DNA of 64,000 nt from Desmonostoc geniculatum HA4340-LM1 (GTDB lineage Bacteria; Cyanobacteriota; Cyanobacteriia; Cyanobacteriales; Nostocaceae): the NCBI GenBank assembly GCA_019359545.1, contig JAHHHB010000015.1, positions 1 to 64,000 on the forward strand, written 5' to 3'. Of this stretch, positions 1 to 64,000 are shown in pieces (position 1 is the first letter of the stretch; every line of letters starts with the position of its first letter). The position numbers and the translations under genes are program-made. Below the pieces are notes generated by a model. It made no database searches and was not told where the DNA came from. It saw nothing but the letters and a program-made list of their open reading frames with translations.

Positions 1-114
1 GCCTGAACCTGGCGGGTAGGACTTTCACCTACATCTAGTTGAGAGTTCAACTCTTGCGAGTTGGTGAGTTTATTTGCGGGCTGGATACCGGGATTCACTC
101 ACAACGAATCGCAC
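1..114 (-). mobile_element. 5' end of a group II intron (runs off the window)
   Basis: Read on the minus strand, the sequence starting at position 114 begins GTGCGATTCG and continues with a GTGAAAGTCCTACCCG-type stretch near the window edge. GTGYG is the 5' boundary of bacterial group II introns, and the second motif is common in domain I of cyanobacterial members (recalled from known introns, not searched). The reading frame of the upstream nuclease gene is clean up to this point and meets a stop a few codons later, as expected for an insertion. Only about 114 bases of the ribozyme lie in the window, so domains V/VI and any reverse transcriptase cannot be seen. Confidence 0.62.
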
Positions 115-431
115 GGGGATTCTTTGAGGATGTTAACTAGTACCGGATAGGTAGGCAAATTGTACTTTTCTTCTGCTAGTGCTGTGTATGCCCGCATCCG
201 TTTGGGCATTTCAGATTTGTAGCGCAATTGTAATTCGTTGAGTACGAGAAATTCGCCATATTGGGGACTCGTAGCGCGGACTAATACATCGCTTTCACGG
301 CTAAGCCATTGAAATTCAGAGTTGATAATTTCTCCAGATACAATATCAGGTATTTGGGTGACCCATTTTACCCAGCTTTCAGGTGCAAGGCTGATTAATC
401 GCTTGGTGCTAATGTCTGCTGCTTTAGCCAT
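115..431 (-). pseudogene. Rpn-family PD-(D/E)XK nuclease/transposase-like gene, interrupted by the intron
   Basis: This is the first exon of an Rpn/PDDEXK_2-type protein of the kind common in cyanobacteria. About 105 residues are present. They include an Asp (SDVLV) followed by E-L-Q (LNELQLRYK), matching the D...ExQ metal site of this nuclease superfamily. Intact relatives are two to three times longer. The frame runs from ATG at 431 to position 115, where the putative intron starts; read straight on, it stops at 99. If the intron splices, the gene may still be functional, with the second exon outside the window. No Shine-Dalgarno is evident. Family assignment is from motif and overall resemblance. 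Confidence 0.6.
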
Positions 432-478
432 AGAAGAGTAGATGACTACTATAGTATTTTATGGCTAAAGGGTAAATA

Positions 479-2176
479 TTATAAATTACTTGGTATTGTC
501 TTAAATTTATCGACTGATCCCAAGGAATAATCTTCTAATCTAAAATCAGCAAATGTTTTTTTTTCTAATCTATTCCGTAGAGCTTCATCTATAATTACAC
601 CTGTTGATTCTGTTTTTACACCAATGATTATAATACTTCTTTGATATCTGGTTAAGTCTTGATGTGCTTCACAATCAGTTCGTTGAAATTGACCCAAATT
701 TAATAAACGATAACGTTTGATGCTTGGTCGATTAATAAATAATTTTTTTACTAAAAGTTGTATTTGTAAGGAACGTTCTAGCGCTACACGTTGTTGAAAT
801 CTTATATTACTTTTGCAAGAAGTTGTACCTACAGAGATAATCTCATTAGGTTCTTCCATTATATTTTGTATACCTTCTTGTTCTAGATTTAATTTTAAAA
901 GGTTAAGGCTAATAATTTCATTATTACGTTTAATTTGAAAATTGCTGCCTACAACCCATTTATATTGTAGTGATAAAACAGCTATGTTAAATTTCGCAAT
1001 TCTCCCCTGACTATCTTTACCTTCTTTATAGGGAAAATAATCAATATTACCTTTTGTTTCTGGAAGTTGTCCGTAATTTGGTATTAAAGTAATTTTTGAT
1101 GTCTGCGTCGCTAAAGCCACTATACTAAGTAATCCTAATGCCACTAACAGTGCTACAAAAAGTGCCAGTAGTGGTAATTTTTGTGTATCGTTGTCTGAAT
1201 TTGAGGAAGTTTGAGTAATTGGTGGTAATTCTTCAGGTTCAAAGTTATTTAATGAATCGATATTTGAAGCAGTAGTTACTGTTAGTTGTGTTTCGATTTC
1301 TTCTAGACGTTGTAAAATTTCCTGGGCATTGGTGGGGCGTTTTTCTACATTCGGTGCGATCAGCCAATCAATTAAATTTAATAGTAAGGGTGAGATATCG
1401 ATCGCCCGATCGTGCCAGTGCAGTAAATTTTGCTGGACATCATACATATCTAAGGGATGGTTTCCCGTCAACAAAAACACAAAGGTGCGTCCTAAGGCAA
1501 AGAAATCTGATTGCGGTACAGCTTGACCATTAATTTGTTCTGGGGCACTGTAGCCAGATGACATCAGTGCTGTCATTCGGGGGCTGTCGTTGAGTTCGTC
1601 TGGGTAGGTGATTTCATTGGCGGTGCCAAAATCAATGATTACTAATTGCCCATCTGGCTTAATCATGATATTGGATGGCTTAATATCTCGATGTAGGTAT
1701 TGTTTGCCATGCACTAAATCTAAAATTTCTGTTAACTGTTTTAACCAAGCGATCGCTTGTTCTTGAGAAATCGGGCAATTCTGCTGCTGGAACCATTCTT
1801 CTAAGTTGTACCCGTCGATTTTTTCCATTGCAATGCAATGCAACACTAAACCATTTCGGGTTTGATATTGAAAGTAACTATCTTCCTTGGGAATGCCGGG
1901 ATGGTTCAGTTTCAGAAGGACAGTTAACTCTTGCTGAAATAGTTCTACTGCTTGGCGATCGCTGCATAATTCTTCTTTGAGTACCTTGAGGATTTTCGGG
2001 GTATTTTGTTCGTATGCCTCATAAACTTTACTAAAACCTGTTTCGTCACTCAACAGAGACTTCACCCGATAACGCCCTAGCAATTCCAGATGAGAACCAC
2101 AACTTTGACAAAAACGGTTTTGATGATTATTTGGGTGATTTGGTTTGGGGCAAAGGGGATTGATACAAAGGCTCAT
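479..2176 (-). CDS. Membrane-anchored Ser/Thr protein kinase with N-terminal zinc ribbon
   Basis: 565 residues from the ATG at 2176. A four-cysteine zinc ribbon comes first (C4, C9, C23, C26), then a Hanks-type kinase domain with K64, H162-R163-D164 and D182-F-G. One transmembrane helix follows at about 333-356, and then about 200 residues of unassigned, presumably periplasmic, domain. This ribbon-kinase-TM plan is common in cyanobacterial Pkn proteins. The frame is open upstream to 2350, but those 58 extra codons are made of short tandem repeats and read as Pro/His-rich low complexity, so I start at the ribbon. No Shine-Dalgarno is visible before 2176. The substrate is unknown, and the external domain suggests a sensor role. 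Confidence 0.88.
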   Translation of the reverse strand: MSLCINPLCPKPNHPNNHQNRFCQSCGSHLELLGRYRVKSLLSDETGFSKVYEAYEQNTPKILKVLKEELCSDRQAVELFQQELTVLLKLNHPGIPKEDSYFQYQTRNGLVLHCIAMEKIDGYNLEEWFQQQNCPISQEQAIAWLKQLTEILDLVHGKQYLHRDIKPSNIMIKPDGQLVIIDFGTANEITYPDELNDSPRMTALMSSGYSAPEQINGQAVPQSDFFALGRTFVFLLTGNHPLDMYDVQQNLLHWHDRAIDISPLLLNLIDWLIAPNVEKRPTNAQEILQRLEEIETQLTVTTASNIDSLNNFEPEELPPITQTSSNSDNDTQKLPLLALFVALLVALGLLSIVALATQTSKITLIPNYGQLPETKGNIDYFPYKEGKDSQGRIAKFNIAVLSLQYKWVVGSNFQIKRNNEIISLNLLKLNLEQEGIQNIMEEPNEIISVGTTSCKSNIRFQQRVALERSLQIQLLVKKLFINRPSIKRYRLLNLGQFQRTDCEAHQDLTRYQRSIIIIGVKTESTGVIIDEALRNRLEKKTFADFRLEDYSLGSVDKFKTIPSNL

Positions 2177-2177
2177 G

Positions 2178-2355
2178 GGTGGGGAGTGGGGAGTGGGGAG
2201 TGGGGAGTGGGGGAGATGCGGGGGATGCGGGGGATGTGGAGGCAGGGAGCAGGGAGCAGGGAGCAGGGGGGAAAGAAGTAATTTTTCATTCTCCCCCTTG
2301 CCCCCTGCCCCCTGCCCCTCTGCCTCCTGTGCCCCATGCCTCATGCCCAATTCCC
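2178..2355. repeat. Short tandem repeats (GGGGAGT-type and AGGGAGC-type)
   Basis: Four GGGGAGT-like heptamers are followed by GGGGGATGC and GGGAGCA runs. A C-rich block then reads back as the complement, so the whole segment could fold as an imperfect hairpin. Such tandem short repeats are typical of Nostocales. They abut the start codon of the kinase and extend its frame artificially upstream. Confidence 0.85.
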
Positions 2356-2432
2356 TTAAACATCGCTCATCTTAATTCTTCTGTTTTTGTGGGATAATCC
2401 CGTGTAATAATCATGAGATTTTTTATCAAAAC

Positions 2433-2545
2433 AGAATTCAGGAGTCAGGAGCCAGAATTCAGAATTGAATTCTGTGTGAGTGGCGGATAGCGGAGCGGTA
2501 GCGAGTATTTTCGAGTCGCATCAAGATTGCTGACTCCTGAATTCT
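2433..2545. repeat. 16-bp inverted repeat around an 81-bp spacer
   Basis: AGAATTCAGGAGTCAG at 2433-2448 is exactly complementary to 2530-2545. The spacer holds further GAATTC copies and a GCGGTAGCGAG-type segment seen in other spacers of this window. It has the form of a miniature mobile or palindromic repeat element. It fills the kinase/hydrolase spacer, in which no gene is visible. Confidence 0.6.
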
Positions 2546-2562
2546 GACTTCTGAATTCTTCT

Positions 2563-3402
2563 TCAACTGTGTTCTGCCAAGAATGCTGCTACGGTTTGGT
2601 TAAATGGCTCTGGTTGTGTCAAAAATGGCCAATGATTGCCAGGAACTTGGCATATGCGTAAGTTTTTCAGATAGGTTTTGTAGGGTTGGATTTGCCAATT
2701 TTGGCGGTTGAGTCCTTGCTCTGGCTGGATGAAGAGGGCGGGGATGTCAAGGGGAATTGTAAAACCGGGCACTTGCATTACTGCTTCAAAAATTCCGTCG
2801 CGGGCGGGAATAGTAAATTTGCTCCCCCAGCTACCATCGGGTTTTTGTTCAATTCCTGCTTGGAAGACTTGCTGCTGTAGAGGACTCCATCCTTGATATT
2901 GCTTTAATTGCCGTGCTTGTTGTTCGGCTTCTTCTTGGCTGGTAAAGGGACCCATGCTTTTAAGAAAAGGCAAGAAGCTATACAGCATGGGAAAAGTTAG
3001 TCTGAAAAAGCTGGGCATTTTCCAGATGAAAATTGGATCGATCAAAATCATACTTCGTAAACGCTTTGGGTTTTGTTTTGCCCAAATGGCGGCTAATTTG
3101 CCTGTCCAGGAGTGACTAACAATATGGGCAAAAGACCATCCGAGATGATCCATGAGTGCTTCCAGGTCTGCGATCGCACTTTCAAAGCTATAATCTGTCT
3201 CTGGCTTACTACTTTCGCCATGTCCACGCATATCTGGCGCAACTATGTGGTAATCTGCCGCCAAGTAATCTCCCAAATTAGACCACACCAAAGCATGGTC
3301 GCCTAAACCATGTAATAACAGTAAAGGTTCTTGACCTTGATTCCACTCTAAATAAGAAAGTTGGATATCAGGTTTTGATAAAGTTTGACGTACAGCTATC
3401 AT
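2563..3402 (-). CDS. Alpha/beta hydrolase
   Basis: 279 residues, the usual size for a single-domain alpha/beta hydrolase. The oxyanion-hole motif LLLHGLGD lies near residues 28-35, APDMRGHGESSKP follows, and the nucleophile elbow is SHSWTG (Ser retained, flanking Gly positions changed to Ser and Thr). The C-terminal GNHWPF supplies the catalytic His. No signal peptide or membrane span is evident, so it is probably cytosolic. The substrate cannot be predicted; epoxide hydrolases, haloperoxidase-like enzymes and esterases share this frame. It stands alone between repeat blocks. Confidence 0.85.
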   Translation of the reverse strand: MIAVRQTLSKPDIQLSYLEWNQGQEPLLLLHGLGDHALVWSNLGDYLAADYHIVAPDMRGHGESSKPETDYSFESAIADLEALMDHLGWSFAHIVSHSWTGKLAAIWAKQNPKRLRSMILIDPIFIWKMPSFFRLTFPMLYSFLPFLKSMGPFTSQEEAEQQARQLKQYQGWSPLQQQVFQAGIEQKPDGSWGSKFTIPARDGIFEAVMQVPGFTIPLDIPALFIQPEQGLNRQNWQIQPYKTYLKNLRICQVPGNHWPFLTQPEPFNQTVAAFLAEHS

Positions 3403-3453
3403 TGCACATCCACCTGTGGAGAGATATCTTTGCGTTTATATGGTACTGCGAAA

Positions 3454-3605
3454 GGGGAGTGGGGAGTGGGGCATGGGGCATTGGGCATGGGGCATTGGGT
3501 TGAGGGAGAGTTAAAATTGAAGGTTTTGAGTTCAGAGGTTCAACGCTCAAGCTTATCTCCCTCATACCCAATGCCCCATGCCTGATGCCCCATGCCCAAT
3601 GCCCC
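3454..3605. repeat. Inverted pair of GGGGCATT/AATGCCCC tandem repeats
   Basis: A G-rich array (GGGGAGT, then GGGGCATTGGGCAT units) at 3454-3500 is mirrored by a C-rich array (CCCAATGCCCCATG units) at about 3558-3605, so the segment can form a long hairpin. The same units recur near 11800, 25240, 31310 and 31610. Confidence 0.75.
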
Positions 3606-3723
3606 AATTCAGTTACCAAATACCACTTTCTGAGTCTGAGGATTGTACCAATTGACACGAAATAATGACACTAATGAATGCCAAGATCAAGAATAAGAAT
3701 GCCTCAAGGATATTAAAAGTACT

Positions 3724-5256
3724 ATGCCAGAATTACACCAATCAATTGCTCAGCATTATCACGAACGGACTAAATACAACCCTGAGACTCTGGCCTCGAA
3801 AAATCACAGGTTAGATTGGGCGAAGCAGCCAGTACCTTTTAAAGAATACAAAATTGGCTCTACTTACGATCTCAAACCCTATATTCAAGAAAAACCAGAG
3901 GCATTTGCTAATAATCCAGATGCTCAATGGTGGCAAAGACTCTCGCGGCTGCTGTTTCGCAGCTATGGACTAACGGCGAAAATGCCTTCTATGGGAAGTG
4001 CGGTGTATTTACGTGCTGCTCCCAGTGCGGGCGGGTTGTACCCTGCGGAGGTGTATTTAGTTTCTCGTGGCACTTCGTTATTACCACCAGGTCTGTATAA
4101 TTATCAGTGTCGGACTCATTCCCTAATGCATTATTGGGAAAGCGATGTTTGGCAAACTCTACAATCAGCTTGTTTCTGGCATCCTTCCCTAGAAAATACT
4201 CAATTGGCAATTATTGTGACGGCGGTTTTCTACCGTTCTGCTTGGCGCTATGAAGACCGGGCTTATCGTCGGATTTTTCTGGATTCTGGTCACCTGTTGG
4301 GTAATATCGAGTTAGCTGCTGGGATTACTGACTATCGCCCCCATTTAATCGGCGGTTTTGTGGATGAATCGATAAATGATTTGCTTTATATCGATCCACA
4401 ACAAGAAGGTGCGATCGCTATTCTACCTCTGGCAGATTTATTAGATATCAATCAAAATCTCCCATTGGGATGTACTGCCTTACCTTCCGCCACTGAAACC
4501 AGTTATCCGCAAATTCCCGATGGCGAATTGCTGACATATTTCCATAAATACACTCAGATTCAAACGGGTGTAACTGGCAAGCTGAATCTACCAGCTATCA
4601 AACAAGAAAAATCTTTGGAGGATAAATACAATTTTCCTTTCTGTTTGAAAATTCCCACCAACACTACACCTATATATTGGGGAGAAAAGCTTTCAGAACT
4701 GGAAATCACTATGCGCAAGCGGCGTTCTACCCGTGCTTATAATGGTGATGATTTAACTTTCGATGAACTGAAAAATTTACTCGATTTCACCTATCAACCA
4801 CAAAATTACATTGACCAAAGTTTAGATATTTCTCCAGATTACTTTGACTTGAATTTAATAGAAACGTTTATTGCTGTTTGCGGTGTCAAAGGACTGGAAG
4901 CTGGTTGTTATTATTACGCACCTAAAGCCCAAGAGTTACGCCAAATTCGGTTTAAAAATTTCCGCCGAGAGCTACATTTTCTTTGCTTGGGGCAAGAATT
5001 AGGACGGGATGCGGCAGCGGTGCTGTTCCATACAGCGGATCTTAAGGCTGCGATCGCTCAGTATGGCGATCGCGTTTACCGTTATTTACATATGGATGCC
5101 GGTCATTTAGGACAACGCCTAAATTTAGCTGCTATGCACCTAAATTTAGGTGTTAGTGGCATCGGTGGGTTTTTTGATGACCAAGTAAATGAAGTTTTGG
5201 GTATTCCTGCTGATGAAGCTGTTTTATATATCACTACATTCGGACGCCCAAGATAG
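3724..5256 (+). CDS. SagB/ThcOx-type oxidoreductase with two nitroreductase-fold domains
   Basis: 510 residues. The N-terminal half has RAAPSAGGLYPAE and the second half (from about residue 330) has RRSTRAYNGDDLTFDEL. These are the FMN-side signatures of nitroreductase-fold proteins, so the chain is two such domains in tandem. SagB/McbC relatives oxidise thiazoline or oxazoline rings in peptide maturation, but no cyclodehydratase or precursor peptide is seen nearby. Its role could therefore be a stand-alone flavin oxidoreductase. Cytosolic, no signal peptide. It is a single gene with no operon partner. The family call is firm; the substrate is unknown. Confidence 0.82.
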   Translation: MPELHQSIAQHYHERTKYNPETLASKNHRLDWAKQPVPFKEYKIGSTYDLKPYIQEKPEAFANNPDAQWWQRLSRLLFRSYGLTAKMPSMGSAVYLRAAPSAGGLYPAEVYLVSRGTSLLPPGLYNYQCRTHSLMHYWESDVWQTLQSACFWHPSLENTQLAIIVTAVFYRSAWRYEDRAYRRIFLDSGHLLGNIELAAGITDYRPHLIGGFVDESINDLLYIDPQQEGAIAILPLADLLDINQNLPLGCTALPSATETSYPQIPDGELLTYFHKYTQIQTGVTGKLNLPAIKQEKSLEDKYNFPFCLKIPTNTTPIYWGEKLSELEITMRKRRSTRAYNGDDLTFDELKNLLDFTYQPQNYIDQSLDISPDYFDLNLIETFIAVCGVKGLEAGCYYYAPKAQELRQIRFKNFRRELHFLCLGQELGRDAAAVLFHTADLKAAIAQYGDRVYRYLHMDAGHLGQRLNLAAMHLNLGVSGIGGFFDDQVNEVLGIPADEAVLYITTFGRPR

Positions 5257-5702
5257 AAAGAACTGCTCCAAGGCAGAGGACACAGAGATTTTCTGATATC
5301 TCTGCATCTGGAGTGGTTCACTTCGATCGCTAAATCTTTAGCGGTAAATCTTGTTGTATATAATTTTACCTTAATTTTGGCATTAAGTTAATACCCTGAT
5401 AATATTTATCTATTTTATGTAATCTAAAAAACTCTGTAGTACATACAAAGTACTGATGAAGATTGTTTGTTTTTTTATAAAAGTTGTTTAATTAATTGCA
5501 ACTTCTTATTTAAAATCAAGTAAGATTAATATCTCAATAATGATTTAGAGCTAAATTATGAATTTATCAAAAACTGATTAATTTTAGCTAATTGAAGACA
5601 ATAAAATAACTATTTAATCAACTTAATAATTCAGGATTAAAGCCGCATTTTTAGAATCCAAATATATCAAATCAACTATAAAAAATATTTTTCACACAAC
5701 AA
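5257..5702. other. AT-rich spacer, no gene seen
   Basis: 446 bases of AT-rich sequence between the oxidoreductase and the sensor kinase. It presumably carries the kinase promoter. I see no strong repeat, hairpin or coding remnant in it. Confidence 0.5.
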
Positions 5703-8504
5703 GTGATGCTATTTCCTAACAATGAAACCCAACGGCTAGAAGTACTTAATCAGTATCAAATTTTAGATACGCCTCCCGAAGAACTTTTTGATGGACTGGC
5801 TCAATTAGCTGCTAACTTTTGTGAAACCCCAATCGCTTTAATTACTCTAGTTGATGCAGAACGAGAATGGTTTAAGTCAAAAGTTGGAGTAACTACATCG
5901 GAAGTTCCTCGAAACATTTTCTTTGGTGGTTACACAATTTTGCAAAGTCACATATTAATTATTCCAGACACTTTCCAGGATGAACGGTTTGCCACAAATC
6001 CTTTTGTAACATCAAATGATTGTTTCCGTTTCTATGCAGGAGTTCCCCTGATTACGTCTCATGGCTTTGCATTAGGGACTCTTTGTGTAATTGATTTTGC
6101 TGAGCGAAACTTAAATTTTAAGGAGGAAGTAGCTTTACAACAGTTGGCTCGACAAATAATCAGTTATTTAGAGTTACATCGGCAAAAAATTATTGATGAT
6201 AGCCAAAAAAGTTTTAATCTCCTTTTCTCTAAAAATCCTAACCCTATGTGGGTGTTTGATGAGAATAATCTGCGATTTTTAGATGTGAATCAAGCTGCTG
6301 TTGTTCACTATGGCTACTCACGAGCAGAGTTTTTACAAATGCGAATAACCGATATTCGCCCTCCAGAAGAAGTGCCTAGAGTGCTGGAATATCTAGCCGA
6401 CAAACATTCTAGCTTACACTTTTGTGGACAATGGCAACATCGGCGAAAAGATGGACAGATTATTGATGTTGAGATTGTCTCACATACAATAGATTACGGT
6501 AGTTGCAAGGCTCAGTTAGTTAATATAAAAGACGTTACAGAACACAAACAAATAGAAAAAAATCTTGAAGAAAGCGAAGCTATATTTCGAGCTATTTCTG
6601 AAGTAATTCCTGTTCCATTAATGATTTCGCGTGTGTCTGATGGATTAATTTTATATGCAAATCAAGAGTTAGTTAAAACATTTAATTTTTCTCCAACAGA
6701 TTTAGTTTACAACAAAAAAATATTAGATTTATACCATGACTTAGCGGATTTAACAGCATTGTTAGAAGCTCTGAATCAACATGGATTTGTTCGTAATTAT
6801 GAACTTCAGCTAAAAAGAAGAGATGATACTTATTTTTGGGCAATTGCTTCACTTCAATATTTAAATTTTAAGAATGAAGGAGCAATTTTAACATTATTTT
6901 ATGACATTAGCAAGCGCAAAAATATAGAAACAAAACTCCAGGAACAAAACGAATTTTTGCGATTAATTTTTGAAAATATACCGTTGATGATTGCACTCAT
7001 TAATCCGAATGGTAAACTTCAGTGGGTGAACCAAGAATGGGAAAGTATTTTAGGTTGGAAATTTGAAGATTTTGAAAATTCTGATGTCTTAGAAGTTTTA
7101 TATCCTAATCCTGAATATCGTCAGAATGTAATTAATTTTATTCAGTCTGCACAACGCAATTGGGGTGACTTTAGAACTCAGGTGCGGGATGGTCATTTAC
7201 TAGATACATCTTGGACTAATGTGAAACTTCCAAATGGTCAAATTATCGGTATTGGGCAAGATATCACAGAACGTAAGCGAACTGAAGTTGCTTTAAAATC
7301 TCAAGCTGAGCGAGAGCAATTGATGCGAACCGTTGCTCAAAGGATTCGTCAATCTTTGAATCTCCAAGATATTCTGAATGCAACAGTTCAAGAAGTGCGA
7401 GATTTGCTGAAGGTTGAGCGAGTAGTAGTTTATCAGTTTGACCGAGAGATAATTGGCACAATCATGGCAGAATCGGTAGAGCCTGGATGGACAGTTTCTT
7501 TAGGCGTAGAGATTCATGATACTTGTTTTCAGACAGGCGCAGGAGTGGAGTATTATCAAGGACGTAAGCAAGCGATCGCTAATATTTATCAAGCTGGACT
7601 AGCTGATTGCCATATCCGCTTATTAGAACGCTTTGAGGTCAAAGCAAATTTAGTCGTACCCATTTTACTCGAAGTAAGCTCTCAAAACCCTGGTTCTCAC
7701 CTCTGGGGTTTACTAATCGCTCACCAATGTTCCCGTTTTCGGGAGTGGGAAGAAAATCAATTAGATTTGCTCGATCGAGTTACAGTTCAATTGGCGATCG
7801 CCATTCAACAATCTAGCATCTTTGAGCAAGCTCAAACTGAACTTGTTCAAAGACAAAAAGTTGAAGTGAAGCTCAGAAGTGCATTGGCTGAAAAAGAAGT
7901 TCTTTTAAAGGAAGTTCATCATCGAGTTAAAAATAATTTGCAGATTGTCTCCAGCCTCTTGCAACTCCAGTCTCACACACTTAAAGATCCAGAAGTCATT
8001 AAAGTTCTCAGAGAAAGTCAAAACCGCATCGAGTCAATATCTCTGATTCATAAAAATTTATATACTTCCGCTAATATCGGCAAAATTGATGTTGGTGATT
8101 ATATCCACAATTTGGCAGCCAGCCTGTTAATTTCCTATCAAATAGTTCCTGGTAAAATTGCTCTAAAAACTAATATAGATTCAGTTAGTTTGAATATTGA
8201 CCAAGCTATTGCCTGTGGGCTGGTAATCAACGAATTAATCTCCAATGCCCTCAAACATGCTTTTCCTAACCAACAAGCAGGGACAATTAATATTGGTTTA
8301 CGAAATCTTGATAATAGTATCGAGATGATTATCCAAGACAATGGTATTGGTTTACCAGATAATTTAGATTGGAGAAATACTGCTTCTTTAGGTCTCTCTT
8401 TAGTGTACGACTTAGTTACAGAACAACTCGAAGGTGAGATTACTCTAGAACGCAATCGTGGAACAGTATTCAAAATCCAATTCACACAGTTAACTTTGGA
8501 TTAG
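5703..8504 (+). CDS. GAF-PAS-PAS-PAS-GAF sensor histidine kinase (HisKA_2) with a cyanobacteriochrome-like GAF
   Basis: 933 residues, soluble. The order is GAF (about 5-155), three PAS domains (about 170-285, 292-405, 415-520), a second GAF (about 540-710), HisKA_2 with EVHHRVKNNLQ (His739/740) and HATPase with N and G boxes near the end. The second GAF has D606-T-C608-F and, 28 residues on, D635-C636-H637-I. These fit the DXCF motif and the canonical Cys-His bilin attachment site of dual-cysteine cyanobacteriochromes. If it binds bilin, this is a light-sensing kinase. The response-regulator gene follows after 10 bases, so the two form an operon. Bilin binding is inferred from motifs only. 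Confidence 0.88.
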   Translation: MMLFPNNETQRLEVLNQYQILDTPPEELFDGLAQLAANFCETPIALITLVDAEREWFKSKVGVTTSEVPRNIFFGGYTILQSHILIIPDTFQDERFATNPFVTSNDCFRFYAGVPLITSHGFALGTLCVIDFAERNLNFKEEVALQQLARQIISYLELHRQKIIDDSQKSFNLLFSKNPNPMWVFDENNLRFLDVNQAAVVHYGYSRAEFLQMRITDIRPPEEVPRVLEYLADKHSSLHFCGQWQHRRKDGQIIDVEIVSHTIDYGSCKAQLVNIKDVTEHKQIEKNLEESEAIFRAISEVIPVPLMISRVSDGLILYANQELVKTFNFSPTDLVYNKKILDLYHDLADLTALLEALNQHGFVRNYELQLKRRDDTYFWAIASLQYLNFKNEGAILTLFYDISKRKNIETKLQEQNEFLRLIFENIPLMIALINPNGKLQWVNQEWESILGWKFEDFENSDVLEVLYPNPEYRQNVINFIQSAQRNWGDFRTQVRDGHLLDTSWTNVKLPNGQIIGIGQDITERKRTEVALKSQAEREQLMRTVAQRIRQSLNLQDILNATVQEVRDLLKVERVVVYQFDREIIGTIMAESVEPGWTVSLGVEIHDTCFQTGAGVEYYQGRKQAIANIYQAGLADCHIRLLERFEVKANLVVPILLEVSSQNPGSHLWGLLIAHQCSRFREWEENQLDLLDRVTVQLAIAIQQSSIFEQAQTELVQRQKVEVKLRSALAEKEVLLKEVHHRVKNNLQIVSSLLQLQSHTLKDPEVIKVLRESQNRIESISLIHKNLYTSANIGKIDVGDYIHNLAASLLISYQIVPGKIALKTNIDSVSLNIDQAIACGLVINELISNALKHAFPNQQAGTINIGLRNLDNSIEMIIQDNGIGLPDNLDWRNTASLGLSLVYDLVTEQLEGEITLERNRGTVFKIQFTQLTLD

Positions 8505-8514
8505 TAAATATCAA

Positions 8515-10035
8515 ATGGGTCAAGCTAGGATTTTAGTCGTTGAAGATGAAGTGATTGTGGCTAGAACTATTGCCAGCCAACTCAGCCAACTAGGATACAT
8601 TGTCACAGGTACGGCTTCCTCTGGAAAAGTTGCCATTGCCAAGGCATGGGAAACTCAACCAGAAATAGTACTAATGGATATTATCCTCAAAGGAGAGATG
8701 GACGGTATTGCCACAGCCGCTCATATTCGTGAGCAGCTAGATGTTCCTGTGATTTTTCTCACTGCATATGGTGATGAAAATACTTTAGAACGAGCAAAAA
8801 TTACCCAACCTTTCGGATATATTGTTAAACCATTTACTACAAAAGATTTAAGAATAGCTATTGAAATCGGTTTATTAAAACACCAGCTAGAACGGGAACT
8901 AAGGGAGAATCGAGATCAATTAGCAACTCTTTTAAACTCCATGAGTGATGCTGTAATTGCCACCGATGAGCAAGGAATGGTGACATTCATGAATCCCGCA
9001 GCTGAGGCCATAACTGGATGGCAGCAAAAAGATGCTTTAGGCAATGAGGCGTCAAACATTTTTCATATTGTCGATGAAGTTACAGAAGCTACCTTAGAAA
9101 ACCCAGTCACAAAAGTGCTGCGGGAGCAACAGGTTGTTTATTTGGGGGAATTCACATCTCTAATTACTAGAGACGGAAAAAGAGTTCCCATTGGTGATAG
9201 CGCTTCACCATTGAAGCGGAGACCTGACCAAATTAATGGTGTAGTAGTTGTTTTTTGGGATCTTAGCGAACGGCGTCAAACAGAATTGCTAGAGCAAGCA
9301 TTACAAAAGGAGCAAGAACTTAACCGTCTTAAGTCTTTATTTATCTCAACTGTATCTCATGAGTTTCGTAATCCCCTAACAGTTATTCAAACGGCAGTAG
9401 AACTGATAGAAATCCAAGGAACACATTTGACAGATGTTAAAAAACATACCTATTTAAAGCGCATTCAAGAAGCTGTGCAATCCATGAATCAACTCATGGA
9501 AGAGGTGCTATTTATGGGTCATGCGGAAGCAGGGAAACTAGTATGCAATCCTGCTCCAATTAACTTAGAACAATTCTGTAGAGATCTAATCGAAGATTTT
9601 TCTATTGTTATAAATAATGTAATACCAATTATTTTTACTTGTCATAGTGAGAATACGAACGCTGTGATGGATGAACGGCTCTTACATTACATGTTTGGAA
9701 ATATACTGTCAAACGCAGTTAAATATTCTCCCAGAGGTGGCAATATTCAATTCGATTTAATATGCGATCCAACGGATAAAGTAGCAATTTTTTATATTCA
9801 AGACCAAGGAATTGGTATTCCTGAAGCAGACCAAGCTAGACTTTTTGAATCATTCTACCGAGCCTCAAATGTCCAATCAATTCAGGGTACCGGATTGGGG
9901 TTAGTCATCGTTAAAAGGTGCGTTGATGCTCACAAGGGTCAAATTAGTGTCACAAGTCAAGTTGGTATCGGTACTACATTTACAGTAATTTTGCCTTTGA
10001 ATCCTGAATTATTGTTGAATGAAGTCAATGATTGA
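8515..10035 (+). CDS. REC-PAS-histidine kinase (hybrid signalling protein)
   Basis: 506 residues. An N-terminal receiver (VVEDE near residue 8, phosphoacceptor D55 in LMDIIL, conserved Thr in FLTAYGD, Lys in YIVKPF) is followed by a PAS domain (about 130-255). A HisKA domain has H282 in STVSHEFRNPL, and an HATPase has DQGIGIP and GTGLGLVIVK. It starts 10 bases after the upstream kinase, so the receiver probably takes phosphate from that protein and controls its own kinase domain. No DNA-binding output domain is present; the next component must lie elsewhere. Confidence 0.9.
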   Translation: MGQARILVVEDEVIVARTIASQLSQLGYIVTGTASSGKVAIAKAWETQPEIVLMDIILKGEMDGIATAAHIREQLDVPVIFLTAYGDENTLERAKITQPFGYIVKPFTTKDLRIAIEIGLLKHQLERELRENRDQLATLLNSMSDAVIATDEQGMVTFMNPAAEAITGWQQKDALGNEASNIFHIVDEVTEATLENPVTKVLREQQVVYLGEFTSLITRDGKRVPIGDSASPLKRRPDQINGVVVVFWDLSERRQTELLEQALQKEQELNRLKSLFISTVSHEFRNPLTVIQTAVELIEIQGTHLTDVKKHTYLKRIQEAVQSMNQLMEEVLFMGHAEAGKLVCNPAPINLEQFCRDLIEDFSIVINNVIPIIFTCHSENTNAVMDERLLHYMFGNILSNAVKYSPRGGNIQFDLICDPTDKVAIFYIQDQGIGIPEADQARLFESFYRASNVQSIQGTGLGLVIVKRCVDAHKGQISVTSQVGIGTTFTVILPLNPELLLNEVND

Positions 10036-10040
10036 TACAG

Positions 10041-10080
10041 CAGAATTCAGAATTCAGAATTCAGAATTCAGAATTCAGGA
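10041..10080. repeat. Five tandem GAATTCA heptamers
   Basis: Perfect heptamer tandem repeat directly after the kinase stop codon. The same unit is scattered through many spacers of the window (2433, 17380, 47500, 47840). Confidence 0.9.
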
Positions 10081-10088
10081 GTAATATC

Positions 10089-10101
10089 TAGGACTTACGC
10101 A
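10089..10101. repeat. Single terminal copy of the TA-GGACTTACGCA element
   Basis: TA followed by GGACTTACGCATTGACAGG. The same end is found at 13507, 21807 and 61510. Here no inverted partner is visible within 200 bases, so it is a solo end or remnant. Confidence 0.5.
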
Positions 10102-10147
10102 TTGACAGGAAATACTAAATATGAATGATTGAAAGACCACATCTGTC

Positions 10148-10176
10148 GTAGGGGCACAGCAGTGCTGTGCCCCTAC
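10148..10176. repeat. Palindromic repeat, GTAGGGGCACAGC type
   Basis: A 13-bp perfect stem (GTAGGGGCACAGC) with a 3-base loop. Related palindromes lie at 18478 and 42338. It could act as a terminator-like hairpin but has no T run, so I treat it as an interspersed palindromic repeat. Confidence 0.75.
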
Positions 10177-10276
10177 ACGAGGGTCTATTTATAGCAAGAG
10201 ACTGGGCTTATTTACTAACTCTTTGACAATCCAAAATCCAAAATCTAAAATCCAAAATTGTATTAAGATGCTTCTA

Positions 10277-11536
10277 TTAAGTTTTCACGTGAACTGGAAA
10301 AACACCCAAGCCAATTAACCTTCCTGGGAGGTCACGCAAGATGGGTAAGCGCAAAAATCCAGGTGGTACAAAGGTGCGATTTGAGCTGAGAACCGGGGCA
10401 AATACCCGCTTTTGGACAAAAGTTTGAAATGCCTGAATGATGCGTGTGGGCAACTCCCGTTGACGCTGTACTTTTGCGAGGTCACTCAGTTGTACTTGCC
10501 GGTTCTTCAGTGGTTTGCTGAGTACATTCGCTGCGACTACAGCATCTTGAATCGCGTAATTAATGCCAACTCCACCAACTGGAGACATTATATGAGCTGC
10601 ATCGCCGATGAGTAACAATCTTGGACGATACCAGCGTTTGACGCGACTGGACTCCACTGAGAGAAAGGCTACTTGTGACCAATCATGTAAATTTGGGATG
10701 CGTTGCTGGAATTCTGGCACCACTTCGACAATAGATTTTTTTAATTCCTCCAAACCCTCAGCCCGCAGTTTTTGATAGCCTCCTTTGGGAATAACATAAG
10801 CAACTTGCCACTCATCGCCACGGTCAAGCATAGCGATGATGTGACCTTGACCAAAGCGCCCCATTCCGCCCTCTGGGTCTTCTGGCTGACGAGGTAGGCG
10901 CAACCAGAGGACATCCATTGGCGGCGAGGTTTCAATAGACTCAAACTCACCCAAGTTTCGTAAACGTGAGTGACGACCGTCTGCACCAACTGTCAGGATT
11001 GCCCGAACTTCATGCCAACCACCGCCTCCCCGATAGCGGACACCTTGAATCACGCCATTTTCGGTGATTAATTCCTGGACATTCGCACCCATGACTAGAT
11101 GAAAACTAGGATATTTTTCGGCTTCTTGGGTGATGAACTCCAGGAACTTCACCTGGGGAAGCATCGTAATGTAGGGATAACGGGTTTTGAGATGACTAAA
11201 GTCAGCCAACGTCACGGTATCTTGAGGAGTTTGAATACTCAGGCGGCGGATTTTGGTATGGGGGAGTTCCAGCAAAGCTGTACTTAGTCCCAATTCTTCC
11301 ATAATTTCCATCACCGATGGATGAATTGTATCGCCACGAAAATCGCGATCGAAGTCTTTATGTGCTTCTAATAGCATCACAGGAATACCTTGACGCGCTA
11401 ACAACAAGGCTAATACAGCCCCAGCCGGACCTCCACCCACAATGCAACAATCTGTGGTTTCTACGTCTACAATGTCATGAGCAGGGTTAACATTTGGGTC
11501 TTGAGAAGAATTAGCGGGTATATGAGTAGTCATCAC
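10277..11536 (-). CDS. FAD-dependent monooxygenase (UbiH/PHBH-like)
   Basis: 419 residues. CCIVGGGPAGAVLALLLARQG near the N-terminus is the Rossmann GxGxxG for FAD, TVGADGRHSRLR is the DG motif, and LLIGDAAHIMSPVGGVGIN is the GD motif. Together these define class A flavoprotein monooxygenases. The C-terminus shows no membrane span. Substrates in this family are aromatic or polycyclic compounds, and nothing nearby narrows the choice. It is a lone gene, with the ABC ATPase divergent beyond a repeat-filled spacer. Confidence 0.87.
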   Translation of the reverse strand: MMTTHIPANSSQDPNVNPAHDIVDVETTDCCIVGGGPAGAVLALLLARQGIPVMLLEAHKDFDRDFRGDTIHPSVMEIMEELGLSTALLELPHTKIRRLSIQTPQDTVTLADFSHLKTRYPYITMLPQVKFLEFITQEAEKYPSFHLVMGANVQELITENGVIQGVRYRGGGGWHEVRAILTVGADGRHSRLRNLGEFESIETSPPMDVLWLRLPRQPEDPEGGMGRFGQGHIIAMLDRGDEWQVAYVIPKGGYQKLRAEGLEELKKSIVEVVPEFQQRIPNLHDWSQVAFLSVESSRVKRWYRPRLLLIGDAAHIMSPVGGVGINYAIQDAVVAANVLSKPLKNRQVQLSDLAKVQRQRELPTRIIQAFQTFVQKRVFAPVLSSNRTFVPPGFLRLPILRDLPGRLIGLGVFPVHVKT

Positions 11537-11854
11537 AACACCTCTGAAGAAACACAGGGAGTGGGGAGCAGGGAGTAGGGAGTGGGGGAAGAAAGTGTTT
11601 TTTAATTTGTGGGTGGTGGCTAATGCCGCCAGTGTGGCCGCTTCTAACAGCCCTAAAACTCAGGGTAGTTTGCTTTTTGTGGTGCGAGCTGTTTTTTTAA
11701 CTTTTCGTATTTAGATAGAACGTGTATTATTGGCGCTAAAGTGTCATTGGTCATTGGTCATTTGTTATTAGTTATTCTCCCTCTGTCTCCATACCCCATG
11801 CCCAATGCCCAATGCCCCATGCCCCATGCCCAATTCTCAATCAAATAATTAGTT
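11537..11854. repeat. Repeat-filled spacer between divergent genes
   Basis: Contains GGGGAGCAGGGAGTAGGG-type units (about 11560-11585), a TCATTGGTCATTTGTTATT segment and a CCCAATGCCCCATG array (about 11795-11832) ending just before the GTG start of the ABC gene. Promoters for both flanking genes must lie here but are not obvious. No gene is seen. Confidence 0.6.
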
Positions 11855-13174
11855 GTGGCCGAAGTTGTTTTAGAAAACGTTTATAAAAGTTTTTCCCCGC
11901 GTCAAGGGGAAAATATGACCTCACAAACTCAATCCCCACTCAAATCTGGGGACAAAACTGATGCGGCGCAAGAGCGTCCAGGAAGCGTCAATGTTTTGCG
12001 GCGAATTAACCTGACGATCGCAGATGGGGAATTTATGGTGCTGGTAGGCCCTTCTGGTTGCGGCAAAAGCACTCTGCTGCGGTTAATCGCCGGGTTAGAG
12101 GTGATGACTGGAGGTAATATTTGGGTAGGCGATCGCTTGATTAATGACTTACCACCCAAGGAACGCGACATCGCAATGGTGTTCCAAAATTACGCCCTCT
12201 ATCCTCACATGACGGTGTATGACAACATCGCCTTTGGGCTACGGCGCAGGGGGAGCAGAGGAGCAGAGGAGCAGAGGAGCAGAGGAGAAAGAGAGGGTAC
12301 TCCTCATCTTCGTATCTGGGCAGAAAATCTTCTTGTAGGGGCGACGAGAAAGTTACCTAAAGGATTGCGTTATGTTTCTGATAAAGAACGGGCTGTGGAT
12401 GAGCAGGTGCGTAGTGTTGCCCAACTTTTACAAATTGAAACATTGCTGAATCGGTTACCCAAACAGCTTTCTGGGGGACAAAGACAACGGGTTGCATTGG
12501 GAAGGGCGATCGCGCGTGATCCCCAAGTATTCTTAATGGATGAGCCGCTTTCTAACTTAGATGCCAAATTGCGGGCGGAAACTCGCGCCCAAATTGTCAA
12601 ATTGCAGCGCCAATTGGGGACAACCACGATTTACGTTACCCACGATCAAACCGAAGCGATGACAATGGGCGATCGTATTGCGATTATGTCTGAGGGTAAA
12701 ATTCAGCAAGTTGCTTCTCCATTAGAACTTTACAACCGTCCTGCCAACCTTTTTGTTGCAGAGTTCATTGGTTCGCCACCAATGAATTTTATTCCTGTAG
12801 AATTTCATGCGCCGCAGTTGATTACTCATTCTCAGTTGCGTTTCACACTTCCAGAAGTTTGGGCAAATGCTTTACAAAAATATGATGGGAAAACTTTAAT
12901 TTTAGGCATTCGCCCAGAACACTTGAACTTGAGTATGCCTGCTACCAAAAATCTACCAGTGCAAGTGGATTTGGTAGAAAATTTAGGTAATGATTCCTTT
13001 CTTGCTGTTAAGATTGCTGAACCTGGTTCTCAACCTGCGACTACAGCCAATACCCTCCAAGTGCGAATCCCACCAGACCGATTTGTTCAAGTTGGCGAGC
13101 AACTTTGGTTATCACTAAATCCAGAGAAAATTCACTTCTTTGACCCGGAAACCGAGTTGGCGATATTTCTTTAA
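11855..13174 (+). CDS. ABC transporter ATP-binding protein, MalK/UgpC type, with repeat-derived insertion
   Basis: 439 residues from a GTG start. Walker A is GPSGCGKST, the Q-loop is VFQNYALYPHM, the signature is LSGGQRQRVALGRAIARDP, Walker B is VFLMDEPLSNLDAKLR, the H-loop is THDQTEAM, and a C-terminal TOBE/MalK regulatory domain follows. It is the energising subunit of a carbohydrate- or glycerol-3-phosphate-type importer. No permease genes are adjacent, so it probably serves transporters encoded elsewhere. Between FGLRRRG and the helical domain there are about 46 extra residues that begin with reiterated GGAGCAGA sequence (12246-12395). A second, milder expansion lies after the first strand (about residues 15-45). 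The frame stays open. Confidence 0.9.
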   Translation: MAEVVLENVYKSFSPRQGENMTSQTQSPLKSGDKTDAAQERPGSVNVLRRINLTIADGEFMVLVGPSGCGKSTLLRLIAGLEVMTGGNIWVGDRLINDLPPKERDIAMVFQNYALYPHMTVYDNIAFGLRRRGSRGAEEQRSRGEREGTPHLRIWAENLLVGATRKLPKGLRYVSDKERAVDEQVRSVAQLLQIETLLNRLPKQLSGGQRQRVALGRAIARDPQVFLMDEPLSNLDAKLRAETRAQIVKLQRQLGTTTIYVTHDQTEAMTMGDRIAIMSEGKIQQVASPLELYNRPANLFVAEFIGSPPMNFIPVEFHAPQLITHSQLRFTLPEVWANALQKYDGKTLILGIRPEHLNLSMPATKNLPVQVDLVENLGNDSFLAVKIAEPGSQPATTANTLQVRIPPDRFVQVGEQLWLSLNPEKIHFFDPETELAIFL

Positions 13175-13176
13175 TA

Positions 13177-13359
13177 CTATCCGCGTCTAATTGGTAAAAC
13201 ACGAACTCTCGATTGGGTTTGATCGACAGTGACTAATGCCCCTGTCTCTAGTGAAAACTCAAACTGATTTATGGCTGAAATGACTAAATTTTCGATACTG
13301 TTTGGCAAAACATCAACAATCCAATGGCGATCGGGAGCCGACCTCGATCCAGATGTTCT
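13177..13359 (-). pseudogene. 3' remnant of an unidentified gene
   Basis: An open minus-strand frame of 60 codons without a good start, ending at TAG (13177). Its translation has ordinary protein composition (APDRHWIVDVLPNS, then FSLETGALVTVDQ, ending VRVLPIRRG). It directly abuts the ABC gene stop. I do not recognise the family. It looks like the surviving C-terminus of a gene whose front was lost when the region to the right was rearranged. Confidence 0.3.
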
Positions 13360-13398
13360 CTATGCAGTGATTAGCAATCAGCCTATTCCTAACAGATT

Positions 13399-13509
13399 GT
13401 TATTTTTATAGATGAAATTGATAGTGTTCTCAGTTTAAAATTTCCGGTTGATGATTTTTTTGCTTTAATTCGAGCATTCTTTAATCAAAGAGTTGATAGT
13501 CACTTTTAG
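13399..13509 (+). pseudogene. Fragment of an AAA-like domain (PF14516-type) protein
   Basis: The frame reads [20 protein letters not shown] and then [14 protein letters not shown], which is the Walker B/sensor region of the AAA-like domain proteins abundant in filamentous cyanobacteria. It has no start codon and ends in a TAG created where a TA-GGACTTACGCA element begins (13507). The matching C-terminal fragment lies at 14273-14428, so the gene was split and deleted internally. Confidence 0.6.
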
Positions 13510-13574
13510 GACTTACGCACTCACATCGACCAACTCCCTTAAAAGGGGGCTTTAGAAGTTTTCCCCTTTATCAG

Positions 13575-13730
13575 CTACGGTGTACACATAAGTTTGAAAA
13601 TAGCTGAAGAAGACAGGTTTTACCCCACCCTAACCCTCCCCTTGTGAAGGGGAGGGAACCGGAAATCTCATTTCCCCCCTTTATAAGGGGGGGATTAAGG
13701 GGGGTGATACGACTTGTGTGTACACCGTAG
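13575..13730. mobile_element. Miniature element with 20-bp terminal inverted repeats
   Basis: CTACGGTGTACACATAAGTT at the left and the complement of CTACGGTGTACACACAAGTC at the right agree at 18 of 20 positions. The 156-bp interior has no coding capacity and carries the CCCTCCCCTTGTGAAGGGGAGGG and CCCCCCTTTATAAGGGGGGG hairpins also seen near 33680. Size and ends fit a MITE; the parent transposase is not in the window. Confidence 0.65.
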
Positions 13731-13920
13731 TCCGAGTAGTGACGCGATCGCTGTATCCTAGTTTTAAGTCGCGCTGTGGCCGTGGCATAAGAAGAATTTG
13801 TCATCCTTTAATTCTCCCCATAATATCTATGCCCTTTAATTTTTTTAATAAAATCCCAAAACCTGAACCCGCAGAGATAACTGATTTAATCAAAATATCG
13901 GGATGTGACAACCCAAAGCG

Positions 13921-14253
13921 GTGCGGGGAATTGTATTTCTATCCACTCCTCACACTGGTTATCATCTTGCTAACTTAGTCGATAAAATTGGTATTTTGGC
14001 ACGAACCACTGTTAGTGTTAATGAATTGAAAGCACATATTCCACAACTGCGTAAACTTAACGAGTGGTATCGGCAAAATGTTGATTCCTTGGAAATTACT
14101 ACAAAAGTTTATTTTGAAACCAAGCCCACTCAAGGTTTTTTAGTTGTAGACCCAGATAGCGCTAACCCAGGCATAAAAGATGTCCAACCTACCGCTACAG
14201 ATGATGACCATCTTTCTATCACCAAGCCAAAATCAACAGATAATTTAGTCTAA
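13921..14253 (+). pseudogene. C-terminal fragment of an alpha/beta hydrolase (SERAC1/PGAP1-like)
   Basis: The frame from GTG 13921 reads RGIVFLSTPHTGYHLANLVDK, then DDDHLSITKPKS. This is the strand after the nucleophile elbow and the Asp-His end of lipase-like proteins that cyanobacteria often fuse to other domains. The elbow itself with the catalytic Ser is missing. Upstream, the frame meets TGA three codons before the family-like KAVRGIV. A neighbouring frame starting at 13830 encodes only about 30 plausible residues. I read it as a decayed gene, though a small expressed protein cannot be excluded. Confidence 0.5.
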
Positions 14254-14272
14254 CAAATTGTTAAAAGCAGCG

Positions 14273-14428
14273 ATGAAAAAAGTGATTGAGAGTGATATTC
14301 CTGTTAAGTTAGACTCTGCACAAAGTTTTAAATTACGCAGTCTGGGGTTAATTGAATTTAAAGAAAATCAAGTTCAATGCCTTTGTAACTTATATCGCCT
14401 TTATTTTCGAGAACGTCTATCCGAATGA
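14273..14428 (+). pseudogene. C-terminal fragment of the AAA-like domain protein
   Basis: 51 codons ending LDSAQSFKLRSLGLIEF, then LCNLYRLYFRERLSE and stop. This is the winged-helix-like end of AAA-like (PF14516) proteins. It pairs with the Walker B fragment at 13399. The hydrolase fragment and two miniature elements lie between the two halves. Confidence 0.5.
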
Positions 14429-14455
14429 TTACACCCAGCTTGAGAGAATGAACCA

Positions 14456-14728
14456 TCAATGCTTTCGCCGACCCTTCTGGCAAGCATTACACGCAGAAGT
14501 TTTTGGTTCAAAATCAATACAACCAATGGCTTGTTCAGAACAAGCTTTTTTTGGGTGTACAGTACATTTGAGACGGTAGTCGTTAGTGAAATAATCACAA
14601 CCAGAGCAAGGAATTTGATGCAGAGTTTTTAAATGAATGATTCCTTTTTTCAAGGTTAACCAGAAACTCGAAATAAATAGAATAATTACTGTCCAAGTGC
14701 AAAAAGCACACAAAATCATAGCTAACAT
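14456..14728 (-). CDS. Small membrane protein with C-terminal Cys cluster
   Basis: 90 residues. One hydrophobic helix (about 5-28) is followed by CSGCDYFTNDYRLKCTVHP, a Glu-Gln-Ala segment and CNACQKG, giving two CxxC pairs plus further Cys. I recall similar small proteins in many cyanobacteria, but not a function. GAGGAT stands seven bases before the ATG. It is the last gene of the minus-strand antenna cluster, 137 bases after the final CP43-like gene, and may be cotranscribed. The Cys pattern suggests a metal or redox site facing the cytosol; this is inference. Confidence 0.7.
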   Translation of the reverse strand: MLAMILCAFCTWTVIILFISSFWLTLKKGIIHLKTLHQIPCSGCDYFTNDYRLKCTVHPKKACSEQAIGCIDFEPKTSACNACQKGRRKH

Positions 14729-14851
14729 TAGTTATCCTCATAAAAATTTCAAAGAAATGCCCGCAGTCTACTGCTTTCCACCGCAGGCATAGGAGTTTAT
14801 TTAGCTAGAGTTGAGCGAAAATTAATTCAGGTAATACCAATTCAGCCCATT

Positions 14852-14880
14852 TGTAGAGACGCGATTCATCGCGTCTTTAC
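14852..14880. repeat. Palindromic repeat AGACGCGAT-TC-ATCGCGTCT overlapping a stop codon
   Basis: Nine-bp perfect stem with a two-base loop. It overlaps the last five codons of the adjacent antenna gene (V-K-T-R-stop), so that gene's C-terminus is repeat-encoded. The same palindrome lies at 30449, and a relative lies inside recF at 48439. It could also serve as a terminator for the minus-strand transcript. Confidence 0.7.
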
Positions 14881-15837
14881 TTGACGCGGCGATCGCCAAG
14901 AATGCCAAACGTAACCTAGAAACGCCAATACACCAAGAAAAAACTGAATATCTGCTAATCCCAGACGTTCTGTTCCGAAAAATTCTTTCGGAAAAACTGT
15001 CGTGTTATATCCCACAAACGCCGCAGAAATCCAAGCCATGAAAGCTAAACCCAGCAAGCTATAAGAAAGAATTTCTTCACCATTTTCGATTGGTAAAATT
15101 CGTCTCACCCATGTAAAAGGCTGGACAAGAATATGCCATACACCACCAGCAATTAAGATGAAGCTAATCCAAATGTGACCACCAATGACATCTTCTAAGT
15201 TATCAACACTTGCCATTCCTAAAGGCGTCCAGCTACCATCTTTCAGCCCAACTAAGTAACCAAAAATTGTCGCTGGGTTTAAATTAGGATTGCTAATTAG
15301 GCGGACATCTCCCACATTTGTGTCATAAATTCCGCCAAAAATCGTTGCCTTTAGCACTAACAAAAATGCCCCCAAACCCAGAATAATCAAGTGATGACCT
15401 AAAATTAAACCCAATTGCTTGGCGTCATTCCATTCATAGTGAAATTTTGCTGCTTGTCCACCAGCATTATATAAAATTGCTGGAGCGCGAAAAACATGAA
15501 AAAGTCCACCAGCACCCAACACAGCAGATGCAACTAAATGCAAAATGCCAATTATAAAATAGGGATAAGTATCGACTACTTCACCCCCAGCACCTACACC
15601 AAAACCCAAAGTAGCTAAATGAGGTAACAAAATTAGTCCTTGTTCATACATTGGTATGCTAGGAACAAAACGCGTAACTTCAGATATTGCGATCGCCCCT
15701 GCCCAAAACATAATCAAGCCCGCGTGAGCAATGTGAGCGCCTAATAATTGACCAGACAAATCAATTAAACGAGCATTACCCACTAACCATGATAAATTTG
15801 TGTCTGCTGCTAAGGTTCTATCAGTTGAAATTGTCAT
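14866..15837 (-). CDS. IsiA/Pcb-type chlorophyll a-binding antenna protein (CP43-like)
   Basis: 323 residues with six predicted membrane helices. It has the family hallmarks [52 protein letters not shown] and conserved histidines in [14 protein letters not shown] and GGHIW. It lacks the long lumenal loop of true CP43 (PsbC). It would bind chlorophyll in the thylakoid membrane as accessory antenna, probably under iron or light stress. It is more divergent than the other three copies: the last helix ends [13 protein letters not shown] and the C-terminus is repeat-encoded. It lies 189 bases after the next copy. Confidence 0.9.
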
Positions 15838-15854
15838 AGTTACATACCTTTAAA

Positions 15855-16020
15855 AGTAGGGAATAGGGAGTAGGGAGTGGGAAGTAGGGATGAGGGGGAT
15901 GAGGGAGTGTGGTGAGTGTGGTGAGTGTGGGGAGAGAAGGGGAAAATATTTGTTCTCCATCCTCCCACACCGGACACACCGGACACACTCTTAACTCTTA
16001 ACTCCTAACTCCTAACTCAA
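15855..16020. repeat. GTAGGGAGT/GTGTGGTGA tandem repeats and complementary block
   Basis: Fills the 189-base spacer between two antenna genes. G-rich units (GGGAGTAGGGAGTGG, GAGTGTGGT three times) are followed by CCACACCGGACACACCGG and TAACTCCTAACTCC units. A hairpin is possible. No gene. Confidence 0.75.
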
Positions 16021-16026
16021 CACTTA

Positions 16027-17061
16027 TTACGATTCGCTACCAATGGCATTTAATGCCCTTTCAATTCGGCTAAAGTCAACGCCAATAGCTCGTAAGGCGT
16101 GCCACAGATGACCTTGCAGAAAGAAGAAAGCTAAGAAGAAATGGGCATTTGCTAACCATGCTCTGGAAGTGTAACCGCCATTTGCTAACTTAATGCTGTC
16201 GGCAAAATAAGGGCTAACTCCAAGTTTTACTTCCAAAGTAGAACCATAAAATTCCACAGGATAAGCTAAGGTATTCACTGCACAAAAATAAGCTGCAACA
16301 AATCCCGCTAAGGCAATACCACCTAAAGAGTAGGAAAGGATAGCTTCACCGGAGAAGATTAAAAGCTTTTTCGCCCAAGGTAAAGGCTCTATTAGAATGT
16401 GCCAAATACCGCCGCCAATGAGTAACAAACCTACATAAATATGACCACCAACCAAATCTTCTAAGTTGTTAACACTAGCAAAGTGGGTTTGATACCCATA
16501 GATGACCAAGGGGTTGAGGGTGGGGTCGGTGACAACTCGGACATCGTGAATTGTGGAGTCGTATATTCCTCCCCAAAACATCGCTTTTCCGACTAGAAGT
16601 AAAGCACCTATTCCTAAGAAAATCAGGTGATGTCCTAAGATAAAACCAAGTTTTTTCGGGTCGTCCCATGTAAAGTGAAATTTACGAGCGCGACCGGTGG
16701 CGTCTTTTAAGTTTTTTGGAGCTTTGAAGGTGTGGAAAAGTGCCCCTGCACCAAGCACTGCTGAAGAAATTAAATGCAAAGCGCCGATTACAAAATAGGG
16801 ATAAGTATTGACTACCTGACCACCTGCGCCCACACCAAAACCCAAGGTAGCTAAGTGGGGTAACAAAATTAGTCCCTGTTCCCCCATCGGTACTTCGGGG
16901 TTGTAGCGAGAGATTTCAAACCATGTAAACGCCCCAGCCCAGAGTGTCGTGAGGGCTGCTTGTGCCACATGGGCACCGATAAATAAGCCAGAGAGGTTGG
17001 CGAAGCGGGCGTTACCATTCCACCAATCAAATTCGACGTTGGGATTGCCGTATGTCTGCAT
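16027..17061 (-). CDS. IsiA/Pcb-type chlorophyll a-binding antenna protein (CP43-like)
   Basis: 344 residues, close to IsiA length, with six helices. It has [69 protein letters not shown] and a C-terminal [16 protein letters not shown] that matches the isiA gene in this locus (20623). These conserved His residues are chlorophyll ligands in the family. It starts at ATG 17061 after a 627-base spacer, so it may have its own promoter. Together with the following copy it duplicates the antenna set of the isiA operon. Confidence 0.92.
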
Positions 17062-17688
17062 TGTTTAGCTAGTTAGTAATTGTTGCTAGTAATACTCAAT
17101 TAATTGGTTCTTGTTTCCGCAGTTGAATGTCCCGTTAGTGCAAGGAAATCAGTTGCCATACGCTCAGATGTGAAGCCTCTAGGTTAATTTAAGAGCTTCT
17201 TACACCTCACCGCAGGCGTTACTGATTGTCGTCAGACATCACTAATTATTGAGATTACAAATTTAGTTTATTGAAAATTTTTCTTATTAAGTGATTCTCT
17301 TTACAAAACGTAATCATCAAAAATAGAGAAAAAATTAAGCAACACAAATAGAGCGACAGTATTAATTACCACCGCTCAAAAGAATTCAGAATTCAGGAGT
17401 CAGAATTCAGTATAAATTGGAGTCCGACTGGCAGATATGAATACCTCAGTCAAAATAATTCGTAATTGATAATGACGCTCCTTCGTCGCTACCGCTTCGC
17501 TAACGTAATTTGTAATTTTTACCCCACGATTGAAGTCGGGGGCGCAGAAATTAGGAATAATGTTTTTTATCTCCATCAATAAATTGAGGGGCTTGTACCA
17601 TTAATTACGAATTACGAATTACGAATTAGTAATTATTCGGTCATCGATTTTGGATTCTGAATTCTGGATTCTGAATTCTTCTTCAAAA
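17062..17688. other. Spacer upstream of the second antenna pair, repeat-rich
   Basis: The half next to the antenna start (17062-17340) is AT-rich and likely holds the promoter. The other half has GAATTCAGGAGTCAGAATTC units (about 17381-17410), a TAATGACGCTCCTTCGTCGC segment and ATTACGA heptamers (about 17600-17630). No gene is seen. Confidence 0.5.
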
Positions 17689-18441
17689 TTAACTTGTAGA
17701 AGTGCTAAAAGATAGTGCAGATGCTTCTAACAAATACAAATTTTGGCGTTGCCAAAAACTCAAAATTTGTTCGCTAACTTGTTGAGGATAAAAGTAGTGA
17801 AAAAAATGATATCCTTGTGGGCATTCCCAGAGGTTATCTTCTGGCTTGAACCAATTCATCCAGTCATGCAATGCAGGTGAATTCACAATTGGATCGGTCT
17901 TGCTGCCACATATCATCATTGGCATAGAAACTCCACCTTTGGGTAAATAAACTAACTTAAACAAAGAGTGTGGCGTGGGAGATTGTTCTAAATCTTTATC
18001 TAAAGCAGCTACTAATTTTTTAGTAGTATGGGGTGGTTGATTTCCAAAAAGACTGCGAGCGGTGCTTGCTAAAATTTGCTCACGGCTGATGCTAAAAAGT
18101 TGTCGTTGAAAATAATAGTGAGCGTGCCAAGTGTTGGCAGGTTGGGATGCGACGGCGAGTAGAGTTAGCGATCGCACTTTTTGGGGAAATCGCCGCGCAA
18201 AGCTTAAAGCGATTGTACCACCCATACCATGACCGGCTAAATGCACAGGGCGATCGCAGCATTCCAAAAATTCATACACCAACTCCACAGCTTGGTCTAT
18301 GGAACTGCCTTCATCTATACTTTGCTGGTATTCCCAGTGAGCGATTCTCAGATGCCTAGACAAATATTTAACTAATGGTTGATCGAAACGCTGCAAAACA
18401 GGACTGGCACTTAACCACAAAACATCAAATGAATCAGACAT
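17689..18441 (-). CDS. Alpha/beta-hydrolase-fold protein lacking the nucleophile Ser
   Basis: 250 residues. VLWLSASPVLQRFDQPLV and HLAGHGMGGTIALSFARRFP are typical of the fold, but the elbow reads G-H-G-M-G: the nucleophile position is Gly (GGT), not Ser. The C-terminal GYHFFHYFYPQQV still offers a His. It follows flavodoxin by 63 bases in the same direction, the position of the hydrolase-like gene called isiC in some isiAB operons (from memory). It may be a non-catalytic or altered member. Co-regulation with iron stress is inferred from position. Confidence 0.8.
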   Translation of the reverse strand: MSDSFDVLWLSASPVLQRFDQPLVKYLSRHLRIAHWEYQQSIDEGSSIDQAVELVYEFLECCDRPVHLAGHGMGGTIALSFARRFPQKVRSLTLLAVASQPANTWHAHYYFQRQLFSISREQILASTARSLFGNQPPHTTKKLVAALDKDLEQSPTPHSLFKLVYLPKGGVSMPMMICGSKTDPIVNSPALHDWMNWFKPEDNLWECPQGYHFFHYFYPQQVSEQILSFWQRQNLYLLEASALSFSTSTS

Positions 18442-18477
18442 AAATACCTATAACTTCTAAATTATCAATTTATGTAG

Positions 18478-18497
18478 GGGCGTACAGCTGTACGCCC
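18478..18497. repeat. 20-bp perfect palindrome between flavodoxin and hydrolase genes
   Basis: GGGCGTACAG is followed at once by its complement. It lies in the 63-base gap of a same-strand gene pair, so it could reduce read-through or stabilise the flavodoxin message. The sequence belongs to the GTAGGGGC palindrome family seen at 10148. Confidence 0.6.
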
Positions 18498-18504
18498 TTA
18501 ATTT

Positions 18505-19017
18505 CTACAAACCAAATTCTGTCTTCAACTGAGCCACCCAAGTCTTAATCCGCTCGTCTGTTAAATCAGATTGGCTACCTGTATCAAGTGCCAAGCCAAC
18601 AAACTTGCCATTTCTCACAGCTCTAGATTCATTAAAGTCATACCCATCTGTTGACCAATAACCAACAGTTTTACCGCCCCGCTGAGAAATCTTTTCTTCC
18701 AGAATTCCGATTGCATCTTGGAAGTTATCGGCATAGCCAAATTGGTCTCCATCGCCAAAATAGGCAACCCGCTTCCCACTAAAATTAATTTCATCGAGAT
18801 CGGGAAAAAAGCTTTCCCAATCGCTTTGAAGTTGACCAATATCCCAAGTGGGAGAGCCAATAATCAGCAATTCATACTCATCAAAAGTGGAAGTATCCGC
18901 CTCGTAAATCGGATGTAATGTTACAACATCACCACCAAACTCATCCCGAATTTGTTCAGCAACAGATTCAGTGTTGCCAGTTTGAGTACCGTAGAATAGA
19001 CCAATTTTTTTAGACAT
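18505..19017 (-). CDS. isiB: Flavodoxin (iron-stress type)
   Basis: 170 residues, the usual long-chain cyanobacterial flavodoxin. FYGTQTGNTESVAEQI is the FMN phosphate loop, SPTWDIGQLQSDW carries the Trp of the first isoalloxazine loop, and YFGDGDQFGYADNF carries the Tyr of the second. It replaces ferredoxin as electron carrier at photosystem I under iron limitation, in the cytosol. It lies 154 bases after the isiA-psaL fusion gene, in the isiA-isiB order known from cyanobacteria. Confidence 0.96.
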   Translation of the reverse strand: MSKKIGLFYGTQTGNTESVAEQIRDEFGGDVVTLHPIYEADTSTFDEYELLIIGSPTWDIGQLQSDWESFFPDLDEINFSGKRVAYFGDGDQFGYADNFQDAIGILEEKISQRGGKTVGYWSTDGYDFNESRAVRNGKFVGLALDTGSQSDLTDERIKTWVAQLKTEFGL

Positions 19018-19171
19018 GTTGACACCTCATAATTATGGATTGGCGATTCTAGTTTGGAGAAGCTGCGCGATCGCAATAATTTACGCAACGATACCCATAC
19101 CATTTTGAAAAATGATTCCAACGAATGGATTTATCAGACCCTTTCTCACAAAGAAATCTCAAATCCAAAAT

Positions 19172-20620
19172 CTAAAATCTAAAAATGGCCAAAAATAAAC
19201 TGCTATTGGTTAACAGTAGGAAAGCAAATAAAGCTCCTCCACAGCTACCTACAGTCCACCCAGCATTGAACTCACTCCAAGACTTAGCTGTTTTCAAGTT
19301 GTCCGGTAGTTCGCCTTGGGCAGGTTTACGCCCTTGGAACGATACACTGCCATACAGCCACAGGCAAATCGATAAAATTAACAACAAACCGATTGTGGCA
19401 ATTAGCCCTGCTTGGTTTGCTAACTCCGTATCCCGCAGTGGCCCTAGTTTGACAAACGGCCCAATCAAGAAATAGCCGTGCGCCATGCCAATTTCCAGCC
19501 CCCGTGAAAAGGGAGATAACCCTTGACGGTAAATAGGAAGATTTGCTAACAAGTTCAGCGTGATATCAGAAGCATTCACTGGCGTGTGAAAATTTCCGAT
19601 TTCCGGCATCCCCGCAGCATTGACAACTCCCTGTTGAAAATCAAGTCCAGCGGCTATGACACGTACCCTTAGCGCGTGCCAAATATGACCAGCTAAAAAT
19701 ACAACTGCCAGAGCAAGGTGACTGGTTGCAAGCCAGGTGCGAACCGTAATTACTCCTGATGCAGTGGTACTCAATCCCAACGGGCCATAGAAAACTGTGG
19801 GATAGACGGTATCATTTACGGTCACAAAGTACGCAGCCAACAAACCCATGTAAGCCAGAGCGCCCAGACTATAGGATAGGTAAGCTTCACCAGACCAAAA
19901 CAACACCTTTTTTGCCCAAGGAAAAGGCTTGGTGAGAATGTGCCAAAATCCTCCAGCAATGCAGAGTATTCCTACCCAAATATGTCCACCAATGACATCT
20001 TCTAGGTTTTTAACTGCTGCCATTCCCTGTTCGCCAAAAGCACCAAAAAGATAGCCAAAAATCCGACTAGGGTTAACAGTTGGTTCCGTAATTACTCGTA
20101 CAGATGCCACTGCCGGATCGTAAAGGCCACCCCAAAATAAAGCTTTTGCCACCAATAACCAAGCCCCGAACCCCAACAACAGCAAATGAATACCGATGAT
20201 GGTGGTCATCTTGTCTTCATCTTTCCAGTCGTAGCCAAAAAAGCCAAAAAATGAGGTATTTTCAGCCAACACTTCCGGGCCTAAAACGGCATGATAAATC
20301 CCGCCAGCACCAAGTACGGCAGAACTAATCAGATGTAAAACACCAATCACAAAATAAGGATAGGTATCAATAATTTGACCACCATCACCAACACCAAATC
20401 CCAAAGTTGCCAGATGGGGCAGTAAAATTAACCCCTGCTCATACATCGGTCGGGCAGAGTCGTATTTGGTGATTTCAAACAAAGTCATTGCTCCTGCCCA
20501 GAGGACAATCAACCCACCATGAGCAACATGAGCGCCTAAAAGCTTACCCGACAAGTTAATAAACCGGGCATTGCCAGCCCACCAACTCGATTCTTGGGGA
20601 TTTATCGTTGCAGTTGTCAT
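19172..20620 (-). CDS. IsiA-PsaL fusion: CP43-like antenna with C-terminal PsaL domain
   Basis: 482 residues. The first about 345 are a six-helix IsiA-type antenna ([55 protein letters not shown]). After a short linker the chain continues with [19 protein letters not shown]-like sequence, [21 protein letters not shown] and a last hydrophobic region, which is the photosystem I subunit PsaL. A similar fusion is known next to isiA in Anabaena-type genomes (from memory). The PsaL part would dock this antenna in place of normal PsaL, favouring monomeric PSI under iron stress. The start is two bases after the isiA stop, so the two genes are cotranscribed. Confidence 0.93.
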
Positions 20621-20622
20621 TG

Positions 20623-21654
20623 TTAAATTGCCTCCCCACGAGTTGAACGTATGATTCTCAAAGCGCGGAAGTCAAATCCAGCAGCGCGTAGGGCGTGCCA
20701 GAGATGTCCTTGAAGAAAGAAGAAGCCCAGCCAAAAGTGAGTATTTGCCAGCCAAACGCGAGAGGATAATAAGTTTCCACTCTGGAAGTAGGGAAAACGG
20801 TCAAACCCAATACTCAACGCTGGGCCATAAAATTCGGGTGGGTAAGCGACTGTGTTGACGGAGACAAAATAAGCCGCAATGAAACCCATGAGAGCTAAAG
20901 CACCCAAACTGTAAGCAAGGTAGGCTTCTCCTGACCAAATAAAAAGCTGCTTTGCCCAGCCGAAGGGTTGAGTAGTAATGTGCCAGATACCACCGGCAAT
21001 GCAGAGAATACTCACCCAAATGTGACCACCAACCAAATCTTCTAGGTTATTGACTCCAGCAATCCAGTGTTTGCCACCACCACCGAATAAATAGCCAAAA
21101 ATCACAGCCGAGTTCCAAGTGGGGTGAGAAATTACCCGCACTCCACCCACCGTAGAATCGTACAAGCCACCAAAAAACATCGCTTTGGCAACCAGTAAAC
21201 CGGCTCCTAGTCCTAGTAACACTAGATGAATGCCGAGAATCGTGGTCATTTTATTAGCATCTTCCCAGCGATAGCCAAAGAAGGAAAATTTCTCTTCTAA
21301 GATGGCGGGACCACGTAGGGCATGAAAGATGCCGCCAAGTCCCAGAAAAGCCGAGCTAATCAGGTGCAATGCTCCAATTACGAAATAGGGATAGGTATCT
21401 ACTATTTGTCCACCACTGCCTACACCCCAACCAAGGGTTGCCAGATGCGGCAATAAAATCAAGCCTTGTTCGTACATTGGTTGCGCTCGATTGAAGTGGG
21501 CAAGTTCAAATAAGGTGGTTGCACCAGCCCAAAGAACAATTAACCCAGCATGAGCAACGTGAGCGCCTAAAAGTCGTCCTGAGAGGTTGGTTAAGCGAGC
21601 GTTCCCTGCCCACCAGGGAATCGACTCCGATGTTTGAACAGCCACGCTTGTCAT
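20623..21654 (-). CDS. isiA: Iron-stress chlorophyll-binding protein IsiA (CP43')
   Basis: 343 residues from ATG 21654, which has AGGAG about 10 bases upstream; an in-frame start at 21681 would add nine residues but lacks that signal. Six helices, [57 protein letters not shown] and the C-terminal [19 protein letters not shown] are IsiA hallmarks; the large lumenal loop of PsbC is absent. IsiA forms chlorophyll antenna rings around photosystem I in the thylakoid when iron is short. It is first in the isiA, isiA-psaL, flavodoxin, hydrolase run. Confidence 0.95.
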
Positions 21655-21730
21655 GGCCTTATCTCCTGAGAAAGTTTGCAACTAGCTGAAATATATAACT
21701 AGCTTAATGAATATCTATTGCAATAAGCAT
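21655..21730 (-). promoter_or_regulatory. isiA leader with candidate Fur-type operator
   Basis: Upstream of isiA on the minus strand lies an AT-rich stretch with the 10-bp palindrome TATTGCAATA (21716-21725) flanked by GATATTC/GAATATC-like sequence, plus a direct repeat AACTAGCT (about 21680 and 21697). isiA is Fur-regulated in cyanobacteria, and Fur boxes are AT-rich palindromes. The assignment to this exact site is only a suggestion. Confidence 0.3.
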
Positions 21731-21808
21731 GAAGATATACTACCAGACTTATTGAAAAGTTTTTTCATTTAAAATAAGTAAAGTTTTGTAAAGCCTTTAA
21801 AGAAACTA

Positions 21809-21918
21809 GGACTTACGCACTCAGATCCCCCAACCCCCTTAAAAAGGGCAGGGCTGTTTCATTCCCTAAATAGCTTTAAAAATCAAGGGTTATAGCGATT
21901 AAAAATTGATATAAGTCC
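21809..21918. mobile_element. 110-bp miniature element with TA flanks (GGACTTA ends)
   Basis: Starts GGACTTACGCACT after TA and ends ATAAGTCC before TA, giving short inverted ends and a TA duplication. That target is typical of IS630/Tc1-mariner elements. It shares its left end with copies at 10089, 13507 and 61510. No coding sequence inside. It lies about 155 bases upstream of isiA. Confidence 0.55.
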
Positions 21919-21949
21919 TAGAAACAAAGCCAAAAGGCGGGCGGGATTC

Positions 21950-22057
21950 AATACTGCTCGGATAAGCAGGGGAGGCAAAAACTCTTCCCCTGCCTCCATT
22001 TCTCCCCCTGCTCCCCCTGCTTGCCTCAACCAAGAAATTCCTTAACCGAGCAGTATT
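21950..22057. repeat. 17-bp inverted repeat AATACTGCTCGG flanking a 74-bp core
   Basis: AATACTGCTCGGATAAG at 21950-21966 and its complement at 22041-22057 agree at 16 of 17 positions, and GGCGGGATT precedes or follows both arms. The core holds GGGGAGGC and complementary CCCCTGCTC repeats. It appears to be another miniature element. Confidence 0.6.
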
Positions 22058-22204
22058 GGGGCGGGATTGATTCCACCTGAACAAGGAGTGGGTTACAGCT
22101 ATATAAGTGCCTTACGATATCCTCACAGAATATTCCCGATGATTACTGATTTCAAAAAATACATCGGTAAAAGAAGCTAGATAAAGTTAGTTTTTGGTGG
22201 ATAT

Positions 22205-22507
22205 ATGAAATTAATTCAAATACTAAAAGTGGCTGCAATTTCTGTTTTGAGTGCATTTACATTTGTGTCTACATCAAATACAGCACTAGCTGACTATTTA
22301 AATAGTCAGGGTTCAGGAGGTGATTATCGTTATGAATTATGGTCTAGCGATGATAATAGCACTTACTACTTAAAAATTTGGTTATATGAAGCAAGTCCAA
22401 CAAGTAGCCCACGTACTACAACTAGAGGATTCGCTTCTAGTAGGGAAGCTTTAATTTATTTTGATTGCAATTACGCCGAGAGAAGTTTACCAGAATGCCC
22501 TAAATAA
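22205..22507 (+). CDS. Small secreted protein, unknown function
   Basis: 100 residues. Lys near the N-terminus, a hydrophobic core and ALAD give a signal peptide cleaved near residue 29. The mature part is about 70 residues and rich in Tyr, Ser and Thr, with two Cys near the end (FDCNYAERSLPECPK) that could form a disulphide. I recognise no family. It stands alone, in the direction opposite to the flanking genes, after a miniature-element-rich spacer. Probably periplasmic or extracellular. Confidence 0.65.
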   Translation: MKLIQILKVAAISVLSAFTFVSTSNTALADYLNSQGSGGDYRYELWSSDDNSTYYLKIWLYEASPTSSPRTTTRGFASSREALIYFDCNYAERSLPECPK

Positions 22508-22585
22508 TAATTCGTAATTGCTAATTCGTAATTCGTAATTGAATTCTTTAATTACGAATTACGAATTACGAATTACGAATTACAC
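22508..22585. repeat. ATTACGA heptamer hairpin
   Basis: TAATTCG units at 22508-22541 face AATTACG units at 22550-22585, forming a long hairpin. The right end overlaps the stop codon of the following minus-strand gene, so it may terminate transcription from both sides. The same heptamer recurs near 17600, 32208 and 44158. Confidence 0.8.
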
Positions 22586-25108
22586 TTCAGCTGGTTGATA
22601 TTCTTCTTGTCTTTCCACAAAAGTCTGGACACGGGTGCGGTAGTTTCTTACAGTCTCATCTACCCAATCGCGATCGTTGCTATTTGCATACAAATGCACT
22701 AATGGTTCGCTGGCATCTGGTAAAACTAATAGCCAACTGTCATCATAGGGTTGGCAAATTTTCACGCCATCAATGAGTTCTAGATTTTGGGCTGGGTGAG
22801 TTTCTACCAAGTAGCGCATTAAAGCACCTTTGGCTGTCCAAGGGCAGCGGACTGTATAAGTTTTGTGAATTACGCGGGGCAATTCTGACCTTGCAGTAGC
22901 AAGCGATCGCTCTTGTATTGTTAACATCTCAATTATCTTCGCAATGCAGAACATGGAATCAAATCCTGGATGCAATTGCGGGAAAATAAAACCAGTTTCT
23001 CCACTACCTCCTAACACCACATTGGGATTTTTTTGACAAGCTTCCATCAAAGCTGTAGGATTGGCTTTGGTGCGAATCACTCTGCCATCATGGCGACGGG
23101 CGACTTGTTCAATAGCACTGGAAGCATGAACTGGAACTACTACTGTTCCTCTGGGGTTAGCAGTTAAAATCATGTCTACCATCAGTGCTGTTAACATTTC
23201 CCCACGAATTGGGTAGCCTGATTCATCGACTAAAATTAGCTGTTCTCCATTCGCCGAGACTTGTACACCAAAGTTAGCTTTCAGCGCTTCCACTACATGA
23301 CCTAATTGAGTCAGCAGTCCTTCGCGATCGGTTACCGACATGGCCGTTTTATTGACACTGGCATTCAATACCACCGCATCAGCGCCAAATTTATCTAACA
23401 TTTGGGGTAAAACTGCCCCAGATACGGCATAAACATAATCAATCACCACTTTTGCCCGACTATTGCGGAGTGTATGAACATGCAAAAGTTTCTCAAAAGC
23501 AGTGCAGTAGCGGTCAATGACTTGGCTGGGGTAAGATACATCGCCAATTTCATGAATTAGCGCCCGTCGCATATCTTCCTTAAAGTAAGCCCCTTCAATT
23601 TTCTTTTCTAGGGCTTTGGTGATATTAATGCCCTTAGCATCCATGAATTCAATCAAAATGTAGTCGGGGCGATCGGGGTGGACGCGCACATGGATACCAC
23701 CAGCTACTGCCATGATGGGTATAACGGTGCGGGCGATGGGAATAGCTGTGGCATCAAGGTTTTGAATATCAATACCTACTGACATCAAACCAGCAATGAG
23801 CGATCGCGTCACCATTCGAGAAATATTCCGCTGGTCACGGGAAACTGTTACTTTAGAACCAGGTTTCAAGGTAGAACCGTAAGCAGCTCCCAATTTCACC
23901 GCGAATTCTGGGGTGATGTCAATATTAGCTAATCCTTGGACACCACGTTGCCCGAATAAATTCCGCTGGGCAATATTTCCCCAAATCAAATTAATGTTTA
24001 AAACAGCACCTGATTCAATTTTCTTACTCGGCCAAACACGCACACCAGGGCTAATTTGAGCTTCTTCTCCCACCGTAGAAAGCGAACCCACTACAGCAGC
24101 TTCTAATACATGGGCGCGGCGGTCTACACGAGTGCCACGGGAAATGACACAAGCAGAAAGATGTGCTTCGTCGCCAATGATTGCTCCATTCCAGACGATG
24201 GGACGTTTGAGATTAGCATCAGCGCCAATAGTGACATTATCACCAATTACGGTTCCTGCCTCAATCTGGACTCTTGCACCGATGCGGCAGTTGTCACCAA
24301 TCACTGCTGGAGTCTCAATTACAGCCGTTTGGTCGATATAAGTATTTTGACCGACCCACAACTTATGAGAAACTTCTTTGTAGGCGCAATCTAGTTGCAC
24401 TTTTTGGTCTAATGCATCGTACTGAGCTTCGCGGTATGCATCCAAGTGACCAACATCGCACCAGTAACCTTCAGCAATGTAACCATACATCGGCTCATCT
24501 TTTGCTAAAAGTAAGGGGAATAAGTCTTTGGAAAAGTCGCATTCAATATTGGCTGGTAGATATTCCAAAACTTCTGGTTCGAGAATGTAAGTGCCAGTGT
24601 TGACGGTATCAGAAAAAATTTCACTAGTAGAGGGTTTTTCCAAAAATCGCCGAATTCGTAGTTCCTCATCGGTAATTACCACTCCAAATTCAATGGGGTT
24701 GGGAACCCTGGTTAAAATCAAAGTAGCTTTTGATTGTTTTTGTTTATGAAATGCGATCGCTGCTGTCAGGTCAAAATCTGTTATGCTATCGCCGCTAATC
24801 ACTAAAAAAGTTTCATCAAGAAGTTCGGCAATGTTTTTCACACAACCGGCTGTACCCAAAGGCTGGTCTTCTTCCACAGCGTAGGTCATTTGCACACCAA
24901 AATCGCTGCCGTCTTGAAAATAATCTCGTAAGACATCAGGTAAATAATGCAATGTGGCAATAACTTCTGTAATTTGATGTCTTTTGAGCAAATTGATAAT
25001 ATGTTCGGCAATTGGTCGATTGAGGATAGGCACCATCGGTTTGGGCAGATCGCAAGTTAACGGACGAAGCCGCGTTCCCGAACCGCCTGCCATCAGTACT
25101 GCACGCAT
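22580..25108 (-). CDS. Nucleotidyltransferase-phosphomannomutase fusion (mannose-1-P guanylyltransferase/PMM-like)
   Basis: 842 residues. The first about 240 are a nucleotidyltransferase ([36 protein letters not shown]), followed by left-handed beta-helix hexapeptides ([20 protein letters not shown]). From about 385 there is a phosphohexomutase domain ([17 protein letters not shown] in place of the usual [22 protein letters not shown]). The same fusion is common in cyanobacteria. It would make an activated sugar (GDP-mannose or similar) in the cytosol for glycans made by the glycosyltransferases just downstream. The altered phosphoserine loop leaves mutase activity uncertain. Confidence 0.9.
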
Positions 25109-25176
25109 AAATCCTCCTTAACTACTTACAGGCTTTGCTGCTTGAAAACGTGTCAGATATATTTTTTCTTCTTTCT

Positions 25177-26625
25177 CTAGTCTCCTATGGATATCGATAT
25201 TTGAGGAACTTCCACAAGATGCATCTGTATTGGGTATTGGGCATTGGGCATTGGGCATGGGGCACAAGAGGCAGAGGGGCAGAGGGGATTGAACTTGGCA
25301 CATTGAACTCTCCTCTGCTCCCCTGCTCCCCTGCTCCCCTGCTCCCCTGCTCCCCTGGTTAGATCGATACCTAAAAAATAGGTAAAGATAAAGAATAAAG
25401 CGATCGCGCTCATAGCAACTCCAGCCACCATCTGAATCATTATCCGGTTTTCTGGGTGTTGTAGTTGAACCTTAATCCCACGCACTAAAATTGGTACTGC
25501 CCAAATAAAGAAAATCAGCATCACCAGCCCCGAAGGAATCACAACCAATAGTTGTGCAGATTCAACTGGTAACAGCGAAATCATGGTAATCAATGTTCCT
25601 AAAGCTTGAAAAATTGGGCTGATCCAATCTAGTCCATTACGGGAACCTCGAATCCATTCGGTCAAATTATCACGATTTCTATTTTCTAGAAAGATTGGTA
25701 ACCAAATTAAACTGGCCATCAAAGTACCTGTAGCAACAGCATAGATGCGCTGCCAACTAGAAGAGAATAGCAGAGAAAATTTTGTGCTGGTTTGTTTTTG
25801 ATACCAAGCTAGAAACATTAAAACTACTGCTTCAGTGCAGACAGTAAGGCTGAAGAAGTAATGAGTCGCAAAACCCAAAGCATTAATTTCTACCCAAGTA
25901 AGTGCTACCCACATCGATAATAGTGTGCGGTTTTGAAGATGACGTGTGACTTGTACTAAGCAGGTGAGAGAACCAATTACCCACAAGGCTGCTAAACTGT
26001 AGTGGCGTGCTTCTTGTGACAAAAAAACAGCGTATGGTGATACTGCCATCATTGCAGCAGCCAAGTTTCCCACCAATGACGAACGAAATGCGACTCTACC
26101 TAATACGTAAACAGCAGGTATGGAGATTGCACCGATGAAAGCTGGTAACGATCGCGCTGCAAATAGGGATACTAATCCTCCTTCGCTGGGAAATAATTTC
26201 ATCCACAAATAAGCTAGGACAAAATACAGTGGTGGATGGGTATCTTGTGTCACTAAGTTATGAATTACATCACCAATACTAGCAGCTGGGTTTGGTTGTA
26301 GTGGTTGCAATAGGATATCAAGTGCGATCGCTTGATTTAGCGGTACTGCTAAAAAATTATTCCCCAAGCTAAAAACTAAGGTGGAAAATTCATCTGTCCA
26401 GGGAGGCTTTGCAGTCAAGTTGATTAGACGCAAGCCGAAGCCGATAATAAACCACATCAAAGGATGAAACCAGCTAGGAAAAAGGGGGGCATACCATTTG
26501 TATAAAGGTATCTGTTGTGGGGCAGATTTTTTACCTCTTGGAGGTAGAATTTTGACTGCACAGACAGGCAACAACAAGATAATCTTTTTGCAAAAATGGG
26601 ATGCATCCCCAAAAAAAACTTTCAT
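25177..26625 (-). CDS. GT39/ArnT-like membrane glycosyltransferase, C-terminus overwritten by repeats
   Basis: 482 residues with about ten hydrophobic helices. PPWTDEFSTLVFSLG near residue 93 holds the Asp-Glu of GT-C enzymes that use polyprenyl-phosphate sugars, and DTHPPLYFVLAYLWMKLF is a second family motif. It acts in the plasma membrane. The last about 58 residues (after FLGIDLTRG) come from GGAGCAGGG and CCCAATGC tandem repeats and do not resemble a protein domain. The ancestral end was probably near 25370. It is followed by the DPM-type gene, so a lipid-linked mannose pathway is likely. Confidence 0.85.
   Translation of the reverse strand: MKVFFGDASHFCKKIILLLPVCAVKILPPRGKKSAPQQIPLYKWYAPLFPSWFHPLMWFIIGFGLRLINLTAKPPWTDEFSTLVFSLGNNFLAVPLNQAIALDILLQPLQPNPAASIGDVIHNLVTQDTHPPLYFVLAYLWMKLFPSEGGLVSLFAARSLPAFIGAISIPAVYVLGRVAFRSSLVGNLAAAMMAVSPYAVFLSQEARHYSLAALWVIGSLTCLVQVTRHLQNRTLLSMWVALTWVEINALGFATHYFFSLTVCTEAVVLMFLAWYQKQTSTKFSLLFSSSWQRIYAVATGTLMASLIWLPIFLENRNRDNLTEWIRGSRNGLDWISPIFQALGTLITMISLLPVESAQLLVVIPSGLVMLIFFIWAVPILVRGIKVQLQHPENRIMIQMVAGVAMSAIALFFIFTYFLGIDLTRGAGEQGSRGAGEQRRVQCAKFNPLCPSASCAPCPMPNAQYPIQMHLVEVPQISISIGD
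25229..25357. repeat. TGGGCATT / GCTCCCCT tandem repeats inside a gene 3' end
   Basis: TTGGGCATTGGGCATTGGGCATGGGG units, GGCAGAGGGGCAGAGG, then GCTCCCCT five times. On the minus strand they are read as the C-terminus of the glycosyltransferase. Confidence 0.85.
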
Positions 26626-26634
26626 AGCCCAGCC

Positions 26635-26727
26635 TCACACTCATGGATTTATAGATTTGACGTTTTAGATTTAAGTTCGTTCTAAAATCTAAAAACAAAA
26701 ATCAAAATCTCAAATCCATGAGTGTGA
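26635..26727. repeat. 16-bp perfect inverted repeat between glycosyltransferase genes
   Basis: TCACACTCATGGATTT at 26635-26650 is exactly complementary to 26712-26727. The 61-base core holds AAAATCTAAAA-type repeats. It fills the whole gap of the same-strand gene pair, whose upstream member stops right at its edge. Function could be transcript attenuation or a mobile palindrome. Confidence 0.75.
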
Positions 26728-27972
26728 CTATTTGGTATCGGTGACGCGCCAGCTGAGTTTCAAATTCACCCAGAAATTCCAGATGGTAGCAACTGCGATC
26801 GCAATTAAATTGGCAACATAACGGTTAGGAATCAGGAAATTAAACACCAGGTTTAATATCAGTACATTTAATACCAGTCCGGCAAGGCAAATCACATTAA
26901 ATTTGACAAAACGTTTGGCACGTTGATGCCATTCTTGCTGTCTGGCGCTGACATCAGCAAACGTCCAAGCGTCATTCCACAAGAAATTATTTAAAATTGC
27001 AATTTCACCAGCAATAATTTTGCTACGTGTCAATGGCCAAGCTAAGGTAGTCGGATCGCTCAGTAAGTAAAGCACTGCCATATCCACAAATACTCCACTC
27101 AAGCCAACCAAACCAAAGCGGATGAATCGACCAACGGGAAAATTAACTTTTCTTTTAAATCGTCCTACCCTTCCTGTGGAAAGCCGCAACCGCACTAAGT
27201 GGTGGATGTAATCTATATATTGCTTCCATGTGACTTTACTCTCACCCTCTGTGCGTTCCCGAAATACATACCCAACTTCGGCTAGTTCGTTTACCTTTCC
27301 CCGCCCAATTACCTCTAGAAGAATTTTGTATCCTACTGGATTGAGTGCTGCATTGGCGATCGCACCCCGGCGCACCATAAAATAACCACTCATCGGGTCG
27401 GAAACTCTCCCCAGTACCCCTGGTAAGATAATCAAGCCTAACAACTGAGCGCCACGAGACAAGAAACGCCTGACTACGCTCCAACTACTGACGCCGCCTC
27501 CTTCTACATGACGACTGGCTACTGCTAAATCTGCTCCCTGCTCAAGACTACGGAACAGTTGCATCAGTACCTCTGGTGGATGCTGTAAATCCCCATCAAT
27601 CACCCCCAACACATTCCCCGTACCTGCTTGCCAGCCACGAATTACTGCTGAAGACAGCCCCCGTTCGTCTTGGCGTCGCATCACCCGCAACTGAGGATAT
27701 TCTGTTGTCAAAGATTGTGCTATTTCCCAAGTCTTGTCTGGGCTATCATCGTCTACCACAATTAGTTCATAGTTTCTTGGAATTGATTCATCCAGTAACT
27801 GACTCAATATCTTAACTATCTTCTCGATGTTGTCACGCTCTTTATAAGTAGGAATCACTAGGGAAAGATACATAGACTCGCTACTTGTATCCAGATCGTG
27901 AGGAGGCAATTCTGAAATCTTGAGTGGACCAGTTGGAACTGTCAATAGTGAGTTGGATGAATTTGTTCTCAT
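26728..27972 (-). CDS. Dolichol-phosphate-mannose-synthase-like GT2 fused to a GtrA membrane domain
   Basis: 414 residues. The GT2 domain (about 32-255) has LVIPTYKERDNIEKIV, ELIVVDDDSPDKTWEIA, VIDGDLQHPP and SDPMSGYFMVRR, all typical of DPM1-type enzymes that transfer a sugar from a nucleotide to polyprenyl phosphate. From about 280 four helices form a GtrA domain (RFIRFGLVGLSGVFVDMAVL), thought to flip or hold the lipid-linked sugar. It feeds GT-C enzymes such as the gene downstream. It starts at ATG 27972 after an 894-base spacer; its own promoter is likely. Confidence 0.92.
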   Translation of the reverse strand: MRTNSSNSLLTVPTGPLKISELPPHDLDTSSESMYLSLVIPTYKERDNIEKIVKILSQLLDESIPRNYELIVVDDDSPDKTWEIAQSLTTEYPQLRVMRRQDERGLSSAVIRGWQAGTGNVLGVIDGDLQHPPEVLMQLFRSLEQGADLAVASRHVEGGGVSSWSVVRRFLSRGAQLLGLIILPGVLGRVSDPMSGYFMVRRGAIANAALNPVGYKILLEVIGRGKVNELAEVGYVFRERTEGESKVTWKQYIDYIHHLVRLRLSTGRVGRFKRKVNFPVGRFIRFGLVGLSGVFVDMAVLYLLSDPTTLAWPLTRSKIIAGEIAILNNFLWNDAWTFADVSARQQEWHQRAKRFVKFNVICLAGLVLNVLILNLVFNFLIPNRYVANLIAIAVATIWNFWVNLKLSWRVTDTK

Positions 27973-28866
27973 TTTTCAAATAACATAAGAAAGGTTTATA
28001 TATCCTGGGGTCAATAGAGCCAAACGTCTGCTGGCTTTCTTGGTTCAATCGGATTTGTTCACATTTTGTGATTACTTTTGTTATGGTTTCCTTTCTTGAA
28101 ATTTTAGTAATTTCGGTACTTTAGTTTCCAGTATTTTTACTAAATTCATCTAATTTTTATATTTTACTGTTTATGCTTATGGGAATTTTTATCTGTATAA
28201 TACACAATTATTTATACCAGTGCAGATACAGTGTAACATTAACTTAGCTCAGTGAACGAATACTTTATTTGTAAATCTTATGAATATTTTCTTTACTATT
28301 ATTACAGCTAATAATTCATAACTTCCCAAGTAGTGATATTCTCATCAGTGGTACTGAGAAAGATTATTTTTACGTGTTCAATGCCAGTAGCAGCAGCCTG
28401 CTGAATGATCAAGAGTTACAAGAACAGCCACTTTTTTGCGGGGTATCAACCTTCTCTTGAGAAAAGGATTCTGCCCACTTTTAAGAGCGAGGCATAACCC
28501 CAAGTACATCAGTATTAAGTAAGTTTATTTACTCAGCATTAAGTATCCGGCAGAAGCGATCGCCTACGGTGCATGAATAGTGATCGCTAATGTATTGATA
28601 AAAAATTTATCGAAATTTTTTAGTTTTATAAAAATCGATCAAGGTTTAGTACTATATCTCAAATTAAAATTCACAAAAATTAATAAAAACAAAAAAATAA
28701 GTATACGATCGAGTAAGTATCGTATTGTAAATCTGTCAAAAGTAACACAATAAAATCCCCCGATAGGGCATTGCAAAAAGGAGAAAAATTTTGTTTGTTA
28801 TTAACTTAATGCCGTTACTTGATTACTTGTTTTGAGTAAATAAATATCTAAAATACAGGGTAAGTT
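27973..28866. other. 894-base AT-rich divergent spacer before cbiM
   Basis: Divergent promoters for the DPM-type gene and the cbiMQO operon must lie here. I looked for a cobalamin riboswitch (GCCACTG box region) and do not find one. A short open frame at about 28284-28460 (reading NDQELQEQPLFCGVSTFS at its end) has no credible start and may be a remnant. No repeats of the tandem type. Confidence 0.5.
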
Positions 28867-29790
28867 ATGCATATTCCTGATGGATTTGTTTCTGTGCCAG
28901 TGGCAGGGGCTACTGGTTTAGCTAGTGTGGCAGCACTTTTTATAGCCTTAGGGCGATCGCAAGAGGCTTTTGGTGTCCGTCGCGCTCCCGTACTGGGATT
29001 AACTACCGCCTTTATTTTTGCTGCCCAGATGATTAATTTTCCGGTAGCAGGAGGTACTAGTGGTCACTTGTTGGGGGGAACTTTAGCGGCGATCATTTTG
29101 GGCAGTCCTTGGGCAGGAACGTTGTGTATTGCCACAGTTCTAATTATTCAAGCCGTGCTGTTTGCTGATGGTGGAATTACGGCATTGGGCGCAAATATAT
29201 TGAACATGGCAGTAATTGGTGTTTGGGTAGGGTGGATTTTAACCCAAACTTTGCAGCGGTTATTAGGGGGGGCTAAAGGGCGTTTACCGTTAGCTGCTGG
29301 CATTGCAGCTGGTGTCAGTGTAGTAGTAGCTGCTGTAGCAGCAGCCATTGAGTTAGCCCTATCTGGAACTGCGCCTGTAGGCATAGTTTTACCAGCCATG
29401 ACTGGCGTTCATATTCTAATTGGCATTGGTGAAGGTCTGATTACCGGCGGTGTACTGACTTACTTAGCCACTGCCAGACCAGATTTATTACCAGGCGAAC
29501 AGCACGAGTTTCGTGGATGGTCAGTGCCCATTGTCAGCATTTTCTTAATTGCGGGGGTGCTATCACTCTTTGCCTCAGCATGGCCTGATGGTTTGGAAAA
29601 AGTTGCTGAAAATACCGGTTTCATCGACTTAGCGGAGAAAGTACGGATAATTGTGCCGACTCCCTTAGCTGACTATGAGATTAAGGATTTGGGGCTAATT
29701 GGCACTAGTATCGCTGGACTTGTGGGAGCTGCGGTTTGCTTTGCCGTTGCTTTTGGGATTGCCAAGATAGTGAAACCGAAGAATGCCTAA
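28867..29790 (+). CDS. cbiM: ECF-type cobalt/nickel transporter substrate-binding membrane subunit CbiM with PDGLE domain
   Basis: 307 residues. MHIPDGFVS at the extreme N-terminus provides the metal-binding His2 of CbiM/NikM, and GGTSGHLLGG is another family motif. About six helices form the S-unit. After about residue 210 comes a CbiN-like PDGLE domain (WPDGLEKVAENTGF), which replaces a separate cbiN gene. It imports Co2+ or Ni2+ across the plasma membrane with CbiQ and CbiO. The ATG overlaps no other gene, and cbiQ starts 8 bases before this stop. Cobalt against nickel cannot be decided from sequence. Confidence 0.93.
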   Translation: MHIPDGFVSVPVAGATGLASVAALFIALGRSQEAFGVRRAPVLGLTTAFIFAAQMINFPVAGGTSGHLLGGTLAAIILGSPWAGTLCIATVLIIQAVLFADGGITALGANILNMAVIGVWVGWILTQTLQRLLGGAKGRLPLAAGIAAGVSVVVAAVAAAIELALSGTAPVGIVLPAMTGVHILIGIGEGLITGGVLTYLATARPDLLPGEQHEFRGWSVPIVSIFLIAGVLSLFASAWPDGLEKVAENTGFIDLAEKVRIIVPTPLADYEIKDLGLIGTSIAGLVGAAVCFAVAFGIAKIVKPKNA

Positions 29791-30436
29791 ACTTTCCTTA
29801 CCGCTACGTTTGCAACTGTCTCTAGTGATTGTAGTAGGGGCAGCTTTATTAAAGCATTATGCTTGGTATGGGCTGGGTGTATATGGAGCGATCGCACTTT
29901 TGTGGGCTTGGCTGTTGCGCGTACCCATTCGCCAGCTAGGAGGATTACTCGGTACAGAGTTGATATTTTTGTCACTACTGACATTACCCTTGGGATGGGA
30001 ACGAGCCAGTTTTTTGCTAGTTCGTTCCCTGGTTTGTCTGATTACCATGAATAGTTTTTTGTTAACCTTGCCCCCTCACAGTTTCGGCATCGCCCTCAAA
30101 AGCTTACCCGTACCAGCACCAATCAAAGAAAACTTGTTGCTAGCTGGGCAATACATGGAAATTTTGCTATCAGAAGTCACACGTATGCGACGCAGCGCTG
30201 AATTACGAGGTCTGACTGGAACTGGGGCATGGCTGCGCTATGCCAGTGCTGCCATGATTGGAGCCTTATACCTCCGTAGTCTAGACAGAGCAGAACGAGT
30301 CTACGCAGCAATGGTAACTCGTGGTTACAACGGACAATTGCCCATAGATTCGACCCTCAGACCAAAAGAGCGTTTTGGGTTATTAGTAGCTTGGGCGATC
30401 GCTGCTACTGTCACCCTAACTTCTTACAAAATTTAA
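29783..30436 (+). CDS. cbiQ: ECF transporter transmembrane subunit CbiQ
   Basis: 217 residues, four or five helices. It has the cytosolic coupling motif RRSAELRGLTG and a second Arg-Gly motif (RAERVYAAMVTRGYNG), which contact the ATPase in ECF transporters. It overlaps cbiM by 8 bases, so the two are translationally coupled. It forms the scaffold between CbiM and CbiO. Confidence 0.92.
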   Translation: MPKLSLPLRLQLSLVIVVGAALLKHYAWYGLGVYGAIALLWAWLLRVPIRQLGGLLGTELIFLSLLTLPLGWERASFLLVRSLVCLITMNSFLLTLPPHSFGIALKSLPVPAPIKENLLLAGQYMEILLSEVTRMRRSAELRGLTGTGAWLRYASAAMIGALYLRSLDRAERVYAAMVTRGYNGQLPIDSTLRPKERFGLLVAWAIAATVTLTSYKI

Positions 30437-30448
30437 CCGGCTTGGCGC

Positions 30449-30468
30449 AGACGCGATGAATCGCGTCT
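30449..30468. repeat. Palindromic repeat AGACGCGAT-GA-ATCGCGTCT
   Basis: Nine-bp stem with a two-base loop, 12 bases after the cbiQ stop and before cbiO. It is the same unit as at 14852. GGGGAGT-complement repeats follow it. Possible partial terminator inside the operon. Confidence 0.7.
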
Positions 30469-30516
30469 CTACAAATTCCCCACTCCCCACTCCCCATTCC
30501 CTTACATAGGTAAATT

Positions 30517-31278
30517 TTGAAATCTTTGACTTCTACCCAACCATCAACCCATAAACCCCACGCGGCTGTAGTCGAGGTTGAGAACTTGGTGTATGCATAT
30601 TCCCGCCAAGAACCAGTATTAAAAGAAATATCTTTTACCTTGAACAAAGGCGATCGCGTAGCGTTGATGGGAGCCACCGGTTCTGGAAAAAGCACCTTGC
30701 TGGAGAACTTAATCGGCTTAAAAGAACCGCAATCTGGAAAAATTACGATTAATGGTATTCCCGTAGAACCAAAAACTTTACCGCAAATACGTCGTCAAAT
30801 CGGTTTTAGCTTTCAAGATGCCAACGACCAACTATTTATGCCCACCATCTTAGAAGATGTCACCTTTGGGCCACGCAACTATGGTATCTCACCAGCAGAA
30901 GCTAGCGATCGCGCCCGCCAGTTATTAGCAGATTTCGGTCTAGAAGCCTACGCCAATCGTTCTGCCCACGAACTCTCCGGTGGACAAAGGCGGTTGGCCG
31001 CCCTAGCCTCGATTTTAGCCCTAGAACCAACAATTCTGATTTTGGATGAGCCGACTAACGGTCTCGATCCAGCGTGGCGGCGTCATTTGGCACAAGTATT
31101 ATTCAGGTTACCAGTGGAGGCGATCTTAATTGCCTCTCATGACTTGCATTGGTTAGGTAGAGTTACTCAACGTGCTTTAGTGCTATCTGGTGGTCGCATT
31201 CAAATAGACAGTAAGATTCAGCCACTTTTGCAAGATGGTGCTACTTTAGACCAGTTGGGTTTGCCAATAGATTGGTAA
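30517..31278 (+). CDS. cbiO: ECF transporter ATPase CbiO
   Basis: 253 residues from a TTG start. Walker A is GATGSGKSTLL, the Q-loop is FSFQDANDQLF, the signature is LSGGQRRLAALASILALEP, Walker B is ILILDEPTNGLDP and the H-loop is IASHDLHWL. It energises CbiM-CbiQ. The N-terminal 15 residues before the first strand are not conserved-looking. A later start is not available in frame close by, so the TTG (or a non-obvious start) is the likely one. It lies 80 bases after cbiQ, behind a palindromic repeat. Confidence 0.92.
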   Translation: MKSLTSTQPSTHKPHAAVVEVENLVYAYSRQEPVLKEISFTLNKGDRVALMGATGSGKSTLLENLIGLKEPQSGKITINGIPVEPKTLPQIRRQIGFSFQDANDQLFMPTILEDVTFGPRNYGISPAEASDRARQLLADFGLEAYANRSAHELSGGQRRLAALASILALEPTILILDEPTNGLDPAWRRHLAQVLFRLPVEAILIASHDLHWLGRVTQRALVLSGGRIQIDSKIQPLLQDGATLDQLGLPIDW

Positions 31279-31279
31279 T

Positions 31280-31680
31280 TTGGGTATGGGGCATGAGGCA
31301 TGGGGCATTGAGGTAGACGAATAGAGTTCAAAAACTCTTTAACGGAGTTCAAAGACTCTTTAATAGACCTCTTGGATAAATATTTTTTTATCTCACGCAG
31401 AGGCGCAGAGGCAAGGCAGCGCGGTCTTCTCCCAAGGGGAGACGCCAAGGGCGATAGCGCAGCGTTAGCGAATCTGCGAGCGTCTGGGGGTTTCCCCCAT
31501 GAGCGACTGCCGCGCAAAGAAGAGAACGCAAAGAAAAACTTTTGCAAGAGGTCTAATGAAGTTCAAACACTCATTCACGAGTATCAAAGACTCATCCGCT
31601 ATTCCCAATGCCCCATGCCCAATGCCCCATGCCCAATGCCCAATGCCCCATGCCCAATGCCCAAATACCTCCTTTATTAG
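31280..31680. repeat. Repeat-filled spacer after cbiO
   Basis: Contains GGCATGAGGCATGGGGCATTG (31285-31312), three ATTCAAAGACTCTTTAA-like units, a CAGAGGCGCAGAGGC segment with HIP-like and GCGGTCTTCTCCCAAGGG sequence (31395-31530), and a CCCAATGCCCCATGC array (31603-31665). An open frame through it in phase with the lipoprotein is repeat-derived and not a gene. Confidence 0.7.
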
Positions 31681-31726
31681 TAATATTGAATACTATATTC
31701 TCAGTTTTATTGCTGTTGGGGTGTTA

Positions 31727-32203
31727 ATGTCTGTTTCACATAAATATACAGTTCTTGCTCCTGTTAGCCTGAGCATTGCTTTCTTCATTACTAGTTGCAG
31801 CGAAACTAAAATCTCCCAGTGCCAGCGACTGATTAAAGTTGTCAATGAAGGAACATCACTGATTGATAAAAACAAAGGAACGCAGGTGATAACTAGCATC
31901 CAGCTATCTAAAGATTTGGAATTTATTACTAAATCGATTCAGGAACTGAATTTAGCAGACCCCAAGCTGAAAGAATATCAAAGCGGTTTTGTCAAGATTT
32001 TTCAGAATCTCAGTCAAGCGATCGCCAAAGCCGGTAGGGCACTGGGTGCAACAAAAACAGCAGAAGCCTCGGCAACTGGTAGAGAGAGAATTCAAAAGGC
32101 TAGAGCCGAAATTGATTCATCCCTGACAGCCGCTGAAACTATCGGCAAGCAATCGGATAAATTAGTCAATGAAATGAATAAGTATTGTAGCCAGCCAGAT
32201 TGA
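31727..32203 (+). CDS. Small lipoprotein, unknown function
   Basis: 158 residues from ATG 31727. Hydrophobic segment VLAPVSLSIAFFITSCSE ends in an I-T-S-C lipobox, so it is probably lipid-anchored after cleavage before that Cys. The mature part is helical and charged (LIKVVNEGTSLIDKNKG, SIQELNLADPKLKEYQ), with possible coiled coil. The frame runs back into repeats for 76 codons; I chose the start that gives the signal peptide. Similar short cyanobacterial lipoproteins exist but I know no function. Confidence 0.75.
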   Translation: MSVSHKYTVLAPVSLSIAFFITSCSETKISQCQRLIKVVNEGTSLIDKNKGTQVITSIQLSKDLEFITKSIQELNLADPKLKEYQSGFVKIFQNLSQAIAKAGRALGATKTAEASATGRERIQKARAEIDSSLTAAETIGKQSDKLVNEMNKYCSQPD

Positions 32204-32211
32204 CCAAATAA

Positions 32212-33567
32212 TTACGAATTACGAATTCCATAAGCTTGCACATACTTAGCTGGCGAAGACTGTAATTCGCCTTTCCACCTCTCTATGAGACGTTCTGCGA
32301 AGGTTTGACCCGAAAAAGCAACTTTTTCAACAGGTTCAAGGTAAGTTAAAACTTCTGGATGTTCAAGCCCTGCATTAACTCGTGCTTCTAAACCTTGTTT
32401 TGCAAGCTTGACCATTTCTATTGCCAACTCTTGAACCGAGTCTTCACCATACTTTGCTTTTAATCCTTTCAGGCAAATTTCAGCTTGTGCTGTCTGATAG
32501 TCTGCGATCGTCCGATTTTGCAATAGTTTCCACAAAGATTTTAGAGAAGGTTGGTGATAAACTAGTCCAGTCCAAAAAGCACATGCCGCAGGTATGTGTT
32601 CAAAAGCTTGCCCATCTATTGCCCGAAGTTCAATAGTATTACGCAAGCGGATATCAGTGTAAATAGATGAGAAGTGAGTCTGCCAGTTGTTAAATGTTGG
32701 TTGGCTGCCATCGCTAAAGCCAGTATTTAATAGTGAAGAAAAAGGGCGTCCATACATGGGTTGACAAACTCCGTTAACCACAGAAGCGATCGCCGGAATT
32801 TCAATTGCCCAGTCAATGTAATCCTTAAAAGTCATCGAACCACTCAGGGCACACGGAATACAACCACACCGTGCCGGATCTAAACTCAGATAGTACTTTG
32901 CTCTATGTGATAATATCCCATCGATCGCCCCTGACTCGATTGGAGAGTTAGCGAAAAGTGCAGCAGACACGGGGGCTGCTGCTACAAGTGATCGCACTTT
33001 TCGATTCATGTCATCTTCAGATAAATAATCGAAAGTTACTTGTGTAGACAACGTTCGTGTCATTGCAGACAAAATTAGCGAATCAACTCTTAAGTTGCTT
33101 AAATAATCCAGCGTTATTTGATATCGTGGCTTCGATATCAATTTGGCATCTTCAAGTTTATCAAACGGCAGCAAACTACCTGCTATCAACGCAGTTCCTA
33201 ATCCTCGCGCCACCTCTGCAATTTCCAAAACAACTTGACGCATATTTTGCACAAGTTCTACTAAATCTTTTGCTGGAGGAGATGCATATTCTATTTGTTC
33301 CCCAGATTCTATAACCACTTTTGTTTTATCAGCTCTTACAAGACCTATAAGCAGATTTTCTTCATAAATAGGATTCCAGTCATCGGTTTTCATCAAAACT
33401 TCGAGTATGGCTTTAGCTCCTCTATTCCCATCATAAGGTAATGAGATTCCCGTATTGGGATCGACTACACCAAATTCCAGCTCAATTCCTATTTTTTCAG
33501 TAACAGTTTCGTCTTTCAAAAAGTAAGATAGCAGGTCTTGATGAGTAAGAGATGGCTTATTTGTCAC
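32212..33567 (-). CDS. Glutamate-cysteine ligase-like (GCS2 family) enzyme
   Basis: 451 residues from GTG 33567. IGIELEFGVVD near residue 26, ESGEQIEYASPPAKDL and LRNTIELRAIDGQAFEHIPA are the ATP/glutamate-site motifs of plant-type and EgtA-type GCS2 ligases. As I remember it, the housekeeping cyanobacterial GshA has a different N-terminus (FEVEMYTGTPQGE), so this is probably a paralog with another amine substrate. The product would be a gamma-glutamyl compound. The EamA exporter and TauD-type dioxygenase genes lie upstream on the same strand, 271 bases and further away, and may form one pathway. The final residues overlap an ATTACGA repeat. Confidence 0.82.
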   Translation of the reverse strand: MTNKPSLTHQDLLSYFLKDETVTEKIGIELEFGVVDPNTGISLPYDGNRGAKAILEVLMKTDDWNPIYEENLLIGLVRADKTKVVIESGEQIEYASPPAKDLVELVQNMRQVVLEIAEVARGLGTALIAGSLLPFDKLEDAKLISKPRYQITLDYLSNLRVDSLILSAMTRTLSTQVTFDYLSEDDMNRKVRSLVAAAPVSAALFANSPIESGAIDGILSHRAKYYLSLDPARCGCIPCALSGSMTFKDYIDWAIEIPAIASVVNGVCQPMYGRPFSSLLNTGFSDGSQPTFNNWQTHFSSIYTDIRLRNTIELRAIDGQAFEHIPAACAFWTGLVYHQPSLKSLWKLLQNRTIADYQTAQAEICLKGLKAKYGEDSVQELAIEMVKLAKQGLEARVNAGLEHPEVLTYLEPVEKVAFSGQTFAERLIERWKGELQSSPAKYVQAYGIRNS

Positions 33568-33664
33568 GACTAATTACTTTTGTAATCAAATGAATTTAAC
33601 ACAACGACAAACCGCACTCAAGGCGTCTACGGTAAGAGGTTGTTTGAAAAGAGATTGGCTGTGT

Positions 33665-33770
33665 TTTTACCCTCCTTAGTCCCCCCTTTACAAGGGGGAA
33701 ACAAGAAAAATCTGGTTCCCTCCCCTTTACAAGGGGAGGGTTAGGGAGGGGTCAAAATATTTTATACATC
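33665..33770. repeat. CCCCCTTTACAAGGGG / GGGAGGG hairpin repeats
   Basis: CCCCCCTTTACAAGGGGG and CCCTCCCCTTTACAAGGGGAGGG in tandem, each self-complementary. They are related to the core of the miniature element at 13575. They lie between the ligase and the exporter gene. Confidence 0.7.
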
Positions 33771-33838
33771 AATTATAACTTTTCAAACATCCTCTAAAAG
33801 CCGTGCAAGAAAGTTCTGTTTTAATTTTTAGTTCTGAA

Positions 33839-34843
33839 TTATGAATTCAGCAATTCTGACTCAATTACTGGTTCTTCAGCGATAGTTTTCATATCCGCCT
33901 TATTTGCTCCCTGACCGGATTTAGCTATGTATATACCGAGTAAAATTATGAAAAAAGTCAACAAATTGAGGATACTTAAGTGTTCAGCAAATATGAACCA
34001 GGCAAGGGTTGTAGTAATAATTGGCTCAAGCAGAAGGAACAGAGAAAGAAATCCTGATGAGAAGTGCTTGAGACTATAAGCAAGAATCCCGGAACCAATT
34101 ACTTGGCAGAAAAGAGCTAGGCAAAACACTGGTATCCATCCCTCCACTGAAGAAGGAAAAATTTGCTTTTCCGTCAATGCAGTGAGTGGAAATGTCAAAA
34201 AAATTCTGAAAAAACACGACCATAATACTATGCTTGTTGCGGAAAACTTATCTCGGAGTTTTTCCATTACTAGAAAATTCGCTGCATAAAAGACCGCAGA
34301 AAGTAAAGCCAAAGCATCACCGATCAACCCATCGGTAGCGATTTGTAAATCTTGAATACCAATGGCGATCGCTCCCCCGATGGTTAGAAACATACCAATG
34401 AGAAATTTTCGATCGAAACTATGGCCAAACACCAGCCATCCCCCGAAAGTTGCAAAAATTGGGGTGAGATTATGCAGAAGATTGGCGTTGGCAACGTTAG
34501 TTTGAGTCAGTGACCAAGCCCAAGTAAGTTGAGAAATCGAAACGACAGTTGCTGACACTATCAGCAATAATATATCAGGAATCGCGTAAGTTTCTTTTGG
34601 TGTAAAGGAATTTCCGGACACTCGAAAAGCGATCGCTTTGCTCCCCTTCCACATAGCTAAAATTGCAGTCGCTATCCAAAAGCGATTGAAGACTGTGGCA
34701 TTAGGACCAATATACTGTTCGCTCAATTTAATCAACACTGCTGCTAGAGACAAAGCAGATATTCCTACGAGTAATAAGGAAACCGGCATCAGAGTTGATA
34801 GTGAATTTGTCTGTTGCTGTGGCGATTCTAGTACCTTGGTCAT
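33839..34843 (-). CDS. EamA-family transporter (DMT superfamily)
   Basis: 334 residues from ATG 34843; an in-frame TTG at 34873 is less likely. Ten predicted helices in two EamA repeats (SLAAVLIKLSEQYIG, then a second repeat after GDALALLSAVFYAANF). It is a plasma-membrane exporter of small metabolites or amino-acid-like compounds. It starts 35 bases after the stop of the dioxygenase gene (4 bases if the TTG is used), so those two are cotranscribed. It is a good candidate to export the product of the neighbouring enzymes. Confidence 0.88.
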   Translation of the reverse strand: MTKVLESPQQQTNSLSTLMPVSLLLVGISALSLAAVLIKLSEQYIGPNATVFNRFWIATAILAMWKGSKAIAFRVSGNSFTPKETYAIPDILLLIVSATVVSISQLTWAWSLTQTNVANANLLHNLTPIFATFGGWLVFGHSFDRKFLIGMFLTIGGAIAIGIQDLQIATDGLIGDALALLSAVFYAANFLVMEKLRDKFSATSIVLWSCFFRIFLTFPLTALTEKQIFPSSVEGWIPVFCLALFCQVIGSGILAYSLKHFSSGFLSLFLLLEPIITTTLAWFIFAEHLSILNLLTFFIILLGIYIAKSGQGANKADMKTIAEEPVIESELLNS

Positions 34844-34877
34844 AATTGTTGTATTACAAAAGTTTCTGAACAAAAGC

Positions 34878-35891
34878 TCACTGACTGACGAGTGTGGTGC
34901 CTCCTCGTACAGAACCGGGTGCTATATTGCCATAAGGTATGCTGTACTCAGGTGGCAGGGGACGACTTTTCGGATGAGAAAGCCAAATTCGTTGCAAATG
35001 TCGTTTGCTTTCGGTTCCATCTGTATAGTGCTTTCGGCCATGTACTACAACCCAGTTATTCAAAAGAAGTATATCTCCCGGTAAGAGCATAAAAGTTAAT
35101 TTAAATTTGGGGCTATTACAAAGTTCATTGAATATATCAAGCGCTTGCCTTTGCTTCTCGGTCAAACGAGGAGCATTGGTCTTATTTTGAGCATGATCGA
35201 TCAAAAAAGGTGCGTAAAGGCAAACGAAATAGCCCTGACAATTTGCGAATATTGGTAACGGATAATACTCTTGGTTGCCTTGATACCAGTTTGGTAGCTT
35301 ATGATCGAACGGCTGATATAAAACTTCTAGTAAGTCTGGGTAATGCTCTAGCATTTCATTATGTACAGCAACTGAACTGGTTAGTTCTGATTCGCCCCCA
35401 AATTCTCCTTGTGATATGCATAGCATCATCAGCAGATCGCACCCATCGCTGTGAAGAGGAGCAGGTCCCCCACTATTGAGATATCGTGACTTTGGATCTC
35501 CGTCCTTTAAGCCTATGTCCTTCATATCATTAATCAACTCTCCTGCGCGACTCTGTGGAATAGCCGTGCCCAAATGCAGACTGATACCCCACAATAATTT
35601 CTTTACTTCCACAGGCTCATATTTCTCGACAGGTAATCCGCGAAGTATAACTGCCCCAATTCCATTTTCGACGATATCAAGAACATAAGATAGTTTTGCC
35701 GAAAAAGAAGGTAGAGGAAATTCGTTCTTAGTTATGTTTTGATATTCAACATTGGGGTCTAAGTGTTTTTGCAAAGTAGTATTGATTTCATTAATCTCCT
35801 CTTGTGTTAACTCTATTATCCAATCAGGATGGTTAATCAGTTCATTAGATGTAAATGCACAGGGAAGATCAAACTTAATTAAATCCCGCAC
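34878..35891 (-). CDS. TauD/TfdA-family Fe(II)/2-oxoglutarate dioxygenase
   Basis: 337 residues from GTG 35891. The metal triad is H-S-D (PAPLHSDGCDLLMML) and a distal His in NNWVVVHGRKHY; an Arg for 2-oxoglutarate lies in SKRHLQRIWLSHP. This arrangement is close to the clavaminate-synthase-like and gamma-butyrobetaine hydroxylase-like branch. It would hydroxylate or desaturate an amino-acid-like substrate. Gene order (dioxygenase, exporter, ligase) suggests a small specialised-metabolite pathway; the substrate is unknown. Confidence 0.88.
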   Translation of the reverse strand: MRDLIKFDLPCAFTSNELINHPDWIIELTQEEINEINTTLQKHLDPNVEYQNITKNEFPLPSFSAKLSYVLDIVENGIGAVILRGLPVEKYEPVEVKKLLWGISLHLGTAIPQSRAGELINDMKDIGLKDGDPKSRYLNSGGPAPLHSDGCDLLMMLCISQGEFGGESELTSSVAVHNEMLEHYPDLLEVLYQPFDHKLPNWYQGNQEYYPLPIFANCQGYFVCLYAPFLIDHAQNKTNAPRLTEKQRQALDIFNELCNSPKFKLTFMLLPGDILLLNNWVVVHGRKHYTDGTESKRHLQRIWLSHPKSRPLPPEYSIPYGNIAPGSVRGGTTLVSQ

Positions 35892-36152
35892 TATATTTTT
35901 CTCTTAGTATTTTGATGTGATTATAATCGTCTCATAAAATTTGTCAATTACAGCAAGCGGAGCTAAGTTTTGTCTGTGTGCAACATTAACCCTGACTGAT
36001 AGTTGCCAGGTCTAGTAATAAATTAGACTTTACAAGCCCCTCTCAAATCAAGTAATTTTTATCACTCTTTTTTGGGAAATTTTCCTGATACACACCAACT
36101 TTGTCTGTCAAAAGAAATGTTGGTACAAGTCAAATGAAATACCAGGAGTGAT

Positions 36153-38012
36153 ATGAGTCTACTGATGGCCAGTATGCTAGCAACAGTGCCAATATCTGCG
36201 CCCAATTTACCGGAACAGCCTGTAATTGAATCAGATAATCTGGTGCAGCAGTCAACACAAGAAAATTTATCTCAAGTAGTCCCACCTGCTGAAATTACAC
36301 CGCCTGAATTTGTACATCCAGATACAAATACCTCAACAACTGTAAAAAGTAAGTACGAAAATATACTGAAAAAAAGTAGAGAAAAAATTCAATTTATCAA
36401 TTCTTCTAACTCGCCTGAATCAAAAAATACCCAACCTCTAACAAAGGAACCTGACAAAAATTATCCCGATTCTCCAGACTCAGACAACCCAATGTCTCAA
36501 GTCAACTCGGTATCGCAGCTTGAGGATGTGCAACCCTCTGACTGGGCTTTTGGTGCTTTCCAGTCTTTGGTAGAACGTTATGGCTGCATTGCGGGATATG
36601 CTGATGGTACTTACTTGGGGAATCGTACTATTAGCCGTTATGAATTTGCGGCTGGTGTAAATGCTTGTTTAGAGAAGATTAACGAAGCGATGCCTGGGTT
36701 GGGCTACGCCTACGCTAACAATAAACTTAACACTGTTAACAATGAAGATTTAATCCTGCTGCAAAGGTTGCAAGGTGAATTCAAAGCAGAGTTGCAACAA
36801 TTACAGCAGCGTGTCGAGGTTCTCGAAAACCAGACAAGTGAATTACAAAACAATCAGTTTTCCACAACTACCAGATTATTTGGTCAAGCCGTTTTTAGCG
36901 TTCAGGGAACCAATACCACCAACGCAGATTTGTTTCCTAGAGATGGAATACCTGAACGCCAGGGAAAAACGAATCTGACTTTCACAAGTAGCGCCCAACT
37001 AACCTTAGCAACTTCATTTACCGGGCGAGATTTACTGTTAACAGGGTTGTCTGCTGGTAATTTGGGTTCTAATGCGTCCTTGGTATCTACCAATATGGGA
37101 CGGTTGGGTTTCGAGTCCAATACAGACAACAATCTAGTTATCAGTGACTTATCTTATCGATTTCTGGCCTCGAAGAACTTGGGAATTGTCGTCGGTACCG
37201 CCGGAGTCAACCCCATCAAGACCTTTCGGGGTATTAGCCCATTAGAAGGTTCCAGCGATGGTGCAATTTCTCTATTTGGTCAACGTAACCCGATTTTAGG
37301 CATTGGTAACGGCACTGGTGGTATAGGTTTTGACTGGCAAATTAGCGATCGCATTAGTTTGCAAGGCGTTTATAGTGCAGAAATTCCGAGTTTTCCAGGC
37401 AATAGCAATCAGGGCGGATTATTTGGTGGTAGATTTACTGCTGGCGCTCAGTTAAGTTTAGCACCCAGTGATAACATCGATATCGGTGTACATTATCTTT
37501 ATTCTCACTCCCCAGATGGCTTACTGGGAAATGGTATCGGCGATTCTCAACTGATTTCGCCTTTTGCAGATGCGACAGCTTTTGATACCCAAGCAATTGG
37601 CGCTACCGTTGCTTGGCGAATTAACCCTAACTTGCAGTTGGGTGGTTGGGGTGGCTTCACTTCCTCCAAACCCTCCAATCTTTCTGGAAGTGTAGAAACT
37701 ACTAACTGGATGGTGTTCGCGGCTTTTCCCAATTTGCTGCGTCCTGGAAATTTAGGAGGCGTTCTTGTGGGACAACCGCCGAAAATTACTTCTAGCACTT
37801 TACCTGAGGGATTTAACTTTCCCAACTTTTCTGATGGGGGGACACCAGGCGGACGCAGTGACACATCAATTCACGTAGAACTTTTTTACCGCGCCCAACT
37901 GAGTGACAATATTGCCCTGACTCCCGGCTTATTCGTTATTTTCAACCCCGATCACAATGCTGCTAACGATACTTTGCTAGTTGGAGCATTAAGAGCAACT
38001 TTCCGGTTTTAA
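36153..38012 (+). CDS. SLH-domain OprB-type outer-membrane porin
   Basis: 619 residues. AGGAG stands just before the ATG. A short, weak signal-like N-terminus leads to a long Pro/Ser/Asn-rich stretch. An SLH domain (about 118-175: VQPSDWAFGAFQSLVERYGC, ISRYEFAAGVNACLEK) follows, then a coiled coil (LQGEFKAELQQLQQRVEVLE) and an OprB-type beta barrel ending in RATFRF, the C-terminal Phe recognised by the BAM machinery. Such porins are peptidoglycan-anchored by SLH, and several are linked to iron or sugar uptake. The N-terminal region before the SLH is longer than usual. Confidence 0.92.
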   Translation: MSLLMASMLATVPISAPNLPEQPVIESDNLVQQSTQENLSQVVPPAEITPPEFVHPDTNTSTTVKSKYENILKKSREKIQFINSSNSPESKNTQPLTKEPDKNYPDSPDSDNPMSQVNSVSQLEDVQPSDWAFGAFQSLVERYGCIAGYADGTYLGNRTISRYEFAAGVNACLEKINEAMPGLGYAYANNKLNTVNNEDLILLQRLQGEFKAELQQLQQRVEVLENQTSELQNNQFSTTTRLFGQAVFSVQGTNTTNADLFPRDGIPERQGKTNLTFTSSAQLTLATSFTGRDLLLTGLSAGNLGSNASLVSTNMGRLGFESNTDNNLVISDLSYRFLASKNLGIVVGTAGVNPIKTFRGISPLEGSSDGAISLFGQRNPILGIGNGTGGIGFDWQISDRISLQGVYSAEIPSFPGNSNQGGLFGGRFTAGAQLSLAPSDNIDIGVHYLYSHSPDGLLGNGIGDSQLISPFADATAFDTQAIGATVAWRINPNLQLGGWGGFTSSKPSNLSGSVETTNWMVFAAFPNLLRPGNLGGVLVGQPPKITSSTLPEGFNFPNFSDGGTPGGRSDTSIHVELFYRAQLSDNIALTPGLFVIFNPDHNAANDTLLVGALRATFRF

Positions 38013-38151
38013 TTTTATACTGGCGTAAATGTAATAAAATACGCTTTTTTATTACGGAATAATTCAGTACTTAAATGCTGCTATTTCCCAATAAAAGGAA
38101 GTAAAAACCCATGCGTATTTTTTCGTAGGTGATTAAAGGAGCAACTTTTTC

Positions 38152-39396
38152 ATGAAATTAAATTCATTAACTTACACCACTCGCCAAAATCCAAAATCCA
38201 AAACTTGTACTGAGCGAAGTCGAAGTATCCAAAATCCAAAATTCTATCGTGTAGTTTTTAGCAGCAGTAGTTTAGCCGCAGTCATGATTGCTTTAGGTGG
38301 AACAAGTGCTTTGGCTCAAATCACAATTCAAAGCACTGGGACATTATCAGGTACCATTCAACTTCCCAGCATTAATCCGAATTTCAATCAAAGCACCACT
38401 CGTGTTGACACAGACGACACGGGGACTTACTCGCGCAACTTGGGTACTAGAAACAATCCTAATTACGTTCCTGTATACAAGTCAGACTATGTGCAAGTCC
38501 AAACACGCTCTGATGGTAGTTTGCATTATTTTGTTGACTTTAAAGGCATTCCGATTGTCTCCTTCAACGGTGTTCTCACTTCACCTGTTCTCTCTGGCGG
38601 GGAGTTAACACCTTATAAATACCAGGGAAGATTGGCCGGAACTATATTTCAAGGAGTAGTTCAGGATGAATTTAATCTCACGAGAGGCTACTATACTGGT
38701 ACTGTTACTGACCCAAAGACTGGAAACCAGTATCAGGGAACTTTTGAAGTGAGTGGATATGGAGTCAGGTATAGCGATCGCAATGGTGGTGCAACCCCCA
38801 CAGTCTTTGATTTCAAGTCCGATCTCCCAGGTTCGCCAAAGGTGACATCTTTGGAAATGACTAATTCTCCCCTAGCGAGAGTGACAATCAAAGTACCTGC
38901 AACTGCAACTCTCATCACTCCCACGCCAGTAGTTGATGCTGGTAGTGAGATAAATGTTGCGCCAATCGTTGATGGTGGTAGTGAGATAAATGTTGCGCCA
39001 ATCGTTGATGGTGGTAGTGAGATAAATGTTGCGCCAATCTTTGATGGTGGTAACACAATGAATATTGCACCAATCGTTGATGGTGGTAGTGAGATAAATA
39101 TTGCGCCAATCTTTGATGGTGGTAGCACAATGAATGTTGCGCCAATCGTTGATGGTGGGAGTGCGATCGCTTCGCCAACGACTACAAGCTACACATCTGG
39201 GACTAATTCTTCATCACTATCTACTACACCTAACATGGAATTCAGTAGTGGTAATTCTCCAGCAGTCAATCAAGTAGTTATCAACCCTGCAACCTTCGCT
39301 CAAACTGCTTGTTCAAAGGATTCTGTCAACAGCTGTACAAAACCTGTTTCACCCAAACAAGCGATCGGTCCGCGCAGTAGAGTGTTGGTGCGTTAG
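38152..39396 (+). CDS. Secreted protein with six 12-residue repeats
   Basis: 414 residues. A hydrophobic segment ending GGTSALAQ looks like a signal peptide, but about 20 residues before it (NPKSKTCTERSRSIQNPKF) are encoded by an interspersed repeat (CAAAATCC units and TACTGAGCGAAGTCGAAGTA). They push the signal unusually far from the start. The central part has beta-rich composition (TSPVLSGGELTPYKYQGRLA). Residues 262-333 are six copies of DGGSEINVAPIV and variants. The C-terminus has two Cys. The family is unknown. Probably exported; the repeats suggest a surface or structural role. Confidence 0.72.
   Translation: MKLNSLTYTTRQNPKSKTCTERSRSIQNPKFYRVVFSSSSLAAVMIALGGTSALAQITIQSTGTLSGTIQLPSINPNFNQSTTRVDTDDTGTYSRNLGTRNNPNYVPVYKSDYVQVQTRSDGSLHYFVDFKGIPIVSFNGVLTSPVLSGGELTPYKYQGRLAGTIFQGVVQDEFNLTRGYYTGTVTDPKTGNQYQGTFEVSGYGVRYSDRNGGATPTVFDFKSDLPGSPKVTSLEMTNSPLARVTIKVPATATLITPTPVVDAGSEINVAPIVDGGSEINVAPIVDGGSEINVAPIFDGGNTMNIAPIVDGGSEINIAPIFDGGSTMNVAPIVDGGSAIASPTTTSYTSGTNSSSLSTTPNMEFSSGNSPAVNQVVINPATFAQTACSKDSVNSCTKPVSPKQAIGPRSRVLVR
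38935..39150 (+). repeat. Six tandem 36-bp units in coding sequence
   Basis: Units of 36 bases in frame, starting GATGGTGGTAGTGAGATAAA; copies differ by a few substitutions, with a partial seventh copy from 39151. Exact 36-base spacing indicates expansion by slippage or unequal recombination. Confidence 0.92.
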
Positions 39397-39897
39397 ATAT
39401 TTATACCAATTTGCACATCTTTCCGTAACTTTCATTTTGAGGGGAGTGGGGAGTAGGGAAGAAAAATTTATCACCAAAAAACCTTTTCCCACTCACCACT
39501 CCTCATTCCCTATTCCCTATTCCCCATTCCCCATTCTCAGAAAAACTTTAGGGTACTTCTGGAACTCTAACACCACACAATGAAATCAATATAATAGCTA
39601 GGACAGACTAATATTCCAATTCAAAAAGTCCCCCTAAGCTATTCTGTAGCGTTTTGTAGGTCAGACTTCCTTTCTGTGGTAGATTTTACCCCGATGATTT
39701 TCTGGCTATACTAGTGGCTTAAGCCGATTGACTAAAAAGGACTCAGGACTACGGACTAGGTAATAACATTAAAAATACTATTTCCCAATCCCCAATCCCC
39801 AATCCCCAATCTTGGGATTACAGAAACTTTATCAGTCGATCGCAATAACACTACAAAGTAAATTTAGATCAATTAAACGTCTTCTGAGTTAGCACCT
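39397..39897. other. Spacer with tandem repeats, no gene seen
   Basis: GGGGAGTGGGGAGTAGGG and complementary TCCCTATTCCCTATTCCCC blocks (39440-39535) can form a hairpin, and CCCAATCCCCAATCC units lie at 39783-39812. The promoter of the DUF1361 gene is presumably in the last 80 bases. Confidence 0.5.
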
Positions 39898-40560
39898 ATG
39901 AAAGAAGAATTGATAGCCAGAGTTGTACAGGTCTTACGAATTAATATGAGTTGGATGACTTGGAATTTATTTCTGGCTTTTATACCTTTAGCTTTGAGTG
40001 TATGGCTATTTCGCATTAAGCGTGGTGGTACTTGGCTTTGGTGGCTAGGATTCTTAGTTTTCTACGCATTCTTACCGAATGCACCATATTTGTTGACCGA
40101 TGTCATTCATTTGATAGACGATATCCGCACAATTCAATCCGTCTGGATGATTACTTTAGTACTAATTCCTGTGTATTTGCTAGTAATTTTATCTGGATTT
40201 CAAGCTTATGTAATATCCTTAATAAATTGGGGTTACTACTTACATCGTATCGGCAAAAGTGAATGGATTTGGCGGCTTGAATTGATTACCCATGCTCTCT
40301 GTGCTGTTGGTATTTATTGGGGGCGTTTCTTACGTTTCAACAGTTGGGATTTTATTACTCAACCCGATGCTGTATTGACCAAAGGCGTTGAGGAAATTCT
40401 TGGTAAACAGCCATTGGTAATTATCGCTATTACTTTTGTGATACTTGTGGCACTGTACTGGATTATGAAACGAGTAACTTTGGGTTTTGCTGTGCAACCC
40501 AAAAATGGATATGCCATCAAAACACAATCAGCAAATCCTAACACTCACAACGCTGGATAA
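39898..40560 (+). CDS. DUF1361 membrane protein
   Basis: 220 residues with six predicted helices. WWLGFLVFYAFLPNAPYLLTD, WGRFLRFNSWDFITQP and similar motifs are typical of DUF1361. The family is of unknown function and located in the plasma membrane. It stands alone. The C-terminal about 25 residues are hydrophilic. Confidence 0.85.
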   Translation: MKEELIARVVQVLRINMSWMTWNLFLAFIPLALSVWLFRIKRGGTWLWWLGFLVFYAFLPNAPYLLTDVIHLIDDIRTIQSVWMITLVLIPVYLLVILSGFQAYVISLINWGYYLHRIGKSEWIWRLELITHALCAVGIYWGRFLRFNSWDFITQPDAVLTKGVEEILGKQPLVIIAITFVILVALYWIMKRVTLGFAVQPKNGYAIKTQSANPNTHNAG

Positions 40561-41011
40561 GTCAAGTACCTACACCTTCCTTTCCTTTCCTAGATGACGT
40601 TTCGCAAACGGAACGCTAGCTCAATGGGTAGGTGTAGGTTTGTCGCCACAAAAATTTATTTGTTCAACCTGCAATACATTGAATCACACACTGCCTCACA
40701 TTGCTATTACATTGTTGAGGGTAGACGCTGCATCGGCTTTTGATCGGACATCGCACATCTATAAACTGAGTTTTAGACAGAAGCGATCGCTCAATTTTAT
40801 CAATTCACTACCACTACATCTGTAACTTTTTCTAACTCCCTAATAAATCGGCGTATTCCAATCAACTCAGAACTACTATTTTTTTCCATCTAAAGAAGGG
40901 TATACACGCTAGCTAATTCCGTATCAAAAGAAAGATGCAGCTTTACAACGTCAGATTTGAAATGAATCTAGGTTGTTTAGTTTTTATTGACTGAGATCGG
41001 AGTTGAACAAT
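40561..41011. other. Spacer, no gene seen
   Basis: An imperfect hairpin CCTACACC ... GGTGTAGG (about 40568-40637), around a GACGTTTCGCAAACGGAACGC-like repeat, follows the DUF1361 gene and could end its transcript. The rest is AT-rich, with weak open frames that I do not believe. Confidence 0.4.
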
Positions 41012-42208
41012 ATGAATCTATTATCTATTGATGAACTCAAAACTTTAGCAGAAAATTCTCAATCCCCATGTATTTCTCTGTATATGCCGATGCAAAAAGC
41101 GGGGCCAGAGGTTCGACAAAACCCCATTCGGTTCAAAAATTTAATCCGTGAAGCTGAGGAACGCTTGGATGCCATGTCTAGCGACAAGCCGCAAGGCGTC
41201 TACGCAATTCGCCATACTGAAGCGCTAAATCTTCTCCAGCCAGCGATGGAACTAGATACGAGTGATTTCTGGGAACACCAAGACCACGGGCTAGTAATAT
41301 TTATTTCTCCGCAAGTGTTTCGCTACTACCAACTGCCAATGGAGTTTCCAGAATTGGTAGTTGTGAGCGATCGCTTCCACTTGAAACCGCTGCTACATTT
41401 GCTCAATAATGATGGTAGCTTCTATGTCCTCGCCCTTAGCCAAAACGATGTCAAGTTTTTTGAGGGAACTCGCTACAGCCTCAACCAAATAGAAGTCGAA
41501 AATATGCCCAAGAGTTTAGATGAAACTCTCTTAGAAGATGAAATTCAAAAAGGGGTGCAGCACCGAATCGGCACATCTAAAAGGGGAGCTGCTAATGCTT
41601 CTTCACACCCCGGTACATTTCACGGGCAAGGAAGTCCCGACAGAGATAAGCATCAGGAAGATATTCTCCAATTTTGTTACGCTGTTGATACAGCATTACA
41701 TGAAAAATTACGCGAGCAAAAAGCACCTTTAGTTTTGGCTGGGGTTGAATATCTTTTCCCGATTTATCAACAAGCAAATACTTACAATCATTTGGTGGAA
41801 GAACCCCTTACAGGTAATCCGGAATTTATCAAGCCGGAAGAATTACAAGACCAAGCTTGGCACATTGTTGAACCTTTGTTTCATCAATATCAAAAGCAAG
41901 TAATGGAACTTTATCAACAACTAGCTGGTGAAGCTACTGGTAAAGCTTCTAGTAATCTAAACGAAATTATTTCAGCTGCTTATTACCAAAGAATTGATTA
42001 TTTGTTTGTGCCAGTGGGACAGCAGATTTGGGGTAAATTTGAACCAGAAACAATGGCTGTAGAATTACACCCAAAACCAGAACCTGAAGACTACGATTTA
42101 TTAGATTTTGCTGCCATTCATACACTTTTGAATGGTGGACAAGTGTATGCTGTGGAGCCAGAAAAAATGCCAAATGACGCATCAGCAGCAGCAATTTTCC
42201 GATTTTGA
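41012..42208 (+). CDS. Bacterial archaeo-eukaryotic release factor-like (BaeRF) protein
   Basis: 398 residues from ATG 41012, which has GGAG nine bases upstream (a TTG nine bases earlier would leave no spacing). SPCISLYMPMQKAGPEVRQ at the N-terminus, RYSLNQIEVENMPKSLDE in the middle and the C-terminal DLLDFAAIHTLLNGGQVYAVE resemble the Host-attachment/BaeRF family, which shares the fold of eRF1 domain 2-3. Proposed roles are in ribosome rescue or stress. A His-rich loop (SSHPGTFHGQGSPDRDKHQ) stands where eRF1 has its GGQ-like segment; the only partial match is GQG. Cytosolic, monocistronic. Confidence 0.75.
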   Translation: MNLLSIDELKTLAENSQSPCISLYMPMQKAGPEVRQNPIRFKNLIREAEERLDAMSSDKPQGVYAIRHTEALNLLQPAMELDTSDFWEHQDHGLVIFISPQVFRYYQLPMEFPELVVVSDRFHLKPLLHLLNNDGSFYVLALSQNDVKFFEGTRYSLNQIEVENMPKSLDETLLEDEIQKGVQHRIGTSKRGAANASSHPGTFHGQGSPDRDKHQEDILQFCYAVDTALHEKLREQKAPLVLAGVEYLFPIYQQANTYNHLVEEPLTGNPEFIKPEELQDQAWHIVEPLFHQYQKQVMELYQQLAGEATGKASSNLNEIISAAYYQRIDYLFVPVGQQIWGKFEPETMAVELHPKPEPEDYDLLDFAAIHTLLNGGQVYAVEPEKMPNDASAAAIFRF

Positions 42209-42238
42209 TCTTGTGGTTTTTTCTAGCAGGCAATAGGT

Positions 42239-42258
42239 AACAGGCTTGAAAGCCTGTT
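42239..42258. terminator. Hairpin after the BaeRF-like gene
   Basis: AACAGGCTT, GA, AAGCCTGTT: nine-bp perfect stem 30 bases after the stop. The following T-rich stretch is weak, so intrinsic termination is possible but not certain. Confidence 0.4.
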
Positions 42259-42337
42259 GATTTGAAGACTTTACAATCAGTTTATGTCTTAGGGACTTCC
42301 AGAAAATAAATTATCCCAAATTATTTGTACATTTTTC

Positions 42338-42359
42338 GGGTAGCACAGCTGTGCTACCC
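42338..42359. repeat. 22-bp perfect palindrome (GGGTAGCACAG arms)
   Basis: GGGTAGCACAG is followed at once by its complement. It belongs to the palindromic repeat group of 10148 and 18478. It lies between convergent genes and could act as a bidirectional terminator. Confidence 0.7.
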
Positions 42360-42462
42360 TACTATGGAATATTTTTTTCCTTGAAAGTCACTTATACCAG
42401 CCCTAAATAATTCGTGAAAAAAATCTATTGCCTATTCCCTACTCCCTCAACCTTAACCATTT

Positions 42463-43713
42463 TCACAGTCCATCATAAAGTTTAAAGTAATCGACATCAC
42501 ATAAAATCAAAGATAGTGAGGCTTGCTCTCGTGCCAATCGTTGCCATTCGGCGTTGAAGGTGTCATCAAAGCAGCGGCGATTTGCCACTTGGGTCAGACC
42601 ATCGGAAGAAGCAAGGCGCTGTAATTCTTGGTTTGCTTGTTGTAATTGGTGGTAAAGTTCTGATTGCTGAATGGCGATCGCAGCTTGGCTTGCTAGCTGG
42701 TTAAATAAGTTAATCTCCGATTGCTCCCATACCCTACTGTTAGAGCATTGGTGAGCAATCAATAGTCCCCACAAACGCTTTTGCTGCAAGATGGGCACCA
42801 CAAGGTTCGCCCGGATTTGTAAACTCCGCAGCAGTTCAATATGACACGGCGATAGTCCACCAGTTTCAATGTCTTTGATCGCTCTACTATTACCTTGTTG
42901 GTAGTAATTTGCACGGGTAGATTGAAAGCATGTGTCCATCACATGAAATCCCAGAATGGACATGCACCCAGGTGCTAAAGATTCTACTGCAACTAACCCA
43001 CTCCAGTCTGGCTTAAACTGATAAATCACCACTCGGTCTACATCAAACAGTTGTCTTACCTCGTCTGCCGTGGTTTGCAAAATTTCATCTAACTGCAAGG
43101 ATTGGCGAATGCGCTGGGTGACAGCCGCGACAATTCGCTCGAACTGACTTTGCTGTTGGAGGCGCTGCTCAATTTGCTTAGGAGATGAGGATGCCACAGT
43201 TAACGTCAGGGCATCAAAGTTAGGGGTTGTAGTGCTAGGCACAGCAGTCGGTGTGGCAATCAAATAGCCTTGAGCAAATGTTGCGCCTCGTTCTCGCAGC
43301 CAGTTCAGTTCTTCAATGCACTCAATTCCTTCGGCGACGGTTTGGATGTTTAATTTTTGAGTAATCTCTAGAAGCTTTTCAGTAATCAAGGCTTTATACA
43401 AGTCTTGATGCACATCTCGAATTAACTGCATGTCTAACTTGATAAAATCTGGTCGTAACTGATGCAGCAAATTCAGGCTGGAATAGCCAGAACCAAGGTC
43501 ATCAAGGGCAACTAAAAACCCAGTATCCCGGTAGTATTGAATCACAGCTTTGAGGTGGGCTAAATCTTGAGGATTGTCTGATTCCACGACTTCAAAGACA
43601 ACCTGTTCGTGTTCAATACCTGCTCGATCGATTGCTTCTACCGTACTGCGTAGGCAATAAACAGGGTCATAAAGCGCGGTTGGTGAAAAATTGATGAAAA
43701 TCCGCCCACTCAC
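42463..43713 (-). pseudogene. Truncated EAL-GAF-GGDEF protein with cyanobacteriochrome-like GAF
   Basis: The frame encodes the C-terminal three quarters of an EAL phosphodiesterase domain (GRIFINFSPTALYDP, FLVALDDLGSGYSSLNLL, IQTVAEGIE), then a GAF (about 185-345), then the first part of a GGDEF domain (SSDGLTQVANRRCFDD, LILCDVDYFKLYD), which stops before the GGDEF motif. The EAL signature itself is missing. The frame continues upstream of 43713 for about 26 codons, of which the nearest (LRLNTIKQFTRYQ) still look EAL-like before similarity ends. The GAF has D-T-C-F and P-C-H-I-E-L-L, the two Cys motifs of DXCF cyanobacteriochromes. Both ends are lost, so c-di-GMP turnover is unlikely. Confidence 0.75.
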
Positions 43714-43789
43714 TTGATAACGGGTAAATTGCTTGATTGTGTTGAGGCGCAGAGAAAAAGTCTGCCTGCTTCCCCAGTTTGGCAGCGAA

Positions 43790-44423
43790 TATTATAACAA
43801 GCACAAGTATTGGAGATAGGACATCTTTGGCTCATTGGTAACTACCTTGCTCAATCCGATTTATTTAGTGTTCCCATAGATTTTGCTGTAAAAAATAAAC
43901 TAGAGTTCAAGTAGATAAAGATTTCATGAGAAATGCAACTAGGAGAAATATTAAGAAGTTCAAAATTAAAAATAAGTATTGATAGATTTTCCATTCCTTC
44001 GGGGAAAATCATCTAGAATCCTGAAAAAATAAAACTTTTAATAACAATACTGAGTTAAGCAATTCTGTTAAAAAATCAGCGTTCAAAATCTCCCTCTATC
44101 TACAGTTAAAAAATTGGTTATTATTTGTCTTGTACCATACTGACGTAAGAGCAATAATTACGAATTACAAATTACAAATTATGAATTAGTATCAGTCTGC
44201 GCTATCTAAGTGCGATCGCAGATCAATACCAATATTTATTTTTATATAAATAGCACTTTGCAGGTGAGTTCTACGGGTCATATCATGTCCCCCTAATTAG
44301 TCGAATAAATTTCTTACTTTCCAAACATCTTCTCAGAGCGATACCTTCTATACGGGACGCTCCGCCAATGCAAGAGTTTTCTACTGATGTTTGATAGAAT
44401 ACTTTCCAAACATCCTCTAACCC
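43790..44423. other. AT-rich spacer, no gene seen
   Basis: About 630 bases. Holds short ATTACGA/ACAAATT repeats (about 44158-44185), a HIP1 site, a CATACTGACG segment and a TATACGGGACGCTCCGCC repeat near 44352. The missing 5' part of the EAL gene is not found here. Confidence 0.45.
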
Positions 44424-46796
44424 TTATCCTCTTTGCCCGTCTGTCTGTTGTTGACGACGCGCTGCTGCTAAAATTATCCGTTGCTCAGCACCTGCGATCG
44501 CCTGACATGTCCGCTCGATCGCTTCGGGTTCCACAGAAATGGAAGTTATGCCCCATTCCACTAACCGATCGATAATTTCCGGATAAAGGGCTGGTGCTTG
44601 ACCGCAGATTGAACAAGGTATGCCAGCATTTTTAGCCATCTGGATGAGTTGGGCGATCGCACTCATAACTGCTGGATGACGTTCATTAAATACTTTTGCT
44701 AGCTGTCCTTGTTCTCGATCTACTCCGAGTAATAATTGGGTCAGGTCATTTGTACCAATGGAAATTCCGGCTACACCTGCTTTGACGTATTCTGGCAATA
44801 AAAACAGTACGCTTGGCACTTCCGCCATCATCCACAATTCAAATTCTGCCACCTGGGTTAAAAGAGCTTGCTCAACTTTGTGCCGACAAAAGACAAATTC
44901 TTCCACAGTCCGAACAAAAGGTAGCAGCAAATGGATATTGCTATACCCAGATTGCTGTACGCTTGCTAAGGCTTTCAGTTCCAACTCAAACACAATCGGA
45001 TTTCGTACATAGCTGAAGGTACCGCGTTCACCTAACATCGATTGTGAAGAAGATTGTAAACTATCACTCAATGATGGCAAATCTGGCGATCGCCAATCTA
45101 AAGAACGATAAAAAACTGGTCTTGGTGCAAAAGCGCGAGCAAACTGCATAATTTGGTCAGACCAACGCTCTAACAATTCTGCTTGACGCCCGCCTAAAAT
45201 CCAACTATGAGGATGTTGCCCATCTAATATATTGAGTACCATCAATTCTGAGCGCAACAATCCTACCCCATCCACAGGTAAGCTTTTTACCTGCTCTATC
45301 AGGCTGGACTGACTCAAGTTAACCAGCAGTTTGGTAGCAATCATAGGTAGATGGGGTGACGCGGTGGTGGGGTGATGAGGTGGTGAGGTGATGGGAGTAG
45401 TTTCCTCCATCTCCCCATCTTTCCATCTCCCCATCTCTCCATCTCTGGCTTCTTCTTTGATCCGATAAACTTCTCCTCTGTCGCCATCAAGCAACAGCCG
45501 TTCGCCAGTTTGAATTAAGCTTGTAGCTGATTTTGCGTTCACTACTGCTGCTATACCTAATTCTCTGGCCAGAATTGCAGCGTGGCTGGTTAGTCCTCCT
45601 TGTTCAGTGATAATACCAGCAACTTGTTGTAGTAATGGTAACCAATCAGGTGTAATTGTTGGTACTACTAAAATTACTCCTTTTGGGATTTGTTCGGGTT
45701 TTTGCTGGGAATTCATCATTACTAAAGCATTTGCCACAGTACGTCCTCCTGAGGCTGCAAGTCCCCTGATGAAGTGTAAGTGGGGAATTACAGATTTGGG
45801 AGTATTCACTTGTGTTAGGTAAAGCTTGCTAGATGTGGTTGTGCTAGCGATAGTCCATTTAATGGTAAAGGTTTTACCTAGTTCAGTTACTAATTGAGTT
45901 CCCAGACCAATTATTTGTTGTACGTATTCTGGTTGTAAAGCATACTGTTTTTGTTGGGCTTCCTGAAGTACGTAAGTAATCAGACAAGTTTTATCTGGTG
46001 TTGGGGCTGAGTTCGTCAGAGGTTGGGAAAAAATTGTAGAGGAAGCATCATCAACATCATAAGCCAGCATTTTATTGCCGAGCTGTTGCTCTAGGATAAC
46101 CCCAGTTTCATTTTGAATGTAGTAGACATCTGGCAATACTTCGCCTTGAGCGATCGCAATTCCTAATCCCCAAGCGGCTTCAATTTCCCACCCAGAGGGG
46201 TCGGCTTTTAGCAAACCACTGGCGATCGCATTTTTCACAGGTTGCACCAAAATTCCTAGATTAATTTGTTGCAGGTTAATTCCTGTATGTTGCCAATACA
46301 ATAAACTTCTGGCACGAAATATTTGACTCCAGGTACGTTTTAATGCCAGAGCGATCGCTTCTTCTTGGCAATGACAAAATACTGATTCCAGCAACCCAGA
46401 TATATTTACTGCAATCGGTGTGGTATTTGCTACTGATAAACTAGGCCGAAAAATCAAACAGTTAGTTTGCCATTCTCTGGCTGCTGTGAAAATTCTACTT
46501 ACCCATTGCTGTGGCACAGTTGCACTGAGAATTTCTTCGCGCAAACGCCCAGCCACCTGCTGAAGTTGACGCCAATTACTGACATCTAAGTGTAAGGAAG
46601 AGTGAGGTAAGTCAGCAACTAATGACTCTGAACTGTTGAGATTTTCGAGAAATTGCCGCAAAATTTCTGCCGAAACGACAAAACCAGGCACCACCGGATA
46701 GCCACGTTGGATAATTCTGCTTAAGTAAAACGCTTTGTCACCTACTTTGGTGCGGTCTTGTAGTTTAATTTGGTCTAGCCAGTAGAGTTTTTCCAC
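44424..46796 (-). CDS. PEP synthase-like (PEP-utilising) enzyme with repeat-derived linker
   Basis: 790 residues. An N-terminal ATP-grasp-like domain (VGDKAFYLSRIIQRGYPVVPG, LIFRPSLSVANT) is followed by a swivelling phosphohistidine domain with GGLTSHAAILARELG (His405) and a C-terminal TIM barrel (GVGLLRSELM, GISIGTNDLTQLLLG, IPCSICGQAP with the catalytic Cys). The usual reaction is pyruvate + ATP to PEP. The N-domain has a changed RSS motif (RPSLSV), so substrate or activity may differ. Between phosphohistidine and barrel domains, about 32 residues (450-482) come from GGAGATGG tandem repeats, a harmless linker expansion. The true family member is longer than a bare barrel enzyme and otherwise complete. 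Confidence 0.85.
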   Translation of the reverse strand: MEKLYWLDQIKLQDRTKVGDKAFYLSRIIQRGYPVVPGFVVSAEILRQFLENLNSSESLVADLPHSSLHLDVSNWRQLQQVAGRLREEILSATVPQQWVSRIFTAAREWQTNCLIFRPSLSVANTTPIAVNISGLLESVFCHCQEEAIALALKRTWSQIFRARSLLYWQHTGINLQQINLGILVQPVKNAIASGLLKADPSGWEIEAAWGLGIAIAQGEVLPDVYYIQNETGVILEQQLGNKMLAYDVDDASSTIFSQPLTNSAPTPDKTCLITYVLQEAQQKQYALQPEYVQQIIGLGTQLVTELGKTFTIKWTIASTTTSSKLYLTQVNTPKSVIPHLHFIRGLAASGGRTVANALVMMNSQQKPEQIPKGVILVVPTITPDWLPLLQQVAGIITEQGGLTSHAAILARELGIAAVVNAKSATSLIQTGERLLLDGDRGEVYRIKEEARDGEMGRWKDGEMEETTPITSPPHHPTTASPHLPMIATKLLVNLSQSSLIEQVKSLPVDGVGLLRSELMVLNILDGQHPHSWILGGRQAELLERWSDQIMQFARAFAPRPVFYRSLDWRSPDLPSLSDSLQSSSQSMLGERGTFSYVRNPIVFELELKALASVQQSGYSNIHLLLPFVRTVEEFVFCRHKVEQALLTQVAEFELWMMAEVPSVLFLLPEYVKAGVAGISIGTNDLTQLLLGVDREQGQLAKVFNERHPAVMSAIAQLIQMAKNAGIPCSICGQAPALYPEIIDRLVEWGITSISVEPEAIERTCQAIAGAEQRIILAAARRQQQTDGQRG

Positions 46797-47028
46797 TCAA
46801 TTTGTTAGTTGTCAGTTATCTATTCGTAGTCACAGCCATTCTTGATTTCAGAATGTAAACCTATATTTATTGACCAAAATAATCTTTTATTGAAAAAGAA
46901 TTCTCACAGAGGTCTAAAATCAGGTAATGTTTAAATCATCACCCGATCGGATTCTAAATTCTGTATTCTCTTAAAAGCTATATTACCAATTAACCTAGTA
47001 AATATAATTATCCCTACCAAAACTAACC

Positions 47029-47487
47029 TTGCCAAACACTTACTATCTTGCAGCTAATGATTGGTTAAATATCAGCTTCCGGCTATGCATCGCATTGGTC
47101 ATTGGCGGAATTATTGGCTTGGAACGCGAAACTAGGCGCAAACCAGCTGGTTTAAGAACTCATATGCTGGTGAGTTTGGGTTCAGCTTTATTCACCATCA
47201 TACCTCTGCAAACAGGTGAGCTACAGACCAGTCCGGATGCACTCAGCCGCGTGATTCAGGGAATTGCCACCGGGGTGGGATTTCTCGGCGCTGGAGAAAT
47301 TGTCCGTCAATCTTCCCAGCCATCACAGCAACTGGAAATCAAAGGACTCACATCAGCAGCGGCTATTTGGGTTTCGGCTGGTTTGGGAATTGCTGCTGGC
47401 TGCGGTTTATGGCAGTTAGGATTAATCGGTGGTGTCCTCACTTTTTTGGTTCTCAAGGTTTTTAAAAGGTTAGAAAAACGTGATTAG
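47029..47487 (+). CDS. MgtC/SapB family membrane protein
   Basis: 152 residues from a TTG start. Four or five helices with GGIIGLERETRRKPAGLRTHM, the family signature with its conserved Arg-Glu-Arg, and GVGFLGAGEIVRQ. MgtC proteins sit in the plasma membrane and are linked to Mg limitation and F-ATPase control in other bacteria. The short C-terminus after the last helix means the cytosolic ACT-like domain is absent, as in SapB. The start has no clear Shine-Dalgarno. Confidence 0.88.
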   Translation: MPNTYYLAANDWLNISFRLCIALVIGGIIGLERETRRKPAGLRTHMLVSLGSALFTIIPLQTGELQTSPDALSRVIQGIATGVGFLGAGEIVRQSSQPSQQLEIKGLTSAAAIWVSAGLGIAAGCGLWQLGLIGGVLTFLVLKVFKRLEKRD

Positions 47488-47576
47488 TAATTAGTTACAG
47501 CAGAATTCAGGAGTCAGAATTCAGGAGTCAGAATTCAGGAGTCAGAATTCAGGAGTCAGAATTGGTGAATTCAAAA

Positions 47577-47826
47577 TTAGAATAGGCTCTATACCTTGCT
47601 ACCAGACCTAAATGATGTACTTCACGCTTCTTTAAAGCTGCTGTATATACTAAATTAATACGCTTGAGTTATGCACTGTGCCTTTATTATTTATTCTTAA
47701 ATTATGTTTTTTAAATGCAAATATTGAAATTTTAATTATTATTAATAATCTTGGATTACAGGATATTTGAAGAAGCGTGAAGTACATCATCTAGGTCTGG
47801 TAGCAAGGCATAGAACCTATTCTAAT
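47577..47826. mobile_element. Element with 57-bp inverted repeats overlapping the recF 3' end
   Basis: ATTAGAATAGGCTCTATACC at 47577 begins a 57-base arm; 47770-47826 is its complement with three mismatches. The 137-base AT-rich core is non-coding. GAATTCAGGAGT heptamer arrays flank both sides (about 47500-47570 and 47827-47862), also in inverted orientation, so the whole structure spans about 47497-47863. It looks like a MITE or a recently formed inverted repeat. Confidence 0.7.
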
Positions 47827-48971
47827 TCTGAGTTCTGAATTCTGAATTCTGAATTCTGCTGTATTTCTCCTGCCTTCACAAAAAGAATTTGTGAAGATTT
47901 CAACCATTGGGAATCGAAAGAACCCAAATGAGTAGTAGTAATCAAGGTTTGAAAGCGGTCTTGAATAGCATCAAGCAGTTGATTTTGTCGAGATAGATCT
48001 AGTTCGGCCAGCACATCATCAAGTAATAGCAATGGTGGCTCTTTAACGACTTCTTCAATTAATTGTAATTCTGCTAACTTTAAGGCTAGAACGAGCGTTC
48101 GTTGTTGGCCTTGAGAACCGTATTGACGAGCAGGTGTCTGGTTAATGGTTAACTCTACTTCGTCGCGGTGGGGACCCACAAGGGTAGTGCCTTGGTGCAG
48201 TTCGGCTACGGATCGCTGTTGAATTTTTGCTAAAAAAGCTTGCTGGACTTGTTCTGGTTGGTTATCTTCTAAAGGGATATTAGGCGTGTACTTGATTTGC
48301 AGAATTTCCGTACTACCGCTGATGCTGGTGTGCCAAGCAGTAGCGATGTCAGCCAATCGCTGTATGGCGCGATCGCGGCGTCTAATTACCCGTGTACCTG
48401 CGGTAGCTAACTGTGCATCCCACAGAGCAAGTTCTGATTGTAGAGACTTTGTGTACAACGTCTCTACATTGTTTTTTAAAAAGGCATTGCGCTGGCGTAA
48501 CACATGGTTATACTGCTGCAAAATGTAAGCATAAATTGGTTCAAGTTGAATCAAAAGGGTATCTAACCAATTGCGCCGACCTTCCGGGCCGCCGCGTACT
48601 AGTTCTAAATCCAGGCTGGAAAATTGGACTGCATTGAGAACGCCGAGAAAATCCATTTGACGGCGTACGGACTCGCCATTGAGAGCAACGCTACGGCGGC
48701 CATTGCGGCGGAGGGTTAAAGTCAGATCGCTAGCACCTATTTGCCGCTCAAGATGAGCATTAATTTGGGCTGTGGCTTCCCCTCCCCTGACTAAATCCCG
48801 ATCGCGTGCCATACGGTGCGATCGCAATGTCGCCAACAACTCCACCGCCTCCAACAAATTCGACTTTCCCTGAGCGTTATTACCAACCAAAATTGTTTTC
48901 GCAGCAGTGAAATCAACCCTCTGGTCTTGGTAATTACGAAATTGTCTCAGTTGTAGAGTTTTCAGGTACAT
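47817..48971 (-). CDS. recF: DNA replication and repair protein RecF
   Basis: 384 residues. Walker A is GNNAQGKSNLLEAVELLATL, GGPEGRRNWLD and the signature region GSQGQQRTLVLALKLAELQL follow, and Walker B is PLLLLDDVLAELD. RecF loads RecA at gaps with RecOR. Two repeat intrusions are visible. Residues NVETLYTKSLQSE come from a palindromic repeat (48439-48468) in the coiled-coil arm, and the last about 15 residues (QNSEFRIQNSELE) come from the GAATTC repeats and stop inside the inverted repeat. The ATPase core is intact, so it should function. Confidence 0.94.
   Translation of the reverse strand: MYLKTLQLRQFRNYQDQRVDFTAAKTILVGNNAQGKSNLLEAVELLATLRSHRMARDRDLVRGGEATAQINAHLERQIGASDLTLTLRRNGRRSVALNGESVRRQMDFLGVLNAVQFSSLDLELVRGGPEGRRNWLDTLLIQLEPIYAYILQQYNHVLRQRNAFLKNNVETLYTKSLQSELALWDAQLATAGTRVIRRRDRAIQRLADIATAWHTSISGSTEILQIKYTPNIPLEDNQPEQVQQAFLAKIQQRSVAELHQGTTLVGPHRDEVELTINQTPARQYGSQGQQRTLVLALKLAELQLIEEVVKEPPLLLLDDVLAELDLSRQNQLLDAIQDRFQTLITTTHLGSFDSQWLKSSQILFVKAGEIQQNSEFRIQNSELE
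48439..48468. repeat. Palindromic repeat inside recF
   Basis: TGTAGAGACTTTGT and ACAACGTCTCTACA: 13 of 14 bases pair, with a two-base loop. In frame within recF. Related to the AGACGCGAT palindromes at 14852 and 30449 through the GTAGAGAC ends. Confidence 0.75.
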
Positions 48972-48974
48972 AAC

Positions 48975-49076
48975 GAAAAGTTAGGAGTGAGGAGTTAAAA
49001 ATTAGGAGTTAGGAGTGATAAATTTGGAGTTTTGAATGCAAAATGTTCTTCAACTCCTAAGTCCTAACTCCTCACT
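48975..49076. repeat. GTTAGGAGT / ACTCCTAAC hairpin repeats
   Basis: GTTAGGAGTGAGGAGTT units at 48979-49016 face AACTCCTAAGTCC and TAACTCCTCACTT at 49050-49076. They fill the spacer between recF and the P-ATPase gene and may terminate the ATPase transcript. Confidence 0.7.
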
Positions 49077-49078
49077 TT

Positions 49079-51991
49079 TTACACTGCCTTCTTACCCACA
49101 ATGCGTAAGAATATCTTCTCTAATTCAATCCACACAAACATTAAAGCACTGAAGCCAATACAAACTCCCAATTCTTCCAGAGTGAGGTACTGAGTACCAA
49201 AGAAATCTCGCAGGGGTGGGACGTAAACTAGCATCAACTGTAAAATCGTGGTCACGACAACAGCAGCTAGTACAAATATATTAGAAAAGGGATTCATTTC
49301 GATGGTCAGTCGGTTGTTGGAGCGAATGGCGATCGCGTGACCCATTTGGGCGATACACAAGGTAGTAAATACCATTGTTTTCCAACGTGGGTCTGGGTTC
49401 GCGGGGTCACCGGACAATTGTTGACAATAATTATAAGCCCATGCCATTAAACCAATAGAGATAATCGCAAAGACAATGCCAATCCGAATCATATAAGAAC
49501 CCAATCCCCTAGCAAAGATGCTTTCGCGGGGGCTAAAAGGCGGACGCTTCATAACATCTGGTTCCGGGGGTTCCACAGCTAATGCCAGAGCTGGCAAACC
49601 GTCTGTTACCAAGTTCATCCACAGAATTTGCAAGGGAGTCAAGGGAACACCTCCCAAACCTATTAAGGGTGCGGCGGCAATTGTGATAACTTCGCCAATG
49701 TTACTGCCGAGAATGTATTTAATAAAGCGGCGGATATTGGTGTAAACGACTCTACCTTCTTTGGTAGCGCTGACAATGGTAGCGAAGTTGTCATCAAGTA
49801 ACACCATATCGCTGGCTTCTTTACTGACATCCGTGCCCGTAATGCCCATCGCAATACCGATATCAGCTTGTTTGAGGGCTGGGGCATCGTTGACACCATC
49901 ACCTGTCATGGCCACAAATCTGCCCCGGCGTTGCAGTGCTTGGACAATTCGTAGTTTGTGTTCTGGGGAAACCCTGGCATAGATGCTCACCAAGTCAACG
50001 TTTTGCTCTAGTTCCTGGTCACTCATCCGCTGTAATTCTTGACCTGTCAGTAGGCGTACACCGGAGGGGTTGCCGGAGGCATCGCCTTCTTGGGCAATTC
50101 CCAAATCGGTGGCGATGGCTCGTGCTGTTAATTGGTGGTCACCAGTAATCATGACTGGGCGAATTCCTGCTTCCCGACACTCTTGCACAGCCGCCCTAAC
50201 TTCTGGACGTGGCGCATCTAGCATTCCCACTAATCCCAGCCACACCAAATCTTGTTCGGATGCTTCGTCTGAACCTTCTGGTGGAACCTCAGCAAGGGGC
50301 TTGTAGGCAAAACCTAGTACTCGCAAACCTTTACTTGCCATGTTGTCATTTTCTGCCAGAACTTTCTGACGTAGTTCTTCATTCAAGGGAGTTGAGCGAT
50401 CGCCCAAATAAACTTGAGTGGAACGTGCCAAAATTAACTCTGGCGAACCTTTGGAAAACATTAAGTAAGGTTCAGATTGTAAGAAGTTAGCGTTCACCTT
50501 TGGTGTGCCGGAGGCATTCGCTGGATCGATAGCATTCAAAGAGGCTTCACCCGTAGCGACTTCCTGCACCTGAGAAATTACGCTCATCCGCTTGCGTTCC
50601 GAGGAGAAGGGAAACTCGCTAACGCGGGGTAACTTACTATTCCACTGGTCTTTTTCGATTCCCGCTTTCCCCGCCAGAGTAACTAACGCCCCCTCTGTGG
50701 GATCTCCTAAAATTGCCCATTCCCCTTTTTCTTTTTGCAACACCGAATCATTACAAACGGTACAAGCAACTGACAACGCTGAAATTTCTGGTGACTCCTC
50801 TAGGGAAACTTTTTCACCATCTAAAAGAAAATCTCCTGTGGGGGCATAGCCTTCTCCGGTGACGCGAAAAGTTTTGTCATTGGTGAAAACCGATTGCACC
50901 ACCATTTTATTTTGAGTTAGGGTGCCGGTTTTATCAGAGCAGATGGTGGTTACAGAACCCAATGTTTCCACTGCTGGCAGTTTGCGAATCAAGGCATTCT
51001 GGCGCACCATTCGCTGAGTTCCCAGTGCCAAGGTAACGGTAATTACCGCAGGTAGACCTTCTGGGACCACAGCAACCGCCATACTCAAAGATACTTCCAA
51101 GAGTTCTTGGATGTTGCTAAAACCTCTGGCCTGGATAACACCGCCGGTGACAACGATCGCCACGAGAACCAAAGAACCCGTAACCAGGACATTGCCTAGT
51201 TGAGTCATCCGCTGTTGTAAAGGCGTAGGTTCACTTTCCACCGACTGCAACATGGCGGCAATTTTGCCTAATTCTGTTGTCATGCCGGTGTTGGTTACCA
51301 GAACCTTTGCCCGTCCTTGGACGACTTCAGTTCCTTGGAATACCAAATTAATGCGATCGCCTAAATCTGTTTCTTCAGGTAAATTTAGTATTGCTTGTTT
51401 GTTGACAGCTTCCGCTTCACCCGTCAGTGCCGACTCTCGCACTTGTAAATTAGACTGTTCGATCAACCGTCCATCTGCGGCTATCTGCATCCCGGCTTCC
51501 AGAAGCATCACATCTCCTGGGACTAGTTCCTTGGCTGCTATCTCCACCAATCTGGCATTGCGGATGACTCGCACTAGGGGGGAGGTAAGTTGTTTCAGGG
51601 CTGCTAGGGCTTTTTCGGCACGACTTTCTTGGACATAACCGAGTATGCCATTGAGGATAACAATTGCTAGGATAGCGATGGTATCTTTGAATGGTACTTC
51701 ACCGGGCTTTAAGCTCCCCGACTGCCAAGCCATGAGGTCTAAAAACCCAGAAATCAGAGCTACACCAATCAGCATCAACAACATAATGTTCTTGAACTGA
51801 TCTAGCAGAATTTCCCAAGCACTACGGCCAGCAGTTTCTTCAAGTTCGTTGGGGCCGTATTTTTGCAACCTTTGTTGAATATCTTCGGGTGTTAAGCCAC
51901 TGTCTGCGTTACTATCAAGCAGGTCTAGCGCTTTATCAACTTCTAAACTATGCCAAACGGCGGCAGTTTCAGGCAGAGAATTAGCAGACAT
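49079..51991 (-). CDS. P2A-type cation-transporting ATPase (Ca2+ ATPase-like)
   Basis: 970 residues from ATG 51991 (a GTG at 52003 is also in frame). An N-terminal cation ATPase domain ([13 protein letters not shown]) is followed by the actuator [11 protein letters not shown], phosphorylation site [16 protein letters not shown]-loop [14 protein letters not shown], hinge [21 protein letters not shown] and about ten helices including [14 protein letters not shown] (PEGL, Ca-pump type). It exports Ca2+ or a similar ion across the plasma membrane. Two short insertions in the cytosolic loop ([10 protein letters not shown] and DASGNPSG) share GCCGGAGGCAT-type DNA and may be repeat-derived. Lone gene. 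Confidence 0.92.
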
Positions 51992-52003
51992 CGTGTAAGT
52001 CAC

Positions 52004-52410
52004 AGGAAATGGTTACAAAATTCGATCATAATTTAGTGATGGCTGGAAAACCATCTCCTAAAGTTACATTCAAGCAATACTAAATCTTATGAGTGTAGAG
52101 GGGATTCTTTTGATTTGCAAATTTCTCTTCTGTTGACATATGTGTGACATATATGTGTTATCTCTTACGAAAGAGTTGTTGCAAACACATTCTACTGATA
52201 ATTGTGAATAATACAAGTCTGAAGTTCGGCTACAGAGAATATGCCACAATTAATTTGAGGCTGTCATTGCTTGAACTGGATGCATGGCACGATCGCATTT
52301 CTTGATGAATTTTGGGTCAAGTTTCCAGCCGGGTTTCCGTTTGTAGCAAACTTTTCCAGACAAATTTGGAATTGCTTAAACGTGCTAAACCACTTAATAA
52401 ATATTTAATT
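52004..52410. other. Divergent promoter region, no gene seen
   Basis: About 400 bases between the P-ATPase and transglutaminase genes. AT-rich, with a TGTTGACATATGTGTGACATATATGTG direct-repeat-like segment near 52133-52157. The open frame that extends the transglutaminase 33 codons upstream (TTG 52312) is not conserved-looking. Confidence 0.45.
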
Positions 52411-54081
52411 ATGAGTTTTGTACTCCCCACTTTGACTGCTAGCCAGATGTTCGGGCAAAAAATAATTCGACCGCTGACTGCTGCTACCCTATCCGGTATT
52501 GCTTTCGTTAAAGATAGACTGATTGCCATTGACAGCCTTAAAGGGCATCTACTGGAGATCGATCCCACCTCTGACAACAGTAAAATTATCAATCCGCATC
52601 AAGTTAAGGAATTTACCGATGTCACTGGTTTAGCCATCTGGGAAGATACCCTGTGGGTGAGTCGCGATCGCAGTGTTTATTTGTGCAAGCTGAATGCCTT
52701 GGGTCTAGAACATTTCGTGACATTGCCTTATCTAGCGGACGGCGTTGCTGTTTGGGAAACAACGGTCTACGTCAGTTGCCAAAGGCTAGGCTACATTCTG
52801 ATTTTTGACCTGGAAACCCGAAAAGAAATTACCAGATTTTATGCCCCTGGAGTTGGGGTAGAAAATTTGGCAGTTACTCAGGATATGTTGTGGATTTGCG
52901 ATCGCACTGAACAAACAGTTTACGCGATGGATAGAGCAACTGGAGAGGTTCAATTTAGTGTTCTGACGCCCTTTGAATCGCCTACAGGCATAGCGATACA
53001 TAAAGATGGCGAAACTGGCAAAGAAAGTTTGTATGTCGCCTACGCCTCCCAGGAGCCTTATATCCGGGACAATCCCAATGCTGACCCGAATCATGAGCTA
53101 ACTTACCGCGATCGTACTTTTATTCATCCCCTGTATTATCATTACGAGCCAGATAAGCGCTACGCCCTCTCTAATGGCTATCTCATTGAAATGTCCTATG
53201 CTGAAGAGATTGCACCCTTAGATGAGGTTTATTTACCCGATGTAGAATGGCGCATTGCCCTACCATCAGAAACTGAGCGTCAAAAGGTGAAACACGTCGA
53301 ACCCATTGGACTACCCTTCACCGAAGAAGTAATAGATGGCCAACGTGTAGCAGTATTTAAATTTGATTCTCTTACTCCAGGCGAACGCCATATATTTGGC
53401 TGGAAAGCACTTTTGGAAGTTCGAGGGATTAAGTATCGCATCACACCCAAAGATGTGGAAGATATACCCGAAGTTTCACCAGAATTGCAAAGCCGCTACC
53501 TAGTGGATGACGACGACTTAGCAATGGACACTACTATTGTCCGCCGTGCTGCCAGAGAAGCAATTGGTTCTGAAACCAATCTGTTGCGGAAAATGTACAG
53601 CATCCGTAATTATGTTTACGATGAGCTATCTTATGGTATTAAGCCTTACATTGACACACCAGATGTAGTTTTGCAACGCGGCGTTGGTTCCTGTGGCGAA
53701 TATGTCGGCGTCTTACTTGCCTTATGTCGTTTAAATGGCATACCCTGTCGCACAGTTGGTAGATATAAGTGCCCCCCCAATGGCGAACACCAAGGCGTAC
53801 CGCTACAACCTGATTTTAATCACGTTTGGCTGGAGTTCTACGTACCGAATTTTGGTTGGTTACCAATGGAATCAAATCCTGATGATGTCGGTCATGGCGG
53901 CCCATATCCCACGCGCTTTTTTATGGGCTTGTGCTGGTATCATATTGAAATTGGTAAAGGTATCACCTTTGAAACTGTAACCAGTCAAGGTGCGCGGTTA
54001 ACCAAAGAAGATATCGCCATTGGGGATTTGGCAATCAATCATATTCGGTTCACAATTCTTAAAGAATTGCCACCTTTTTGA
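52411..54081 (+). CDS. Transglutaminase-like protein with N-terminal beta-propeller-like region
   Basis: 556 residues from ATG 52411. The first about 240 residues contain repeated strands typical of NHL/propeller folds (GIAFVKDRLIAIDS, LAIWEDTLWVSRD, VAVWETTVYVSC, LAVTQDMLWICD). The C-terminal domain has the transglutaminase triad: Cys in VGSCGEYVGVLLALC, His in FNHVWLEFYVP, and Asp/Asn in PMESNPDDVGHG. Such proteins are often proteases or amidases. No signal peptide, so it is probably cytosolic. Lone gene; the next locus starts 340 bases on. Confidence 0.85.
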   Translation: MSFVLPTLTASQMFGQKIIRPLTAATLSGIAFVKDRLIAIDSLKGHLLEIDPTSDNSKIINPHQVKEFTDVTGLAIWEDTLWVSRDRSVYLCKLNALGLEHFVTLPYLADGVAVWETTVYVSCQRLGYILIFDLETRKEITRFYAPGVGVENLAVTQDMLWICDRTEQTVYAMDRATGEVQFSVLTPFESPTGIAIHKDGETGKESLYVAYASQEPYIRDNPNADPNHELTYRDRTFIHPLYYHYEPDKRYALSNGYLIEMSYAEEIAPLDEVYLPDVEWRIALPSETERQKVKHVEPIGLPFTEEVIDGQRVAVFKFDSLTPGERHIFGWKALLEVRGIKYRITPKDVEDIPEVSPELQSRYLVDDDDLAMDTTIVRRAAREAIGSETNLLRKMYSIRNYVYDELSYGIKPYIDTPDVVLQRGVGSCGEYVGVLLALCRLNGIPCRTVGRYKCPPNGEHQGVPLQPDFNHVWLEFYVPNFGWLPMESNPDDVGHGGPYPTRFFMGLCWYHIEIGKGITFETVTSQGARLTKEDIAIGDLAINHIRFTILKELPPF

Positions 54082-54306
54082 ATTAATTCTGGGCTTTAAG
54101 TAAAGAGCAACTAGCAAGCGGTAAGTTTTGTCGCGGGGTCTCTCTTACAAAGTTCAGAGCGTTGGTTTCTGACGCTCTAAACTTTGCCCTAAATCCACGT
54201 CACAAAACTTAATTACGAATTACGCTAGCGAGTCTTCTCCTAAAGGAAGACGCCAAAAATGAACGACTGTCATTACAATTTACTTTAATTTCTGACATTC
54301 ACATGG

Positions 54307-54335
54307 TACTTATAGTCCGTGGACTTATAGAAGTC
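54307..54335 (+). promoter_or_regulatory. C-box operator of a restriction-modification controller protein
   Basis: ACTTATAGT (54308) and GACTTATAG (54322), separated by CCGTG, form the paired near-palindromes ACT-n3-AGT expected of C-boxes bound by controller proteins of type II restriction systems. It lies about 85 bases before the controller gene. A C protein bound here would first activate, then limit, its own and the restriction gene's transcription. Confidence 0.7.
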
Positions 54336-54420
54336 ATAGCCATAAGCTAGGCAGATATAAATAAATACCTAGCTGTCAAATTTTTTTGTGCTTAGACTAG
54401 CAATCTTGGCACTTTAGGCT

Positions 54421-54666
54421 ATGAAAAAAAAGCATCCTTGGTTAGTTGAGATTGGTAAAAACATAAGAGCTATTCGAGAATCTAAGGGATTATCTCAAGA
54501 AGAACTTGCTGAATTAGTAGAGATAGACCGAACTTACATAGGAGGTATAGAAAGAGGAGAGCGTAATGTTGCCTCACTGAACCTCATAAGAATTGCTATT
54601 GCGCTTAACACTGAAGTTGGGAAGTTGTTTCCAAGGCTAGATATGCTTGAGTTGAGTTCTAGGTAG
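54421..54666 (+). CDS. XRE-family controller (C) protein of the restriction system
   Basis: 81 residues, a single helix-turn-helix domain of C-protein size (IRAIRESKGLSQEELAELVE, DRTYIGGIERGERNVASL). It matches C proteins such as C.AhdI/C.BclI in size and in the IGGIERGERN helix. It is preceded by a C-box and followed by the endonuclease gene after 6 bases, the classical C-R operon. The regulatory role is inferred from this arrangement. Confidence 0.85.
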   Translation: MKKKHPWLVEIGKNIRAIRESKGLSQEELAELVEIDRTYIGGIERGERNVASLNLIRIAIALNTEVGKLFPRLDMLELSSR

Positions 54667-54672
54667 TTAGTT

Positions 54673-55419
54673 ATGACCAGAACTCCTCCAGATTCTCTTG
54701 TGCAGTTAATTCATGAAACACTCTCAGAACTATTAGAAAATAATCCAGCTGCAACTTCATCAGAAGCTTATGTTCAGCATTATATGCAATTTGAAATAAT
54801 GCGAGCCAATATCACTCCTCGCTACTATCTTCGCATTGGTATTAATTATCATGGACAGAAAGTTCAACATCTTCGGATTGATAGTTCAACAGGTAGATTA
54901 ATTGGTTGGAATCCATTAGGAGATGCTTTGGGAACAGGAAAAAACGCAAAGGTTTTACTCGCAGGTGTCACGATTTTTGTCCGCGATCCACATGAACCGA
55001 TGATGAATGATGCCAAAATTGGTGGTGGTGATATTCCTCAAAATAAATATATTCGAGTTGAATTTAAAGCTCGTGGTTGGTTAGGGCAAACAAAAAACCT
55101 TGATGGCAAACAGCTTGAGAAGGATTTAGATTTATTAAAAGAAGACAAGGCAGATTTGCTTGTTATTTGTCTTTCAGAAACCGCTCATCGAAAATGGAGA
55201 GGTGAGGGAGTTTCACATCAAATTATCAGAAGAACTGGTATAAAAAGATTTGAACAGATTCTAGTCGATCCAGAAGAACTTTCTGGTAAAAATATCCTCA
55301 AACAACAAATTATTTTTGAGGGTTACAAATGGGTAGTTTCTACTCAAAGAGTTACTGGTTCTTTAAACTCTATTATGCCTGGGGCTGAACATTACATAAC
55401 GCTTTGTTGGACTGAATAA
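54673..55419 (+). CDS. Putative type II restriction endonuclease, PD-(D/E)XK-like
   Basis: 248 residues. VTIFVRDPHEPMMNDAKIG and then YIRVEFKARGWLGQT give an Asp followed about 18 residues later by E-F-K, the metal site of PD-(D/E)XK nucleases. QLEKDLDLLKEDKADLLVI then fits the next helix and strand. No helicase motifs, so it is not HsdR. It is cotranscribed with the C protein and convergent, 10 bases away, with the HsdS/HsdM pair. It is expected to cut an interrupted palindrome read by that methyltransferase. I do not recognise the sequence from a named enzyme. Confidence 0.68.
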   Translation: MTRTPPDSLVQLIHETLSELLENNPAATSSEAYVQHYMQFEIMRANITPRYYLRIGINYHGQKVQHLRIDSSTGRLIGWNPLGDALGTGKNAKVLLAGVTIFVRDPHEPMMNDAKIGGGDIPQNKYIRVEFKARGWLGQTKNLDGKQLEKDLDLLKEDKADLLVICLSETAHRKWRGEGVSHQIIRRTGIKRFEQILVDPEELSGKNILKQQIIFEGYKWVVSTQRVTGSLNSIMPGAEHYITLCWTE

Positions 55420-55429
55420 AAACTAGCTT

Positions 55430-56278
55430 CTAAGTCAGCAATTTAGAAGTCTGATAGATTATTACTTCTGCTAAACGTTCTTGGTAAGCTTTTACCTGTG
55501 TCATTTTTACTTCTAAAGTATTGCAAATTGACATAAGGTAATCAACTCTCTCAACAATGCGTTTTTGCTCCTGAAGAGGAGGAAGAGGAATCATGATTAA
55601 ACTAAATTCTTTACCTGATATTTCTTTAAAAGTTGTTCCAGAAGCTTGGTAATCTATCTCTTTAGCAGCAAATTTTAAAAAGTAGTAAATGTATTCACTC
55701 ATTTCTATATAGAAAGGAACGCATGATTTAAAGCCCTGATTTGTGCATAAATCATTCTTAGCAATGGCAACATACCCTATAGGCGCACGACTTGAGAACA
55801 AAACAGTGCCTGTTGGCATTAGCTGACATGAACTCTTTTGTAATCCAAGAAGACTAATATCTTTTTTGCCTCGACTAATAAATTTACCTGGTAATCTATA
55901 TAAGTCAGATGGAGTGATCCAAGGAATACCATCATCAGTATAGTATTCAGATTGATTTGTTCTCGGAGTGCCTCCTCCTACAACTCTCCCAATATCTCCA
56001 ATACGTACCCATTCCCAACTTTGCGGAATATTGAATGGTATTTCAGTTGACTTAATGGCAATAGATAGAAAGTTATTTCTGACTTTTTTTTCCTCAATTA
56101 AACGCTCTTTTTCAGTTTTTATTTTCCCCAGCAAATAGGAAGTAGGCTCGTCATTAATATCTTGAGAAACAAGCCTTCCACAAACTGCTAAATGCAAAAT
56201 AAGTTCCCGAAGTTTAGCAATTCCATTAGGAGCATCTATCAATATCTCAAAATTTTGTAAAAATCTTTCAACATCCAT
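55430..56278 (-). CDS. Half-length type I-like specificity subunit (HsdS) with one TRD
   Basis: 282 residues, about half the usual HsdS. A conserved helical region (LRELILHLAVCGRLVSQD, EKIKTEKERLIEE-like) comes first, then one target recognition domain (about 85-235: IPQSWEWVRIGDIGRVVGGG, GTVLFSSRAPIGYVAIA) and one closing conserved region (IPLPPLQEQKRIVERVDYLM). Only one TRD and one pair of conserved arms are present. Half-size subunits dimerise and recognise interrupted palindromes. The start is 3 bases after the HsdM stop, so the two are coupled. Confidence 0.87.
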   Translation of the reverse strand: MDVERFLQNFEILIDAPNGIAKLRELILHLAVCGRLVSQDINDEPTSYLLGKIKTEKERLIEEKKVRNNFLSIAIKSTEIPFNIPQSWEWVRIGDIGRVVGGGTPRTNQSEYYTDDGIPWITPSDLYRLPGKFISRGKKDISLLGLQKSSCQLMPTGTVLFSSRAPIGYVAIAKNDLCTNQGFKSCVPFYIEMSEYIYYFLKFAAKEIDYQASGTTFKEISGKEFSLIMIPLPPLQEQKRIVERVDYLMSICNTLEVKMTQVKAYQERLAEVIIYQTSKLLT

Positions 56279-56281
56279 TTT

Positions 56282-57721
56282 CTAATTATTCTTCTCTAAA
56301 GATGATTTGAGTTCAAACTTTAATTTGTTACGCACTTCACTTAGCTCTGCTGTAAGTATTTGATACTCTTTGAGCATTGCATCTAGATTGATATGTTCCG
56401 CTTTATTCTTGTGGGGGTTCTTGATATCTAGGTTGTAATTATTAGCCTTCAAGTCTCCAATTGAAACCTGCCAAGCAAATTCATTTACCTCCCGATTTTC
56501 CCACCATTCTTGCTCTGGTGCAAACTCCTCAAAGTAAATCGGCTTGGTTTTGGAGTAAGACTTATAACCTGCTGGGTAAGGGTGTTCGTAATACCAAATC
56601 TTTTCTGTCGGTTCGCCTTTGGTGAAAAATAACAGATTAGTTTTAATGCCCGTGTAGGGATTAAATACGCCATTTGGTAAGCGGACAATTGTATGCAGGT
56701 TGCAATTTTGCAGCAGTTTTTCTTTAATGCGCGTCTTTACACCTTCCCCAAATAGCGTACCGTCCGGTAGAACTATAGCGCCTCTACCACCTTTTTTGAG
56801 CAAATGAGCAATAAGTACCAGAAATAAATCTGCCGTTTCTCGTGTGCGAAAGGTAGAGGGAAAATTGTCCTCAATTCCATCTTCTTCCATTCCACCAAAA
56901 GGCGGATTAGTGATAATTATATCTACACATTCTTGAGGATTGTAATCGTGCAATGGTCGAGCCAAAGTATTCTCATGTTCTGCTTCCGGTACATCAATAC
57001 CATGCAAAATCAGATTTGTTACACAAAGGTTATAAGGTAACGGCTTTTTCTCAGTACCGCGAATCGTGCGTTGCAGAATTTCTGGGACATCAGCGCTTTG
57101 GAAATGTTGGTGAATGTAATCAATTGCTGCTGTTAAAAAGCCACCTGTACCGCAAGCAGGATCAAGTACAATTTCGCCCAATTGTGGCTTTACCCTGTCT
57201 ACAATAAACTTTGTTACTGCACGCGGAGTATAATATTCCCCTGCATTTCCCGCGCTCTGCAAATCTTTGAGAATCTTTTCATAAATTTCGCTGAACAGTT
57301 TTTTCTGCTCTTTTTTATTAAAATCAACTTCGTTAAGCTTATTAATTACTTGGCGGATGAGAGTGCCATTTTTCATATAGTTATAGACATCCTCAAACAC
57401 CTTGCCAATCATCCGCCCACGGGGTTCAGTTGCCGTATTTCTCAGTTCCTTAAGGGTTTTAAATAAAGCATTGTCCACAAAATCTAGTAAAGCATCTCCC
57501 GTGATACCTTCTGAATCTGCTGCCCAATTACGCCAACGCAACCCTTCAGGAATTGGAGATTTATAATTATCTTCTACCCGTTCATATTCATCTTCACGGG
57601 CATCAAAAACTTTGAGGAAAATCATCCAAACTAACTGGCTGATGCGTTGCGCGTCACCATCTACGCCCGCATCCTTCCGCATGATATCTTGAATAGTTTT
57701 AATTGTAGTGCTGATTGACAT
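56282..57721 (-). CDS. Type I-like N6-adenine DNA methyltransferase (HsdM)
   Basis: 479 residues. An N-terminal helical domain (QRISQLVWMIFLKVFDARE) precedes the Rossmann MTase with motif I (VLDPACGTGGFLTAAIDYI), motif IV (ITNPPFGGMEEDG) and LPDGTLFGEGVKTRIKEKLL. It methylates adenine with the adjacent half-length HsdS. No HsdR follows on either side. Together with the convergent C and endonuclease genes it makes up a type IIH-like (AhdI-style) system. Confidence 0.92.
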   Translation of the reverse strand: MSISTTIKTIQDIMRKDAGVDGDAQRISQLVWMIFLKVFDAREDEYERVEDNYKSPIPEGLRWRNWAADSEGITGDALLDFVDNALFKTLKELRNTATEPRGRMIGKVFEDVYNYMKNGTLIRQVINKLNEVDFNKKEQKKLFSEIYEKILKDLQSAGNAGEYYTPRAVTKFIVDRVKPQLGEIVLDPACGTGGFLTAAIDYIHQHFQSADVPEILQRTIRGTEKKPLPYNLCVTNLILHGIDVPEAEHENTLARPLHDYNPQECVDIIITNPPFGGMEEDGIEDNFPSTFRTRETADLFLVLIAHLLKKGGRGAIVLPDGTLFGEGVKTRIKEKLLQNCNLHTIVRLPNGVFNPYTGIKTNLLFFTKGEPTEKIWYYEHPYPAGYKSYSKTKPIYFEEFAPEQEWWENREVNEFAWQVSIGDLKANNYNLDIKNPHKNKAEHINLDAMLKEYQILTAELSEVRNKLKFELKSSLEKNN

Positions 57722-57814
57722 TACTTCGACTCACTTCTCGCTTGAGAATATCTTATTAATTCGTAGTTTTGTAGCGATTGTATTAAAAGTCAAGAGATCG
57801 CTAACCTATCATGA

Positions 57815-57931
57815 TTGATAGGTGCGACACCAGCTAAGCAAGAGATTTATTTTGCAGTTAATTGGCCAAGTTATGGTAAATCAGAAACTGGGGTAGTAGA
57901 AATTACAGAACTAACACGTAAGCATTTTTAG
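57815..57931 (+). pseudogene. Possible small gene remnant between HsdM and the nuclease
   Basis: Open frame of 38 codons from a TTG, ending TAG. The translation (PAKQEIYFAVNWPSYGKSET, then GVVEITELTRKHF) has normal protein composition, but I recognise no family. It lies between two minus-strand genes. Expressed small protein or relic cannot be decided. Confidence 0.22.
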
Positions 57932-57945
57932 ATATCATAAGTTAC

Positions 57946-58800
57946 CTAACTATGAGTTCTTAAACTGGGTAATGGATACGATTGATGCTGCTTAAAATCA
58001 GCAAACTCGCAAATAGAATTAAATGGACAAAAGCGGCAGTGAGAACCAGGATTGGGAGGGAAAATTTTACTAAAATCACTCGTTTCTTCTTGATATCTTT
58101 GTAAATCTTGCTGGTGTTTGTGGGCAATATTCGCTAAATCAAATTTTAAGGATTCTAATTCGGTATTATTAATGCTAATTAACTCAGATTTTTTACAAAT
58201 TTCGAGATTGTAAAATGAGGCGACAGCTTGTCTACCGGGATAAAGATAACGAGCCGCTAATAAATAAACTAAAGCCTGTCGTCGGTCAAAAGCTGATTTT
58301 CCAGTTTTGAAATCCAAAATGTGTAAAGTGCGATCGCTCTCAATGAAAACGCAGTCCATGGCCGCATATAAGCGAAAGCAATAATCTTGTTGTTCAATGA
58401 CAATCGGCTTGGGAAAACCTTCATCACCGGGAGTTAATTGGATAATATTTTTATCCAACAGCAACGGCGCATCATGATATTTTTTCAAAATTTGCAGCAC
58501 CCGTTGGCGGACTTGTTCGCTTGAGGTGCCTAATTTTAGTAGCTGTGCAACTTTTTCTACGCCATCTGATTGCTGCAAAAGGTGTCTGTGATTATGAAAC
58601 TCATAAACGCCTTTTTGAGCAAGTATCCCAATCCGCTGGGGTGCGGTGGCTTTCGCTAACAGTGCTTTGACTTGTGGTTCATGTTGCCGCGCTTTGATAA
58701 ACCCCCGTCTCATCTGGCAATGCCAGCGTTCTTGCCCTGACGCTGGGGCAACTAAAGACCAAAGGTGATAACTGGCAAAAGGTCGATCGGGGGTTGACAT
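57946..58800 (-). CDS. Cas4/RecB-like PD-(D/E)XK nuclease with Fe-S cysteines
   Basis: 284 residues. An Asp in AAMDCVFIESDRTLHILDFKTGK gives the D...DxK metal site; QALVYLLAARYLYPG is the following QxxxY motif. The C-terminal CRFCPFNSIC gives three Cys, and an upstream Cys (NLEICKK) could complete a 4Fe-4S cluster. Single-strand or end-processing nuclease activity is likely. No cas genes or CRISPR array are nearby, so I do not call it Cas4. It starts 147 bases before the divergent phosphoglucomutase gene. Confidence 0.82.
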   Translation of the reverse strand: MSTPDRPFASYHLWSLVAPASGQERWHCQMRRGFIKARQHEPQVKALLAKATAPQRIGILAQKGVYEFHNHRHLLQQSDGVEKVAQLLKLGTSSEQVRQRVLQILKKYHDAPLLLDKNIIQLTPGDEGFPKPIVIEQQDYCFRLYAAMDCVFIESDRTLHILDFKTGKSAFDRRQALVYLLAARYLYPGRQAVASFYNLEICKKSELISINNTELESLKFDLANIAHKHQQDLQRYQEETSDFSKIFPPNPGSHCRFCPFNSICEFADFKQHQSYPLPSLRTHS

Positions 58801-58947
58801 TGCTCAGAAACAGTGAGAGAAAGTACGGTGGGAAGGACTATGTTCGACAGTTTCCGCCGAACATAACTTCGGAGGATACTTGCTGCTACACACGCTTTGC
58901 GGGAAGCTTTTAATAGTACTGATGATGTACGGGAGCAAGTGGCAAAA

Positions 58948-60387
58948 ATGAGCGCTAGTAGCAATTCCAGCAAGATAAAATTTGGTACCGATGGATGGCG
59001 AGGCATTATTGCCGATGACTTTACTTTTCCCAATGTGCGGAAAGTAACAAGAGCGATCGCCAATTACCTCGAAACAGCCTACACAAAAGATAGACCAGTA
59101 CTTATTGCCTACGATACTCGGTTTTTAGCTGACCAGTTTGCCCTAACAGCAGCCCAAGTCTTGGCAGATTTGGGTTGGACTGTGAAAATTACTGATCGGG
59201 ATTGCCCTACACCAGTAATTGCCTACAACGCCCGTCACCTAAATTCCGCTGGGGCGTTAATGTTTACTGCTAGTCATAATCCAGCACCATACTGTGGAAT
59301 TAAATATATCCCCGATTATGCTGGACCTGCCACTCCAGAGATTACTGATACTATTGTGGCAAATATAGAAAGTGCATCGGATGAACTGCCTAGTAGCAGC
59401 CGACCCGATTTAATTTCTACTTTCGATCCCAAGCCAGATTACCTGGAATTTATCTATACCCTACTTGATGTAGAACGAATTAGGAGCGCTAATTTAAAGG
59501 TAAAATACGATGCTCTTTATTCTACTTCTCGCGGTTATTTAGATGAAGTTTTGCAACATAGTGGTGTTCAGTTAGAAAGTTTCCACACTTGGAGGGATGT
59601 ATTATTTGGCGGTGGGATGCCAGAACCCAAAGGAGAACAATTAGTTGAGTTAGTGGAAGCAGTAGTCAAGGATCGCGCCGATTTGGGTTTGGCGACAGAT
59701 GGAGATAGCGATCGCTTTGGTATTGTTGATGAACAAGGTACTGTCCTCACTCCGAATACTGTGCTGTTAGTTCTAGCACGACATTTAATCAAAAATAAAG
59801 GCAAAAGCGGCGCCATCGTCCGCACTGTGGCTACAACCCATCTGCTGGATAATTTCGCGGCTAAATATGGGCTGCAAATTTATGAAACACCAGTGGGCTT
59901 TAAATACATCGGTGAAAAAATGCGGGAAACTGCTGTACTCATTGGTGGGGAAGAATCAGGCGGATTAAGTGTAATTGGGCATATTCCCGAAAAAGACGGC
60001 GTTTTAGCTGATATGCTGGTGGCAGAAGCCATCGCCTATGAAGGGAAACCCCTAAGTCAGCTAGTTAAAGAAGCGATCGCTGAAGCTGATGGCCCACTTT
60101 ACAACACCCGCCTTGACTTGCACCTCACCGAGTCTCACAAAACTGCTGTCATCGACTCCTTCACCAAAAATCCACCCACAGAGGTAGCCGGAATTAAAGT
60201 CAAGGAAGTCGGGCGTAAAGACGGTATTAAACTCTATTTAGAAGAAGGTAGCTGGGTCTTATTGCGTCCTTCCGGTACAGAACCCTTGGTGCGCGTTTAC
60301 CTAGAAACCAACTCTCCCGAAAAACTCACCCAAATCTCTCAGGAGATGGAAAGTGTCATTGCTAAGCTAGAAGCAGTAGCAGTTTAA
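58948..60387 (+). CDS. Phosphoglucomutase/phosphomannomutase
   Basis: 479 residues from ATG 58948 (a TTG at 58897 is less likely). KFGTDGWRGIIADDFTFPNV at the N-terminus, phosphoserine loop TASHNPAPYCGIKY, metal loop DGDSDRFGIVDE, sugar loop GGEESGGLSV and phosphate loop RPSGTEPLVRVYLE are all present. It interconverts hexose 1- and 6-phosphates in the cytosol. Unlike the fused copy at 22580, its catalytic loop is standard, so this is the more likely active enzyme. It follows a divergent spacer. Confidence 0.93.
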   Translation: MSASSNSSKIKFGTDGWRGIIADDFTFPNVRKVTRAIANYLETAYTKDRPVLIAYDTRFLADQFALTAAQVLADLGWTVKITDRDCPTPVIAYNARHLNSAGALMFTASHNPAPYCGIKYIPDYAGPATPEITDTIVANIESASDELPSSSRPDLISTFDPKPDYLEFIYTLLDVERIRSANLKVKYDALYSTSRGYLDEVLQHSGVQLESFHTWRDVLFGGGMPEPKGEQLVELVEAVVKDRADLGLATDGDSDRFGIVDEQGTVLTPNTVLLVLARHLIKNKGKSGAIVRTVATTHLLDNFAAKYGLQIYETPVGFKYIGEKMRETAVLIGGEESGGLSVIGHIPEKDGVLADMLVAEAIAYEGKPLSQLVKEAIAEADGPLYNTRLDLHLTESHKTAVIDSFTKNPPTEVAGIKVKEVGRKDGIKLYLEEGSWVLLRPSGTEPLVRVYLETNSPEKLTQISQEMESVIAKLEAVAV

Positions 60388-60467
60388 TTCAGTCAGATTT
60401 AGGAGTTAGGAGTTATAAGTTAAGAATTATTAACTTTTAATTTCTAACTTCTAACTTTTATTCAAAT

Positions 60468-60746
60468 ATGAAAACTTTAGCTCCTTTATTGACAATCGTA
60501 GTTGTAGCTGTTTGGGTAGTGGCGATCGCAATTATTTCAGTTCAAAATGCCACACCAGTATCGTTAAAATTCTTAACATTCCAATCGATTCAAATACCAG
60601 CAGGTTTAGTTTTAGCTTTCAGTGCAGTTATCGGATTAATTGGCACCGCACTGCTGCAACCACTGTGGGGCTTAGCTGGTTCTGGACAGGGTAATTCTCG
60701 ATTAGAAGATGATGCCGAATTTTTTGTTGATGATGAAGATTTTTGA
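60468..60746 (+). CDS. LapA domain (DUF1049) membrane protein
   Basis: 92 residues. Two helices (LLTIVVVAVWVVAIAIISVQN and PAGLVLAFSAVIGLIGTALLQ) are separated by the conserved NATPVSLKFL. The acidic C-terminus ends EFFVDDEDF. LapA proteins act in lipopolysaccharide assembly control in other bacteria; the role in cyanobacteria is not known to me. The spacer before it holds a GTTAGGAGTTA-type hairpin (60400-60460). Confidence 0.87.
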   Translation: MKTLAPLLTIVVVAVWVVAIAIISVQNATPVSLKFLTFQSIQIPAGLVLAFSAVIGLIGTALLQPLWGLAGSGQGNSRLEDDAEFFVDDEDF

Positions 60747-60798
60747 GGGTTGAAAAAAATATACGCAACTACGCCAGTTAAGTACTGTTCATCTGCTA

Positions 60799-60818
60799 GT
60801 ATGCACGAATGTGCATAC
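60799..60818 (+). promoter_or_regulatory. Palindromic operator of the BrnT-BrnA operon
   Basis: GTATGCAC-GAAT-GTGCATAC, an eight-bp perfect inverted repeat with a four-base gap. A TACAAT -10-like hexamer (60816-60821) overlaps its right arm, and the toxin ATG is at 60830. Position and symmetry fit autorepression by a BrnA dimer. Confidence 0.65.
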
Positions 60819-60829
60819 AATAGATTTAG

Positions 60830-61096
60830 ATGGCGTATCAGTGGGATAGGGATAAAGCAGCAGCCAATCTTCGCAAGCATGACGTTGACTTTGCTGATGC
60901 AGTAACTGTATTTTCTGATGATTTAGCAATTACCATCACAGATGAACGTTTTGATGAACAGAGGTTTATTACTACTGGTATGAATGCTTTCGGTCGAGTC
61001 CTAGTAGTTGTGTATACATGGCGCAATGATGAGATTCGATTAATTTCTGCTCGCAAAGCTACGCGCTATGAACAACAACAGTATGGGGAAGGATAA
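60830..61096 (+). CDS. brnT: BrnT-family ribonuclease toxin
   Basis: 88 residues. QWDRDKAAANLRKHDVDFAD, ITDERFDEQRFITTG, RVLVVVYTWRNDEIRLISARKAT and the final RYEQQQY are the BrnT signature, including the D, H, E, R and R residues of the RelE-like RNase fold. It cleaves RNA unless bound by BrnA. It precedes BrnA by 3 bases, the usual toxin-first order. Intact. Confidence 0.93.
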   Translation: MAYQWDRDKAAANLRKHDVDFADAVTVFSDDLAITITDERFDEQRFITTGMNAFGRVLVVVYTWRNDEIRLISARKATRYEQQQYGEG

Positions 61097-61099
61097 ATA

Positions 61100-61360
61100 A
61101 TGGAAGCTGAGTATGATTTTAGCCAAGGTAAGCGAGGGGCGATTGAACCAACACCAACAGGCAAAACTCGAATTACAATTCGCCTAGATGATGAAGTACT
61201 AGCATGGTTTCGTGACCAAGTTCACGCAGCAGGTGGGGGAAATTACCAAACTTTGATTAACGATACCTTGCGTGAGTATATTCAGCAGCGCCGTGAACCT
61301 TTAGAAGAGACATTACGGCGAGTATTGCGAGAGGAACTTGAAAGAATAGGAAAATATTGA
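61100..61360 (+). CDS. brnA: BrnA-family antitoxin (ribbon-helix-helix)
   Basis: 86 residues. TGKTRITIRLDDEVLAWFRD is the RHH strand and helix, and YQTLINDTLREYIQQ the second helix; the C-terminal helix (EETLRRVLREELERI) is longer than in many BrnA. It neutralises BrnT and should bind the palindrome upstream. Intact. The next gene, a DUF433 fragment, starts 6 bases on. Confidence 0.93.
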   Translation: MEAEYDFSQGKRGAIEPTPTGKTRITIRLDDEVLAWFRDQVHAAGGGNYQTLINDTLREYIQQRREPLEETLRRVLREELERIGKY

Positions 61361-61366
61361 AAAGCT

Positions 61367-61531
61367 GTGCAGTACCAAAACATTATTACAATCGAACCGG
61401 GGAAGCGAGGTGGTAAACCTTGTATTCGAGGAATGCGAATTACTGTATACGATGTTTTATCTTATCTGGCCTCTGGCATGACCTACGAGGAAGTGCTTGA
61501 TGACTTTCCTAGGACTTACGCATTGACATAA
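61367..61531 (+). pseudogene. DUF433 antitoxin-like gene, 3' truncated by a miniature element
   Basis: From GTG 61367: ITIEPGKRGGKPCIRGMRIT, then YDVLSYLASGMTYEEVLDDFP is typical DUF433, a small protein often paired with a DUF5615 PIN-like toxin. After residue 48 the frame enters the TA-GGACTTACGCA element and stops within seven codons. The last about 25 residues of the family are missing, and no partner toxin is present. It sits in the BrnTA operon direction. Confidence 0.75.
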
Positions 61532-61686
61532 AAGCAAAAATGGCAGATAGAGTTTTCAAAGCTTTTATCTAGGTTTTTCAATCATATTTTGGCGATCGCC
61601 AGCAATCAAAAGCAACCTCCAAAAGCCTGGAACAACGTATTTACGTTGATACACAAAATAGTTCTTTTGTACAGTGCGTAAGTCCT
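61511..61686. mobile_element. 176-bp miniature inverted-repeat element at a TA site
   Basis: AGGACTTACGCA at the left and TGCGTAAGTCCT at the right are perfect 12-bp inverted ends. Extended pairing of TTGACATAAAA with TTTTGTACAG continues inside. It is flanked by TA on both sides, as for IS630/Tc1-mariner transposition. No coding sequence inside. It separates two convergent, both 3'-truncated toxin-antitoxin genes. Confidence 0.75.
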
Positions 61687-61918
61687 ATGACTCTTCTTTG
61701 ATTCGGTAAATAACAATATATGGCGTGCTAGAAATTACTAACTCTCTTGTGCCTTCTACACGTCCAGGTCGCCCCATAAAAGGGTAATTCTCAAGTTGAC
61801 TGGCAGCAACTTGAATCTTCAATATCACTTCCTGCGCTGCTTTTGGATTCTCTTTCAGGATGTATCTATGGGCTTGTTCCAAGTTACGAAGCGCACGGCG
61901 CAGCCACTTAATCTGCAT
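61685..61918 (-). CDS. RelE/ParE-family toxin, C-terminus truncated
   Basis: 77 residues from ATG 61918, which overlaps the antitoxin remnant's end (an upstream in-frame start at 61933 is less likely). IKWLRRALRNLEQAHRYILK, LENYPFMGRPGRVEGTRELV and TPYIVIYRIKE are ParE hallmarks. The protein ends IKEES at a TAG created by the miniature element, so the last strand (normally VEILRVLHGARR-like) is absent. ParE needs that end for toxicity in known members, so it is probably inactive. Confidence 0.75.
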   Translation of the reverse strand: MQIKWLRRALRNLEQAHRYILKENPKAAQEVILKIQVAASQLENYPFMGRPGRVEGTRELVISSTPYIVIYRIKEES

Positions 61919-62105
61919 TTGTGAGTCTTGCAAAAGTCGCTTTTACTTCTTCATCACTGGCAAAGTCTCCAGCATCAGCTTCAGCAATCCCCTTTTGAAT
62001 CTCATCTATTTGCCACTGATACATTTCTAGATAAGCGGCTACTGCCTCATTAAGTACGTAACTGCGATCGCGGTTGATTCCAGATGCGATCGCACTTTTA
62101 TAAAA
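61908..62105 (-). pseudogene. ParD/RHH-type antitoxin remnant lacking its N-terminus
   Basis: The frame reads INRDRSYVLNEAVAAYLEMY, then QWQIDEIQKGIAEADAGDFA and a stop that overlaps the toxin start. That is the standard end of RHH antitoxins paired with ParE. It has no start codon and is preceded by TAA (62106-62108). Beyond that stop the same frame carries 49 codons (ending LASVRAALDDPDHEWTF) of another small, unrecognised protein. The first RHH strand is lost, so the pair is non-functional. Confidence 0.6.
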
Positions 62106-62262
62106 TTAAAATGTCCATTCATGATCTGGATCGTCAAGGGCGGCGCGAACAGAAGCTAAATTTGCAAGTTCTTTGAATGGGCTGGATTTAGCTATTTCTG
62201 TAATTGAGTTTAAGGTAAGGGCTAGTTGCTCATTATTGCCGGATGCGATCGCAGGTCAACTA

Positions 62263-62355
62263 GAAGAAAACAGTAGAATAATTATCTCATTAAGAAAAGC
62301 ACTGTCTCACGAACGAAAACGCTATGAGCAATACCTCAAGAACCGATTGGGCTAG
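62263..62355 (+). pseudogene. C-terminal remnant of a second BrnT toxin
   Basis: The frame SRIIISLRKALSHERKRYEQ, then YLKNRLG resembles the final strand and helix of BrnT (RIISARKAT...ERKRYEQ). Nothing of the first 60 residues is found upstream. It overlaps the second BrnA start by 32 bases, the usual arrangement. Confidence 0.6.
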
Positions 62356-62602
62356 AGTCGATGCAATGAGCGACGAAGACATCGATACCTCAGATATTCC
62401 ACCCTTGTCAGAAGAATTCTTTGCTAAAGCAGAATTGCGAATGCCCAAGTCACCTGTAGAAATTACAGTTCAGGTAGATCCTGAAACTTTTGCTTGGTTC
62501 AAAGCACAGGGAGAAACTGCCGAACAGCAGATGGCTGTAGCATTAAAGATTTATGCAGAAGCACACAAAGCTTATCCTGGCTCTCAGGTGCTGTCAACCT
62601 AA
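62324..62602 (+). CDS. BrnA-family antitoxin, orphan
   Basis: 92 residues. DIDTSDIPPLSEEFFAKAEL and SPVEITVQVDPETFAWFKAQ are BrnA features, and EQQMAVALKIYAEAHKAY the last helix. It is complete, but its toxin partner is only a fragment, so it is an orphan antitoxin. It could still bind its operator or counter related BrnT proteins. Confidence 0.8.
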   Translation: MSNTSRTDWARVDAMSDEDIDTSDIPPLSEEFFAKAELRMPKSPVEITVQVDPETFAWFKAQGETAEQQMAVALKIYAEAHKAYPGSQVLST

Positions 62603-62606
62603 GAAC

Positions 62607-63060
62607 CTAAATTTGGCAGTTTTGAGCTAGTTTTCCTTGCAGATAATCAATAAATTCGAGAATTTCTGTATCAGAGAGTTGTAGGCGCGATCGCTTTCCA
62701 TATTTCTGCTGCAAATACTCTCTACCCTGCTCTGGTGTCCAATTTAATTGTGCTAAATATCTGTCAGTTTGAGCTATCAAAACTGCATGGACTTCTGATT
62801 GAGTTGTATTAGCAGATATTTGTATTGGTTCTTGATTTGAATTTTGAAGAGAGTTAATTTTTAAACTTACTTTTTGTCCTAAAGCTTGCCAGTTATTTTC
62901 CCTGTGTCCATCCCAACTAACGCCAACAGAACGATGCTCTGTCATAAATTGGAATTTGTTTTTTATCGTCAGATAGCATATACCAACAGTGATCGGCTTC
63001 TTTGCTGACAAAGACATATTGAGGTTTGGGAATAGCTCCGAATCCTAATTTAACTTGCAT
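62607..63060 (-). pseudogene. Cyanobacterial hypothetical gene with a frameshift
   Basis: Two frames overlap. The first, from ATG 63060, reads QVKLGFGAIPKPQYVFVSKE, then DDKKQIPIYDRA. The second continues from about 62940 with VGVSWDGHRENNWQALGQKV and ends RSRLQLSDTEILEFIDYLQG, which resembles the C-terminus of a common cyanobacterial hypothetical family. A one-base frameshift (near 62935-62945) separates them. The combined protein is also shorter than relatives I remember, so an internal deletion is likely. Function unknown. Confidence 0.5.
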
Positions 63061-63969
63061 ATTTTTAATCAAGATTTTTGTAAATAGATTTATTTGCGAA
63101 CAAGGATTGACGATTGACTCTATCAAGCGATGAATTCACTTCTAAATATAATTCCCTAGCCAACAAGCAAATTAACAACATAGGTATTTAGATTTTTTCA
63201 AAAATTAAATCGGATTGCTATATCAAATTCAAAAATAAACTCTTCTCAACTCTTACTCTCTGCGCCTCTGCGCGACGCCAGTTGCTTTAAGTCGGCAGAG
63301 CCGCCCAACGCACTGGCTCCTCTGCGTGAAACAAATTCATTCTAAAATTGATACGAATGTCTTCTAGTCTATATATTTTAATATTTCTTAACGACTACCT
63401 ATTTATTTTTGATTCAGTCCAGAGATTTTAAGAATTCTAGAAAATATTTAGCAAATTAATAATATTTTACAAAATCAGACTAACTTGCTCTCAAGCAGGA
63501 ATTAAATGGTCTTGACTACCGTCTGAAAGTTGGGAATTTAGAGCAGATTTCAAATGTCAGTGGCATTTGCAACATAGGGCTGCATATATCTTCGTCTAGC
63601 CTTGAACCTGCGCCCCAATCCTCTGAAAACAGCTTGTATGAGAATCAGCTAATTCTATGAAAACCATTTAAAAAAGGGAATCGTAGTTTTTTGTATTTTG
63701 TAACTTTTTTTATAAAAACAGTTAAGTAAAAGTTTTTAATAAAGATTTTTATGCTTATATAAATATTTTAAGCTGATATAAAGCTAAATAATCATATTTA
63801 AACTAGCTAGCACTAAATAACAACGTTTTACATATTCAGACCCACTTTCTTTTCTACGTAATTTGCCCAATAATGACATCGAGAGACCTCACGCATGTCC
63901 GTCTCAGGCTGGGTGAAGGCAAATGTTTGAGCCACAAGTTTGATAAGAAGCTATAAGAGGCAAACAACA
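63061..63969. other. 900-base spacer before chlL, no gene seen
   Basis: Holds a GCGCCTCTGCGCGACGCC ... CTCTGCGTGAAAC repeat (63255-63335) also present near 31395, and otherwise AT-rich sequence. The last 130 bases, which include a GGCTGGGTGAAGGC segment, are the chlL leader. No riboswitch or tRNA was recognised. Confidence 0.5.
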
Positions 63970-64000
63970 GTGAAACTAGCAGTCTACGGAAAAGGTGGTA
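63970..64000 (+). CDS. chlL: Start of chlL: light-independent protochlorophyllide reductase iron protein
   Basis: From GTG 63970 the ten visible codons read KLAVYGKGG after the initiator. That is the N-terminus of ChlL, with the first part of the P-loop GKGGIGKST. AGAGG lies about 11 bases upstream. NifH and BchX start differently (RQIAFYGKGG in NifH), so chlL is favoured. The rest is beyond the window. Confidence 0.75.
   Translation, partial: MKLAVYGKGG

Follow-up and report, generated by a model that had tools for sequence, protein, structure and literature searches.

The window, by which we mean the whole stretch of 64,000 nucleotides from Desmonostoc geniculatum HA4340-LM1 that was analysed, carries a C-controlled type IIH (AhdI-like) restriction-modification (R-M) system that was probably built recently from a type I system. 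What is new here is this origin: the type IIH locus most likely arose from a type I operon, through a TRD swap that carried an endonuclease with it. The swap can be read from the sequence of a second genome, G157, and we infer it for the window. We argue for such an origin because the HsdM proteins of the two loci are not sisters while the module is common to both, and because G157 has a broken hsdR and hsdS ends flanking the module.

All four R-M genes and the operator lie in the window where the earlier note had placed them, and the four frames are open. The genes present are those that reviews list for AhdI, C.AhdI is the best solved relative of the C protein, and the 248-aa protein matches a PADLOC type II endonuclease model, so that the class proposed in the earlier note stands. 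These data support the assignment of the locus to a C-protein-controlled, AhdI-like type IIH ("type 1 1/2") system, which would be a rare hybrid defence made of a type I-like methyltransferase and a type II endonuclease.

The paired operators (54308..54330, + strand) read ACTTATAGT-CCGTG-GACTTATAG, a motif that we take to be of the C-box type and a predicted C-binding site. They had been described as paired ACT-n3-AGT operators, which is perfect for the first half; the second half has ACT-n3-AG only. With as many as 3 mismatches allowed, the pattern matches nowhere else in the window, and 7 of 100 shuffles contain a match (mean 0.07); this uniqueness is not independent evidence, because the pattern was typed from the window sequence itself. 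Independent evidence for the C-box comes from its conservation in G157, where one spacer base differs. The C gene (54421..54666, + strand) encodes an 81-aa controller protein, whose match to C.AhdI (1Y7Y; 62 bits, E 3.5e-16) and match to PADLOC Control_protein (E 3.8e-19) agree with its first description as an XRE protein and place it in the HTH controller family. A promoter scan found no sigma-70 promoter on the correct strand before C or M, in a promoter/terminator scan that is uninformative, with promoter-like sites fewer than in shuffles.

The hsdS gene (55430..56278, - strand) is convergent with the endonuclease (R) gene, about 10 bp away from it. It encodes a half-size HsdS of 282 aa with one TRD and a single Methylase_S match (E 5.6e-32; TRD match at 55508-56026), just as a convergent single-TRD subunit had been claimed; the two-TRD S proteins of relatives, in a single frame, have 559-605 aa. 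Relatives of the TRD are 1YF2, the first TRD of locus L075 and PADLOC Specificity_II PDLC03592, none with a known specificity at hand. A half-size S was also considered as a mark of type IIH and rejected: G597 and G647 (loci L092 and L130) have such an S next to an intact hsdR that reads through in a single open frame, and therefore a half-size S alone proves nothing.

The hsdM gene (56282..57721, - strand) encodes a 479-aa type I-like N6-adenine methyltransferase, an identification confirmed by matches to N6_Mtase (E 9.4e-75) and HsdM_N (E 2e-13); NPPF is present in the translation. This HsdM is 89-91% identical to the HsdM of four intact type I loci (L016, L017, L019 and L127). Its C-terminal tail (56285..56407, - strand) is unusually changed relative to type I HsdM, holding 9 of the 26 changes at columns fixed in seven related HsdM (Fisher p 2.3e-6, with the tail limit set after the changes were seen).

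The window contains no HsdR match, including the 6.3 kb upstream of M. When the window's own genome was searched with an intact HsdR, the best match was only a helicase at E=0.19; no TIGR00348 match was above cut-off, and the five HSDR_N matches in the genome lie in open frames of 103-250 aa that are not HsdR. A plain type I system is ruled out, since HsdR was found neither in the window nor elsewhere in the genome. The system had been described as lacking HsdR, with an hsdR close outside the cluster as the observation that would speak against it, and none was found near the locus or genome-wide.

The same convergent C-R/S-M layout occurs in G157, a different species of a different family, where the copy is still inside a type I operon. 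The hsdR of that operon carries, in the assembly sequence, a 256-bp deletion at a direct repeat of 7 bp and has an open frame apart from that. A module of about 1.85 kb, consisting of the TRD, the endonuclease, the C gene and the C-box, is flanked by both ends of the resident hsdS. The hsdS 5' end beside it (158 bp) is 86.7% identical to a type I relative, G481, and the hsdS 3' end, a stretch of 151 bp that includes 44 bp of flank, is 88% identical to the same relative. In G481 a frameshift close to the start of hsdR splits that gene, so that this relative, too, falls short of a fully intact type I locus. A remnant of a PIN-like gene adjoins S in G157, with a spacing as in type I loci. Two hsdS 3' remnants are present in G157, at 10043 and 11671, so that locus has seen more than one event. 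A simple truncation of the resident S in G157 was rejected, because the TRD and the S C-terminus group with the window rather than the resident S.

In the window, the module common to G157 spans 54304..56107 (left edge approximate) and holds the TRD and C-terminus of HsdS, the endonuclease, the C gene and the C-box. Across the 17 blocks, each 100 columns long, that run from 56110 to 54412, the two genomes are 73-94% identical, compared with 65% in the adjacent leader and at most 57% beyond. The dS values between the two are 0.44 for C, 0.48 for R, 0.69 for the S TRD, 1.11 for S 1-70 and 1.99 for M. The dN/dS values are 0.06 for C, 0.19 for R and 0.18 for S, indicating that selection kept these three genes. 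A search around the window C-box found no hsdS remnant, and residues 1-45 of the window HsdS are 51-71% identical to type I S against 67% to G157, with no especially near type I S; it is for these reasons that we infer the window's own conversion.

We placed both HsdM proteins in a tree of 57 sequences, from which 6 of 63 were left out as broken or partial and in which 45 have a nearby hsdR in one frame. The HsdM of the window and that of G157 both fall among the HsdM of type I loci. The two as sisters were rejected with 18 rows (AU p 9e-5 on protein, 4e-5 on DNA); with 13 rows the protein test did not reject them (p 0.065) and the DNA test gave p 0.005. The rows of both tests were hand-picked cyanobacterial HsdM, the 18-row set being without L026 and with L127 and L131-L135 added. 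The HsdM of G157 and G481 are sisters, weakly on the protein tree (81/43) and at 100/100 on DNA.

We propose that a resident type I hsdS recombined within its conserved regions and thereby exchanged its interior for another TRD together with an endonuclease gene and the C gene belonging to it. A single replacement of this kind would bring a new specificity, a half-size S and the matching nuclease at once. The hsdR gene would afterwards be dispensable, broken in G157 and gone in the window. Judging from the protein families, an M2S2 complex of HsdM and half-size HsdS would methylate adenines in an interrupted palindrome, and the separate 248-aa endonuclease would cut the identical palindrome if it is unmethylated. 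The C protein would bind the C-box and delay and then boost the C-R operon, letting methylation come first. We lean, by a little, towards a mobile module of TRD, cognate endonuclease and C that recombines into type I hsdS ends and would thus have made a one-step change from type I to type II in at least two type I operons.

A variant compatible with this proposal is that the module was captured once and the window lineage later replaced its HsdM by recombination with a type I hsdM of local origin; there would then not have been two independent conversions. We regard this history as a serious, though tentative, possibility: each of the two HsdM has type I relatives of its own, whereas C, R and TRD are common to the window and G157, a pattern that either history gives. 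The M-S junctions, however, differ, being direct in the window and holding the PIN-like remnant in G157, which fits two captures slightly better.

It is quite unlikely that the locus is a decayed type I locus beside an unrelated C-endonuclease fragment. The lost hsdR, the halved S and the half-size S beside intact hsdR in other loci would fit such decay, but the identical convergent layout is found in two genomes of different families with four open frames, and the dN/dS of 0.06-0.19 for C, R and S also speaks against it. Moreover, a restriction endonuclease without its methyltransferase would be lethal.

The endonuclease gene (54673..55419, + strand) directly follows the C gene and encodes a predicted type II restriction endonuclease of 248 aa, which matches PADLOC PDLC03587 REase_II over residues 1-246 (E 5.2e-96). 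Profile searches gave no NCBIfam or PHROGs match, no PDB match with a usable E-value, and in Pfam just a sub-threshold MscS C-terminal match (E 0.12). One could take these blanks to mean that the protein is not a nuclease, but the PADLOC match at E 5e-96, the position directly after the C gene and an E-F-K motif at residues 130-132 (read by eye) make this very improbable; a match to a non-nuclease family, named in the earlier note as contrary evidence, did not appear above cut-off. The endonuclease had been called new, which is correct in that it is absent from NCBIfam, PHROGs and PDB and too strong in that its family is already modelled in PADLOC, and we consider it novel only in part.

Passages of two papers describe AhdI as a type IIP-like endonuclease with an M2S2 type I-like methyltransferase (PMC4081073; PMC3874165). 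Like the window locus, AhdI (type IIH, as are M.PshAI and M.BsaBI) has a separate M and half-size S and a separate type II endonuclease (a predicted one in the window) without HsdR. Its C is of the same family as the window C by sequence and a C-box is common to both, with R, M and S likened by description only. The window differs from AhdI in having an HsdM closely related to those of present-day type I systems and an endonuclease for which no target is known. Related cyanobacteria have type I hsdR-hsdM-hsdS operons (for example the four loci above, and L131 with a split hsdR) whose HsdM are up to 91% identical to that of the window and whose S proteins share its type of conserved region; the window locus, by comparison, lacks hsdR, has a single TRD in place of two, and carries a C gene and an endonuclease in addition. 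Engineered M-half-S enzymes methylate a palindrome, according to part of one study (PMC6158711). For EcoR124I delta-50, EcoDXXI delta-C and SauSTORF499P M-half-S, the half-size S is expected, in the passages concerned, to dimerise and read a palindrome (PMC3874165; PMC6158711); unlike these, the window system is natural and has its own predicted type II endonuclease instead of HsdR. BstXI, as part of a review describes it (PMC3874165), likewise combines a type II system with a type I-like methyltransferase, but its S has two TRDs where the window S has one. Section 35 of that 2013 review (PMC3874165) suggests an ancestral position for type 1 1/2 enzymes, which runs opposite to our proposal, and an old lineage ancestral to type I is strongly disfavoured, indeed scarcely credible, for the window locus, whose HsdM nests within type I HsdM and whose counterpart in G157 has a broken hsdR and hsdS ends.

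The evolutionary direction among type I, type 1 1/2 and type II is an open question. A 2018 study engineered steps that lead from type I in the direction of type II; the window locus and G157, with hsdR broken and hsdS ends around the module, appear to capture a natural step from type I to type IIH. This also suggests how a cell could survive the acquisition of a new endonuclease: the TRD, which determines what is methylated, moves along with the nuclease, so that the cutting enzyme and the methylation that matches it arrive at once.

Two scans, of 386 and of 388 genomes, each found the endonuclease in 2 genomes, the identical two each time, and none of 14 control genomes had it. The sampled set thus contains only two loci of this kind, the window and G157, and the class, which had been called rare, occurs in 2 of the 386 sampled cyanobacterial genomes. 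No further relatives were found in plasmids or phages, nor in viral contigs or genome contigs, the last two by weak scans that required exact short peptides.

The R-M island occupies 54085..57946 of the window. In a genome of the same genus (G643, locus L117), the corresponding intergenic site measures 178 bp between the counterparts of window 54084 and 57947. C, R, S, M and HsdR had no matches in any of the 8 compared stretches, and the flank from 57947 onward was found in 52 of 53 genomes of the same genus, counting the window's own. Under the TRD-swap proposal, what remains in the window would be a 3.9-kb unit at a site that is empty in relatives. A stretch within the island (57762..57906) has partial copies elsewhere in some same-genus genomes (matches to query 33-83 and 77-177) and is present as a single copy in its own genome.

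The window contains all of the genes and the operator that the earlier note had proposed. On the forward strand, a C-box (54308-54330) is followed by the C gene (54421-54666), whose product has C.AhdI as its best solved relative (62 bits, E 3.5e-16), and by the gene for a predicted 248-aa endonuclease, R (54673-55419), which matches the PADLOC REase_II model PDLC03587 over residues 1-246 (E 5.2e-96). R converges, across a gap of about 10 bp, with the reverse-strand gene for HsdS (56278-55430), which has a single TRD; the HsdM gene (57721-56282, reverse strand) encodes a type I-like adenine methyltransferase. The 248-aa protein had no match in NCBIfam or PHROGs, nor in the PDB as a single sequence; a two-sequence profile gave only two PDB matches, both above E 1, and Pfam gave MscS alone, below threshold (E 0.12). 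The C-box pattern, drawn from the window sequence itself, matched once in the 64 kb, with zero mismatches, and 7 of 100 shuffled controls had a match at ≤3 mismatches. Because pattern and match come from the same sequence, we weighed conservation of the C-box in a second genome, G157, above its uniqueness in the window, and consider it the better evidence. By class the locus is an AhdI-like type IIH system, a known kind, with a function predicted by analogy with its families.

The absence of HsdR, also claimed earlier, was borne out across the host's own genome (7.36 Mb, 173 contigs). An intact HsdR from genome G597 retrieved only a helicase fragment (E 0.19), TIGR00348 gave one match, under its cut-off, and the five HSDR_N matches all lay within short frames. 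Methylase_S had three matches beyond the window's HsdS, two of them in one 453-aa hsdS and the third in a 190-aa frame. This 453-aa hsdS, at C159 (L093 8862-10223), is an orphan with two TRDs that adjoins an HsdM remnant, with no hsdR nearby.

The endonuclease is rare. Protein and profile searches found it in 2 of 386 cyanobacterial genomes, and it was present in 2 of 388 genomes of the order; both samples gave the same carriers, the window's own genome and G157, from another family of that order. None of 14 control genomes had it, and no match was found in plasmids, phages, viral contigs or genome_contigs. DNA identity between the two copies is 89.8% for C, 85.1% for R, 80.7% for S and 76.8% for M. 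The dN/dS values (C 0.06, R 0.19, S 0.18) indicate that all three of these genes are maintained by selection.

The HsdM of the window, used to query genome_contigs, found 59 loci. The closest eight near-full-length HsdM (L016-L022, L055) are all cyanobacterial and 87-91% identical to it. Among these loci hsdR lies in one frame in five (L016-L019, L021), is split in L020, is cut by the contig end in L022 and is missing within 8 kb in L055; a two-TRD S lies in one frame in four (L016, L017, L019, L055). Three of the eight have both in one frame and are therefore fully intact type I operons. A fourth, L127 (G638), has an HsdM 91% identical to the window's. Both type IIH HsdM are nested inside a 57-member HsdM tree, in which 45 members have a one-frame hsdR nearby. 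HsdM at E ≤ 1e-150 occurred in 31 of 378 genomes of the order; by our reading, HsdR within about 9 kb is a single open frame at 23 of these 31 loci, broken, partial or at a contig edge at seven (including G157 and its type I relative G481), and absent at one, the window. On these sequences, the window-type HsdM is best read as derived from type I.

The two type IIH HsdM appear not to be sisters. In an 18-row tree, the window HsdM falls in a group of nine from Nostocaceae and near kin (support 99/98 protein, 100/99 DNA), and that of G157 pairs with the one from the full-S locus of G481 (81/43 protein, 100/100 DNA). AU tests on these rows rejected sisterhood (p 9e-5 protein, 4e-5 DNA, 2e-45 for the first 1200 DNA columns); in an earlier 13-row test protein did not reject it (p 0.065), and DNA gave p 0.005. 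Synonymous distances agree: dS between window and G157 is 0.44 for C, 0.48 for R, 0.69 for the S TRD, 1.11 for S residues 1-70 and 1.99 for M, compared with 0.46-0.61 for the window HsdM paired with each of three type I HsdM.

A step from type I to type IIH appears to be visible in G157, a reading that is well supported. Its locus, L010, has the order hsdR-hsdM-half S, convergent with R and C. A deletion of 256 bp, located at a direct repeat of 7 bp, removes about residues 376-458 of its hsdR and shifts the frame; the remainder is open (83 and 78% identity to the intact type I locus L017, 91 and 89% to G481); the hsdR of G481 is itself split near its start. Directly next to S, with the spacing of type I loci, lies the end of a PIN-like gene (identified by eye); seven other loci have a gene of this kind in that position. 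Aligned with G481, hsdR and hsdM are 86-88% identical, as are the first 158 bp of hsdS (86.7%); the alignment resumes about 60 bp past the C-box with the last part of hsdS and 44 bp of flank (151 bp, 88%). Between these hsdS ends lies a module of about 1.85 kb, comprising the TRD, half-S C-terminus, R, C and C-box, which replaces some 1.4 kb of hsdS. In both window and G157, the half S resembles the first half of a full-length S at its start and is closer at its C-terminus to the end of the second. That the G157 system arose when a TRD swap brought an endonuclease into a type I hsdS is well supported by these alignments; we infer the same for the window. A second type I hsdS 3' remnant with an in-frame stop (L010 11671-11784), 1.6 kb past the first, implies more than one event.

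The window probably represents a later stage than G157. No trace of hsdR and no hsdS ends were found in it, and no type I S is clearly closer to its S start than that of G157. Genes for a transglutaminase and a RecB-like nuclease flank its 3.86-kb island; in G643, of the same genus, they lie 178 bp apart. The intergenic site is an insertion-prone spot; in three of six compared same-genus genomes with both flanks it carries other stretches (L119 9736-11443, L121 2139-6466 and L124 1877-7626; about 1.7, 4.3 and 5.7 kb), one with a glycosyltransferase-like pair, identified by eye. Of the 26 changes that the window HsdM shows at columns invariant among seven related HsdM, 9 lie in its tail (Fisher p 2.3e-6, with the tail limit set after the changes were seen; G157 4/31, G481 3/32). 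This tail is expected to contact S and may therefore have adapted to the half-size subunit; a title cited in PMC2878638 states that the HsdM C-terminus is needed for assembly.

By analogy with the families, an M2S2 enzyme would methylate an interrupted palindrome, the endonuclease would cut the same palindrome when unmethylated, and C would set the timing of the C-R operon. The literature describes type IIH (PMC4081073), M.AhdI as M2S2 with target GACN5GTC (PMC2878638), a model of AhdI regulation (PMC11736437), M.AhdI, M.PshAI and M.BsaBI as a suggested ancestral form (PMC3874165), and both palindrome methylation by engineered M-half-S enzymes and a proposed path from type I (PMC6158711). Among the titles and abstract openings searched in openly licensed literature, none reports an endonuclease-bearing module inside hsdS, and the TRD-swap origin of type IIH is, as far as seen, new.

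As a caution, a half-size hsdS (about 280 aa) lies beside a one-frame hsdR at L092 8569-9411 (G597) and L130 7007-7849 (G647). Both loci are symmetrical type I systems of natural origin; type I enzymes with a half S therefore exist in nature and could be an earlier step towards type IIH.

In G498 (L139 10886-12385), a stop codon divides hsdS into two open frames, 250 and 249 aa long. Nested inverted repeats with arms of 17 and 15 nt (54122-54211) mark the left edge of the window island, and 54085-54306 has short partial copies at other sites of the genome; these are perhaps a small mobile element. At 60830-61360 and 61685-61933 is a small gene pair that we take to resemble BrnT/BrnA toxin-antitoxin, plus a RelE/ParE-like gene. 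The type I S of a Pseudoalteromonas sp. HL-AS2 plasmid (L075) has a first TRD 58% identical to that of the window, and if its target were known, the half-site recognised by the window system could be predicted from it.
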